Source of the DNA: Cochliopodium minus
Lineage: Eukaryota; Discosea; Himatismenida; Cochliopodiidae
Length of the DNA: 64,000 bases
Direction of reading: 5' to 3'
NCBI GenBank assembly: GCA_024220525.1
Contig: JAMYWO010000003.1
Coordinates: 261,477-325,476 of the forward strand
Shown: in pieces, positions 1 through 64,000 of the stretch
How the letters are laid out: every line of letters starts with the position of its first letter
Numbering within the stretch: position 1 is the first letter of the stretch
Translations under genes and position numbers: made by a program
Notes under the pieces: generated by a model
Database searches by the model: none
What the model was told of the DNA's origin: nothing
Seen by the model: the letters and a program-made list of their open reading frames with translations, nothing else

Positions 1-1
1 T

Positions 2-406
2 CCGAAAGAAGAATCTTCGGTTGACGATGTTTGTGAGTTGGACACCCTCTTTAGCTCCGAAAATGTTGTTTCTTACTTTGGGAAAAAGATAGATCTGAAA
101 AACCATGTTAATTTGCTCAAAAAAGAAAACATTTTCAAAATTTCTCATTTAATCAAACTATCTGAACAAGATTGGAAAAATTTATATGAAAAGGGTTTCA
201 GTATTGGTGCTAAACTATTTTTGTTAGATTTATCTTCTGATTTGGAGAAGAAAACTCAGAAAGAAGAAAGAAAAATATATAGAGAAAGAAGAACTCCTGC
301 TTCTCCTCTTCAACAAGATGTCCAGAATGAGAATCCTCTTTATGGAAAACAAAGACCAAACAGCCAAGACTTTGACCCATTCAAAGATTATTTTAATTAT
401 CATTAA
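2..406 (+). CDS. SAM-like domain protein, 3' end only (partial at window start)
   Basis: The reading frame is open from base 2 to a TAA ending at 406, so the start lies upstream of the window. The visible 134 residues hold a helical segment (LKKENIFKISHLIKLSEQDW, then a GFSIGAKLFLLDL stretch) with the spacing of sterile-alpha-motif-type helix bundles, followed by a charged Lys/Glu/Arg linker and a Pro/Asn-rich C-terminus ending in Tyr-His. The first in-frame ATG is not near the beginning, consistent with an internal start of the fragment. Function is unknown; SAM domains usually mediate protein or RNA binding. It converges on the minus-strand gene that ends at 526. Confidence 0.6.
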   Translation, partial: PKEESSVDDVCELDTLFSSENVVSYFGKKIDLKNHVNLLKKENIFKISHLIKLSEQDWKNLYEKGFSIGAKLFLLDLSSDLEKKTQKEERKIYRERRTPASPLQQDVQNENPLYGKQRPNSQDFDPFKDYFNYH

Positions 407-525
407 TAATAAATTAGATAAAATTAAAAAATAAAAAATTAAAAAATTATTTTTCCAAAAAATTAAAAAATTAAAAAAATTACAAAAAATAAATAAGTTT
501 TTTTTAATTAAAAATTTTCTTTTTT

Positions 526-3500
526 TTAAACAGATATTGCTACATAATTTATTTCTCCCAAAGACTTTTTAACAAAGTTCCAAACAGTGGAACAATACTT
601 ATTGTCCAACAAATCAAAACGAAATATCAAACAAGGTAAGTTAGAAATTGAAAAGTTGTCAGTCAAACTATTGAGATCATAAGAAGAGTTGTTGATACAG
701 TGCAAAACTAAAATTTTCTCAGAAAAATTATTTTCAACAATGAATGTGGAAATCTCCTTCTCGTAGTAATCGTTCTCCTTTATCATACATTTGCAAGAGT
801 TGCAGTGGAAATGGTAAGGTTCTTCTTCGTTATCAAGGTTTAGCTTACTAAAAACTTCTTCCAATAGAAAATACTTATCAAATTTTTTGATTTCACTATC
901 GCCTTTGTAAAAAAATAAAAATAAGATCAAAAAATGAAAAAAAAAATGAAAAAATAAAAATAAAAATTTTACATTTTTTGCATACATAAAAATCAACTCT
1001 TTGATTGACGGAATTCATCAAAATATTCCCGCTTAGAAGCAAAGGTTTAGAAACAGGAGTCTGATCGAACAAAGAAAACAAGTTGGGCAAAAAGGAGATA
1101 GTGAAAATATCTTCTTTGGGGAAAAACTCTTGCATTTGAAAACAACCCTCCTTTTCAACATCTTTCTCACTTGATAATTTTTTAATGATAAAAAAAGATG
1201 AGAAATTAAAAAAAGAATATTATCTTAAATATTTTCTTACGTGGAAGTGACTTCGGTGAATGAATCAGCAAAAGCAACAATATATTTTTTATTCTCTACA
1301 TCAAAAGAAGCATCCACAATAACATTTTTGAAAGAGACACCAGTGTTGGGAAGGAAAAAGGAGAGATCAGACCGTTTCTGAGAAGAAAAATACAAGAAGA
1401 CGCAAAAATCGACCATTGTTTCCTCATAAAGATCCACCTTCAAACACAAAAAAAAAAGTTGGTTGTCCTTCGTTGTAGAAACAGCAAAGTTTTTGCAAGA
1501 AAAATTATTGAAAACAATTTTCCCGCCAAAATTTTTTCTAAGAAAATTTTTTTTGGGTTTTTTTATGTTAAAAGATGAAAAGTTATTTGAAATGTTTGAA
1601 ATATTGAAAGAAATATTCATAGTAGTATTATTGTTGTTAGAGGAAGTATCGTGGATGTTCTTCGTTGTTTTCCGGGTTGGGAAGGAGAGTTCGCTGCTGT
1701 TGTTGGGAGTTTGTCCATTTGTGTTTGGTTGGTGAATGTGAACTCGAAAACTTTTTGATTTGTTTGTTAGACACAAAGACTTAATAATGAGCTTTGTATC
1801 CTTTATAAAAACAAAAAATATCAAAATAATAAAAACAAAAAATAAATAATAAAAAAAAAAAAACAAAATATAAAATAATAAAAAATAAAAATAAAAAAAT
1901 AAAAATAAAAATTTTGAAATTGAAAATTTACAAAGGAGATTTTTTTGAAAGAAAGATTGAAATCAAAAATGTTATTTGTTTTCTTTAAGGAAATTTTGGA
2001 GCCTGAAATGGAGAGGAAAGGTAGGCGGGAATTCTCACGAGAAAGAGGTTCTGAGGGTCTTTCACCAAGAATGAAAATCCTCTCCGCCCTCACCTCCTAC
2101 ATAGAGCTTGATTATTTCTCCTTTATTTGATTATTACCCGAAACTTTTTTAAAAATAAATATTTAAAATAAAAAAATAAAATAAAATTAAAAATAAAATT
2201 TGAAATTTGAAAATAAAATACAAATAAAAAAATAAAAAATAAAAAATAAAAAAATAAAAATAAAAAATAAAAATAAAAAAATAAAAAATAAAAAATAAAA
2301 ATAAAAATAAAAAAATAAAAATAAAAATAATAAATTACTGATTGAAATTTGGAAGTGTCATTGAAGAGATAAATGGGAGTGAAGGGAGTAAGTTGATGGA
2401 GAATCTCAGTGTTCTCATGCAAGAACTGGTTGTAGAAATAATCTTCATAAGGAGCAGTCTTGTTGAAGTGAGCCAAATATTCCAACTTCCGAGCAGGAGA
2501 AGAAAGGAAAGACAAAGAAGATTTAACGAGAGAAAAATGGTGAATTTTTTCTTCGAAAATTTCTTCGGAAAATTCCAAAATTTCGAAATTTGTGTCGCAA
2601 ATGAGAAAATGAGGAGAAAGGGAAGGAGGTGTTGTTTGTTGTGAAGTTTGGCTGTTGGAGGGGAGGGGAGAGATGGGGGAGAAGGAGGAGGGGGAGCAGT
2701 AGATTTTGAGGGAGAGGCCTTTTTGGGTGGGGAGGCTGGAGAGGCTGGACTTTTTGATGTAGATGAGCACAAAGTCTTCTTTTTTAAGGTGAAAAGTGGT
2801 GTTGTGATCATTACTTTTTCCAATGATATCACTCACGTTCTTATCGTTATTTTTAACATTAAATTCATCTTCAACATTATTCACAATCTCCTCCACAAAA
2901 TCATTTTTATCATTAAAACCATTGATGTTATTAATATTATCATTTACATTATCATTTATTTCATTTTTTACATTATCTTTTATTTCATTTTTTACACAAT
3001 CTTTTTCTTGGGAGGTTTGTTGGACGAGGCATTCGAAGCAGATAAAGTTGGAGTTGGACTGCACTCTCATGTCCATTATGATCACTACTATCCAATTCTC
3101 TTTGCTATTGTCCTTTCTCAACGCCTCCAACTTACTCCTTAAAGGTCCCATTTTAAAAACTTTTCAAATAAAAAAAATCAAAAAATCAAAAATGAAATTA
3201 AGTTAAAAATAAAAAATAAAAAATAAAAAATAAAAAAATAAAAAAATATAATATTCAAATAATTTTTACGTTTTCTTTTTGTAGTGCTAGAAAGAGAAGG
3301 ATTGTTGATGGACATAAATTTAACCCTATCACTTTTGGAACCACTGTTGGAACTCAAGAAAAAGTCTTTGATGTCATCTTCGTTGTCGCTGTAATGGGAA
3401 ATGGAGTCACTGTTGATTTTGGAAATAAAGGGGGTGATATTCACGTCGTCCTCTTCAATCTCTTCCTCCTCCTTCTTCTTCTTTATAATTGAAAATGTTT

Positions 3501-5160
3501 TAAACGGTGATGTGTCTCGTTTTTTAGAAGGACTTTTTGTAAAAAAAATAAAATTTGAAACAAAATAAAATAATGAAATCATAATAATGAATATTAAAAA
3601 ATTTTGAAATGAAAAATTTTTTAAATCAAAAAAAAAAGTAAAAAATTTTGAAATCAAAAAATATTTAAATCAAAAAAGTAAAAAATTTTTAAAAGACAAA
3701 TAAAATTTTAAAAAATATAAACAAAAAAACTAAAAAAATTTTCTTTACATGCTTGTATCTTTAGCGTATGAGGGAGAAAACTTTCTTTTGGGAGAAGTAT
3801 CAGGAGTTTTTTCGACAATGTTCTCAACAAAATTGAGATTACTCTTGCTCCCATTATGGATGTTATTGTGGCTGAGTGCATGAAAGTCATTAGTAGCAAG
3901 AGTAACATTATTATTATCGGAATGAATATCTTCGTTGGGAATAAAATTTTGAGGAGAAATATCCAAATTGGGAGAATGTGCACTGATGTCATCACTGTTC
4001 TCTATTTTAGGAGAAAGACCATTATTCGAAAAATGAAAAGACTTGATGGGAGTACAATTAAAATCTTCATCGTTGATATCTTCCAAGTCGGGTTTTTGTT
4101 TATTCACACTATGGTTACTGTTAAAAGAAAAGTTTTTGTTGAGGCTGTTCGTGTTGATGGAGTTATTATGAGCAGAATTATTTTTTTTGATGCTCTCCAC
4201 CCTCTTTTTGATGTCCAAGAAGAAATCATCATCATCATCGATTATCTCTTCGTTCAAATGATGCCCATTGCTGAGAGAGCTGTTCATCCCACTCCCTCTT
4301 TTGTTTCTGATCCGATTGTTATTATTTTTTTTGTTATTGCTCTTCTTTATGGTGCTTTGCCCATTTGTATAATTATTGCTATTATTAATGTTGTTGCTGG
4401 TATTGATTCTGAACGATACATTATTATTTTTCACTGAATCTGTTTTTTTTGTTGTGATATCTTCGTCATCTTCCGAGGTGGAGAAGATCTGTTCTACGTC
4501 ATCGTGTTTGATCTTTTTCTGGATGTTGAATACAGGTCTGGATGCTTTCTTGGTGCTGCTTCCCACATTTGATGCTGAATTATTCTTTGTTACAAATTTC
4601 ACTTTTGAAATTTTATCTGATTTTCTTTTCTCTTTGTTTTTCTTTTCATTTTTGGTTGCACTGGGTTGCAATACAAACATTTTCTTTTTCTTATCTGATG
4701 TTGTTATTTGGTGATATTCCATTATATCCCTCTCTTTACTTCTTGGTGGGCTGGGAGACCAATCATCCCCTTCATCATCATCGAATTCTACTTCTTTAAG
4801 TTTTGGTTTTTTATCCAACAGATAATCCAACTTTGATAAAAGATCATCTTCCTTATCCTTCTTTTCAATTTATGTATTATTTTTTATTGGGGTATATTAG
4901 TTTCATATGTTTCATATATTTGCTTTATAAGTTAATATTTTGATTACCTTTTCATTTGCCACTTTCTCATCAATATTTATAACTTTATTTTTTTTTGCTT
5001 CCTTCTTATTCTTTTCAATTCTCTTGTTATTTTGATTAATTTCAAGATTATTACTATTATTTTGAATATTATTGTTTTGAATTTGTTTTGAATTTGGTTC
5101 AATTTTTTTCTGTGGTGGATTATTCCTCTTTTTTGGCATTATCCATCCAGATTCATTCAT
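526..5160 (-). CDS. 1235-aa protein, disordered N-terminal half, C-terminal Cys4 zinc-ribbon-like segment (possible OB-fold protein)
   Basis: Eight exons join in phase: 5160-4948, 4860-3749, 3532-3270, 3159-2339, 2096-1932, 1800-1241, 1169-973, 902-526 (3708 nt). The acceptor of exon 2 could be three bases later. The start is MNESGWIMPKKRNNPP. Residues about 70-440 are Ser/Asn/Asp/Lys-rich with SP motifs and acidic patches. The middle holds a hydrophobic beta-like stretch (NWIVVIIMDMRVQSNSNFIC). The C-terminus has a Cys pair created across the last intron (VCKKC), about 32 residues, then a second pair (HCNSC), as in a zinc ribbon set in a beta barrel. RPA70-C, MEIOB and SHLD2-type proteins have this arrangement, but that link is inference from pattern only. 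No enzyme motif is visible. Confidence 0.7.
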
Positions 5161-5296
5161 TTTCTCTTATTAATTTCTTTTGTTGATTGAGAAAATTTTT
5201 CTTTGCTTCAATTTTTTTTTTATTTATTTTTTAAATTTTCTTCGTAAAATAAAAATAAATTTTTTTAAATTTTCTTCTCAAAATTTTGAAAAGAAT

Positions 5297-6793
5297 TTAA
5301 AAAAAATCATATATTCTTTGAGTAGATAAAGATAGTTTGATTTTCCTTTTTTCTTCTAGATAAATAAAAATGGAATCTTCATACTCGTAAAAGTTGTAAG
5401 GAGAAGTTGATAAAACATTAATGACCTGTTTATATTTTGAATTTTTATCAAAGGAAATGTGAAGATGAAGAACGTGAGGAGGGAGAAAAGAAAGGAAATC
5501 TACCAAAGGAAAAATAGGATAAGAGAAAAAATCAAATTCTTTAGATTTCTCTAATTGAGGACAATCAGTGATAACAACTTCAGTGATACATTTAGGAATT
5601 TTCCAGACATTAAAGTTGTTCTTTCTGTGGGAAGCAATCAAAGCTTCAGTGATTTTAGCATTGACACCAAGTTTCCTCAAAATGGGAAAGTCTCCTTCCT
5701 CGATTTCTTTCTTGAAAAGGTCCCACTCATGAAAATCATAAAGATGGGTATCAAGAAAAAAAGAATGTAAAGAAGGAGGCAATTTAGAATATTTAAAAAC
5801 AGAATGAATGTGGCCAATGGTGTAGAGCAAGTAAAGTTTTTTGACACTTAGAAGAGAGAGTACATCCACGTCTACTTCCGAGCAAGATAAACTCAATTTC
5901 TTGAGTCCTTTGAAGTTGGTAAGGTTGATGATTGTGTTCCTTTCTAATCGATCGTAGTAGAATAAGTTTACAAAGGGATGTTTTTTAAAATTGGGAGAAA
6001 TAACGATTTTCTTAATCTTTTTCATTTCTCCTCTCATTTCTAAATCAAAGAGTTGATTTTTTTGATCAACAATACCATCTTTGTTCACCCATGAGCTATG
6101 AATTAGTTTGAGTGTTGTTAGATTAACGCATCTTCTCAACAATTTCATGAATGTGTCTTTATTTGATAGAACAGGCAATGATAAAGAGGTTATATGATTT
6201 GGGATATACTTGATGGCATCTTCTTTATACATCTTGAAATTGCTTATATCTAATTTTGTTATTTTTTCATCTAATTGATTGAAGAGATGTCCATGTATCC
6301 TTCCTTCCAATGTCAATTTGGTCAAATTTTTAGGCAATTTGAATATCGCTACTTCCGTTAAGGAAGGTACACATGTCAAGCTTTTTAAATTAATACATCT
6401 GTTAACAAACATTAGTACTTCCATCAAAGGATCCCCGTATTTTATCTTTAAATTTAAAATGAAATTCTCTATTATCAATTTTTCAAATTTCTTACAGGTC
6501 CTTCTCAATGATGAATAGTCCATCTTTGAGATATAAGAGAATATATATTTCCATAACACGTTTGGAAGTATGTTTGGAGAAAAATATTCTTTCGATGTTG
6601 TCCAACATAAGTCTTGTTTCTTGGATGATGATTCCTCCATATGATTCATTTCACATAATTTTCTTTTATTGCTTGAATTCAGTACCTCTTCTTTTTTAGA
6701 TGACCATCCATCTTCTATTTTATCAACCATTTCATCGAAATCGAGTTCATAGTCAAAATCATCAAGATTATTATCTCCTCTTTCTTCAAACAT
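5297..6793 (-). CDS. F-box / LRR-like protein
   Basis: A single exon of 498 codons. The start chosen is the ATG of MFEERGDNN; an upstream in-frame ATG at 6829 sits in A/T-rich leader and adds only 12 residues. After an acidic N-terminus, an F-box is visible at about residues 75-115 (ILPNVLWKYIFSYI, then SSLRRTCKKF). The rest is a series of irregular leucine-rich units (NLTKLTLEG, KITKLDISNF, HITSLSLPVL, NLTTLKLIHSS, GLKKLSLSCSEV). By family knowledge, F-box/LRR proteins are substrate receptors of SCF ubiquitin ligases: the F-box binds Skp1 and the LRRs bind the target. The target is unknown. It is one of the few intronless genes here. Confidence 0.85.
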   Translation of the reverse strand: MFEERGDNNLDDFDYELDFDEMVDKIEDGWSSKKEEVLNSSNKRKLCEMNHMEESSSKKQDLCWTTSKEYFSPNILPNVLWKYIFSYISKMDYSSLRRTCKKFEKLIIENFILNLKIKYGDPLMEVLMFVNRCINLKSLTCVPSLTEVAIFKLPKNLTKLTLEGRIHGHLFNQLDEKITKLDISNFKMYKEDAIKYIPNHITSLSLPVLSNKDTFMKLLRRCVNLTTLKLIHSSWVNKDGIVDQKNQLFDLEMRGEMKKIKKIVISPNFKKHPFVNLFYYDRLERNTIINLTNFKGLKKLSLSCSEVDVDVLSLLSVKKLYLLYTIGHIHSVFKYSKLPPSLHSFFLDTHLYDFHEWDLFKKEIEEGDFPILRKLGVNAKITEALIASHRKNNFNVWKIPKCITEVVITDCPQLEKSKEFDFFSYPIFPLVDFLSFLPPHVLHLHISFDKNSKYKQVINVLSTSPYNFYEYEDSIFIYLEEKRKIKLSLSTQRIYDFF

Positions 6794-7044
6794 TTTTTTT
6801 TTTTTTACTTTTGAATAAAAATTTATCATTTGTTGTTTTTGAAATTGGAAAAGTTGTTATAAATTCATTCTTTGATGGTTGAATCAAAAACTTTAATTTT
6901 GAGAATCATATACTTTATTTCCATGGTAATTTAATTTGGCTAAAAATAAAAATGAGAACCCAAAAAAGTACTTATTCTCAGTTGTATCATCCAAATCATC
7001 ACAATTATCTTGAACATCACCTATAACCATCGATTGGAAGTATC

Positions 7045-7416
7045 TTGAAGTATTATATGTTTCTTTTGTATGTATTGTTTGTTGAGTATCAATGGATATG
7101 TCATTTTGAATCATTACATTGGTGTTATTTTCAGCAAATTCCTATCGGGAAGATTTATATTCACTATTGGAGTGTAATAGCAATCTTTATAAACCATTTA
7201 TTTGTGCAATGGATTGATATTGATTTGAATTCTTTCTATTACATCCAAACTATTTTCAAAGGTAGTTCTTTGATTATTTATTTGGGAGCTATTATGGTAA
7301 TATATTACATCATGGATAATGATGGTATTGTAAAAATTAATCATATTTTGGAAGAATATCGATCACAAATGAGAAATGAAAATTCTTTTCTATTTTCTTT
7401 TTTCCCAAATAATTAA
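7045..7416 (+). CDS. Possible small membrane protein (strand and 5' end uncertain)
   Basis: An open frame of about 120 codons ends in TAA at 7416. The first real ATG is near 7057; a splice-acceptor-like TTATTTTCAG at about 7132 could instead make this a 3' exon. The product would have two or three hydrophobic segments (about residues 1-12, 40-55, 70-88) and a hydrophilic C-terminus (NDGIVKINHILEEYRSQM). The complementary strand also reads as hydrophilic coding-like sequence in pieces (NNTNVMIQNDISIDTQQT), so the gene could lie on the minus strand. I cannot settle this without transcripts. No family recognised. Confidence 0.35.
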   Translation: MKYYMFLLYVLFVEYQWICHFESLHWCYFQQIPIGKIYIHYWSVIAIFINHLFVQWIDIDLNSFYYIQTIFKGSSLIIYLGAIMVIYYIMDNDGIVKINHILEEYRSQMRNENSFLFSFFPNN

Positions 7417-7562
7417 TTCTCCCTTTAAACATTCATTGGTTATAATAAGAAATGATTATGGGAAAACTTGAAAAGATCAAAATAGGAGAAATTGTTTGAT
7501 AGTATTCAAATAAACTCAATTTATAAAATAAATAAAAAAAATCTGTTTAAATTATAAAAACA

Positions 7563-8808
7563 ATGTTCAATTGGGCATTTGGAAATAATAATAATAACAC
7601 AACTACTCCACAACCAGAAGTTGATGATGGAAAACCTTCTATTCGAGGATATAAACTTTTTATAGATGAAGACTTTGATAAATTCATCAATCTTTGTGAA
7701 TCTGATGGACCTGAATGGATTGAATGTAGCAAGACTGATACTTTAAGAATCACCAGAAGACCTGATCCTGAACAAAGAACATCTATCGATATCATTCGTG
7801 TCCAAGCAACTTTAGATGTTGATCCTGAGACTGTAGTTGAAGTATTGGAAAATTCAAATTTTAGAAAGGAATGGGATGAAAAATTGTTGAAAAATGGATT
7901 GATTGAGAAATTGGATGAATCAAACAATATAAAGTAAAAAAAAAAAACATTGAATATCTTTTAAATATATATATTTTTGATCTGTTGTTTTAAATAAGAA
8001 CTGATACGCTTTAATTTAAATTTTTAATTCACAATCCATTTTCCTCTTATAGTTATTATGCTGGAGCTGCACCATCCCCTTTATCAAATGTAATAAAAAA
8101 AATATTTTTTTTGCAAAATATAAAATTATTAAGCTTTTGAAGAATATATTTGATGAAATTCAGAACAACAAACTTAATTTTCCTTTGATATTAATCATAT
8201 TTCTTTTTGAACTGATCATTATATTCTATTTTTTGGACAGAGAGATTTTGTCACACAAAAATCACATAAATATTTGTATAAAGAAAAAAGACAATGGGTG
8301 ATGTTCAATAGAAGTGTTACTCATGAAAAAGTTCCTGAAAAAGTGGGATTTGTAAGAGCACATTCTTTTGGAACCGGAAATTTTGTTAAAGAAAATGAAA
8401 ATGGAAAGGCCTTTGTGACATATATTGCACAAGCAGATCTAAAAGGATGGGTAAATAATTTTTTTTTTTTCATTTTTGAAATTATACATTTAATTAAAGA
8501 TAAATCAGCTATAATATTCATTATATATGATTTATATATCTAATCTTGATCCATTTATATGACTTGATTTGATAATTCTTTTTATATTCGTTTTTATCTC
8601 GACAAAATATATTTTTTTTTTTTTTATATTTATTCGAAACTTTATCAATAAATAGATTCCTGGTTGGGCTGTTTCATGGGCTACTTCCATGACTGGTCCT
8701 CAGTTGATGGCAAACTTGGAAAATGCATGTAAAAAATTCCCTGAATGGAAAAAAAATAATCCAGTGAACACACCAGTATATTTTTTTTCTGAAGATGAAA
8801 AAAAATAA
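7563..8808 (+). CDS. START domain lipid-binding protein
   Basis: Four exons join in phase: 7563-7933, 8053-8089, 8241-8450, 8656-8808 (256 residues). After an Asn/Thr-rich leader the whole protein is a START fold: START-like features are DGPEWIECSKTDTLRITRR, the VDPETVVEVLENSNFRKEWD helix and strand, YYAGAAPSPLS, the catalytic-loop-like RDFVTQKSHKYLY, and a C-terminal helix (SMTGPQLMANLENACKKF). START domains bind and transfer phospholipids, sterols or ceramide in a hydrophobic tunnel. Here there is no targeting signal or membrane segment, so a soluble cytosolic lipid carrier is likely. The ligand cannot be read from sequence. Small stand-alone START proteins are common in amoebae. Confidence 0.9.
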
Positions 8809-9208
8809 AATGATTTTTTTCTTATTGCCGCTTTTTTTTTGTCTAAAATAAATTAATAATCAAAAGTATCAACAACAATAACTATTGATTTAATATACAA
8901 TTAATATTCACATTAAAATTTATCTTAATTAGATGTGTAATTGATTTTTAAAAGAATAAATGACATTTCATTTTTTAAATTTTTTTTGATATATCAGATG
9001 TTCAGCATTTATTCCATTTTTAAAAAAAATTTATTCAAATGAACCAAATATTTTTAACACGAATATCTGCCAAATTGATTTCGAATCTTTGTTCATAGAA
9101 AAATATTCCAATCTAAAAAAAAAAATTTTAAATTCAAACATTCCTATTTTTTCCGTAAAATACAGAAAATAAAGAAAAAAAATTTGTTCCCAAAGAAAGA
9201 AGCTCAGA
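8809..9208. other. Intergenic A/T-rich spacer
   Basis: A 400-base spacer between the START gene and the first Cys-module gene. Only short interrupted frames and A/T runs are present; I see no RNA gene or repeat. Confidence 0.5.
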
Positions 9209-10074
9209 ATGAATATTAAATGCCCAATTTGTAAAATTGATAGATTAGAAAATCCCAAGAAGTTTAGAAATTCAAACATAAAATGTATTGATTGCAACAA
9301 TTTTATTAAGGAATCAAAAAGAAGAAAACAAATTACGGGAAAATGTACAACATGCATACACAACAAAATTGATAATCCTCTTAAATTTAGGTTTTTTTTT
9401 ATTTATAAACAAAAGAGATGTTTTTTAATCTTTTCAATGTTTTTTTTTTGAATCAAATTTAGGTCTGGTAACTTACAATGTAACGATTGTCTGGAGAAGA
9501 TATTAAATAGATACAGAAATAATTTGAAAAAAGGAAATTGCAAGAGCTGTACCAATAATCGAAACACCGATCCTCACAAATTCAAGAATGAAACAATAAA
9601 ATCATGTAACGATTGTATAGTAAAACAAAAGGTAAGTTAAATATTCTGAAATTTATATATTTTAATTTTGAAATACAAATAAAAAAAAAAATATAGCTTT
9701 ACCATCAAAACAAGAAGAGAATAAATGAAAGAGAAAATAAAAAGAAATCATCATACCCAAATAAAAGAATAAATTTGAATCATACGAAAGGTATAATTTC
9801 TTCCTTCAAATCCCTTCCTTTTGATTAATTAATAATCCTTTCCTTCATAGACATTTTGTCAAATATTTCTGTTGATCAGCAAAAAGATTTGAAGAAAGAA
9901 ATAATAAAGGGAGATAATCAAATCAACAAACAAAATGATATAACAGAAATAAATAGGGATGAACGATCAAAAGATTTGAATTCAGACCTCCAAATAGAAA
10001 ATTTGATAAAGGGAAAAGAGCTTCATTTTTTTGAATTTATATTTGCTGTGTCTGAAAGAATAAATGATTTATGA
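9209..10074 (+). CDS. Triple CxxC-module protein, copy A (putative zinc-binding repeat protein)
   Basis: Four exons in phase: 9209-9390, 9463-9631, 9697-9790, 9851-10074 (222 residues). Three tandem modules follow the pattern C-x2-C, 17-18 residues with a central [KD]xP.KF[RK], then C-x2-C: CPICKIDRLENPKKF..CIDC, CTTCIHNKIDNPLKF..CNDC and CKSCTNNRNTDPHKF..CNDC. The spacing suggests each module binds one zinc ion through four cysteines. A Lys-rich linker (LYHQNKKRIN) and an acidic/hydrophobic tail ending near FEFIFAVSERINDL follow. I do not recognise a named family. A close paralog with the same exon pattern is at 52247-53100, and a more distant one starts at 10837. The basic linker would fit nucleic-acid binding, which is inference. 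Confidence 0.8.
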
Positions 10075-10419
10075 ACAATTAAAATTTTTTTGATTGGTAT
10101 GAAATCTGCTTCTTTCAAACATAATCTGTTCACTCAAATTAAAAATTTGAATTGAAAATTTTTAAAATTTTTTTTTATAATTTTTATATGAGCATAATAA
10201 TATATTACATCATAGATTTGAGAATGTTCCGAAGGAGATGTTTTCTTTCACTTTTTACCAGCCATGGATAGAATTGAAATTTCCTTTTCAAAAAAAATAG
10301 AATTTAATTTCCTAAAAATGATTTATTAAAAACAAAGTCCAGATTGGATGATTAATAAGGTTTTTAAAATTTAAAATATCTTTAATTTCTATTCTTTCTT
10401 TTGCTTTCAACATAATAGC
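10075..10419. other. Intergenic A/T-rich spacer
   Basis: About 345 bases between copy A and the decayed copy; no gene seen, only interrupted short frames. Confidence 0.4.
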
Positions 10420-10715
10420 TGAAGAACAAGGGAAAATATCTTCAATACAATGAGAACAGGTTCTTCAATCAATTAGACTTTCCAAAAGAATAGAAGTTAA
10501 AAAGCCCAAAGCAGATTTCATTTTAAGAGACTTTTTGTAGATTCAATCATAATTTGTTAGAAAAAGACGATTTCACATGCTTCGACTTTGATCAGACAAA
10601 AGGAACTCCTTGGTTAAAGAGATAAATTTTTAATTTTTAAAGGAAACAAAGCAGATGTTCTAAACTAACATGAGTTTGAAATAAATTTTGATGATTTTTT
10701 TTTTATGTTATGAAT
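10420..10715 (+). pseudogene. Decayed 3' end of a CxxC-module gene
   Basis: No open frame, but the DNA aligns by eye with the last exon of the next gene (11369-11781). Shared stretches in the same order are TTCCAAAAGA, GAAAAAGA-GATTTC, ATCAGACAAA-GGAA, AACTCCTT/CTCCTTGGTTAA and GAAATAAATTTTGAT just before the end. The counterpart protein tail reads EKEDFFKYCDLDQT...FEINFDF; here frameshifts and stops break it. The Cys modules themselves are not preserved upstream. This is best read as a relic of a tandem duplication within the cluster; limits are approximate. Confidence 0.6.
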
Positions 10716-10836
10716 ATTTGACACCATTTCAAAAAAATTAAAAAAAAAAATTGAAAGATCTAGCTTTTCTTTTTATTAAGTAACAGATTCAAGTATTCAA
10801 TCTTGACAATTACAGCATAAAATATTCTTCAAAAAG

Positions 10837-11781
10837 ATGAATCGATTGAGATTTTGTGTTACTTGTTCAAATAATACGAAAACTACTCCCCAAAAATTTA
10901 CTAATGATAAATATAAATCATGTGATGATTGCAGAGAAAAAACAAAAATCAAAAATAACCAAAAAAAGAAAGGTTCTAATTTTTTTTTTGCTTTTTCGTT
11001 TTTTAAAAAAATTTTTTTTTAGAAGGGAGATGTGGGAGATGCACAAATAACAGAAAAGAACATCCTCATAAATTCAAAAAAGATGTTGCGAACTGCCTCG
11101 ATTGTATTCAAAAAGATCAAAGTAAAAAAGATTCATCTCCTTTAATTCATTATTTTGTTCTTACAATAAACAAAGATATGGTTAAAGGAAAATGTCCTTC
11201 TTGTCAAAACAACCGGACTGAACATCCTTCCAAATTCAAAAATAATAAAATAAAAACATGTACTGAATGTTGCGAAAAAAAAAAATTTGATTATTTAAAA
11301 AGTGAATACTTTTTTGTTATTTTCTTTTGTGAAAAAACTTTATCATTTTTCATTTTCTTTGTTTTTAGAAATTGGAGAAGTAAAATGCCCTAATTGTAAA
11401 AACAACAGGAAGGAACATCCTCTAAAATTCAAGAACCTTCTAATTCAAACTTGTATCGACTGTTCTGAGAAAAAAAAGATTGATTATGTACTCAAAAAGA
11501 ATAAAAGAGAAAATCCTAATCAAAATAATGAGATTGAGATTCCAAAAGATAAGAAAATCAAATCAAACTCTCCAATAGATTTAGGGCCTCAAGGAGATAT
11601 TACACCTTTTTATGATAGCGTTATTCCTAGTTTGTTCGAAAAAGAGGATTTCTTCAAATACTGCGACTTAGATCAGACAAATGGAAACTCCTTTGTTAAT
11701 GAGATTAATTTTGATTTTTTAAAAGGAGAGAAAGGAGATGATTTAAATGAAAATCAATTTGAAATAAATTTTGATTTTTAA
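10837..11781 (+). CDS. Quadruple CxxC-module protein, copy B (putative zinc-binding repeat protein)
   Basis: Exons 10837-10972, 11023-11121, 11176-11301 and 11369-11781 join in phase (257 residues). The 54-nt intron between exons 2 and 3 is itself open and divisible by three, so it may be retained. Four modules: CVTCSNNTKTTPQKF..CDDC, CGRCTNNRKEHPHKF..CLDC, CPSCQNNRTEHPSKF..CTEC, CPNCKNNRKEHPLKF..CIDC. Module boundaries nearly coincide with exons, so exon duplication probably built the array. The tail is acidic and Phe-rich (FFKYCDLDQTNGNSFVNEIN...FEINFDF) and differs from copies A and C. Function unknown; zinc binding is inferred from the cysteine spacing. Confidence 0.75.
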
Positions 11782-12024
11782 ATGAAAATTTGTTAGTAAA
11801 AATGATTGTTAATTGGATCAACTTAAAGAAATGATAATATGATTATTTGGATCTCATTGATCAATTATATAGAATCTTTTGGTGGGATATAAAAATTTAT
11901 CCAAATTATATGGAGCAGATTAAATTCTCACAAAAAAATTTTCAATTTAATTCATTAATTTCCCAAACATTCACCAAAATCGAACAAATGAAATTTTTTT
12001 TTTTTTGATATTTTTTATTTATTT

Positions 12025-15000
12025 TTATTTAATAAGAGTTTTCATAAGAGTGAGATAAATAATAATGGATATTTCATCGGGAGAACCATACAAAAAATCA
12101 GAGGTGTCCAACAAATTTGGGACATCCCAAGTAGTGTTTGCTTTTTCCCAAGAAAGTTTGAGAAGTTCTGTTCTGTTGGTTGGGAGAGATTCATAAGAAA
12201 AGAGAGAAGGCTTGAAATTATGAACGATTGCGGAGAAGGCTTTTCCGTCATAAAAAGATTTGCTGAAATCAAAAATGTTGACTCCATTGTATCCATTTGT
12301 TGATTCTGTCAGCCAAGAAATTAACGCAGGGACACTGTGTAGAAAAAAAAAAAGTAAGAAACAAAAAATTGATAAAAGAAAACAAAAATTAAAAATATCA
12401 AATAAAATTTTAAAAATATCAAAAATGAAATTAATAAAATTTTGAAAAAAATAAAATAAAAAAAAATAAAATAATAAAAAATATTCTTTTAAAAAATAAA
12501 ATTTTAAAAATTTAGATTGAAAAAATAAAAATAATAGAATATATGTTAAAATCAAAAATACAAAAAATTCATTTAAAAAATAATGAATAAAACTAATTGA
12601 AAATGAAATAAAATAAAAATTTTAGAAATTATATTAAAATAAAATAATAAGAAAAAAAATTCTGTTAAAAAGAAAATTAAAAAATGTTTTTTTAAAAAAA
12701 AAAAAATTTAAATAAAAAAAAAAAAATTTAGTTTATTTACCTTTGTTGTCCTCTGTGTTCAACAGTGGAAAATTGGCAAATGTGAAAAACGTTCCATAAA
12801 AAACTACAAATGGTCTTGATGATTTTGTTGACGATGCCCGAAGCAGAGATGCTCAAAACGGGTTGCTTGGATTGCAAATAACTGATCACCTTTGATGTGT
12901 TTTGCATTCTTTCTACCATTGATTTTGGGTTTGTGTTGCACCCTTCTATTTTACATCCACCTTTAAAAAATAAGTTTAAAAAATTTCTTAATAAATAAAA
13001 AATAATTCAAAAATAATTAACAATATTCAATTGACAAACAAAAATTGGGAAGAAATAATTTTTTTTTTGAAAACATAAATGTGAAAATTATAAAAAAATA
13101 TGAAAAAACAAGTAAGATAATCCAAAATGAAACAAAAATTATTTTCAAAAAATTATTTTTGAAAATAAAATAAAACATTTTAAAAAAAAAAATGATCAAC
13201 AAAAAAAATGATCAACAAAAAAAATAAATAAAAAATAAATAAAAAATAAATAAAAAATTAAAAATAAAAATATTTTTAAAAAATAAACTTTTGTTTGGAA
13301 AAAAAATATTAAAGATTTTTAAAGAGAAATTATTTTTTCTTACATAAATTTTCTACTAATACAACAACCAAAAGGCCATCAGAAAAATCACTGAGATCAA
13401 TGGCTTTTCTGGAAGACTTGGCCAAATAAAAGTTGGCCCACTTGAGGAGAGTTTTCATCTGCATGGCGCGGTGATTGGTGTTTTCCCAGGACTTTTCCGA
13501 AATGGACAACAAATATGAGTCTTCATCTTCTTCTTCGTGTTGTGGTTCATCTTTTTGAAAAAAAAAAAAAAATTTTTAATTTTAAAAAATAAATTTAAAA
13601 AATATTAAAATATTAAAAAAAATAAATTTGAAGTGGAAATAAATTTTTTACTTTTTTCAATGTGTTGATTATTGTTGTCATTATACTGAGAATTATTGTT
13701 TTGATTGCTGTTGTTGTTGATAACTTCAGTTTTTTGAGGAGAGGTGAGATTGTTGACAGGAGGGTTACTAGTATTGCTTATGTTGTTAGTTTGTTGGGTA
13801 AGAGGTTGTTTGGGTTGAGTGGAAGTGACATTACTAGAAGTAGTATTAGAAGTATTGGAAGAAATATTAGAGGAAGTAGGATTGGAGGTAGAAGTAGGGG
13901 TGGAGGTGTTTTTATTGTTGGTTTGTGTGCTAATAGAAGTGGTTGGGGGATTTTTAGAATTAGGAATGTTGGAAGTAGGGTTGTTGGAAGGGGGAGGATT
14001 GTTCACTTTTTGGGTTGTGTTGGTGGGATTATTTGTAATGGTTGTATTAACAGGATTTGTATTACTTGTATTAACAGGATTTGTTGTTTTTGGTTGATTA
14101 AAAGTGTTGTTATTGTTATTAGTGGTGTTGTTGTTAGTGGTGTTGTTATTAGTGGTGTTGTTGTTAGGAGTGTTGTTGGGAGTGTTGTTAGTAGTGTTTG
14201 AAGGAGGATTTTGAACTTTGGGTTGATTTTGAAGAGGAGTAGGTTGGGTAATAGGTTGCTTGATAGGAGGGTTATTAGGTTTAGGCTGATTGACAGGATT
14301 ATTAACATTATTGTTGTTGTTATTGTTAGAAGGGGGTTGCTGTTTTACAGTATTGTTACCACTGCTATTATTTCCAATGTTACTACTATTGTTTGGAATG
14401 AAAAGAAAATCAGTTTTATCATCAAATTCAAAATCATTAAAAATACTTCCACTACTTCCACTACTTCCAACATTTTGGTTATTGTTGACAGTTTTGACAG
14501 GAGGTTTGGGTTGTTGAGGTTGAGATCCAAAAATATCTTCGAAAAGTTCATCATGTTTGGGAAGATCCTTGGCAGAAACTTTGTTACTATTTTGAGTGAC
14601 AACAGATGTTCTTCTGGGCAAATTTGGTTGAGTTTTAGGATCAACATTGCTGGTTCCTGTGTTATTATTTGTATTAGATGAAGTATAAGGGTTATTGATG
14701 TTAGAATTGTTTGAATTGTTTGGATTGTTATTGGAATTATTGTTGGGAATATTAGATTGATTGGGTCTAGGAGGTAATTGAGGTTGCGGAGGATTAATTT
14801 GTTGTTGCGGAGGATTTTGATTGTAGTTTTGTTGTGGTGGTTGTTGCTGAGGAGGAAGATTGAGCGGTCCTTGGTAGTTCTTTTCGAGGAGAGACTTGGG
14901 AGTATAACCCTTGTGGTCCTTCGCATTGAGATCGACATTATAGTTCTTGCAAATGTTGAGGATCATCTGATAAGGCAAATGCTTCTTGGTGCATAAGAAA

Positions 15001-16228
15001 TGGAAAGGAGTTCTGCTTGTAGCATTTATTTGATTAGGATTCGATTTACTCTTAAGAAGAAATTCAATTTTATCAATGGAAATGGAATCTAACATGCAAG
15101 CGTAGTGAAGAGGAATGTTCTTTTGGTTGTCTTGTAAATTAAGATTTGCATTGTTTTCTACGAGAAGTTTGAGGATGTTTCCATCCATCGCGGTGTTTTC
15201 GCAGTAGAAGTGGAGGGGTGTTTTCTCCTGGAAGTTATCTTTGTTCACATCTGATTTTTTTTCCAACAATGCTTTTATCACTTCCTCTTTCACTTTTGGA
15301 TTTTGACAAACAAGATGCAAAGGTATCTTCGTTAAAAAGAAGATTAATTATTTATTTATAATAATAAAGTAAAAATGAAATTAATTTTAAATAATTTTTA
15401 ATTATCGAATTTCATTGTTGAATATATCTCATTAATTGGTACATTTTAAAAAAATTAATTTACATCATTATTTTCTCCTTCCAAATTTGGATCTATTCCG
15501 TGATTAATCACCAATATAATGCTTTCTGCATCTAAATTCTGTTTTTTGGTGAGATAATGAAGATAATTGTTTCTCGATTTATCCCTGAAATTGAAATCAA
15601 TCCCTCCTTTTTCTACCATTATCTTTATTATTTCATTCTTTATATTTTCATTTATACAAGCAACATGGAAGGGAGTCATTTTATTGTTATCTGTTATATT
15701 TGAATTCACTCTATATTCAAATATCTTTTTCACTAATTCTAAATTTGGATTTGGTTTCTTCAATAGAACATGCAATATACTCTATATTTAGAATTTTTGG
15801 TTAATTAAAATTTAATTGAAGAGGGATATAATGAATATATTGATCGATATAAATCTATATTTGATAGAATAATATTTTATCATTGTATATTGGAAATATT
15901 CTCTTTTATAAAAATATTCAAATAGATTTCTATTCCTATTAAATATATCATTTGATTTGTTTTAATTGATTACAAAGAAAATATATTATTTTTTATAAAT
16001 TATTTTTACCCTTCCATCAGGATATTTGGAATTGATATCTCCACCTTTTGATAATACTGTATTGATAATAGGCATATTTGGTTTGTCATTTTCAGTTAAA
16101 TATTGAAGACAGGTCTTCCCGTGTTCATCTCTTATATTCACTTGCATTCCACCTTGCAAATAATTTATGATGGTTTGTTTATTTTCATTTCTTACAGCAT
16201 GAAAAAAATTGGGTATATCATTTCCCAT
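12025..16228 (-). CDS. Ankyrin-repeat / polyN / tandem calponin-homology protein
   Basis: Six exons join in phase: 16228-16010, 15781-15464, 15326-13652, 13550-13344, 12960-12741, 12334-12025 (982 residues). The frame stays open upstream to 16354, so the start may be earlier. Residues about 1-340 are some eight ankyrin units (KTCLQYLT, RSILHVLL, MTPFHVAC, IPLHLVCQ, KTPLHFYC, NIPLHYAC, RTPFHFLC). About 345-735 is a Pro/Gln then Asn/Thr/Pro low-complexity linker. From about 745 there are two CH domains: CH1 (MQMKTLLKWANFYLAK, IDLSDFSDGLLVVVL) split by two introns, and CH2 (VPALISWLTE, IFDFSKSFYDGKAFSAIVH). Tandem CH domains bind F-actin, so an ankyrin-to-actin adaptor is a fair inference. This domain combination is unusual. 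Confidence 0.88.
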
Positions 16229-16979
16229 TCTTTCCAATATAAAAAAAACTTTGATTTTATTTATATTTTTTATAATATTCTCTTTAAAGTAAATTATATG
16301 AATATTTTCTGTAATTGGTTGCTCCTCATATTTATCACTGATTTGAAAGATCATTTAAAACTTTATTATATTTGCACTGAAAATATTTACATATAAAGAA
16401 TTTTCTTTTGATCTTTCAATCTTCATTGTACATAAAAAAAAAAATGGCAGAAAGATTGTGAGATATATCTTTCTCAAATATAAGATAATGAAAAGAAATT
16501 AATTTATTTCAATGAAAATCTTTGAGAATTATTCAATTGTGATTATCCATCTCTTGATGAATTGAATGAAACATAAAAGAAACTAAAATCAATTAAATAA
16601 TTGACAAAGAGCCCAAAAAGATAAAGAATCTACCATTTCACTATTCATAACTCAACGAGAAAATTGACCTGATTCTACTGGAAATCTTCTTAATTTTATC
16701 AACATTCTAATTGTATTTTGAGAATTGTTTTGAAATTTCTTTTTAAAAAAATTTAATTAATAACCCTATCACAAAAATAATAAATTTATTTATTTTCCTT
16801 TCCAAAATAAATTTTGAGTAAAAGCATAATAAAGAATAAGATTGAAAATTTTACAGATGAATTTTTTATTTCTCCAGAATCAACCAAATTAATTATGAAA
16901 AATAAAAAAAATATTGACGATAATTCAAAAAGGAGATTTTTTTTTCTTATTTTAGGCAGAAAAACTTGAATTTTTTTAA
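16229..16979. other. Divergent intergenic region, ankyrin-CH (-) / Arf-like (+)
   Basis: About 750 bases between two divergently transcribed genes, so it should contain both promoters. The first 126 bases continue the ankyrin frame and could encode an N-terminal extension (MIFQISDKYEEQPITENIHI). The rest is A/T-rich with no supported gene. Confidence 0.4.
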
Positions 16980-18158
16980 ATGGGAGCAAAATTCAGAAAG
17001 ATATTCAAAAAATCAAAAGAAGAAAGAATAGTGATGGTTGGATTGGGTACAAAATCAAAATTAATTTTTTATATTTCTTGATATTTATTCCTTATAATAG
17101 ATAATGCGGGCAAATCTACCATCCTCTATAGATTAAAATTGGGTCATGTTGAAAATACCAAACCTACTGTTGGATTCAATGTAGAACAGATAAAATATCA
17201 TAATCTTACTTTGACAATATGGGATGGTAAAAAATATGAATGATTTGATGGAGGATATAAAAGCATATCAACTCTTATAAATTCAAGAGGATTTATAAAT
17301 TATCAAACCTCTATAAAAAATTATCCTAAATAAAAAAAACAAAGAATTAAAATATTTCTTTGACATGATTATATAATTTACGATCCATCAATTGAATTTA
17401 TTACATTTCATTGATCAGATATATGGAAATGATGAGATAAAGAAAATATTTTAATTGAATTTTTGAAAAATATTGGAATAATATAAAAAAATAACCACCT
17501 CTATCAATAATATGATCTATATAACAGGATTTAAAAGAAAAATACCCAATCATTTCCCCAGATTGATTATCAAATCTTCTTCATCTTCAAAATAATTTTT
17601 TTAAAAAAACATTCTCTTTCAACTTAGTTGGTGGACAAGATCAAATACGAATGTTTTGGAAACACTATTTCATAAATACAAAAGCGATCATATACGTAGT
17701 AGATAGCAATGACAATATAAGATTAAAAGAAGCAAAAGAAGAAGTAAACAAAATTATTTCGACAATTAAAATTTTTTTATTATTATTTATAGAAAACTAA
17801 ATTTTTTAATTTTTAAATTTTTTAATTTTTTAAATTTTTTTAATTTTTTAAATTATTTTAATTTTAATTTTTTAATTTAAATCAAAAAAAAATCATTTTA
17901 GTAAACACTTTTATTTTTTAGTTTTGGAAACTTATGGATTCACCTGAATTATCCAAAGCAGCTTTTCTTATCTTCGCTAATAAACAAGATCTTCCTAACG
18001 CTGCCAAGAAAGATGAAATCGCAAAGTTGTTCGAGTTGGAAAAACTCAAGAACCCTTGGCACATTCAAGGCGCCTCCGCTCTGAAGGGAGAAGGTATAGA
18101 GGAAGGTTTTGACTACATAGCTAAAATTTTCGAAGAATCAAGAAAGAACAAGAAATAA
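16980..18158 (+). CDS. Arf/Arl-family small GTPase (copy 1)
   Basis: Four exons in phase: 16980-17046, 17101-17226, 17628-17743, 17922-18158, giving 181 residues, the canonical Arf length. All GTPase motifs are present: P-loop GLDNAGKST, switch I with PTVGFNVE, DxxG in [17 protein letters not shown] in ANKQDLPNA, and the G5-like GAS. The start MGAKFRKIF has Gly2 for N-myristoylation and a basic amphipathic stretch, as in membrane-recruited Arf/Arl proteins. It acts as a GDP/GTP membrane-traffic switch by family knowledge; the exact Arf/Arl class is not resolved. The second intron is 401 nt, long for this window. A second Arf-like gene lies 1.5 kb downstream. Confidence 0.93.
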
Positions 18159-18334
18159 TTTACTTTTTTTTTATTTTTTGTTTTTTTTGTTTGTGTTGAA
18201 TAGAAATTATAAAAAAAATTAATTGACAGATTTCTTTATTTATTTTTATTTATTTTTCTTATTTAAAAATATCTTTTGTTTTTATTTGAAATATAAAAAA
18301 AAAAAAATTGAAGAATAATTTATAATCAAAGTGA

Positions 18335-19452
18335 ATGGGAAATAAACTTGATTTGAATCCAAATAAAGAAATCAATTCTGTTCAATTTTCAAATTTCTTT
18401 TCTAAATATTCCCATGGACAAGGTTATGTAAGAGAATATATTTTCTATGAAACTATATCTGGGGATCATTATCAAAATAAATCACATAAAAATAAATACA
18501 TTCTCTCCTCATTTCAACTCAACATTTAAATTTCCTCTAAAGGTGGATGAGAAAAATGCACTAAAATTCTTAAAGAGAATATCCAAAGAATATGGGATTG
18601 AATATTCTGAATCATTTGCAAGAGAATTGTTGATTAAGATTGATGAAAATAATGAAGGTTTGACCTACAAGAAATTCGAACAGTTTTTCTTCGAGACATA
18701 TAAGACCGATGTGGAAGAAGGGAAAGTATCTTTATCTGCATCAATGAATATCTCTTATGGTAGAATAATAGAAAAAAGAAAATTATATTTAATGAAATTT
18801 CAAATTGAATTTATAAATTTTTTAAATATTTTTTTATAATTTTTTTATTTATATTTAAATTATAGCAATGAAATTGGGTTCATTTAAAATGAACAAAAAT
18901 AAAATGTTTGAAATTATGAAACAAAGAACATATCATACTTTTATAAGGGAAAGGAAAAAGTTCAAGTCAATAGAACAACTAAAGAAGTGGGAAAGGGAGA
19001 ATCAAGACAAAAAGCAAAACTGTATGTTCCTCTCCGACAACGACATAAACAAACAAGAAAACTACATGCTCATTTTATTCGAATACTTGGAATCAGTCAA
19101 TAAAACTGACCCTGTTAAATTAGTTAGCTTTAATTATGACTTATCTCAACAAGAAATAGAACAATTAAATTTTTTTATAAGAAACAGGGATCACAATCTT
19201 ATTCGTGTTCGTTTGGACGCTTTGAGAGATTCGGATCTTTTCTTCTATAATCTTGATTATATTTCCAATCCCAAACTTTGTGGCAGACACGTTTTGTATC
19301 CTCATTGTTGGAGCAAGGACAAGCATCATCTTTTTTCTCTTTTGTTTCGATCCTCCATTTTTACTTTTATCATTTGCCTCAAAAAGAAATTCAAGTTCAA
19401 AATCCCCAAACCTATTGTTGTGCATATTATCAAAATGCTTTCTACTTATTAA
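18335..19452 (+). CDS. EF-hand-like protein of unknown function
   Basis: Three exons in phase: 18335-18427, 18543-18759, 18866-19452 (298 residues). It starts MGNKLDLNPN, a possible N-myristoylation site. The first 110 residues look like a degenerate EF-hand pair: helix VQFSNFFSKY, the loop-containing ALKFLKRISKEYG, and ELLIKIDENNEGLTYKKFEQFF, where DENNEG occupies the loop. The remainder (RTYHTFIRERKKFKSIEQLK, then a Leu/Phe/Arg-rich C-terminus) is not recognised. Calcium binding is uncertain because the loop lacks the full acidic pattern. It sits between two Arf-like genes in the same direction, with no evidence of a functional link. Confidence 0.65.
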
Positions 19453-19648
19453 TTTTTTTCTTCATTTTACATTTATTTATTAAAAATTTTGCTTTTTGAT
19501 CTCTCTTTCATCTTTAAAAATTGTTTTTAATTCAATTTTTTTTGCCTATATTAAAAATTAATAATTTTATTTTCATTATAACCAATTTAATTTAAAAAAA
19601 CATTTAAAAGAAAAAGAAAAAAAAAAAGAGCAAATTTATTATTGGGGA

Positions 19649-20371
19649 ATGGGAAATAGGCTTAGAAAGAAGAAAGAAGAAAGAATTGTGATGATTGGAT
19701 TAGATGGAAGCGGAAAAAGTTGTATTTTGTACAAATTAAAGGGTACTTCCATAGAGACTCTTCCTACAATAGGGTTTAATGTTGAAGGAATTAGAAAAAA
19801 TAAAGAATCTATATCTGTATGGGATAGTAAGAAATAGAAAAATAATGAAAATTTTTTAAAAAAATTTTGTTTAAATCAAAGTTGGTGGACAAGAACAAAT
19901 TCGAGGTAAAAATTAAATAAAATTTAATTAATTAAAATTATCTTTTAATTTATCTTAAATTAAAAAAAAAAAAATTAATTATCTATTAACCGAAATTAAA
20001 ATGATTGATTTTTTAATAATAAAGGTCTTTGGAGATATTATTATTTGCATGCAAAAGCTTTGATATACGTAGTAGATAGTAGTGATAGAAGAAGATTAGA
20101 AGAATCAAAAGAAGAGTTTTGGTCAGCGATGAATGCGCCGGAACTTAAAGATGCTTTGGTCTTAATATTGGCAAACAAACAAGATTGTCACCAAGCAGTA
20201 TCTGCGTCAAAAATTGGAGAAATTTTCCAACTTGAAAAGTTGAACAACAATAAATGGAAAATCCAAGGTACTTGTGCGATAACTAACGAAGGTTTGGATG
20301 AAGCTTTTGGATGGCTTTCTTCCAAACTCACTGAAAAAAGAAAAAAGATAAATACAACAATGAGGAAATAA
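19649..20371 (+). CDS. Arf/Arl-family small GTPase (copy 2)
   Basis: Three exons in phase: 19649-19826, a 24-nt microexon 19882-19905, and 20025-20371 (182 residues). Motifs: P-loop [18 protein letters not shown], DxxG in [15 protein letters not shown] in ANKQDCHQA. The microexon encodes GGQEQIR, exactly the switch II segment. The N-terminus [11 protein letters not shown] carries Gly2 and a basic patch. The residue after the P-loop Ser is Cys instead of Thr, and the NKQD loop continues CHQ, so it is more diverged than the upstream copy. Expected role is a membrane-recruited GTP switch. It shares the KEEFW insertion with copy 1, supporting local duplication. Confidence 0.9.
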
Positions 20372-20551
20372 TGAAAAAAAAAATTCCTGTTTAATAATAT
20401 TTTTTTTTTGTAAATAAAAAAACACTTTAAATAAAAACATTTAATTTTATATCTTTGTTTTTTCGAAACTAATTACAATTTTTTTTTTTTTATAATAAAT
20501 ATTAATTTTTTTTTTTTATTTATAAAAATAAAATTATTTTTATATTTTCAT

Positions 20552-23500
20552 TTATGAGTCTTTGTTGACCAAAGGTCTCTTCTCAAGCTTCCTCCTGTTC
20601 TTCTTATTTTTGGAATTATAAACATCAGAATCCATATCCTCCTCCTCCCCAAAATGGTCATCAACTTGATCAGAGTTGAATATAAAAGGGATGTCACGGC
20701 GGGGATGTTGTTCATCATTTTCTTCGTCTTCTTCTTCCTCAATTTTAATTAAATTATTCTGAGAATTCTTTTTGGAATTTCTCGGAGAAGGATTAGAATT
20801 AGGAGGAGATAATTTGTTATTCGAATTGGGAGGTGTCAATTTTTTTTCAATGAGATTATTATTGTTGTTATTACTGTTATTAATATTATTATTACTGTTA
20901 TTTGTGTTGTTAATGTTATTATTAGAGTTACTTAGGGAGATGTTCAGTTCATTAGAGGAATTGTGGAGGTTATTGGAGGAGTTGTTTGGGCTGTTACCAT
21001 TAGTTTGATAATAAAAGTTGTTATGAGAATTGCTTCGGGAAGGAGATTTAGAGAAAGGTAAAGAAGAGTTGTTATTATTTTGTTGATTACTATTATTTTG
21101 ATTATAATTATGATTATTTTGATTATTTTGATTTTTATTATAATTATTGTTGTTGTGATTGTTATTTTGATTAAAAAGATCGGAATGGGAGCCATAGCTT
21201 CTCGGAGAAATTTTGGTAGAACTGTTATTGGAGGAGGGAGGAGACAATGTGTTTCTGGGAGAAACTCTGACGTTTCCGCCGTTGGAACTGGGAGGGGTGA
21301 CACTTTTGACATCAAAAGCATGAGAATCTTTATTACTGTTGAAATTATTATTAAAAAATTCAACGACATCGTCATTATTAGCACTGTTGTTATCCAAGTT
21401 ATTGTAAAAATTGTTAATGTTCGTTCTGTTTAGATGGGGTTGGGAGAGGCGGGGTGTGGGATTGTTTACGCAAGGTATGTTGTCACCAAAAGTGAGCTCT
21501 GCAAAGTTCAGACTCTCTGTTGATCCAAATGCAGTCAAAACGGGGTTGTTGGAATTGTGAGGAGATTTTTTCTCACTGTAACTTCCGCTCACCTCATCTC
21601 CTTCGTTGTTTGTATTTAAATCTATTATCTGAAAAAAAAAAAATTTAAAAATTTATAAAAATAAACCAAAATTTAGTATTATATGGCGATGATTAAATTC
21701 TCACAAAAAAATTTTCAACAGTTTAAATTAAAAATTAAATTGAATAAATATATTGAAAATATTATAATTCATTAACATTTAAAATTAAAATAAATATTAG
21801 AATAATAAATTAAATATTAAACTAAAAATATAAATTAAAAAATTTTATGAAAAAAAAAATTTAATCTTTAAAAAAATAAATTAAAAAAAAGATCACGAAA
21901 AATATTAAAATAATAGAATAATTAATGGAAAAAAATAATAGAAATAAAAAAGTTCTAAAAAAAAAAAAAAATTTACTTCAGAAGTAGTTTTGCCATCTTG
22001 ATTTTCGTTCTCATGTTCATCACCACTAGTGATTTTAATGGTGATTTTGTTTTTGTTCTCGTCAGAATTATAAGGAGACAAACCCTCCTTCTTCTTCTCA
22101 AAGTCCTTGTAAATATTCAAGTTGCTGAGAGATCTGTTGATTTCGCTGTTTTTGTAAACGATGAGATTGCCAATGCTTTTGTTGGTGTTGATGCTGCTTT
22201 CGAAGAGTCGTCTCAAGTAAGGCGAGTCCAAACTTTTGTCGTGGATGTCTTCCTCTTCTTCGTCTTCGGGCGTTTTCAATAGGTCGTCCATCCTGATTTC
22301 TTCGTTGGAATCGGCGCCACTGTCCACTTTTTTCATTTCTATGGCAACTTCTCCTGGAAAAGAAAAAAGTTTTTAAAATAAAGTTTTAAATGTGAATAAA
22401 AAAAAAAAAAAAAAATTAACAAAAAATTAAAATAAAAAATTTTATAAAAACAAGAAAATTAAATAAAAAATTTGATAAAATAAAAAACCAAAAAAACAAA
22501 AGAGAGAATATAATTAATAAAAATTTTAATTACATAAAATGTAAATAAACAAAAAAAAAACAATTAAAAAAAATTAAATGAAAAATAACAAATAAATTGA
22601 ACAAAATTTAATAAAATAAAAACCAAAATAAAAAAATGAAAATTTTTAATGATATTTTTTAAAAAAAAAAAGAGTTTTTTTATTTTACCGTCATTTGAAC
22701 CATTTTCGTTGGTGTTTCTCAAATTATCTAGCTCTATTTGCTTCATTTCTTGCTCTTTCAAAGCTTTGTCTATTTCTCTTTTTGATACAATGGAGATGAC
22801 AACTATAATTATTATTGTAAGAATGATGCCCACTATAATCACCGCTATTTGTCCCTTTCCCAAGTTTTGAGAGTATATCTCACTCAAATTTTTCATCAAA
22901 GTACCCAAATATGTATAAGCTTTAAATAAAAATAAAAAAAATAAAAAATATAAAATATAAAATATAAAGATAAAAAATAAAATAAAATAAAAAATAAGTA
23001 AATAAAAAATAAGTAAATAAAAAATAAAAAATATAAAATATAAAATATAAAATATAAAATATAAAATAAAAAATATAAAATAAAAATAAAAAAATATAAA
23101 ATATAAAATAATAAAATAATAAAAAAAATAACAAAAAAACATAAAAAACAAACAAAAAAAAATTGATTAAAAAACTTAACAAACAAAAAAAGGTTAAAAG
23201 ATTACCTATGGTTCCAGGCATTAGACCTAAAAAACTTGCACCAAAATAAACACCAAACCTGATACTGGTAACTCCAAACAAATAGTTACAAAGACCAAAA
23301 GGCAGAATTGGACTCAATCTAGTCAAAAATATAAGAAGAAAACCCTTGGCGCTTAATGCCCTGTCTATTGCTTTAAACTTTGGACTGTTTTCCATCATTT
23401 TTTCAGCCCCTGATAATTTTTGTTCGTAAAGTTGAGTTTTATAAAAAAAGTTTTATCTTTAATCAATTATATTATCGTTAACTTTTTATAAAAGAGGATT

Positions 23501-24172
23501 TTTGAGAGATTTATGTTTATCTCATTTATAATATATTTTAGTGAATTTGATTGTTATATTATTTTTGGAAAATGACATCTAAATTATGAAAGTGATTATA
23601 TTTAAATTATAAGAATCTAAAATAAAGAATTTCTTATTTAAAGTTCCTCCTCTTTTTCCTCAAAGTTCCTCCAATGTGATTATATCTGTGAAAATAAAAA
23701 TTTTTACATTTTCTGACAACATATCTTCCTAATGCAAATGATGTGAGTGCTCCAAATGCTATAATAATAAATCCCAAAAATATTCAAATAAAAATTTTCT
23801 ATTTCTGTGAATTTTTTTTTTTTACTGCATGAAAGTACTGTTAATAAACATCCAATCCATACTCCAAATATATATCCAGCAGCCAAATTCAATGGGGTTC
23901 CCTTTTTTTGTTTAATTAATAAATTCAATAAAAACTTGAAAAAAATTTTTGAGAGTATTTACAGGCAAAATGAGAAGCAACGCAACAATATAAGCCATTG
24001 TAAAGATCAATCCTGCATATAATTTATTTATCGTTTTCAAATATTCCATCAATTGTAAGATATATTTGGTTGTTGGGGAATTTGGAATGAAAAAGGAGAT
24101 AAACACTCCCAAAATCAACAAAATTGCAAATACAATTGCCACTATCTTAGCTACTCTTTTCCATTCTGGCAT
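20552..24172 (-). CDS. VTT/DedA-family (TMEM64/TVP38-like) membrane protein with long disordered C-terminal tail
   Basis: Seven exons in phase: 24172-23963, 23901-23826, 23758-23708, 23409-23206, 22919-22689, 22353-21977, 21628-20552 (741 residues). Residues 1-260 form a multi-pass membrane domain with VTT hallmarks: NLAAGYIFGVWIG, FALGRYVVRKW, FLTRLSPILPFGLCNYLFG and the re-entrant ASFLGLMPGTIAYTYLG, where the Gly and Thr are typical. One more membrane helix follows (IAVIIVGIILTIIII). VTT proteins such as TMEM41B/VMP1 are ER lipid scramblases. After it comes a short coiled coil, then about 430 residues of Asp/Glu, Ser and Asn-rich disorder ending in a basic patch (KNKKNRRKLEKRPLV). Such a tail is not usual for this family. 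The tail could be under separate control, but phase continuity supports one gene. Confidence 0.87.
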
Positions 24173-24349
24173 TATATATAAATTTACACAAAATAATCTG
24201 TTTGGTTCTCTTTTCTGAAGATCCTTTTTTTAATATATTTTATTATTTTTATCTCTCAAATCTTCTTTTTTGTTTTCTTAAATTTTTCAAATATCAAAAA
24301 AAAAAATAGAAGAAATAGTTTCAGAGAAGAATAAAATAGTGGAAATAGA

Positions 24350-25152
24350 ATGAATGAGAAAACGATTTTTAAGAAACAATTGAACAGATTCTATTTCAGA
24401 GTATTGTTCTATTTATTCACTTTCATATGCAGTTTAATGGCGATGATGAGATCAATACAGTTGGATATAAGACAATTTTCTGCATTTTATCTATTGATAT
24501 GTTGCAATCATACAGCACATACAATCCTATCACTATTTAATTTCTTATTTTCTTTACATCAATTATATTACAGTCAAGATTATGGGACAACAAAATGGTA
24601 TTCAAATCTAATCTATTCTATTTATTCACTTTATATAAACAATTAAAAAATAATCATTCAATTGTTAGGATAAAGAAAAGCAATTTGGCTTATTTCCCAA
24701 CATCAACTGAATGTTTATTTGGATTGAATTCATCATTGGGAATAGTTATAAGTGTATTTTATTTAACATTGGAATATTACTTCAAAATAGCTGTATTTCC
24801 GAATGAATTGCCACAATTCTTGAGAATATATCAAGTAATATTATTACCGTTTTTATTATTTTCAGAAATAATCTTTGTTCCTCATTTCAATCTAAGAAAT
24901 GAGCATGTATCTCTCATTCTATTCTCTTTTCTCTTTTTATCTGGATTGACATATTTCACTTCTCCTTTCTTTTTCAAAGATGGAACCTTAATTCCAACAC
25001 AACACAATCCTTTCAACAAATTCCTCTTATTCTTTTCTTTCTCATTTCTCTTTGTTATAAGCTTTATCAAAATACAAAGATATTTGGGTTCGAGAGTTTC
25101 CTATTTGAAAGAGAAATCTAGAAATGAAATAAATTCTCTCAAATTGGAATGA
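24350..25152 (+). CDS. Multi-pass membrane protein (about six helices)
   Basis: Two exons (24350-24597, 24669-25152) join in phase to 243 residues. At least five or six hydrophobic segments alternate with short polar loops (VLFYLFTFICSLMAMM, AFYLLICC, LGIVISVFYLTLEYYF, VILLPFLLFSEIIFV, LILFSFLFLSGLTYF, FLLFFSFSFLFVISF). Topology and length resemble the AIG1/FAR-17a (ADTRP) lipid-hydrolase family, but the conserved catalytic histidine before the fourth helix is not evident, so I do not assign it. The C-terminus is basic and cytosol-like. No signal peptide distinct from helix 1. Confidence 0.7.
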
Positions 25153-25677
25153 AATGATAAATAAAAATAACTCCTCTTTCGAATATACCAAAAAACAAAA
25201 AGGGATCTGAAGAAGAGATTCTCTATTTTTTTTTAATTATTTGCTTATTTTCTTTGAATAAAAAAATCTGCAAATTTGGTTCTATTTTATTAAAATAGTT
25301 AAACGGAAAATCATAAAAGAGCCTATTTTCCTCTTCTTTTTTTTACTCATTTCTATCAATTTTCTTTAAATATTATGTTATGTTAAGCCTAATTAAAATC
25401 TGAACATCCCCTTTTTTAAATAAAAATCGAAAAGGAGAAGACTCAGGGAGTTTCTTTTTGTATATCTCACTTTTACTTTTTAGATGTAATTCTTTTCTAA
25501 TCATTTTTTTGATTTTAAACTGAATATTTGAATAAAAATTTATAAATTTATAAAAAAAAAAAATCGAGACAAATATAACCCATCATTCATTCAATATTCA
25601 AAAGGGAAAATAAATTTGAGAAAAGGAAAAATAATTTATTACAGCATCATATCAAACTAAGTGTATATATAAAAAAA
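25153..25677. other. Intergenic A/T-rich spacer
   Basis: About 525 bases between two plus-strand genes. A/T runs only; no gene, RNA or repeat recognised. Confidence 0.5.
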
Positions 25678-27985
25678 ATGGAAGATGTAAAAAAAAAAAT
25701 CACCTCACTTCTTATCAATCAAAATATAACCATTTTTTTTTAATTAAAACCAAGAATTTCGAAGTAATTGAAAATATATACCAAGATATATCAACTATAC
25801 TCGATAATGAAGAATATATAAAGGATATAAAAAGAGGATTGAACAAGATAACCTCCAAAGAATTATGCATAAAAATGTAACATTTTTTTTTTAAATTTCC
25901 ACCAAACAAAATTTTTAAATTAAAATACTTGTTTGTACTAAAACTATCATCATAATAATTTTCCAATTTAGAATATTTAAGGCATATTTCTATTTGCAAA
26001 GAATGAATCAATCAAAGAAAATAGATAAACTATTTAAATATTTGGCGAGATTAGATGATTCGACCAAATACTTTGTAATATACTACAACCAATTCAACAA
26101 GGAATTTAATCAAAGGAAGCTTCTCAAAATGTATATAATAGTGCTGATGAAAGAAGCAAGGAAGAAGAAGAGATCATTGGAGAATCTGAAGGAACTTTTG
26201 ATCCCATGCCTGTTGATGTATAAATCAGAAACTAAAAAAGAAGATAAGAAAGATAATAACAGCGGAGAAGATGCACATAAAGATGATAAAGCAAAGAATA
26301 AAATGGAATGCATAGCCAATGATCTAAAAAGATACATCAAATCTATCAAAGTTAAAGAAAATGACAGTGATATCCAAAGGGAATTCATACAGACTCGATT
26401 CACCTTGGGAGATGGTGGGACAAGCAAGGTTTACTTGGGATTTGATGTCGATTCTAAGCTGGGAGAAGCACAGATGGTGGCTATCAAGAAGTTCAGGCAT
26501 AAGGTGAAGGAGCGGGCTATGGAGGAGAGTAAACTGCTTTGTGAGAAGAGGAACAAGAAGATATCCAATCTTCTCGCTCATGGGATCATTGATGAGAAGG
26601 AAACCTATGTGCAAGTGATGGTAAATTTATAGATGAAAATGAAATATAAAATCAGAACATTTTTAATAATCAATCATCTTTAAAGATGAAATTAATTAAT
26701 TTAAAAATATTAAATCAATCAATTCGATTCCATTTATTGATCAATAAATTATTCTTTGTTTATTAGGATTATATCTGTGGATTTGATTTGGAGACTTTTT
26801 TGGAGAAGAAGGGTATCCCTGAAACAAAAGCCAAGGAGATATTTTCCAAAATAGCCCAAACACTCTATGATTTGGGAATATCTCATCGTGATTTAAAACC
26901 AGCAAACATGTAAAAAAAAAAAAAAAAAAATTTAATTATTTTCTTACAAGATTAATCAATTATTTTATCTTTGTTAATTCTGAAATAGAATGTTAAGATT
27001 TGATCACTCTGTTGTTTTGATAGACTTCACCATGTTTTCAAAAAATGATATCAACAATAGTATTGTTGGCACTCCTAAGTACATAGCTCCCGAGGTGAGA
27101 TACGAAAGGGCTTATGATCCAGAAAAAGCAGTAACATTCAATTCTCTTTTTTTTTTCTCCTTTACTTTTACTTAGTTATTTTTTTTTTTTCCAATCAAAT
27201 AATAGGATGTTTGGAGCTTGGGTATCATTTTGTTTGAAATGATCTTTGGCATTTCTAAAATGGGGTTTGATCTTGAGAGCTTGGAAACAAAGAACATCTC
27301 TTCTTCTTTGAAATCTCTCCTCAGGCAGATGTTGAACGAGAATTTCCCCGAAAGAATCAGTTTGGCGGAGATTTTGAACTCAGCTTGGCTTACTACTGAA
27401 GAGGAAGTGGAAAAGCTCGAGAATGACATTGAATACATCAAAATAATGACCGAGAAGACTGTTCAGCTCGTCAAAGAAAACTTTGGAGAGAATCCTCAGA
27501 TCGATTTCGAGTTTTTGGAGGATTCCATCTCTTCCATCTCTTTGGATCCCTTCTCTCCCGATGTCTTCGATGGAAACTACGATCTCCTTGAAGATATCTC
27601 CTCCGATCTTCAACACATGAACGATCTGAAGCTCCAAAAGCAAGATCTCCTTCAATTCTCCCCCCTTTCGCCTTGTTCTACCAACGAGAATCTTCTCATC
27701 ATCAAAGAAATGAATCTTCTTTTTGAACATCATCTCCATCTTATCAAGGTGATCGACCAAAACTTTTTTATCAAGAAGGATCTCGTTCTTCTTCGTTTCA
27801 ACCAGCTTTTTCTTTTCTGTAATATAAAACTTGGCCAATTTTTCCTTTCTATCAAAGAATTCAAGCAGGATATCAGTGATGAGGACTTTCTCCGTAGATT
27901 GTCAAAACTCAAGAAGAAACTTTCTACCATCAAAGACATTTTTGGTCATTTATCTTCTGTTCTTTTGTATTTTTTTGATAAATAA
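25678..27985 (+). CDS. Protein kinase, Ser/Thr type, with variant glycine loop and DFT instead of DFG
   Basis: Six exons in phase: 25678-25686, 25755-25876, 25972-26620, 26767-26909, 26989-27130, 27206-27985 (614 residues). The first 9-nt exon is the weakest call. Residues 1-180 are helical and charged. The kinase domain runs from about 185 to 430: glycine loop LGDGGTSKVYLG (third Gly replaced), VAIKKF lysine, a Glu-containing alpha-C, catalytic HRDLKPAN, then VLIDFTMFS where DFG is DFT, and GTPKYIAPEV plus ADVWSLGIILFEM. The catalytic Lys, Asp and metal-binding Asp are kept, so activity is likely. The last 180 residues are acidic then helical with two hydrophobic-heptad stretches and may be regulatory. 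Substrates unknown. Confidence 0.88.
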
Positions 27986-28026
27986 ATTAATTATAAATTA
28001 AAAAATTTAAAAAAATAAAATAAAAA

Positions 28027-28942
28027 ATGAATTTGCCTTCCTTCATCCAAAAATATATTGAGAATAAAACTATATTAGAAGAAAAGATTGGATTATCTAA
28101 GAATGATGTTATTTATGCTGATGATTTTTCTATATTTATAAAGATTGAGAAGAATGATGGATTAGAATTGTCAAAAGAAAAGGAAAGAATGGAATGTCTT
28201 TCAAATTATATTTTAGATCCATTGTCCTTTCCCAAATTATTACATTTTGAAAAATCAAATGACACCAACTATTTGTTAATGACAGGATTGAAAGGAATAA
28301 ACTTTGTTTACTTTTGTAAAAAAAAATTAAAATTATAAATTAAAAATAAAAATAAAAATAAATTAAAAGGTTTAAATAAGGAAAACAGAACAATAGAAGA
28401 AATAGAAGAGTGTACTGATGAAATTGCAAAGAGTTTATTTGCTTTACATTCTTCGAAAACTAAAGACTTTCCGTTCAGTTCAGAACTGGAGAACAATTAT
28501 AAAGTGTATTATCCTCAAAGTGAACAAGACAAAGTTTTAATACATGGAGATTTTTTCTTTCCAAACATAATTATTGACCATTCAAATTTAAAATTTAAAA
28601 AGTAACAAAGATTTTTTTATTTTTAACATTCACAATTTTAAAAACTCTTTTTTTCAATAAAAGAGTTTTGGGATTAGTTGATATTGGTAATTTGGGAATT
28701 GGTGACAGATATATTGACATTGCCTCTTTTACAGGTTAATTTTTTTAAAACAAATTTTTCTTTTTTAAAACTCATTATCATAAAAAGTTTCAGTTGGTTA
28801 TAATCTTGGTTCTAAGTTTAGAGGAGGAGTTTATGAAGAACATTTCAAGAATTTTTTTGTGGAGAAATATTTTTTTCATTCCAATCTAATTCTCAACAAA
28901 GAAAAGCTTCAATACTACATTGAATACTTTGAGAAAAATTAA
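28027..28942 (+). CDS. Aminoglycoside 3'-phosphotransferase-like kinase (APH family)
   Basis: Four exons in phase: 28027-28315, 28370-28601, 28664-28734, 28794-28942 (246 residues). Visible motifs: YLLMTGLKGIN, SLFALHSS, the Brenner-type catalytic loop IHGDFFFPNIII, and the metal-binding segment LVDIGNLGIGDRYIDIAS. The last two match the APH(3') pattern HGD-x3-PN and ID-x-G-x-LG-x-[AG]-DR far better than choline kinases. The length also fits bacterial APH(3') enzymes (about 260). Family chemistry is ATP-dependent phosphorylation of a small-molecule hydroxyl. The substrate here is unknown and resistance should not be assumed. Three introns show it is a settled nuclear gene; a bacterial origin by old transfer is an inference. 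Confidence 0.82.
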
Positions 28943-29165
28943 GAGTAAAAATGATGTGTTTTGGACTAATTTTATAAAGTTGACCCAATATTTGTTTGGA
29001 TTTTTTTTTTTACTAAAAGACTGACATTCAAGATATTGATCAGAATACTTCCTTTGATTACTAATTGATATTTATCAAAAAATTAATTAAAAGTTTGAGA
29101 AATATTTTAAAATAAAATTGAATTATCATATTAATGTCATTCCAATCATATCACAGTTTCATATA

Positions 29166-30372
29166 TTATTGTAAATCTTTCCCTTTTAAAATTGATCTGA
29201 ATTTAAAATAAATTTTTTTTTTTTTGTTGATGAAAATAGCGAATGGAGACCTCTTTTCTTTTGGGAGGTAAGATAGATCAAGAACAATTNCATTGTTTCC
29301 ATTGTTTTCATTGTTGCTGTGATGGAAAGGAGAGTTGCGGTAATGTTTAGGAGAATCGCTATTAAATAAACGAGAGGGAGACTTGTTGGGATAGATCTCT
29401 CCTGTTGAAGAAGGGGACCTGGAAGAAGGGGAGGGGGGATGATGGAGGGGAGGTGTGTTTTTTGGAGGAATTCCTACGATCCTATCTGTGTAGCCAGATG
29501 GGGTGTCCTCTAAGGAGATGAGGTTGTGGTGATTTTTTGGTCCAATTTGAGATTGAGAAGCTTTTTTAAAGGTGAAAGATTGCAAGGTCATCATGGATGT
29601 TTCTCTTTCTGTCAAATATAACTCTGGTATTATCCCTTTTGCCAAATCTACTCCTGGTAATGCTTGTTCCAATATCTTTTTTCTTCTCAACATTAATATT
29701 TGGTTTGATGTGAACAACTATTGGTATTTTAATGAAGATATAAAACAGATTACAAAGATATATTTGATTGACCATAGATATTGAAGATAATGTTGGACAT
29801 CTCTTTAAATATATTTTATCATAACTTATAAAAACGAATAATCAAGAATATTTAAAAAAAATGATATTATTGAATGCAAATTATTTGATGAATTGAAGTT
29901 ATTATGATATATAAACAATCCATATAAAGAAAATAAAGTTTTTTTTTTTACATTTTTGATTTTCATTTCGATTCTAATTGTTATTTCAGGACACCTATTA
30001 TCTTCTCCAAAATATTCATCTGCTTTAAATGTAAATACTTGTACACCTGAAATCATGTTCTTTCTAATTTGGATCTTTAAAAGTTGTAAAATTTGTTATG
30101 TTAATAAATATGGGATAATATTTCATATAACAAAATTTTACCTTAAATCCAGCGACTTTCTCATATTTTTTGAATAATAGTTTCTTTGTAAAAACTTCTA
30201 TATTCAAAATTTTGGAAGATGAAAAGATTTTGATTTTCCCATATTCAGGGTTTATTGTTTGATTCCATTTTGGTTGAGATGATTTTACTGATTTTTTACT
30301 TTTTCCAATGTAATCTTTATCCAAATGAACTTTGCATACATATCTTCCTTCTTGAAAATCTTTTCCTTCCAT
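29166..30372 (-). CDS. C2 domain protein with Pro/Ser-rich tail
   Basis: Three exons in phase: 30372-30142, 30074-29952, 29717-29166 (301 residues). Residues 1-110 form a C2-like beta sandwich: GRYVCKVHLDKDYIGKSKK, SSQPKWNQTINPEYG, KILNIEVFTK, KVAGFKIQIRKN. The PKWNQTI turn is diagnostic. Acidic calcium loops are weak, so it may bind lipid or protein without calcium. The middle is helical (MLRRKKILEQALPGVDLAKG) and the tail is Pro/Ser/His-rich with SPS repeats. One base at 29290 is N, leaving one residue undefined. The frame is also open just upstream of the chosen ATG, so the N-terminus could be longer. Confidence 0.75.
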
Positions 30373-31139
30373 TACTTTTAAATTGAGGTAAAATAAATTT
30401 TTGATTATATAATTGATTATATGTTACTAAATAATGTAAAATCTGCTTCAATGGATAATCCTCCATCTGTTGACATAGTTGATAATTATTTTTAATCCAA
30501 ATTTTTTATTTTTAAAATTTTTTTCAGCGAGAAATTATATTCTATTTTTGAGATTAAAATAAATATCGAATTTCTCGAAAACAAATCACAACTTTGTTTT
30601 CTTCATTGGTCAAAAGATTCATCCAAAAAGTTTTGAAACAAGAAAATGATTACAAAATTTGAAAAAATAAAATTTTTTATTGATACTAATGTTGAAATTA
30701 AAGGTGTTTGGATGTCATGAATTTGCAAAAGATTTGATAACAAAAAAAAGAATTATCCAATCATAGGTAAAAATAGAATGAAAAGATTGAGAGTTTTTTG
30801 TAATTTGGTTAATTAAAAAAAAAAAATTTAAAAAATTTAAAATTAATGTAAAATTAAAAAAAAAAACAAAAATTACAAACCAAAAACTCCAAAGTTTGCA
30901 CAACCCATACACCACAAACAAAAAACAAATCAAAAAAAAAAAGCGCACAACAGCTGAAGAGCAATGAAGAACCAAATCTGAAAAAGTAGCAAGTTTGTTA
31001 GCATAAAAAAGAGTTTTTGAGTCAAAAGGTCGCCAAATATGCAAAACACATCTTTTTTGTTTGGATTTTTGTTTAACAATGGAAATTTAATAAAAACTTT
31101 TCAAATCAAAAAAAAAGATGTGTTTTTTTTTTCTCCTTT
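30373..31139. other. Gene-poor interval with a coding-like island
   Basis: No clean gene. On the plus strand, bases 30529-30717 read as protein-like sequence (IFEIKINIEFLENKSQLCFL, then KFFIDTNVEIKGVWMS) interrupted by one TGA and preceded by a good acceptor TTTTTTTCAG.  A short frame at 30421 (ending PPSVDIVDNYF) could be an upstream exon, but phases do not match. On the minus strand 31044-30715 encodes a hydrophobic stretch that I do not trust. It may be a pseudogene or an unresolved small gene. Confidence 0.3.
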
Positions 31140-33574
31140 CTACTTTTTGTTCAAGTCTTTGACTTGTTCTTTTGTGATCTTAGGAGAATCTTTGTTTTCT
31201 TTGTTTTGTGGTGGTGTTTCGTCGTCCATGATGATGAAATACTTGGAGTTTGGAACTGTGAAACCATTCTAAAAAAAGATAATGAATATTAAAGTAAAGA
31301 GATAATAAATATTAAAATAAAAAAATAATCAAAAAAAAAACTAACGAATGAAGAAGCAGAAGAAATGGTGTAAGCACCCATATGAGGAAAATAGATCCAA
31401 TCGTCCAACTCTAGCTCAGGCAAGTCAATGTCACGACAAATGACATCGATAGAGTCACAAGTAGGTCCAAAGAGGCAACTTTTGTGAAGTTCTGCGTTCT
31501 CATCAAAAGTTTTGAGGGGGATAGGAAGAGGGTTTGCATGATCGAAAACGATGTTGTTAAAAGAACCATAGACTCCATCAGAAAGATAGTACATCTTCTT
31601 TTCGGTGACAGTGTTTTCTTGGCTGGCAGTTACTTCTGATTGGGAATCCTCGTTGTGATCATCGTTTCCAACCAATCTGAAATGATTTTGTGCTTGGGTT
31701 CCTGTTGTTATTTTTGTTCTTTTTGAGATGATGTTCACTGCCAAAGTGTATGCCTCGGTACAAAAGTATCTTCCTGGTTCAGCAATAATTCTATTCAAAG
31801 AAAAAGATAAGTTGATAAAATTTTAAGAAAAAGATAAGTTGATGAATAACTAGGGGAATTTAAAAAAAAAAAAAGAGAATTTACTTTATATTTTTCTCTG
31901 GGAAAATTTCGTTCAAACTATTACATGCAGCTTCAGCAATATCAGGGAATTTAAGTTTGGTATTATCAGTACCAGGAAATCCTCCTCCAATATCAAGCAA
32001 TTTCATTTGGAAACCTTCTTCTACAGCAATATCCCAGATTTGGCGAGCAAGTTTGATAGCATCAGGCCATGCTTGGTTGGAAAAGCATCCACTCCCTACG
32101 TGAAAACTGACACCAATCAAATTTGCACCTATTTCTTTACATTTTTTGATGAGCTTTGTGCTTTCGGCTAAAGATGCACCAAATTTTGTTCCGAAAGGCA
32201 TGAGGGAATGAGAATCATCTGGTAATATTCTCAATACCAATTGTGCTTCTTTATACATGTTGAATATCTTTCCAAGTTCATCAGAATTGTCAAAAGTCAT
32301 CATAGCCACGCCATTGTTTTTAGCATACTCGATATGATCTCTTCCTTTGCAAGGATTGGCGAAAATGATATCCTCAGTTTTGACACCCAAAGATAAAACT
32401 TCCTCCAATTCTGGTTTGGATGCACAATCGAATCCAGCACCCAACATTGCCAAAGTTCTGACCAAGTTAACATCAGGATTAGACTTTACAGCATAAAAAG
32501 CCTTTGCTCTTGGCATCAATTTCTTCCAGAGAAGCCATTTGTCAATGACAACACCCAAATTACAAAAGTAGAATCCACCAAAATCTTTCTTTTCTTTTTC
32601 TTTCATGAGGAGTTGTTCCAATTGTTTTGTTTCTGTCTCTTTTACGATGGAGATGTGCTTGGATAATTCTTGGTAGATTTTCTGTTTGAGTAAAATGGCT
32701 TCTGGTTGTTTGTTAGCCTTGTGAGATCCGAACAAAACACCCTTGGTACCCACAAACAATTGTTTCAAAAGTTTTTTTTTCTTGGTCTTTTTTTTGAGCT
32801 TTTTAAGTTTTTTCTTTGCCTTGGATCTTCCCTTCATGTTGATGATTGATTTGGGCTTCTTTGGTTTTTGTGGTTTTTGTTTTTTGTTCTTCTTTTTTTT
32901 GAGCTTTTTTTTTGGATCCAATTCGCCTTCCGGCAAATCGATATCAGGTTCTTTTCTTTGATGCCCTTCTTGTACTATATCTTCAGATTTTTCATACTTA
33001 TTTTCTTCATCAACACTCAATCTATTATTAGATGTTTGTCCTTCTGTTGAAAAATCTTCTATATCGTCATGTTCATCATGTTCTTCATGATCCTCTTCAT
33101 GATCATCTTCTTCATGATCATTATCTTCGTGATCAGACCCTTTTGCGGATTTGCTGTTTGGAAGATATTGTTGAATTGTATCTTCGGTGAGGAGCATTGA
33201 TCTTGTATCACTGAATACTTGAAGCAACAAGTGTCTCAAATCTTCAATTTGCTTTTTCATTTGTTCATTTTGGTTGTGGAGTGTTTGATTCTCTTCAACA
33301 AGATTCTCCATGGTGTAGTGCTCATCATTTCCATTTTCATCAATATATTCATCTTTCTGGGATTCTAAAATTTTTTGTAATTAAATTTATCATAAATCAA
33401 AAATTATTATAATTTTTAATAATCGTTATGGAAAGATAAAAAAAAAATTAGGGATTAAATACCGCTATCTGATTCGACACCATCCATTAATTTGCTTAAA
33501 TTCTCTGATTGCTCTGATTTTTGAGCTAATAAATGCAATTCTTCTAGACTTATAGAACTGACCGATTTTTTCAT
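31140..33574 (-). CDS. ODC1: Ornithine decarboxylase with large charged N-terminal extension
   Basis: Four exons in phase: 33574-33463, 33364-31885, 31790-31346, 31268-31140 (721 residues; typical eukaryotic ODC about 430-460). The C-terminal enzyme has PLP-lysine segment FYAVKSNPD, GAGFDCASKPELE, HVGSGC, LDIGGGFPG, AEPGRYFC, and the ODC-specific FGPTCDSID with the active-site cysteine. It converts ornithine to putrescine, the committed polyamine step, as a dimer in the cytosol. The first about 285 residues are extra: a leucine-rich coiled coil (NLVEENQTLHNQNEQMKKQ), a His/Asp/Glu patch (DHEEDDHEEDHEEHDEHDD) and a Lys-rich stretch that resembles a nuclear or nucleolar signal. The last about 25 residues are polar. 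All junctions are in phase, so the extension belongs to the same transcript model. Confidence 0.93.
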
Positions 33575-34134
33575 TTTTTAAAAATTCTTCCAATTTTTAG
33601 GGAGATTTAAATAAAAGGGGTACCATTAATATTTTTCAACATATATAAATTTTTAAAGAAAATTTACCTTTTTTTTTTAATCTTATATATGATTAATTTA
33701 TTGTTATTATTTTTATTGTTTTATTTTGAAATTGATTGATTTTTCCAAATAAAAAAGTTTTTTTCTTTGATTATTTTTATTAAGAGTATTTTATAATTTT
33801 GATTTTTTTTTTTTTTTTTTTTTTATATTTTTTATAATTTTATTTTCTTATATTCTTTTTTTCTCAATTTTTTCTTTGATTTGATCAAAGTTTTTTTTAA
33901 CAATAGTCGAATTTATTTGAGAAACAAATGGATTATAAATTTTTTTTTTTGAGATTGAATTCTCTTTTCCCAATTGAACTCCATATGACTCGGAATCATT
34001 TTAATGCTAATAAAGATTTTTTTCGTAAAAAAGCATAAATATTTCAAAAAAAAAAAAAGTGATGACATTAAATAAAGAAAGGAAGAAGGGGATATACATA
34101 AAATCTATTTAATACATTGTTTTAACAGGATATA
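33575..34134. other. Intergenic A/T-rich spacer
   Basis: About 560 bases between the ODC start and the end of the next minus-strand gene. Long T and A runs; no gene or RNA recognised. Confidence 0.5.
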
Positions 34135-35734
34135 TTAATTTCCCGAAAAGGAATTTGAGATCTTTGATGAAACATTAATCTTGCTATCATTTGAATTGGA
34201 ATAACCTGACAATTGATGAACTGTGAAAAACGGAATTTAAGATTTAAAATTTAACAAAAAAAAAAAGTTATTTACCTGGTAGTTTTTCAAAATTGTTATC
34301 TATTAATAAAGTAGGAGCGTCAAGAGGACAATTTTGACAAACTTCTCCTTTCATTTGGTAAGCCCTATGAAAAGCTTTGACTAAAGAAGAAGCGTCCATA
34401 AAATTTTCAATATTTTCAATGTGCCAATTATCCAACTCTTTTATATTGAAATGATTTGTTAAAAAAAAAATCTTTGAATAAAAATGAGTTACCTTCATGT
34501 GATTCCCAGGAAACAATGACTTTACCTTTTTTTAAAAAATAATTTAAAAAAATTAAATTTAAAAATTAAAAAAAATAATGGAAATTACCTTTACTGACCA
34601 AACAAGGATTTACTTGTTCAACAGAGTGTTTATATTCGGAAATATAGTTAATGTAATCCCCTACAAAACCTTGATAACTACTAAAATTTTCGTTAAAACC
34701 AAGTGCTTTGAAGATTTCTCGAGAAAAAATTTGACAATTTGCATCTTTAGAGTTGTACATTTTTTTACAGTTCCATTCTTGTATTATTTTTGATATTGCT
34801 AATCTTGATTCCTTTGTATTTTTGAATGCAGGCACTTCTACTCCATCTTTGTTTTGAGGGTAAAATACAGCCGTTGCTCCTTCTCCTTTCCAATCTGTCG
34901 AAATTTTAATTAAAGATTAAAATTTTTACTTTTCTTTTTCTCAAATTTGATAAAGGAAATCATTTGGGATTTGTTTCATTGATTTTTGTTTTACCTTTGA
35001 TAAATGCAAAGCTTGAGTTGAACCAATGAACAACCTCTGATAAATAAATTTTATTAAAACTAATTAAAATTAAAATGGAATTCAGAAAAGTACTTTCTGC
35101 CACTTGTATAGCAACGTGACAGGATCCTATCAAAAAAAAAATTTTTAAAATTATAAAATATCTTCAATTCTATCAAAAGGCTAATTATCGAAACATTTTA
35201 AAATATTCTTTTAATATTGTTCATAAGCAATTATTAAGATTTATAATTACCCAATTCTTGTGTTAATGAAGCAAATCTACCTATAAATTTTTGTTTTGAT
35301 GTTTCTAATACATTATGTTTGACGTATAATCTAATTATGAAGTATCTGATTTGTTTCAAATTGAAGGTGAAATGAATTTTTTAAGGAAATTTATTTTATT
35401 TATTTTCGATTAATTTTTACTCATGTTCCATATTATTGGTGGTTCCAAACAATTGTTCTTCTATTCTATCCAAATCAGTTAGATCAAGGAATTCTTCAGT
35501 AATATCTTCATTTTCTCCTTTCTCCAATAAAGTTCTTATCATACTGCAAACTTTTTTATTACTTTCTGGATTACAATATTAAATCAAAATTCAATAATGT
35601 TTTTAATATTCACCTATAGGTAATTTCAAATCTATATCAAGCTTATTTAATTTATTCTTTTTCTATTTTTCAATAAAGATTATTCCAATGAAAAGAAAAT
35701 GAAAATATGTTACTCCTGATTGTTGATTTCCCAT
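34135..35734 (-). CDS. LRAT/NlpC-P60-like (permuted papain fold) protein, putatively N-myristoylated
   Basis: Ten small exons join in phase: 35734-35714, 35641-35614, 35565-35421, 35345-35251, 35126-35094, 35036-34995, 34894-34589, 34525-34493, 34437-34276, 34220-34135 (316 residues). The start MGNQQSG is a good N-myristoylation signal. A histidine box GSCHVAIQV (His near residue 100) is followed about 75 residues later by an Asn-Cys box DANCQIFSREIF (Cys near 175). The His-then-NC order and spacing are those of LRAT, HRASLS and PPPDE thiol enzymes. Likely chemistry is acyl transfer, phospholipid hydrolysis or peptide hydrolysis at a membrane; which one is not determined. The C-terminal 90 residues have a CQNC pair and a Ser/Asn tail. 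Confidence 0.82.
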
Positions 35735-36004
35735 TTCCTTAAATATATGATCACTATATAAAAAAATCTTTCTTTTTTTTTTCTTTCTTCTTTGAAAAAA
35801 ATATCAATATTAGTCCTCAATGATTTAATTACGAACATATTTTATCATGAAATCCATTATTTTTTTTCACTGATAGAGATCAAGTCAATTTAACTAAACT
35901 AAATATAAAACTCTGATTAGAAGTTTCAATTTGATGGGGAATTCTCAATGATTAGATAAAATAGATTAGATGAGATCAAATTAAAATTTTTCAAAAAAAA
36001 AAAA

Positions 36005-39000
36005 ATGGACTTTAAGATTTTTCTCAAGAGTATTGTTGAATCGATATTTTTTGGATACATGGTTGTTTATTTCAGAGCATTTTTGATTTTGCTTTGGAAT
36101 TATCACTTTTTCTTCATTTTTTCATTTATCCTCTTCATTTTGGTATCTGTTCTTATTGCAGAAACTTTGGAAAGAATAAATAGGCATTTGGCATCTGCAT
36201 ATTCAATAATGTGCATAACACCTTGGATTTGCTTACTTGTAGTGATTGCATATTTATTTCAATTAAGAAAAGAAAAGAGAATTTTGAATTCATACTTTAC
36301 TCAGCGTACCATTTCCATATTTATTGATTTTATTTTGGATATAATTCCAATATTCTTTTTCTTTATCCAATTCTGTTTCTAAATCTGATTCTAATCTCTT
36401 ATTTTTTTTTAATTAAGTAAATTCAATAACATGGGTATTCATTGCAAATATATGCTTCTGGTTTTGTAGTTTAAGAGGATTGAAACACCATACTTCTTCA
36501 TTTTCTTGTTATCTTGATACGTAAAAAAAAAAAAAAAAGAAATGGTTATTTAATTGAAATTTCACTTTTACAATTTCATTTTATTTATTAATTTTTTGAA
36601 AAAAAAATTAGAAAAAAAGAAGTGAAACAAAGATTGGGATTTTATCCACCAAATGTGACAAGAAAAAGTGAGAAGTTGCCAGCATTCAAAAGCATGTTGA
36701 AAATAGAAGATGCAAGAAAGCAAAGAGAAAATTTTCTAAAAAAATTTCCAAATGAGGAAATAAAAGAATTTTTAAAAGAAGATTCGGAAATAGAAATAGA
36801 GGTGAAAGTGGAGGAAGAGGTAGGAGAAGAGGAATGGATCCTTGCTCCTTCTTATCTTCTCTTGAGGAGTTTTTATCCTTCCGATGGACTCAAATATGAC
36901 AAACTGAGATTCAGTTTCAACAGAAATGGTGATGCTCCTTTCAGCAGAGCTACTTGGCCTTATGATATAATTTGGATTCAAAGTAAAAAGATTATTTTTA
37001 AAATTTAACATTTGATCTGATTTTTCAAAAATATTTAAACAAAAAAAAAAAATTTTAACATTTTGAATCTTTTTAAAATAATTTTTTTTCATTTTTCATT
37101 TTTCATTTTTCATTTTTCATTTTTTATTTTTTTATTTTTTATTTTTGTTTTTTATTTTTGTTGTATTTTTTTTTGAATTTTTTTTCATTTTTTTCATTTT
37201 TATTTTGTATTTTATATTTTATTTTGTTTTTTTATTTTGTATTTTTTTTTGCATTGTATTTTATTTTATTTTTATTTATTTTTTTATTTTATTTGTATTT
37301 ATTTTATATTTTTTAAAAAAAAGATGAGGGAACAGAAGTGAATTTTCCATGGTTTTTCAAAGATGACATGGAAGGAACCTACCAGAAATTTTTTCTTTAC
37401 TTGGAAAACTTCAGAGGGAAAAAAGTGGAATTAGAAAAAGAAGGGTTTTCTTTCTACCATTTCCTTTTCGAAAGTTGCAAAGAAGAATTTTTAAAAGCGG
37501 GAATTTTAACCTCCAAAAAATTAATAAAAAAAGAAATTAATTCTTGGAATGAAAAGGTGGTAAAGTTGAGAAAAGATTTTGTTGAGAAACATTATGTTGT
37601 TTTCGATGATGTTCTCTCTTCTTATCAGCAAATTCCCATTCAGTCTTATTATCGTTCTCTTCGCTCCAAACATGATCAGTCTGGTATTTTTACTCTTGTT
37701 GATGATGGATGTAATTTTGATTTTTAATTTTTTTTTTTTTTATATTTTTTTTTCATTTTTTTTATTTTTCTGTTTGTCATTTTTAGAGATGTTCAAAATT
37801 TTACAACAGTTTAAATTTTGTTACTATTCAATTTATATCCGCTTACATGTCATTTTTCATTTTTCATTTTTATCTTTTTCTTTTTCTTTTTCTTTTTCTT
37901 TGTATTTTTTTTTTTTTTTTCATTTTTTATTTATTCATTTTAATTCTATTTTTTGTAAGATTTTTTATGGTGGAGAGAACCATTGGCAAGTTTATTGAAC
38001 ATTCAATTCACTAAACTAATAAAAAGAATCACAGGAGATGTCGATCTCAAAGCCACTCGGCCTGTTTCGTAAAATCCCCCTCTCCATATTCTTCTTTCAA
38101 ATTTAATTTATTTTAAATTAAATTTTTAATTTTTAATTTTTAATTTAATTTAAATTTTATTTTATTTTATTTTCTTCAAAATAAAGATTGTGGTACCCTA
38201 GTGGTTCAATGATTTCTATACATGTTGATGAATATCCTCCTTTTTATTATGCAATGACATATGGGTAAAAATTTTTTTTAAAAAATGTATAAAACAAGTA
38301 TTCTTATTTAAAAATAATTCGAAATTATTGGATATGTAAAAAATAAAAAGTAAATAAAAAAATAAAAAATAAAATTAATGCAAAAAATAATAAATAAAAA
38401 ATGATAAAAATAAATAATAAAATAATAAAAAATGATAGAAAATAAATAATTAAATAATAAATTATTAAAATAAAAATCAAAAATCAAAAATTAAATAAAA
38501 AAGAAAGAATTAAATAAAAGTTTATTAAATTTAGATTAATTTAAATTAATCAAAAAAAACTAAATAATATTTGTTTTTCTCGAATTACAGAGTAGATTAT
38601 GATGGTCCTTCTTTTTCACCTCTTTCTTTTGTCCCTGTTCATACTACGAGTATAAGAGTGATAGACGTTACTTTGACGAAAGGACAATGTTTTTTGTTCC
38701 AAGGAAACTGCACCCCTCATTTCAGAGATAGACTTGCAAAATCGACTTACACCATGGGGTCTTATTTTTTATTTTTATTTTTATTTTTATTTTTATTTTT
38801 ATTTTTTATTTTTATTTTTATTTTTTATTTTATTTTTTTATTTTTGTATTTTTTATTTTTTTATTTTATTTTTGTTTTTTATTTTTATTTTTTATTTTTT
38901 ATTTTTTATTTTTTTTATTTTATTTTTTATTTTTTATTTTTATTTAATATTGTAATGGCATTTTTAATTTTTTGTATTTTTCTTTAGTTTCTCTTCATCT

Positions 39001-39084
39001 TGGGAAAGAACATATAACCCATTTAATCCAAAAGAAGAAGGAGGTATTAAAGGGATCAACGTAATAAATAAAAAAATAGACTAG
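36005..39084 (+). CDS. N-terminal multi-pass membrane segment fused to a 2OG-Fe(II) oxygenase-like domain
   Basis: Eight exons join in phase: 36005-36374, 36418-36520, 36612-36982, 37324-37710, 37960-38068, 38187-38264, 38591-38758, 38988-39084 (560 residues). Residues 1-150 contain four or five hydrophobic segments (MVVYFRAFLILLW, IFSFILFILVSVLIA, CITPWICLLVVIAYLF, SITWVFIANICFWFC). The C-terminal part has a Fe-binding HxD within YPSGSMISIHVDEYPPF (His near 459) and a distal His about 56 residues on, in GNCTPHFRDRL, with a nearby Arg for 2-oxoglutarate. This is the 2OG dioxygenase arrangement. The junction between the membrane exons and the soluble part rests on splice phase only; two separate genes remain possible. 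Confidence 0.72.
38759..38987 (+). repeat. Intronic TTTTTA-type tandem repeat
   Basis: Most of this 229-nt intron is a run of (T)4-6A units on the coding strand. It has almost no stop codons in any frame because AA is rare, so it reads as Phe/Tyr/Leu/Ile sequence if not removed. Confidence 0.8.
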
Positions 39085-39307
39085 TCCAATTTTTTATCAA
39101 ACTTTGTGAAAACCAAAATTAAATTATTTTTTATCCATAAAAACTTTTTTGTGAAAAACTCTTTATTATTTTATTAATAAAACATTTAATTTTTAAAATA
39201 TTTTTTGTATCAAAATTGATTTTATTTCACTTTCCCAATATACCAACATAACATTTTTCCAAAATAAACTCGTAATTGACCTATTTTTTAACTCAAAAAT
39301 TAAAGTT

Positions 39308-39856
39308 TTATTCATATCGGTAAAATAACATTACCCATTTGTGATATTCCTTTTTTTTTTTTTTGAAAGTCAAAATAAATCTTTAAATCTTTTTTTTATT
39401 TTACAAGAAATGTTTTTGTTGCATCTTTTCCCGAAACATCCATCAATATTTGTTTTCCTCCTGGATGATATTTGACATATTCTGTTATATTATAAACCTT
39501 TTAATAAATATAAAATTATATTTATCAAAATTATTCAACAATATACTTTATTGTTGATTGATATCCATGCATCATTCTCGTTATCATGTTTTTTTAATTC
39601 TTCCTTTGTCACAACCAATCTTTCACCTTCTATTCCACTCATATTTTTATTATTTTCACGTAATTTATACCTTGATTCGAAGGAATGGTTGATTAATTTC
39701 AAGGAGATTGATGAATAAATCAAGAATAGATGAATATATTTATTTTACCAATCATAGAGACCAAATCCTTGTGCTAATGCTATTATAGTGAAATATATGA
39801 TAAATATTCAATTATTGCAATTATTTACCAATCTTTTTTCTTTGTCTATTTTCCAT
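39308..39856 (-). CDS. Ncb5or-type cytochrome b5 domain protein
   Basis: Five short exons in phase: 39856-39829, 39779-39749, 39670-39547, 39497-39405, 39349-39308 (105 residues). The N-terminus [20 protein letters not shown] precedes the b5 fold: [23 protein letters not shown], heme ligand 1 in [22 protein letters not shown], and heme ligand 2 in YHKWV. The upstream DW segment and the final His-x-Trp-Val are characteristic of the b5 domain of Ncb5or/CYB5R4 and related small proteins, rather than of microsomal b5, and there is no membrane tail. It should be a soluble heme electron carrier; the fused reductase of Ncb5or is absent. The second heme ligand is in the last exon, so missing that exon gives a false truncation. 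Confidence 0.85.
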
Positions 39857-40372
39857 CAATTTTTTTTAAAAATTATTTTGTTATACACTTTCCATACATG
39901 AAGATTTGAAAATATTTTGTAATAGACTAAGCTTTGTGGGAATTGTGCAAAATTTTCTTTTTTCTAAACAAACTTTACAAAATTCCTAAGTAAAATGTCT
40001 CGATTCATTTAATAGAATTAAAAGGATTCCTATTTTGGAAGATGATTATTTAAAAGGAGAACTCAATTAAGGAAGATTAGATCAATTTAGATCCCATGGT
40101 TCTTTTTTTTTAGAATCCAGGATTTTTTGGGCTTAACCTTTTCTATTATAAATAATAGATCACATTTTTTTATTCAATTATTATTTTTTTTATTCAATTA
40201 TTTCAATTTTTTTAGTTTAACAGATGAATTGTTATTCCTTATTTATTTGTTTTTTTTTTTACTTTCTTAAAGTTTTGAAAAAAATTATTTTTAAAAATTA
40301 TTTTTAATTTTACAAACAAAAAGATACAAAATTTTAAAAAAAAAAGTTTTTTTTTTTTTTTTAAAACTTGAA
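39857..40372. other. Intergenic A/T-rich spacer
   Basis: About 516 bases between two minus-strand genes; no supported gene or RNA. Confidence 0.5.
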
Positions 40373-43300
40373 TTAATAATAGTTTTTGTGAGGAGCTCTG
40401 AGAGTCTGAGATCTCTTCTTTCTAGGACTCAACTCGTTAAGATTCAAAGAACCAATTTTCTCAATATTTTTCTTCATTTCATTCTTCACTTTGTTCTCCA
40501 TCCTCTCAAGCAAAGAACTGTAAAAATCAAACTTTTTTTCTTCATCGCAAACATCAATCTTTGAAACCAAAGATTTCGAAAGTTTTTTGACTTTATCTTT
40601 GAGAGTGTTTTTGATAAGGTAGAGCTGTTTTTCTTTCTTCAACATTTCTTGATGGAGAGTTTTTTCACTGACGTAAATACGTTTAGATTTTTCATTTCTA
40701 ATTTCCAAACTATTTCTGTTAATTTTTTGATTGCTCATATCCAAACTTCCTTCATTGTTATTTTGATTGACTGTTTCATTTATAGTTTCTAAACTATTTC
40801 TATTGTTATTTTCATTTTTTTCATCAAGAAGAGTATTATTATTTTTATTTTTATTTTTAGTTTTATTTTTGATTTTTGATTTGATTTTTTCAACGCTGAT
40901 TTCCAAGCTGCTTCGGTCGCTTTTCTCCTCACTGACATCCAAACTGTTCCTATTACTATTGTCCCTCTCCTCTTTTTTTCTTCTTCTCCTTTCAATATAA
41001 CTGCCACTGTTATTTTTACTTTTAGAATTTTTCGAAGAATTATTTTGAACAGAATGTGTAAATAAATTATTAATATTATTATTATTAACATTAATATTAT
41101 TATTAATATTATTATTAATTAAATTATTATTATTAGAATTATTGTTTAAATTATTATTTAAATTATTATTTTGAATGGGAGGATTATTGTTGTGAAGGAG
41201 GAGATTGAGTTCAGATTTGGTTCTTTCTTTGAATTTTTTGACGGAGAGGTAACATTCTTCAATGAAGGATTTCCATTCATTTGTTTCTTTTTCGTTGAGC
41301 GCTTTGAGGGTGTATTTGGTGGGTTTCTGTGTTTTTTTGTTGAAAAAGCTTATTGTGAAGAAATCTTCTGATGATTCTAAAACGAAATCTATGTCAAATT
41401 CTAAAAACATTTTTTCAACACTCCCTTGTTCCAAATCTTTTTTTTTTTAAAAAAAAAGAAATGAAATTTGGTTATTATTTCAAATAATTTTTTCATTTTT
41501 TTTTTATTTTTTATTTTTTATTTTTTTATTTTTTATTTTTTATTTTTATATTTTTTTTAATTATTTTTTGGTTTGTTGATTTTTATTTTTTATTTTTTAT
41601 TTTTTATTTTTTATTTATTTTTCATTGTTTTATTTTTTATTTATTTTTCATTGTTTTTCTTGAAGTTTTTTCTTACACGAAGCCTTTTTTTGTGCCAAAA
41701 AGTCGTTGAAGAGATAAAGGTAGAGGTTGGCAGTGTTGCTGTTTTGATCAGTCACATTGAGAATTCCCTCCTTTATCAAGAGTCTGTTGGGTTGTAATAT
41801 CCTGAAATTTTTGGGGACATACACAACATTTTCTTTATCTTTAATATTTTTTTGAATTATTTTATTTTTTTTTTTATTTTTTTTTTGTATTTGTTGTATT
41901 TTATTTTCTTTTTTGTATTTTTTTGTTTTTATTTTTGATTAAATTTAATTGTGGGTAATCTTTTAAAACAAAAAACATATTGGTATTTAACTTTTGTATT
42001 TTGTATTTTGTATTTTGTATTTTTTATTTTGATTTTTGATTTTTTAATTTTAATTTTAATTTTAATTTTAATTTTATTTTAATTTTATTTTAATTTTATT
42101 TTAATTTTATTTTAATTTTATTTTAATTTTATTTTATTTATTTTGTTTATTTTGTTTATTTTGTTTATTTCTTTTGTTTTTCATTTTGTATTTTTCATTT
42201 TTTATTATTTATTATTTAATTTGTTTATTTCTTTTATTTTTATTTTTTATTTTTATTTATTTTGTTTATTTCTTTTATTTTTATTTTTTATTTTTATTTT
42301 TTATTAATTTATTTTTAAATTTGTATTTTTTATTTTTATTTTTATTTTTCTTACCAAGTTTGGAAACCCTTTGTTTCTTTTCAGATTCGAGTTTTTTGGT
42401 ATTGACGAAGATAGCAGTGATTTTCATGTTTTCCAGCACAAGGGAGATGAGCTCTTTCAATACTTCTTCTTCTGGACAGTTTTTCAATAACTCTCCAAAC
42501 AACAATGGATATTTACCTGAATTAAAAAAAAAAAAAATTGGATATCAATTTTTGATTTAAAAATAAAAATATGAAAAATACAAAAAAAATAAAAAATAAA
42601 AGAAAATAAAAAATGAAAGAAAATAAAAAATAGTAAAAATAGAAAAAAAATATGTAAAATGGAAAAAAATGTAAAAAAAGAAAAAAAATAAAATAAAAAA
42701 TAGAAAATAAAAAAATTTAAAAAATTAAAAAAAAAATGAATAAAAACACAAAAAAAAAATAATAAAAAAATAATAAATGAATAAAAAAAAAAAACCAAAA
42801 AAAAAAATAAATTTATAAAGGTTAAGAATTTTAAAATAAATAGAAGTTTTGTTTTGTTTTTTGAATTACAAATTCTCTGAATGGGCATGATGAGATAATC
42901 ATGCAAAAAGAGTCTTTTTTTGTCTTTGAGGTTGATACTGTCACAAAAGAAACGAAAGTTGGGCAAAGACTTTAACAAATCCCTCAAAAGAATTTGACTT
43001 TTGGGGTAATCTGAACAATAATTCGCATACAAACGAAAACCCTGAAAGTATTGATTGAAAATGTACGCGGAGTTTTCGGAGGAAATTTCCAAATCGTTCA
43101 TTAATTGGTTGTTAAAGTTGTAAATCACTTGTATGGTTGAAAATAAGTTTTGAATTTCCGTGTTGGTCAATAATCCCATACTTGATATTGGTTTGATGTA
43201 TTCCTAATTAAAAATTTAATTTATTGACATAATTTTTTATTTATAAAAAAAATAAAAAAATATTTTAAATACATTTATTGCACATTTTTTTACTGTTTAA

Positions 43301-44839
43301 TAATTGTTTCTTGTTCAATTATTTTTGATTATATTTTTTTACTGTTTGATAATTTTTTATTTTTATTTTTTATTTTTATTTTATTTTTTTTACATTAATG
43401 ACGAACTCCAAATTTTCGACGTACTGCCTCTCAGTGGTACGAATCTCCTCATCAATCAACTGAAACTTGGATTTCTTAGGCTTCAGCTTTCTCTCCTTCT
43501 CCTTCATCTCACTCAAAAACTCATTAGAAGGGGAATAATCCTTCTCCTTCCTCCTCTTGATCAACTGAAAAGAATCAAGGGTAGTTTTTTTCGCTTTTAA
43601 ATTTTTAGGATCGAAAAGATTGTTGCTGTTTTTACTTCCGCTGCTTCGGAGAATTTCCTCCTCCTCCTCCTCTTCTTCCCTTTCTCTGCTGCTGCTTTTG
43701 TTTTCTTCGAGACTCTCACTGAATCCTTCTTTGTCGTTTTCTTTGAGGTTGAGTTTGGGGATGGTGAACTTGTTGAGGGTGAGGGAGGAGATGGAGACCC
43801 TTTCGTTGAGCTTGGGGTTGGTGTTTCTCTTGACTCTCAAGTCGCTGGAGTTCCTTCTGAGCTGAGAGAGGTAGCTTTCTTTTTTTTCTTCCTCTGTGGC
43901 CAAAGGATCGGCGAATTCAGAATTGTTATCGAATTCACTATCCTCTCTTTCTTCTCTTTCTTCTTTATCATCGTTTGTCTCTTCATCTTTTTCTGTATTC
44001 TTTTGTTCTTCTTCATTTTGTTCATCATCTGATCTGTTGTTCCTTGGCAAGATGACATCACTATCATTTCCCATCTTTATATTCTTCATTTCTGATTTGG
44101 GTGTCGTTTCTTTTGGAATCACTTCTTTGGGGATAGAGTTTTTGAGAAATCGATTCGAGGAAATTCTGGTGAGAAGATTAAAATTTATCTCTTTCTCTTG
44201 TTCTTCTGCGGATTTCTCTATTATCCCCTCCTCTGATTGGATTTTCTCCTCCATTTCTTCCCCTTCCTTTTGTATCGATTCTTCTTTTCCTTCATCTTCT
44301 TCATCCTCTTCGTTGACATCAATATAATCAATGATATCGAGGATATCACTGATGGTTGAGGGTTCTTTTGTTTCAATTTTTATTTCCTCAATCTTTTTCT
44401 CCTCAATATTTGTTTTTTTTGCTGTATCTCCCTCAATAGTTAAACTATCTTTTTTGGGAGGTATATTTACGTTGATATTTGCCTTATTATCGATATTATT
44501 TTGATCATTTGGCTTATTTTTAATCTGAGGAGAATTAATTTTTTTATTCGTTGTGGTGATTATTTTTTTATTGGTTGATATGATCGTTTTTTTGATTGTG
44601 GTGACTGTTTTTTTATTGGTTGAAGGGGAATTCTTATTCTTTTCGAATAATTTTATTCTGTCTAACATATTCTTTCTCATATTTTCTTCTTCATCTTGAT
44701 AATACTCATTATTCTGTCCAAAAAGATTCATTGAAGAAATCTTTTTGGATATCATTTTCGCTTTTTCCTCATTCTTGTTTGCTTGTTTGATTTCCATTTG
44801 TTTTTGTCCATTCAATGCAATTTTATTGTGATCATCCAT
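40373..44839 (-). CDS. RhoGEF (DH-PH) with low-complexity flanks
   Basis: Five exons in phase: 44839-43394, 43203-42870, 42516-42355, 41838-41677, 41436-40373 (1055 residues). Residues 1-460 are Lys/Glu/Ser/Asn-rich disorder. The DH domain spans about 465-650: RTTERQYVENLEFVINEYI, YIFNQYFQGFRLYANYCSDY and the signature MPIQRICKYPLLFGELLKN, which straddles an intron. The PH domain follows at about 660-770 (RLLIKEGILNVTD, LYLYLFNDFLAQK, EWKSFIEECY). DH domains load GTP on Rho-family GTPases at membranes and so drive actin remodelling. The C-terminal 280 residues are Asn runs, Ser-rich repeats with the repeated unit NRNSLE/SLEI, and a basic coiled end. The target Rho protein is unknown. Confidence 0.92.
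41839..42354 (-). repeat. Long intron of T-rich tandem repeats (A-rich in the sense of its gene)
   Basis: A 516-nt intron of the RhoGEF gene. On the plus strand it carries arrays such as TTTTGTA x4 near 41990 and ATTTTAATTTT / ATTTTATTTTA units near 42040-42140, then TTTATTTTG x3. Most introns here are T-rich in the sense of their gene; this one is the reverse. Confidence 0.75.
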
Positions 44840-45238
44840 ACCATGCCAACAATAACTGCATCTATCTTTTTTGAACTATATATATGCATGTATATTAAAT
44901 TTATTTTTTTTTTTGAATCCAAGGATATTTGAGGATAATAATTTTATCTTTAGATTTTAATTCAGTTATTTATTCAATATGATTTACCATATTTGGTTCA
45001 AAAAATTCACAAAAGCAATCTCCAACATCACACATTTTTTTTTTTTATTTTTTTATTTATTTCTTTTTCACTTGGGAAATATTTTGAAATTTTTTTTTTG
45101 GATCTCAATCCACTTGATGACAATCAATGAAAATGTTTTTCAATTTTTTTTATTTTGAATGGTTTTGGAATGAAAAAAAAAAATGTGAAACAAGGCAGAA
45201 GTGTTTTGAGAGTTTAATAAATCATTGTTAAAAAAAGG
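44840..45238. other. Intergenic A/T-rich spacer
   Basis: About 400 bases between two minus-strand genes, with A/T runs and no supported gene. Confidence 0.5.
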
Positions 45239-48200
45239 TTAATTAACATTCATTTCATTATCAACTTTGCTCAAAGTATCTTGAAAATTATTTCTAACTT
45301 TCCAAATAATAAAAGAAATAATAATGACTACAATTAATGATCCTCCAACCACAGCCAAAACAATTCCAATGATAGCTCCAGTTGAAAGTCCTAAAATAAA
45401 ATGAATGAAAAAAATTAATAAAAAATAAATTAAAAGATTTGTTTTTACCTTTACAATTAGATCCTAAAGTAGAAGAAAGAGAAACAGAAAGAGAGTTTTG
45501 TTGATTGTTCACTTTACTTCCAATATTATCGCACTTATTATTTTTGTAGGTGGGTTTCACACTCAGTTGGTTGTTTGAGAAGTTTAATTGTTGAGTGCAG
45601 TTGTAATTTATCAATGAAACATTAACATTTCCTCCCCCTCCTGGCTTTGTATCCAACACCAAACTTATATTCCCACTCAAAGTGACACATCCACTAACAT
45701 TTAATGCAGCTAATTTTACAAATAAAATATTTAAAATATTAAACAACTATAAATAAAAATAACTTTGTAATAAATGTGAAAATGTGAATGAATAAAAAAA
45801 AATCTAAAATAAATAAATATAATAAATATTAAAACATAAATAAAAGAGAATACCATTTTTGTCGGAGAGAGTATTTAAAACAAGAACGATAGTGGCATTG
45901 GAAGATTGATTGAAATTTCCAAGAATGGTGATGGTAGAATGATTTAAAGTGAGAAAATCAGTTGTTACTTCCAAATTTCCTCCAATAACGATAGTTGTTT
46001 GGTTCAATGTGATGGTTTGTGAAATAGTGGTGGTAACATTTGGTGACAAAGGTGAAAAATTGTATCCCCATTCTTTATTTATTCATCCAATAAATTAATA
46101 AGTTTAAATCAAAATGGTAATAAAATTAAATTTATTCAATAATTAAAATTTAATTTATTCAATAATTAGATGACAAAATTTCAAAATTTAAACATTATAA
46201 AATTATTAAATAAAATTTATAAAATAAAATTAATTATAGACAAAAGGATATGAAAGAGGAAAGATGGAAAATAAACCATTTAGATTAAAAAGACAAGAAA
46301 TGTTGAAAAGAGAAGAATCCACTATGATTCCCGTCCCCCCACATTTTTCACAATTCAATACTTTGTATAAACAATCATTTGGTTGTGTTGTTTCTGTTGT
46401 TGTTGACATTATGGTGGATGGAACATTTGTGGAAGGTACTAAAAATATTGAAAATAAATAAAATTAAAAAAATAAATAATTTCAAAAATATTATAAAAAT
46501 ATTAGAAAGAAAATGAATAAAAAATTTAAATTAATAAAATTAAAAATTTATTGAAATGAATAAAAAATCAAAATAATAAATAAATAAAAAAAAGATTTAC
46601 AAGGAGAAAGAGTTGGAGTTATTGTGGAGGGAGTTGTGGTAGAAGGAGTAGTTGTAGAAGGAGTAAGGGTAGAAGGAGTCATTGTGGAGGGAATAAGTGT
46701 GGAGGGAGTTGTCGTGGAAGGAATAAGGGTAGATGGTGTTGTGGTAGAAGGGGTTAGTGTAGTAGGGGGCAAAGAAGAAGGAATACCACATCCATTTGAG
46801 CAATTACAAAATCCATAAGTTATAGGGTTTTCTATTTTTAAAAATAAATAAGATTTACAATTAAAAAAATAAATTTTATTAAATCTTTGTGAAAATATTT
46901 AAAATTAAAATAAAAGTTGTAATATTAAATTTGAATGAAATAATTAAATTAAATTAAAATAAAAAGGAGGAGGGTACCAATGTTCAAATTATCACCAATC
47001 CAAATTTCATGGTCAAAATTAGCGATGATAGTGTCATACAAAGAAGGACAATTGAAAGGGATGGGTTGTGTAGAATCTGAACAATTTCCACTTCCAAATA
47101 CTGAAAATCCTCCATTCAAATCATCATTGTAATAAACTTTTGAAAAACTACATTTATTTTCTAATTTTAAAAAAAAATTAATGAAAATTTTAAAAAAATT
47201 GTTAATTCCTTAAATTTAAAAAAAAATCAAAAAAAAAGAAATTTTGAAAGAAAATATTTGATTCGATGAAAAAAGATTGACCAAAAACTACTCCTAAAAA
47301 AAAGAAAAAAAGAATTAAATTAAATTAAATTGATAAAAAAAAAGAGATTAAAAAAAAAAGGAACCAATGGAAACACCACACTCAGAAATGCAAGAAGAAC
47401 TCATGTTATTCGAAGAATATGAATTTTCTATCAACACCAAAGAGTTTGGATGAATAAATCCGATTAACCCTCCCATTCTTTGGTTTCCGTTCATCTAATT
47501 TATTAAAAAAATAATAAAAAATAATTTAAAAGAAATAAATTTAAAATGAAAAAAAAAGTGAATAAAAAATAATACAAAATGAATAAAATTTGCTAAAAAA
47601 AAAAGAATTTTCATTACACTTGCTCTTGAATATGTATTCGTTATACTTATATTGGGTTGTGAAACAGAACAATATCCTTTTAAAGAAAATAAAAAAGCCT
47701 TCTTTAAAATTTAATTTTATATTTCAGATTGTAGATTTAAATAATTATTTTTTTGAATTCTTAATTAAATTTTTTGGTTTTTTTTTAAAAAATTTACCAA
47801 TCAAACCACCAAGCTGAGAAGAACCAAAGACAGAAACACTAGATTTGACATAACACTGAGTTATGTTGGTATTTATAACATGACCTGATAATCCTCCATT
47901 GTAGTTACCCCCTGTAGAACGTACCACCCCATTACTCACTCCACTCTTCTCCACTCTTCCTCCATTGTTTTGTATTGCCCCAACCAATCCTCCTTTTTAA
48001 TAAAACAAAATAAAAAATTCTCAATAAATTTTCAAAATAATTTTTCTGTATAATATTTTAAATTTCATTTAAATATTTTAAATTTTTATTAAAAATATTT
48101 TAAAGTTTCATATAAATTTTTTCTACCCATTCTGCAATTTCCAAATACTATTTGAGTGTTTGGATTTGAAGGAAATCCGAGATTATGGCAATTGAAGATA

Positions 48201-48941
48201 TTACTTCCAGAATTTAATTGTCTAAATAATTTTAATTTATGAAATTTAAAAGAAGTTAATTATCTGGAAATTACCCAGCAAATGGTCCCACATCTGATTA
48301 ATTTTTGTAAATGGTTGTTTCTGAAAGATAAAATTTTATTTTACCTCTATAATTTGGAGCATTTATTATTGTATTTTGGATGATGGAATTGGAGATGGTA
48401 CTATTTGATGCATATGATGCAAATCCCCCAACATAGTTTGATATTGTTGATGCATTTCCATTTATTATATTACTCTTTGAAGGAGAGGAAGTATTGAAGA
48501 TGATAGAATCAAAAATACAATTGGTGCATTGTCCGAATAACAGAGAAATATAAATCTGATTTGATTCAACATAAAAATCGATAAAGCTTATATTCTTCAC
48601 TATCGCATTCATTCCAAAGGAAAATAAAGCAGTATTATTTGATGATGTGATTATAGTTAAATTATAAACACCATATCCTTCTCCTGATAAACTTCCTTTT
48701 ATTTTTTTTAATTTGTCAATCAATACGAAAATGAAATTTTACCTTGAAATTGTTTTGAAGAATCCCCAATTGGACTAATGTTGGAAGTAGAACAATCAAT
48801 GTTTTGTGTGAGAATATAATTAACAGTTTTATTATTCGTCTTTAAATTATTCAATTCTGTGCAAACAGAAATAGGAATGGTTTGGCAATTATACGTTATA
48901 ATTGCAGAAATCAAAAGATAAACAAAAATCAATCCCTTCAT
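45239..48941 (-). CDS. Secreted-type I membrane glycoprotein with GLUG-like repeats and a Thr/Pro/Ser stalk
   Basis: Many exons; well supported ones are 48941-48743, 48695-48345, 48293-48275, 48221-48127, 47992-47798, 47676-47618, 47494-47365. The exons further downstream are recognised but not all boundaries are fixed. The start MKGLIFVYLLISAIITYNC is a signal peptide. The ectodomain has many N-x-S/T sites and repeated turns of the GLUG/adhesin type (VGGFAS, VGPFAG, GGLVGAI, GGLSGHV, LGGLIG, MGGLIGF), predicting a parallel beta-helix. A (TPSTx) Thr/Pro stalk follows. The end has one membrane helix (GAIIGIVLAVVGGSLIVVII) and a short cytosolic tail. A cell-surface adhesion or matrix role is inferred from architecture. 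Confidence 0.75.
46612..46770 (-). repeat. 15-nt coding tandem repeat, (T-P-S-T-x) stalk
   Basis: About ten copies of a 15-nt unit inside the surface glycoprotein gene, encoding TPSTT, TPSTL, IPSTT, TPSTM and TPSTI variants. The Thr/Ser/Pro composition predicts an O-glycosylated, extended mucin-like stalk. Copy number may vary between strains. Confidence 0.85.
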
Positions 48942-49369
48942 TTTTATTTATTTTAACTATTTTTAGTTCTTGAGAATAAATTTTGGTATTTAAACAATTT
49001 TATTTGACATCTCAAATCTCCGTTGGAATCCAAAATACCAAAGTTAATAAATTTTTAATAAATTTTTATATAATTAATTTTACTTTTTAAAAAATTAAAT
49101 AACTTTTTAGTGAACGATTATTGTATTTTCGCAATGCTATATTATTAAGATAAACTTCCATGATACGACAAATAAAAAAATTCTGGCATTATTTAATTAA
49201 TTAATGATTAAAAAATTTTTAAAAACTTAATAGAGCATACAGTAAAAACAAAGAACACTTATAAATCATAACAAATAAAATAAAATATTCTTTCAGATTT
49301 TTAATAAAAAAAAATATCACTCAATGAAAATGAATAATGGAAAAGAAACAAATGATTTACAAATTAAAT
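48942..49369. other. Intergenic A/T-rich spacer
   Basis: About 430 bases upstream of the glycoprotein signal peptide; holds its promoter presumably. No gene seen. Confidence 0.5.
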
Positions 49370-50549
49370 TTAAAAGAGAGGAGAAGAAGATTTTCCTTGA
49401 AAAGGGCAACTAAATTTCTTTTTACTAATAGTTTTAGGTTTAGTAAGAGAAGATGCAGAGGGTTTATTTGCATCAGAACTTTTCTTGTTGGTGGTATTAC
49501 TGGCTTTCTTTGTTTTGGGGTTTTCCTTTTTCTTGGTTGAAGTATTCTTGGCAGAAGAAATGGAAAGGAGAGATTTCTTTTTTTTAGAAGGAGTTGGATC
49601 ATTTTGAGTAAGAGGAAATTCTTCTTCTACTTTGTCTTCTTTGTCTTTTGTGTCTCCTGTATCTCCATTTTTGCTTTTTTCATTTATCATTTTCTCTTCA
49701 TCTTTCTTGTCATCTTGGTTGTTTGGCTCTTCATTTTGTTTGCCTTCCTCCTTTTCTTCTTTACTACCTTCATTATTAATATTATGGTTTCCTACATTTC
49801 TTGTACCAGAGGTGGAGTTATCATTCGATTGATTATCTTAATATTAAAAAGGAAATTAAATGTAAATAAATTATCAAAAAAAATACCATCACCATTAGAA
49901 TTTTCCAAAGAAGATTCTTTAGATTGATGTTCGATTTTTTTCTTTTTCTCTTTTTCTTTTTGAATTTGAAACTCTCTGTTCCTTTTGTATCTGTTTTGCT
50001 TGATGCAGAACTTGATGTATTGCTCGACAAGATTCTCTTCTCCTTCCACAGATTGATTTCCTTCGCTGAATTGTTGTTCGTACAATTTCTTGGCCATTTT
50101 GATGCTGATTTCCAAATCCTTTTTCTTTTTGGATGCTGATAACTGAGATGCTTCCAATCCTTGTTTGAACCCCAACATGCTCATTGGTTCATTTGGAATC
50201 CATCCGCTATTATTTGAAATATATAAATTTTTTTTTTACATAATTTTTTTTATTTGTGAAATCTCTTACAAATATGGTGTATCATACATCTCTTTGGAAA
50301 CAAATTTGACCAAAATCAAGCCCTCTTTTTTTTCTCTAAGTACACTTCTGCTTAATGTTTCATCATGTTCATTCAAAATCTAAAATTGAGACGATTTATT
50401 AATGGGAAAATTTGAAATAGAAAAGATATTTATAAATTAAATTATTTTTTAATAGAATGAAAAAAGATTTTTACAATTGCAGGCCAGAAAGGTTCGTATT
50501 TTACTTTTGCAAAGATGATTCTTCCAGGATTTAAGTTTTTTAAAGACAT
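49370..50549 (-). CDS. PWWP domain chromatin-type protein
   Basis: Four exons in phase: 50549-50475, 50379-50270, 50206-49887, 49836-49370 (323 residues). Residues about 5-80 are a PWWP domain: PGRIIFAKVKYEPFWPAI (the PWWP core as PFWP), then LILVKFVSKEMYDTPYFGWI. PWWP domains bind methylated histone lysine and DNA through an aromatic cage and a basic face. The next 100 residues are helical and charged (MAKKLYEQQFSEG, YIKFCIKQNRYKR), followed by a Lys/Ser/Pro-rich tail (KKKKSLLSISSAK, TKKKENPKTKK) that looks like nuclear, DNA-binding disorder. A nuclear reader is inferred; no enzyme domain is present. Confidence 0.87.
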
Positions 50550-50704
50550 GTATTTTGATCAGAGTTTTATAATTTACTTTTTTTTTTATATTTTTTGTTC
50601 TTTTCAAAAAAAAAAATGTATAAAAATTAAAAAATAAAAAAAATGATTTAAAATAAAAAAACATAGTTAAATTTTAAAAAAAAAATGTAAATATTTATAA
50701 AAAT

Positions 50705-51740
50705 TTAATTATCTTTTATTCTTCCCATAATATTTCTTAATTTATTATAAACTTTGCCGGCAGGAGAACCCAAAATCAAAGAAAACAAAGCATCTTTGGT
50801 AATTTGTATGTTGTGATAAGAACCCAAAATATGAACACGCTTATCAGCAACAACAATACGAGTTCTGGTAGTATTTTCAATGGCAAATTTAGTTTGTCCA
50901 TCAGTACCAACAATACGTCCAATTGCACGAGCTAATATAAAAAAAAAAGAGATTAATCAAAAGTAGAATAAAATTGATTAAAATTTTTTCTTACACAAAT
51001 TATCTCCTTTCAAAACTTGTTTTACATCTAAAATATTAAATGAATCAACATATAATTCTTCTAGTCTTAACAAAGCAATGCAATCTTTTAATTCAAAACC
51101 TATTTCAAAGATAAAAAAAAAATGTAATAAAAATTATAGCAATAAAGATATTGAATGAGATTTGAAAATGAAAGATAGATTATCAATTTTAAAGATGTTT
51201 TTCTCAAATATTTATTAAAACTTGATTTGTGGAAAATTTAATTTACCAAGCAAAAATGCTTTTACATAATCTTCTCCTTTTTGAAGTGATCCAACTTCTT
51301 TTGTGTATTGTGATGTTTTGAGTTCTACTTTTTTGGTTTGAATGTTAAATCTTACTTGCAATTTGCAATGTTCGATGAGAGGTGTAACCATTTTTGTCCA
51401 TTCAGATTTGAGTGGTCCTAATCTATGTGTAGGTACAGGGATTGCTCTATAATCAGATTTTCCATTCTATATTTTTTGATCAAATACAAATAATTTTGAA
51501 AAAAATGAAGAAATAAATGTGATATGAAAAGAATTAAAAATAATCCTTCAAATATAAATTAATTTCCGAGTGAAAGACAATGATTATTTATAATGATGGT
51601 TTATTATTAATTCTTTATTATGAAGAAATATTTACATTCATTTGATTTGGGGTTAATTGGGAGAATGTTGGATCTTCATTTTCCTCAATATCTTCTTCAA
51701 TATCTTCCTTTTCAATCATATCCATATTATCATCTTCCAT
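50705..51740 (-). CDS. PNO1: PNO1/Dim2, KH-domain 40S ribosome assembly factor
   Basis: Four exons in phase: 51740-51636, 51466-51247, 51099-50995, 50931-50705 (218 residues; human about 252). After an acidic N-terminus come IPVPTHRLGPLKSEWTKMV, the helical LQKGEDYVKAFLLGFELKD, a KH domain with the diverged loop SRAIGRIVGTDGQTKFAIEN, then the family signature TRTRIVVADKRVHILGS and the end LILGSPAGKVYNKLR. PNO1 binds the 3' end of 18S pre-rRNA with Nob1 during 40S maturation and must be nucleolar then cytoplasmic. All family-defining segments are present; this is one of the safest calls in the window. Confidence 0.96.
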
Positions 51741-52246
51741 TGTTTAAATATTGTAAAATAGACAAAATACCTTTCTTTAATTTTTTTTTTTATTTATATT
51801 ATATATAAATTTGAAGAAATATACTGGAATAAAGAAAAAAATACGTAAGAATAAACTCTTTCTTTTCAAATCATTTAAGTGGATTTCAATACAATCAAAG
51901 TATTCTTTGATAATATTCACCTTTCATTATTTATCATAAGATATTTTTATTCTGATCCATTTGCATTGAAATTGCTCATAGAAAGGTTCAAATACAATTT
52001 AAATTACTTTATTTCAACAAAGATTCAGCATTTTATGATTTTTTTTTTTTTTTTTCAAAGAAAAACTAAATTGAAAAAGATATAAGGTTATACAACACTC
52101 CAATCCTCATTGCTTTCTCTTTTCAAAATATCCCTCCTTTATTTTCTATTTTTTTTTTTCTATTTTTTCCAAATATCTCCTTAAATAAAAAATTTATTTC
52201 GAAAAAAATAATAAAAAAATAATAAATAAAATAAAAATCCCTCAAA
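51741..52246. other. Divergent intergenic region, PNO1 (-) / CxxC copy C (+)
   Basis: About 500 bases holding both promoters presumably. A 60-codon frame without an ATG at 51879-52085 is not supported as a gene. Confidence 0.45.
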
Positions 52247-53100
52247 ATGAATATAAATTGTATCAATTGTTCTAATAATAGAATAGATCACCCTCATAAG
52301 TTTAGGAATTCGAATATTAAATGCATTGATTGCAACATCTTTATAAAGGAAGCAAACAAAAATAAAATTTTGAATAGAAAATGTACAACATGTTTTTTTA
52401 ACCACAATGAACATTCTCACATGTTCAGGGGTAATAAAAAGAACTATTTAAAATAAATTTTTTTTTTTTTTTTTACTTATTCGAAATTTCTTCGCTATAG
52501 GTGATAATAAGCAATGCAACAATTGTTTGGGGAAAATTCTAGAGAGATACAGAAAGAATCTTTCAAATGGCAAGTGTAAAAGTTGTCCAAATAACAGAAA
52601 CACAGATCCTCATTTGTTTAAAAATGGTTCTATAAAATCATGTGATGAATGTAGAGTGAAACAACAGGTAAAATGATGAATATATTTAATTAAATTATTT
52701 TAATCACAATACAAAAAATAAAAAATATATATAAATTTTTATATTAATTTTTTTTTAAATCCTTGCATATTCTAAAAAAAAAATATATCTTTAGCTCTAT
52801 CATCAAAGTAAAAAGAAAAGGAAAGAAGCTCAAAACAATTCATCAAGAACAAATAAAAGAATTAATACAACGGGTAAATAAAATTTCCCAAATCCCCTTT
52901 TATTAATATTAAATCTTCAATTCAAATTCAAACTAGATTTTCCAAAAGATACCACTTTAAATTCCCAAATAATTCAAAAAGAAAATCAAATCGACAACAG
53001 AATATTCTATATGAAAAGAGATGAAGAAAATGCAGCAAATACTTTGGAAAAAGAAAAATTCTTTTTTGAATTTATTTTTTCACATCCAAATGAAAATTGA
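52247..53100 (+). CDS. Triple CxxC-module protein, copy C (putative zinc-binding repeat protein)
   Basis: Four exons in phase: 52247-52430, 52501-52667, 52795-52873, 52937-53100 (197 residues). The modules are CINCSNNRIDHPHKF..CIDC, CTTCFFNHNEHSHMF..CNNC and CKSCPNNRNTDPHLF..CDEC. Exon 1 plus exon 2 total 351 nt, the same as in copy A at 9209, and both copies share the third-exon start LYHQ and a linker with TNKRIN/PNKRIN. The tail again ends in a Phe-rich element (KFFFEFIFSHPNEN). Copy C is therefore a close paralog of copy A, 43 kb away, while copy B is more distant. Zinc binding is inferred; function unknown. Confidence 0.82.
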
Positions 53101-53643
53101 AATATGTCCAAAGAATTGATCCTAATTGTTGATAACTCCAAATATATTTGGAAATTTAAAAGTTAATGTAATAAATATAATTTTGAAAAGTATAAAAATA
53201 ATTTTCCTTTTTAGAGGATATAAACCACAAAAATTTGATTGGGAGCGAGAAGGGTTTTTTGTCAAATCTATTTTAAATTTTAATGAAATTTAAAAAAATG
53301 AATAAAAAAATAAAAATTAGAAAAAAAAATCAAATTTGTTGAATATTTGCTTGATTTTTTCTTGAGAACATCAAATAGGTCACAAATTGTGGTAATGTAT
53401 CATGATATTCAGTGTAAAAACGAAAATTTAAACATCTTTAATTTTATTTATTTTATTTTTAAATTCTTTAATAAAGTTTATTCAATTAAGAACAAACAGT
53501 TGAAGTTTTTCATTTTTTCTTATTCCAGCGATACTCATTTTTAATTTTTTCATCTTTTTTGGAAAAAACATAACGATACAGAAGACTAAAAATTAAAAAA
53601 AAATAAATAAAAAAAAATAAAAAAATTTAAAGAAATTAATTTC
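53101..53643. other. Convergent intergenic region
   Basis: About 540 bases between converging genes. Short interrupted frames only; no supported gene. Confidence 0.5.
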
Positions 53644-56600
53644 TTACAAAGAACCAGCACTAAGAAACAAAACAGAAGTGATTCCACCAACCACTAACAT
53701 TTTCCACTTACGGTTGTTGGTAGTGAGAAATTTCTCGTAGTTTTTGCAATTATAAAAAAGTTTGAATTTGAATTGTTGAAGAGAATCCATGTTGTGTAAA
53801 TTGACATTCAAAGGATCAGATGTTCCTAATAAAAAAATTAAAAAAAATAAATTAAAATGAAAACAAATTATTAACAAAACTATTTGCAAAAAAAATTTAA
53901 ATATTAAAAAATAAAAAAATAAATTTTTTTTATCGAAATAAATTTGAAATATAAATTTGAAAATAAAGAAAATTGTTTCCAAAATTAAATGAAATGAAAA
54001 CAAAATTGTTCCCAAAATAAAATTTGAAAAAAAAATAAAATTTTAAAATTTGAAAAAGAAAGTATAAATCAAACAAAAAACTGTTTCAAAAATTAAAAAT
54101 TGAAATAGCAAAAATAATTTTAATGAAAATAAAAAAATTAAAAATTAAAATTATTACATTAAAATTATTAATATTATTTTTTTTTTAATTGAAAAATTCT
54201 TACCATTCATCTTACGACACAAAGAAAGGGCTTTAGACTGAATGTCATTACTTAAACCAGAGGAAGAAGAAGTGGCACTGACCAACAAAAGAGGCAAATC
54301 TTCAGGCAAATGAGGAAGGATGGTGTCTTGAAGTTTCGCTTCCAACCACTCGATGGAAGAGAGGGACTCTGGGTCGTACATCAAACACAACATGTCACAT
54401 TTCTCCATCTCTGAGCTATTTTTGACTATGTCGGAGTTTTCTCCAAAATCTTTCAACTTTATTACAAAAAATAAATAAAAAATTAAAATAAAAAAATAGA
54501 ATAAAATAAAAAAAATAAAATAAAATTAAAAAATGGTGAATAAAATAAAAATAAATTAAAATTAAAAAAAAATCATAAAAATTAAAAAATAATTTATTTT
54601 TTTTATTACGTAGAGATAAGTTTCGCTGTCGACTTCAGTGATGAGACGGTTTCTTGGTTGTTTTTCTTTGGAAATGTTGCCATCAATAATTGAAAGGAGT
54701 TTCGAAGAAGCAGTGGATGTTCCTAAAATAGAAAAAATAATTTTAAAAAATTGTCTTAATTAAAATAAAATAAAATAAAATAAAAAAATAAAAAAAAAAA
54801 ATAAAAATAAAAAAATAAAAAATAAAAAAATAAAAAAATAAAAATAAAAAAATAAAAAAAAAAAGAAATGATTTTTTTTTTTACCCAATAAATAACAAGT
54901 GAAAAAATTTCTGTCTTTTTTGTAAGATTTCTCAAAGAAAGAAAGAGAAAGGTACTGAGGAGAATGAGAGAAACCCAAGTAAGTGAGACACTGAATGGCC
55001 AAGTAAGCGTTTTGAGATGACAAAAAGTGCCAGAGTGACAGAAAAGCGCTGAGGGTGAGGAAATGATCTTTTTTGTTGGAGTCGTAGGTGGAGATGTTTT
55101 TTATGAGTTCTACGTCGAAGGGTACTTTGTTTTCGTCCTTTTCTTCTGAGAATTTCTCGAATATTTGTTGTATTTGTGTCAATGAAATCAGCTTTTCTAA
55201 ATTTAAAAAAAAGGTAATTTTGATTAAGCTTGAATAATTTGAATCTTTTAATTAGTAAAAAAAAATTTCAAAGAAAAAAAATTAAATGTCAAAAAAAAAA
55301 AAAAAAAATTAATTTGAAAAAGTTGTTAAATGGAAATGATCAAACAATTTATCTAATGCAAGGAAATAATAAATTAAAGATAAAAATTTTTGATAAAAGA
55401 AAATGTAATTCTTTTCGAAAAAAACTGATAAATTTAATAACAATAAATTTAAAAACAAAATTATTTAAATTTTTAAAAAAATAAAAGATTTTCTAACCAG
55501 ATCTTTGTTCATTTTCGTTTTCGTTTTCGTTCTCATTTTGGCTTTCGTTGTCAACTGAATATTTTTCAAAGAGATTTTTGAGGAAGGTAGTGGAGTTGTC
55601 ACTGAGTTGTCCCACCACTGATTTTCCTTTGCGAGAAATTTTTTTTCTTTCCACCTCATAGAAAGGTGGAACCAAAAAAGATTTGCTCAAATTCAATTCG
55701 TCATCATATCCTTTTTTAAAATGAAAATAAAATGACTAAAAAAAAAAAAGAAAAAATTTTGAAAATTAATTTTTTTAATTACATGATTAAATTTATAAAA
55801 TCAAAATAAAGATAAACTTTAAATTAAATATCTTTTAAAATGTGATAAAATTAATAAATCAACTAAAATAAAATGAATTAAAAAAAAAAAGAATAAAAAT
55901 TCACCAAATTCTCTTAGAACTCTCCAAGCAGCTTCAGATTTTCCTTTCTCGATAAAACGGCAAACAAGATACTTGAAACCATCAAAAGTGACAAAATAAT
56001 TTTCATTCAACAAAGTTTCTCCCTCTCTTTCCCTTTTCTTCAACAGATTTTTGATTCCTGTTATTTCCTCGTCTATGAGTTTTTCTCCAAAGCATCTTTC
56101 TTGAAAGTAGGTGAGTTCTTTGTTGTTTAAAACTCCATCTCTGTCTTCATCCAATAAATTAAATATTCTCCATAATCTTTGTTTGCATTTTTCTGTCAAA
56201 TTCTTTTAAAAAAAAAAATTAATGAATAAATAAATAAATAAAAAATAAAATTAAAAAAATATTATAAAAAATTAAAAAAATATTTATTGTTTTTTACTAG
56301 AACTTCAGTGTCGCTGTTATATAAAATGGAGATGGGATATGCGATTTCTTTGTGACAATGATTGAATACTGCTTGTACGTTCAAAACGAGTTTGGATGAG
56401 CATTCGATACATACTTCTACTTCTGGAAACTCCATCAAGATAGGATTTACATTTTGTTCCAACTCGTGACTAAAAAAGAAAAGAATCAATAAGAATTGAT
56501 GAATGGGTTATGTTTAAATTAAAAAAATCTGATCTTATTTTTTTCAATATAAATTAAAATATTTAAGAATTATGAGTTCATAACAAATATATTTGGTTAT

Positions 56601-57207
56601 AAATCAAAATTTCAATATCTAGTTTGAAATATCCAAGAATACAAATTATCCAAGTTTTTTGTTTATTCATTTCATACCTATCTTGATTTTCCCATTCCAT
56701 TAAATTGGATGATCTTTCGTCTATTTTAGTTCCTGCCAAAATGATTGGACATTTCTTACTCTTTTCTCCTCTGATCTTTCTTATTCTGATCAACCATTTT
56801 ATAATTGCTTCTCTCTGTCTCTTTTTCTTTTCTTTCTCATCATCTCCAACATAAATAGAACAATTAGAATTGTAAGCCAAAATTATTCCATCAGCATCTA
56901 TTATTTGTTTATCTATAGTCTCATCATCCTCTGATGGAGTATCAATTATTTTCACTCCCATTGTATAATCACTATCAAATTGATCTGCTACTATAGTTGT
57001 CTCTGGGAAAGTCTTTGGAACTTTTTCAATCCATACATCATTCAAAAATGAAGATATCATTGATGTTTTTCCAGATTTAGCTATTTATTTTCAAAAATAG
57101 GTCGTATAAAAGAAAAATAAATTATTAAGAAGATAAGTATTATTTGGTTTTTTTGAAAATGTATTACGATCTCCAATCACAACCATTTTTACATAATCTC
57201 TCATCAT
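53644..57207 (-). CDS. MIRO: Miro (mitochondrial Rho GTPase)
   Basis: Nine exons in phase: 57207-57168, 57080-56678, 56469-56298, 56202-55905, 55710-55498, 55196-54885, 54722-54610, 54456-54204, 53825-53644 (661 residues, the family length). Order: N-terminal GTPase with P-loop GDPKSGKTS, switch Thr in FPETTIV, and GTKID in place of NKxD; EF-hand 1 with canonical loop DEDRDGVLNNKE; a degenerate second EF-hand (STYDSNKKDHFLTLSAF); a second GTPase-like domain whose P-loop is broken (GTSTASSKLL); and a C-terminal outer-membrane anchor (WKMLVVGGITSVLFLSAG) with a very short tail. Miro tethers mitochondria to motors and to ER contacts under calcium control. Confidence 0.94.
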
Positions 57208-57511
57208 TTTTTCACAAAATTACAAACAAACAATATTTATTTTCTCTTCAATTTTTTTTATATTTTTTTTTTTTGGCGCATTATAAAATATTTAACGATT
57301 TTTTTTTAATGAAAATTTGAATCTTTAGATTTTCATTTTAAATTGCACAATTCAATCCAATGTTATTTTCAAAGATTTTCAGTAAAAGAAGAATAAAATT
57401 TGGTTAAAATAAATTTTCTTTGCATGAATATGAAATGCTTGCAACATTCGATTTTCGATTTGTAATCTGATTTATATTCATATGATCATCAAATAAATAA
57501 ATAAAAAAAAA
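57208..57511. other. Divergent intergenic region, Miro (-) / SLC25 (+)
   Basis: About 300 A/T-rich bases between two divergent mitochondrial-protein genes; may be a shared promoter. No gene seen. Confidence 0.45.
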
Positions 57512-58913
57512 ATGAAGGATATCAAAACACCCTCAATTCCATTCTATGGTAGTTTTCTTTTTCTTTTTATTCTTAAATCAATTTTCTTATTTTTCCATAA
57601 TAAAAGTAAACCTGGTGGGAGGATCAGTTGGAGGAACATTGCAAGTATTAGTAGGGTATAATAAAATAAATAAAATTAAAAATGGCACAATATATACAAT
57701 AACATCAAATAAAATGATTAATTGACCAAATACGAAAAATATCATCTTTATTATAATTTGGAGAAAAGTGAATTACCAACAAAGATTAGAAAACCATATA
57801 ATTTCAAAATTAATTCAAAAAAAAAAAATTATTAAAATAAGACATCCATTCGAGACTATAAAAGCAAGACTACAAACAAACACAGGAACATATAATGGAG
57901 TTTTAGACTGTTTAAAGAAAACAGTAAACAATGAAGGAGTAAAATAATTAAAATTAATTTATTTTAACATGAAGTTTTGTAAAATAAAACCTTTTTTTTA
58001 TTTAAAAGATAAGAGCTCTTTACAAAGGGATGAAAGCACCATTGATTACAATATCATTTGTAAACGCAGTCCTCTTTGCAGCAAATGGAGTGGCATCAAA
58101 AATAGTTACTAACTACTTCAAGATAGATTCTAACAAAGAAAGGTGGGAAAAATAATTTTTTCAAAAACTTCTTTAAAATATTAATTTTTATTTTTTAAAA
58201 AAACTAATAATATTTCTAATGAAATTTTAGATTAAAGCATGTTATACTTACATCTCAATTAACTGCATCAGTATATTGTTTAGCATTCACACCAATAGAG
58301 GAAATAAAAATAAGGCTCCAACTCCAAATAGGGTATGACAAAAAATTATACAATGGACCTTATGACTGTTTCAAAAAGATAATAAGAACAGATGGGATAT
58401 TTGGGCCTTGGAAAGGGATTTTTGTCATTTGTTTAACCCGTTTCATTGGTTTGCCTTTTTATTTTGGTGCTTATGAATTTTCCAAATTTTATTTGTCTCC
58501 TCCTGATGGAAACCCTTCCAACCTGACCCTTCTCTTCTGGTTACCCTTACTTTTCTCATTTTTATTATAAAGATTTAAAATATTATGTTATAGTGGAGGA
58601 TGTGCTGGTATTTCTTTTTGGGCTTCTGTTTACCCTATTGGTAGATTTTTTAAAATTAGTTTTGATTTTTTTTTCTATATATTCTTTTATTTCTATTAAT
58701 TTTTTTTTAGATTTGATCAAAACTAAAATTCAAAGTCAAAACACACCACAAAGAAAAGGAGTGATTACTTTTGCCAAAGAAGTTTTCAGATTAGAAGGTC
58801 TCCGTGGATTTTACAAAGGGTTTTTGCCTTGTATTCTAAGGTCTTTCCCAGCAAACGCTGTTTCTTTTTTTGCTGTTGAAATGGCTAAAAAAGCTTATTT
58901 ATTGAATAAATAA
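57512..58913 (+). CDS. Mitochondrial carrier (SLC25 family, carnitine/ornithine carrier-like)
   Basis: Seven exons in phase: 57512-57548, 57607-57655, 57842-57938, 58009-58142, 58231-58539, 58594-58640, 58711-58913 (291 residues). Three repeats are visible with the carrier motif P-x-[DE]-x-x-[KR]: HPFETIKARLQ, TPIEEIKIRLQ, YPIDLIKTKIQ, and partner segments YKGMKAPL, WKGIFVICLTR, YKGFLPCILRSFPANAVSFF. Each repeat has two membrane helices. The last segment resembles carnitine/acylcarnitine and basic amino-acid carriers (SLC25A20/15/29), but the substrate is not certain. It acts in the inner mitochondrial membrane. The first half of repeat 1 is cut into three short exons. Confidence 0.92.
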
Positions 58914-59085
58914 AAATTAAAAATATTTATATTCTCCTTTATCATTAATTTTGGAATTATCAAATCAATTTCGAGTGGGTTGATATTTAAAATGAATCTT
59001 GGACTCTGGAACAATAAAATTAAATAAAGATTTAATTAAAAAAAAACTTTCCTTTTCAATATTCTAATTGACAAATAATATTTAT

Positions 59086-62000
59086 ATGAAGAAAGAATTC
59101 AATGGAATGCAAGAATCAATTATCAAGGTACAGATCAGCTTTAATGATATTATTCATAAAGTGAGTTGCTTTCCTAAAACCACGGCGATACAATTGGCAA
59201 CTGATTTTGCGAAAGATCAGCTCAAAATAAAGGACATTGGGAAGAGATTCATCCTCAAAAATATAGAAACAAATGATGGTAAATAGTATTATTAATTTAT
59301 ATGAGATTATTTTTGATTCAATTAATAAATGGCGATAAATCAAATCAAATCACTGTTTATCACTCAACTATCAAATCAATTTATATTTTATTTTTATTAT
59401 AAAATATAAAATTTGCAGTTTATAGTACTTCTTATACCAAAATAAAACAATTATTAGACGGAAATCTCCCCTCGCGGTTCATATGACTTCAAAAAATTAT
59501 AAAATATAAAATTTGTTACAAAATTTAAAAAAATAAAATTATGGAATAGTTTTTATAATAAATTAAAGCATATTTATCTCCAATATCCTTTAATTATCAC
59601 AATTATACCAATTGCAAAGATTATATTTTATTATAACTAAGATAAATCATAAAATTTATTTCGTTTAAAATTAATTCTCTTTTGTACTGATAGACATAGA
59701 TGAAGATGCAATAATTACAGAAATAGCAGATGTAAAAGAGAAAATATTTGAACTTCTTGTGATAGAATCAGAACAAATATTCATAAATGAGCTGACTCAA
59801 ACTCTCACTCCCCAACCATTCTTCGCAACGAGCGAAAGGGAAGAAGAAATAATAGATGAGAAAAAGATTAGATTAGAAGGATTCGTCAAACTAAAGAAAG
59901 GCTATAAATCAAAAGGTGATTTTTATTTTTATTTTTTTATTTTTTTGATTTTCATTATTTTTTATTTTAATTTTTTATCATTATTCATCTTTGTATATTT
60001 TTATTTTTTTTTATAAATCGTTTAGATAAATACATGGTTTTGGAGAAAGGATTCCTTCATTACAGTAATACAAAAGTAGAAGAGGTGCATAATTTCAAGA
60101 AGGAACAATTAAAAAATGTGATGTTCAAAGATCATGTCTCCAATTTGTCCGATAACAAAAAAGAAAAGGGATATATCTTTTCTCTAAAGTTCGAGAATAA
60201 AGTTTTATTCCTTGCTGCGTAAAAAAAATTTTAATTAATTTAAATCTTCATCTTATTTTATTTTTAAATTTTATTTTTTAATAATTTAATTTAAATCATC
60301 TTATTTTTTTATTTATTTTATTTTTTTAATACTTTTTACTTTTATTACTTTATTTTTAAAATTTTCTTTAAATTTCATTTTAGACCTACAGAAGATACAA
60401 TGGAGATATGGAGGGAAGAACTTTTGAAGACTATTAAAGGAGAGGAGCACAAAGCTTTGAAAGGTCGACTATATCGTTACAAAAAGAGTAAATGGCAAAT
60501 CAGATACTGTATCCTCAAATCTCATTCAATTCAGATCCTTTCATACAACAATCAACGTAAAAAAAATTTGTTTATTTTTATATCTTTTTTAATTTTTAAA
60601 TCTTTTAAATTATTGATTTTTAGTTTTAAATTTTTAATTTAGTTATTAATTTCCAATTGTCAACTTTCAAGATTAAATTTTAATTTCAATTTTTTTATGT
60701 AGAATATTTTAGCTTATTCAAAGCCAAATTAGAATCAGTGAATGAAGTGAACAATGAATTGAAGTTGAGATCATCTGAAAAGATATCTCTCACTTTGTCT
60801 TTCAACAGAAGAGAAGAACTCCAGAAGTGGTCTTTAAACATTATAAACGAAATAAATAGTTGCGTCAATGAAGATGTAAAAAAAAATGAAAATAAAATAA
60901 AAACATTAAAAATTAAATAAAAAATAAAATAAAAAATAAAAAATAAATTGAAATTGAAATTGAAATAAAAAATAAAAATAAATCTAAATCTAAAAATAAA
61001 AAATAAAAAATAAAAAATAAAAAATAAAAAATAAAAAATAAATTAAATTAAAAATATAAATAATTTTTTGAAAAAATTTAGCAAAACTACTCCATAACAG
61101 ATAACAAGTATGTACAAAAAATAAGGGAGATATTGAGAGGAGAGTCATTGATTTTAGAAAGAGAAAGAGAAAAAGAAAGGATGAGAAGCAACAGCGTGAT
61201 CAATCTCAACCACAGCAGAAGCACCAGCGTGAGTGGAATCTACTTCAAAAACAGCAACGAAAGCAACGGAATCAACAAAAGTTCCGACAGCACCGATGAC
61301 AGTACAGAGATCCTCTTCCAAAGTTTAAATAATCTTAATACTCCCAGAGGCAGCACTTCTTTCAACAACATCTCTTTAAACAACAGCAATGGTTCCTTAA
61401 ATAATAGCAGTGGATCTTTGAACAACTTTAGTCCTATCTTGAATCATAAAAGTAACAATGACAACAACAATAATAACAACAATAATAATAATAGCAGCAA
61501 CGAAACTAATTCTGTTGATGTTAGCCCAAAAGATTCTTTGAATGGAAACAAAAAGTACTTGATCATTTCTCTAGAGGGTGGTGGAATCAGAGGTATCATG
61601 TGCGCCATTTTTCTGGGTATTTTGTCTTTTTTTCAAAAAAAAAAATTGTCTAAAAAACATTTTAATTTTAATTTTAATTTTTCTATTTTTATTTTTAAAA
61701 ATATTTTGAAAGTATTTAAATTTTATTTTGGATTTTTCTTTAATTTTTCTTTAATTTATTTTATTTTGTCTGTTTTTAATTTATTTTATTTTATTTTGTT
61801 TTATTTTAGAAAGATTGGTGGAAGCAATTCCTGACCTTATGGACAGAACCCAAATGGTAAATTTAATCATCTCCATTCTAAATATTTTAATACAATATTA
61901 ATTTTTTTAAATTTGGTTTACAGTTTTCAGGAACATCAGTGGGAGCACTGCTAGCCGCATTAATGGCTCTGGGGTTTTTTTGTTTTTTAATTTAATTTTT

Positions 62001-63464
62001 TTCCTTTTTTTTTTCATCTTTTTATTTTTTTTTATTCAAAGACATCATCCAACAACAGGAAGAAAATGCATTGAAATTTTATCTTTGAACATTTTCACAA
62101 GTAAAAAAAATTAATTTTCCAATTATTTTTTTGATTAATAATTTTTTTTAAAAAATTTTTTTATTAATTATTTTTTTTATTTTTTTTTATTCTTATAATA
62201 ATTAGAATCGATTAAATCAAGATTGGGAATAAACTCTGCAAAATTCAACAACAAAAATCTAAGCATTTTGATCAACGAAATAGCTGGAACCAAAAAATAC
62301 AAAAACATCAAAAAAAAATTACTTGTCCCTTCTGTTTGTCTCGATAACAAACACGAAGACCCTAAAAAACGAAGTTTGAAAGTAAAAAAAAATATTTAAA
62401 AATTTTTTTATTCTTGATTATCGTTAATTTATTTTCATCTTTAAATTTTTATTTTTTTTTTAATTATTTTTTTTAATTATTTTTTTTTTTATTTTTTTTT
62501 TTTATTTTTCATTTTTTATTTTTTTTTATTTTCATTTTTTTAGATTGAAATTGTTCATAATCTGAGCAATGAGTTCGAAGATAAACTTTTGAGTGACTCT
62601 GTGATTGCCTCATCCTCTGCTCCTACTTATTTTCCCGCACACAAAGGGTACATTTTCTTTATTTTTAAAAATTAATGTTAATATTTTTTTTAAAAAAAAA
62701 ATATTAAAAATAAAAGGTCTGTAGATGGAGCAATGGTCTCTAGTTCACCTGCTGTAATAATTTTTCTTTTATTTTTTTATTTTTTTTTATTTTTTTTTAA
62801 TTTTTTGTTTTTTTTATTTAATTTTTATTGAATTTTTATTGAAGGATTTGGCTTTGGTAAATGCCATGTCACATTTGGGTTTGAATAGAGATGAGGTCAT
62901 ACTTTTGTCTTTGGGTACTGGAAGAGTGAATCATTACTATGAGTCTGAAGACAATAAATATGATTGGGGTAAAAAAAAAAAAAAATAGAAAAAAAAATGA
63001 TTAAAAAATAAAAAAATATTAAAAAAATAAAATTAAAAAATGATTAAAAAGTTTTATTAAAAAGGTATTACTCAATGGGTTCCAAAATTGATGACTGGTA
63101 AAGACAAATTTGATTATTTTATTTTAAACTTTTTTTTAATTTAAAATTATAGTATTGTTTGATTGTAATATTGACAAGAGTGACTACATTTGTGAGACTT
63201 TGCTGAGAGATAATTACCACAAAATAACTCCTTCTTTCGAAACTGATGTAAATTTTTTATTTCAAAAATTTTTATTTTTTTTTAATTTCAATTATTTCAT
63301 TTTTTATATTAATTGTTTTTTTTTCTTTTTTTTTTTATTATTTCTCTTAGATCACAATGGATGATCCAAATTTTATTCCTTTCTTTGTGAAGAAAGCAAA
63401 AGAGTATGACTTGACAGACACTATTAGTTGGTTGAAAGAAAAACTGGGCCTTTCTGTAAAATAA
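59086..63464 (+). CDS. PH-PH-patatin-like phospholipase
   Basis: Sixteen exons in phase: 59086-59278, 59694-59915, 60026-60218, 60384-60556, 60703-60875, 61082-61616, 61810-61856, 61924-61973, 62042-62100, 62206-62381, 62544-62647, 62717-62753, 62845-62968, 63065-63097, 63153-63247, 63351-63464 (775 residues). The start IIKVQISFNDIIHKVSCFP looks like a ubiquitin/RA-type fold. Two PH domains follow (EGFVKLKKGYKS..., then LKGRLYRYKKSKWQIRYCIL), then a Ser/Asn linker, then a patatin domain with oxyanion GGGIRG, nucleophile elbow GTSVGA and dyad Asp in SVDGA. These are the full catalytic set of a phospholipase A/acyl hydrolase. PH and N-terminal domains should target it to membranes or small GTPases. 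Transcription is plus-strand; a second copy starts at 63854. Confidence 0.92.
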
Positions 63465-63853
63465 ATAAGAATAACTGAACAATGTAGTTCTTGAGCTATC
63501 AATTTTAAAATTTTGTTTATTTCAAATTGAATATTAAATAATTTATCGAAATTTCTTTTAAAAACGTTTAATCAAAATCGAACATTCCTATAATTCGATC
63601 CTTCTATTTCATTTTAAATTGATTTGAATGAAGAAATAAATATTTTTGATGAGGAAGTTTTTATAAATTTGAGGAAGTTTTAAGATAAATTTTATCCTCT
63701 GTTTCTTGATGAAATTTTTTTGAATATCAGCTATTTAATCAAATGAATTGTCTTAATTTCAAAAAAGTGTGGAATTTGCTTTTAAATTCGTTAAAAATAA
63801 TAAAAAAAAAAATCTGAGACTTTATTTTTAATATAACTTTTATTATTTTTTAA
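63465..63853. other. Intergenic region between tandem PH-patatin copies
   Basis: About 390 A/T-rich bases; presumably contains the promoter of the second copy. No gene seen. Confidence 0.45.
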
Positions 63854-64000
63854 ATGAAGAAAGAATTTGATGGAATGCAAGAATCAATTATCAAGGTTCA
63901 GATCAGCTATAATGATATCATCCACAAGGTTAATTGCTTTCCTAAAACTACTGCTTTACAATTGGCGACTGATTTTGCGAAAAAGGAGCTCAAAATAAGA
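63854..64000 (+). CDS. Second PH-patatin paralog, 5' end only (partial at window end)
   Basis: An ATG at 63854 opens 49 codons that run off the window. The peptide is nearly identical to the start of the gene at 59086 (MKKEF-GMQESIIKVQIS, then HKV-CFPKTTA-QLATDFAK), with a handful of substitutions, and the DNA is alike over the same stretch. It is therefore a recent tandem duplicate in the same direction. Whether it keeps the PH and patatin domains cannot be seen. Confidence 0.85.
   Translation, partial: MKKEFDGMQESIIKVQISYNDIIHKVNCFPKTTALQLATDFAKKELKIR

Follow-up and report, generated by a model that had tools for sequence, protein, structure and literature searches.

A genome-wide family of tandem Cys4 modules in a single-celled eukaryote, with features of zinc-finger arrays

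Background

Large families of multi-finger regulators are known mainly from C2H2 proteins. In poly-C2H2 families such as KRAB-ZNF, lineage expansion has produced proteins with up to a dozen tandem basic fingers and linkers of conserved length. The GATA finger (PF00320), a module with C-x2-C-x17 spacing, carries the core LWRR and the helix start CNACGLY, and occurs as one or two fingers in the entries listed. The B-box, FYVE and ClpX C4 domains are Cys-rich zinc modules too, and the usual setting of the ClpX zinc domain is an AAA+ ATPase. In phages, a module leading endonuclease VII/HNH shows C-x2-C, a Phe, C-x2-C and then a basic stretch; most records annotate it in nuclease genes, and no repeat of it is seen in the stretches examined. 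With respect to fold, the available text of PMC4999995 describes the treble clef as a fold in which a zinc knuckle supplies two of the metal ligands and the N-terminus of an alpha-helix the other two.

Here we report a repeated module with the pattern C-x2-C-x17/18-C-x2-C in an AT-rich single-celled eukaryote, analysed in one window (the whole stretch of DNA studied, 64,000 nucleotides) and across the assembly of 44.65 Mb in 598 contigs. In the open-licence PMC texts available to us, no described family of this kind was recognised.

Results

Genes and modules in the window

The window holds three genes with ten Cys4 modules (three, four and three in genes A, B and C), located where a sequence-only reading of the same DNA had placed them. 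All three gene models are predictions, made without transcripts by our own gene finder or by hand. The features are as follows.

Gene A, 9209..10074, + strand: four predicted exons (9209-9390, 9463-9631, 9697-9790, 9851-10074), 222 aa, three modules, tail ending in HFFEFIFAVSERINDL
Module A1, 9221..9295, + strand: C-x2-C-x17-C-x2-C
Module A2, 9344..9490, + strand: x17, split by the predicted intron 9391-9462
Module A3, 9539..9616, + strand: x18
Decayed fragment between A and B, 10547..10692, + strand: found by blastn against the window, E 6e-33
Gene B, 10837..11781, + strand: three predicted exons (10837-10972, 11023-11301, 11369-11781), 275 aa, four modules, aromatic/acidic tail ending in ENQFEINFDF
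Module B1, 10855..10932, + strand: x18
Module B2, 11031..11105, + strand: x17
Module B3, 11193..11270, + strand: x18
Module B4, 11386..11463, + strand: x18
Gene C, 52247..53100, + strand: four predicted exons (52247-52430, 52501-52667, 52795-52873, 52937-53100), 197 aa, three modules
Module C1, 52259..52333, + strand: x17
Module C2, 52382..52526, + strand: x17, split by the predicted intron 52431-52500
Module C3, 52575..52652, + strand: x18

Genes A and C, with 67% DNA identity over 505 aligned bases and 56% protein identity, are paralogues whose predicted intron layouts match. Their first intron lies inside module 2, shortly 3' of the Phe codon, and falls after base 182 of the predicted coding sequence in A and after base 184 in C, two bases apart; the second falls after coding base 351 in both, and the third has the identical phase. 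The intron positions that the sequence-only reading described as shared between the two copies are thus found again. Between A and B, the decayed fragment is 81% identical to the tail of gene B over 151 aligned bases, with broken frames and no module seen in it; judged by this alignment, it is the relic of a further tandem duplicate, one that the sequence-only reading does not mention. Elsewhere in the window, a KH-domain-like fragment at 50705-50956 on the - strand resembles Pno1/Dim2 by eye.

Definition of the module and its predicted fold

The module is roughly 41 residues long, with the consensus GKCxxCSNNRKD[HN]PxKF[RK][NG]xNKTCNDCLEK. After splicing, all four cysteines are intact in each of the ten window modules, as had been claimed, and Phe is present in all ten as well. 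In the translations, however, HP occurs in 4/10, Pro in 9/10 and KF in 8/10; the HP-x-KF motif quoted earlier is therefore too strict, the fixed residues being the four Cys and the Phe. Among 88 complete modules in the genome, the two Cys pairs are separated by 17 residues in 62, by 18 in 22 and by 19-20 in four. Phe is present in all 62 x17 modules and in 21 of the 22 x18 modules, and the first residue of 'HP' is His in only 29 of these 84.

For a control against chance, a profile was built from the 33 non-window modules of a 41-module alignment and compared with eight window modules, the intron-split A2 and C2 being excluded. These eight score 25.8-46.9 bits, and in 500 shuffles per module with the cysteines held fixed, none matches any real window-module score. 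This shows that the family is defined by the residues between the cysteines and not by Cys alone.

AlphaFold models were made from window sequences only (inputs of 8 and 7 sequences), giving two models with three modules in all and mean pLDDT of 66.7 and 52.1. The better one covers 11368-11511 (module B4), where a helix begins at the third Cys. A helix begins at the third Cys or one residue later in all three modelled modules, at low confidence, and neither model has a strand of three or more residues or a beta-hairpin (mean pLDDT 52-67). Structure comparison of the AlphaFold model found no chain to align. From the models, the modules would be treble-clef-like in fold; they probably bind zinc, which fits the strict retention of cysteines.

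A family across the genome

The loci were collected by protein searches of the assembly with different module proteins as queries. The genome-wide count of copies, a check suggested in the sequence-only reading, comes to 25 or more gene loci, spread over 19 contigs. This figure is a lower bound; every locus reached E<1e-3 in one search or more, and five of the loci are on the contig of the window. Contigs C182, C592, C284, C166 and C101 gave matches only at E about 0.1 or worse. A home-made module profile, run over 21 fetched regions and the window at domain E<=1e-3, gave 106 matches. Among them are the 88 complete Cys4 modules, all distinct, and the remaining 18 are partial, intron-split (some being halves of one module) or diverged. 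In addition, 31 gene models were made with a script that gives a bonus to Cys codons and so favours module finding. We count 23 of these models, standing for 23 of the 25 loci, and leave out eight: six represent neighbouring genes or Cys patterns due to chance, and two, for C87 and for the first part of C522, are fragments of family genes. No model was obtained for the C76 gene. Genes outside the window are named below by their contigs.

Array architecture and conservation

The predicted proteins carry from one to twelve modules. The largest number is found in the C5 and C84 genes, where a short first exon without modules is followed by three module-bearing exons of four modules each. When the second module exon is compared with the third, the best match lies in the same slot for 4/4 modules in C5 and 2/4 in C84, and this slot-by-slot match supports duplication of a four-module exon. 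The earlier proposal of exon duplication thus stands for the repeated four-module exons of C5 and C84, but not for a single module as a single exon, as the intron of A and C runs through module 2.

Measured in the 23 models between the closing Cys of a module and the opening Cys of the following one, the linker has 16 residues in 37/70 cases, one of which stems from mis-parsed units of the C195 gene, and 12 residues in 8/70; the count uses a loose Cys pattern, by which two early units of C195 look mis-parsed. The difference between 16 and 12 residues is about one helical turn, and fits a helical linker holding the modules in register. We infer that the linker is helical and that neighbouring modules are so kept.

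The three longest arrays, C5, C84 and C195, were compared over their final block of four modules. There pS is 0.77-0.85 and pN is 0.09-0.20; dN/dS is 0.24 for A versus C and 0.37 for C136 versus C141. The saturated synonymous change together with low pN points to old genes under purifying selection. These three arrays were also aligned at six matching slots. Residues that vary from slot to slot yet are constant within each slot concentrate at positions 1 and 2 (knuckle), 15 (after the Phe), 22 (second CxxC) and 25, 27-29 and 31-35 (helix); at positions 8, 9, 11-13, 26 and 30 no such signal rises above the rest. The slot values are inflated by the shared ancestry of the slots, with the contrast between positions remaining, and in short-linker slots the columns from about position 35 overlap the next module. 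As residues are fixed finger by finger, each finger has an identity of its own, as expected for specific recognition, and the pattern suggests that the modules differ in what they recognise.

Comparison with known families

Scored against Pfam, all 41 aligned modules stay below every cut-off, so that no characterised zinc-finger family claims the module there. The nearest is zf-B_box (PF00643), matched by 1/41 modules with E 0.00039 and 21.0 bits against a cut-off of 24.1, followed by the ClpX zf-C4 (PF06689) with 2/41 modules, at best E 0.00078 and 19.7 bits against 27; the protein of the gene C3:254k also matches the latter below cut-off (E 0.0035, 17.7 bits). FYVE (PF01363) gives sub-cut-off matches for 6/41 modules, best E 0.015. 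The B-box, FYVE and ClpX C4 modules are likewise Cys-rich, but none reaches its cut-off here. For a sequence of the ClpX zinc domain, 250 of 500 Cys-fixed shuffles reach its score against the module profile, and the AAA+ ATPase is absent in the family here. NCBIfam yields a best E of 0.0078 over the 41 modules, the first module having no match, and PHROGs yields no relative for the 41. In PDB, one module profile finds nothing at E<=10 and a second finds three entries at E 0.68; by sequence, gene A has one match at E 4.8 and a four-module protein none. No relative was confirmed in the viral contigs, prokaryote genomes and phages scanned (best E 5 in phages); the contig scans, being seeded with exact peptide patterns, are insensitive to distant relatives. 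In agreement with the earlier impression of an undescribed module, it looks to fit no known family in the Pfam, PDB, viral or prokaryotic sets.

The GATA finger resembles the module in several respects. Its spacing is the same as that of the family, C-x2-C-x17/18-C-x2-C in 84 of 88 modules, and both are basic, with an aromatic residue and basic neighbours between the Cys pairs. However, this aromatic is Trp in GATA and Phe in the family, LWRR and CNACGLY are absent with KF[RK] and CNDCLEK in their places, and the arrays here reach twelve fingers. Just 1/41 modules matches PF00320 (E 0.025, 14.6 bits against a cut-off of 26.8), and no GATA match at E<=1 is found in 12 family proteins scanned. 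By hhalign, the modules align with six GATA fingers in full register at a non-significant E of 0.11, against 0.15 for a phage-versus-GATA control. For three GATA fingers scored against the module profile, 30, 29 and 173 of 500 Cys-fixed shuffles do at least as well. With its best match below the PF00320 cut-off and a similarity that many Cys-fixed shuffles reach, the module is not classed as a GATA finger, though it shares the GATA spacing and may act in a similar way.

The phage endonuclease VII/HNH modules have a longer spacing between the Cys pairs than the family, and 637 records match a consensus of them at E<=0.01. For eight of ten fetched phage modules scored against the module profile, 48 to 493 of 500 Cys-fixed shuffles reach the score, and hhalign places the two sets out of register (E 0.12, not significant). 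The poly-C2H2 families are alike in overall design; the arrays here differ from them in C4 chemistry and unrelated sequence, and are conserved between old paralogues. On the whole, these repeated modules appear to be home-grown zinc fingers, perhaps serving to read DNA or RNA.

Charge, tails and accompanying regions

The module span is net positive in all 23 gene models. Strict NLS-like clusters, arising partly from the Lys-rich modules and linkers themselves, are present in 12/23 family proteins versus 5/32 control proteins of the same genome (P=0.005). Acidic/aromatic tails are seen in some members, e.g. B, C5, C84, C195 and C366. For 23 family proteins against 32 controls, an acidic/aromatic excess appears at one of five joint cut-offs only (9/23 versus 4/32, P=0.025), the other four giving P=0.08 to 0.77. 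A general tail score over the whole protein shows no excess (median 22 in the family and 23 in controls), the C-terminal 40 residues show no acidic/aromatic difference (P=0.39), and the N-terminal 40 residues are on the whole less acidic/aromatic in the family than in controls. An excess of acidic/aromatic activation domains over the whole protein was therefore rejected. The sequence-only reading had taken basic linkers and Phe-rich acidic tails as a hint of nucleic-acid or protein binding; the basic charge and the NLS-like clusters agree with the nucleic-acid part, but the tail excess depends on the cut-off.

Thirteen family proteins were scanned for other domains, and no DNA-binding, nuclear, RNA-associated, nuclease or other domain is above cut-off in them. 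The C3:396k gene (L032, G000:C3:390000-399990, 5716-7856) encodes 675 aa with three N-terminal modules, long Asn/Lys/Glu-rich stretches and an AT-hook-like PRKRGRPKK that scores 11.2 bits, below the Pfam cut-off of 17.4. The protein of one C337 gene, outside the 13 scanned proteins, is rich in Arg, Ser and Asn at its N-terminus, where SPSRS and SRSNSPSR occur. Near the end of contig C407 (L049, G000:C407, 3729-4734), one gene is predicted to combine a module with an N-terminal part that resembles Tudor domains below threshold (E 0.2 in Pfam, 0.24 in PDB), possibly a chromatin-domain fusion if this uncertain gene model holds. A chromodomain in this gene was rejected, as there is no chromo match and the Tudor-like similarity is below threshold.

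Two other loci deserve mention. In L037 (G000:C21), at 4802-5735, a family member is preceded by a very long Asn-rich stretch; low-complexity regions occur in social-amoeba proteins, and this stretch resembles them. In L048 (G000:C50), two CDCA7-like genes, at about 6351-7591 on the - strand and 8210-8981 on the + strand, adjoin a family member. In its N-terminal part, the first scores 29.5 bits for zf-4CXXC_R1 (PF10497), whose cut-off is 22.7, and the second resembles the first by eye.

Discussion

The explanation we favour, with about even confidence, is that the family consists of nuclear nucleic-acid-binding regulators built from tandem treble-clef-type zinc fingers. In each finger, the zinc knuckle would be formed by the first C-x2-C, and the second would begin an alpha helix whose continuation serves as linker to the following module, so that up to twelve fingers at a nearly fixed period (linkers of 16 or 12) would make a regular, basic array. 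As for location and target, which we infer, the proteins would be nuclear and regulate transcription or chromatin by binding nucleic acid, DNA being the likeliest, and the acidic/aromatic or Asn-rich tails may be effector regions in some members. A more specific form is put forward here quite tentatively: a lineage-invented polydactyl Cys4 system for reading DNA, in which helical linkers of 16 or 12 residues hold the fingers in register, the knuckle and helix residues of each finger determine its target, and the arrays grew by duplication of four-finger exons.

The main rival, a possible one to which we give a minor share of belief, is that the arrays are protein-interaction scaffolds, in which zinc-stabilised adaptor repeats bind partner proteins and the basic charge is incidental. 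The nearest Pfam matches (zf-B_box, ClpX zf-C4 and FYVE), although all below cut-off, are of this sort, and the slot-specific helix residues suit partner docking as well as DNA contact. Treble clefs moreover have many roles besides nucleic acids, according to the available text of PMC4999995. Against scaffolds, the ClpX zinc domain does no better than its own shuffles, every counted module span is basic, and NLS-like clusters are enriched. Basic charge would equally suit arrays that bind RNA in processing or silencing, and the SR-containing stretches at the N-terminus of the C337 gene also speak for such a role; we regard it as unlikely, the scan of 13 other family proteins having given no RNA-associated domain above cut-off.

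We think it very improbable that the modules are zinc fingers of a mobile element or nuclease, live or domesticated, and kin of the phage endonuclease VII/HNH CxxC modules. Those modules are present in many records and have C-x2-C...F...C-x2-C with basic residues in common with the family, yet all eight tested lie within their own Cys-fixed shuffles, no viral or phage relative was confirmed, and none of the 13 scanned proteins has a nuclease domain. The reading of a catalytic His, as in His-Me nucleases, was rejected too, since the 'HP' position is mostly not His.

Should the specific form of the favoured explanation be true, polydactyl Cys4 arrays would stand beside the C2H2, TALE and PUF arrays as an independent scaffold for modular recognition. 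An independent Cys4 expansion in a protist, of almost constant repeat period and with residues conserved slot by slot, would give a second natural case for the evolution of modular recognition, and the family would provide candidate regulators for its lineage that the searched family libraries do not name.
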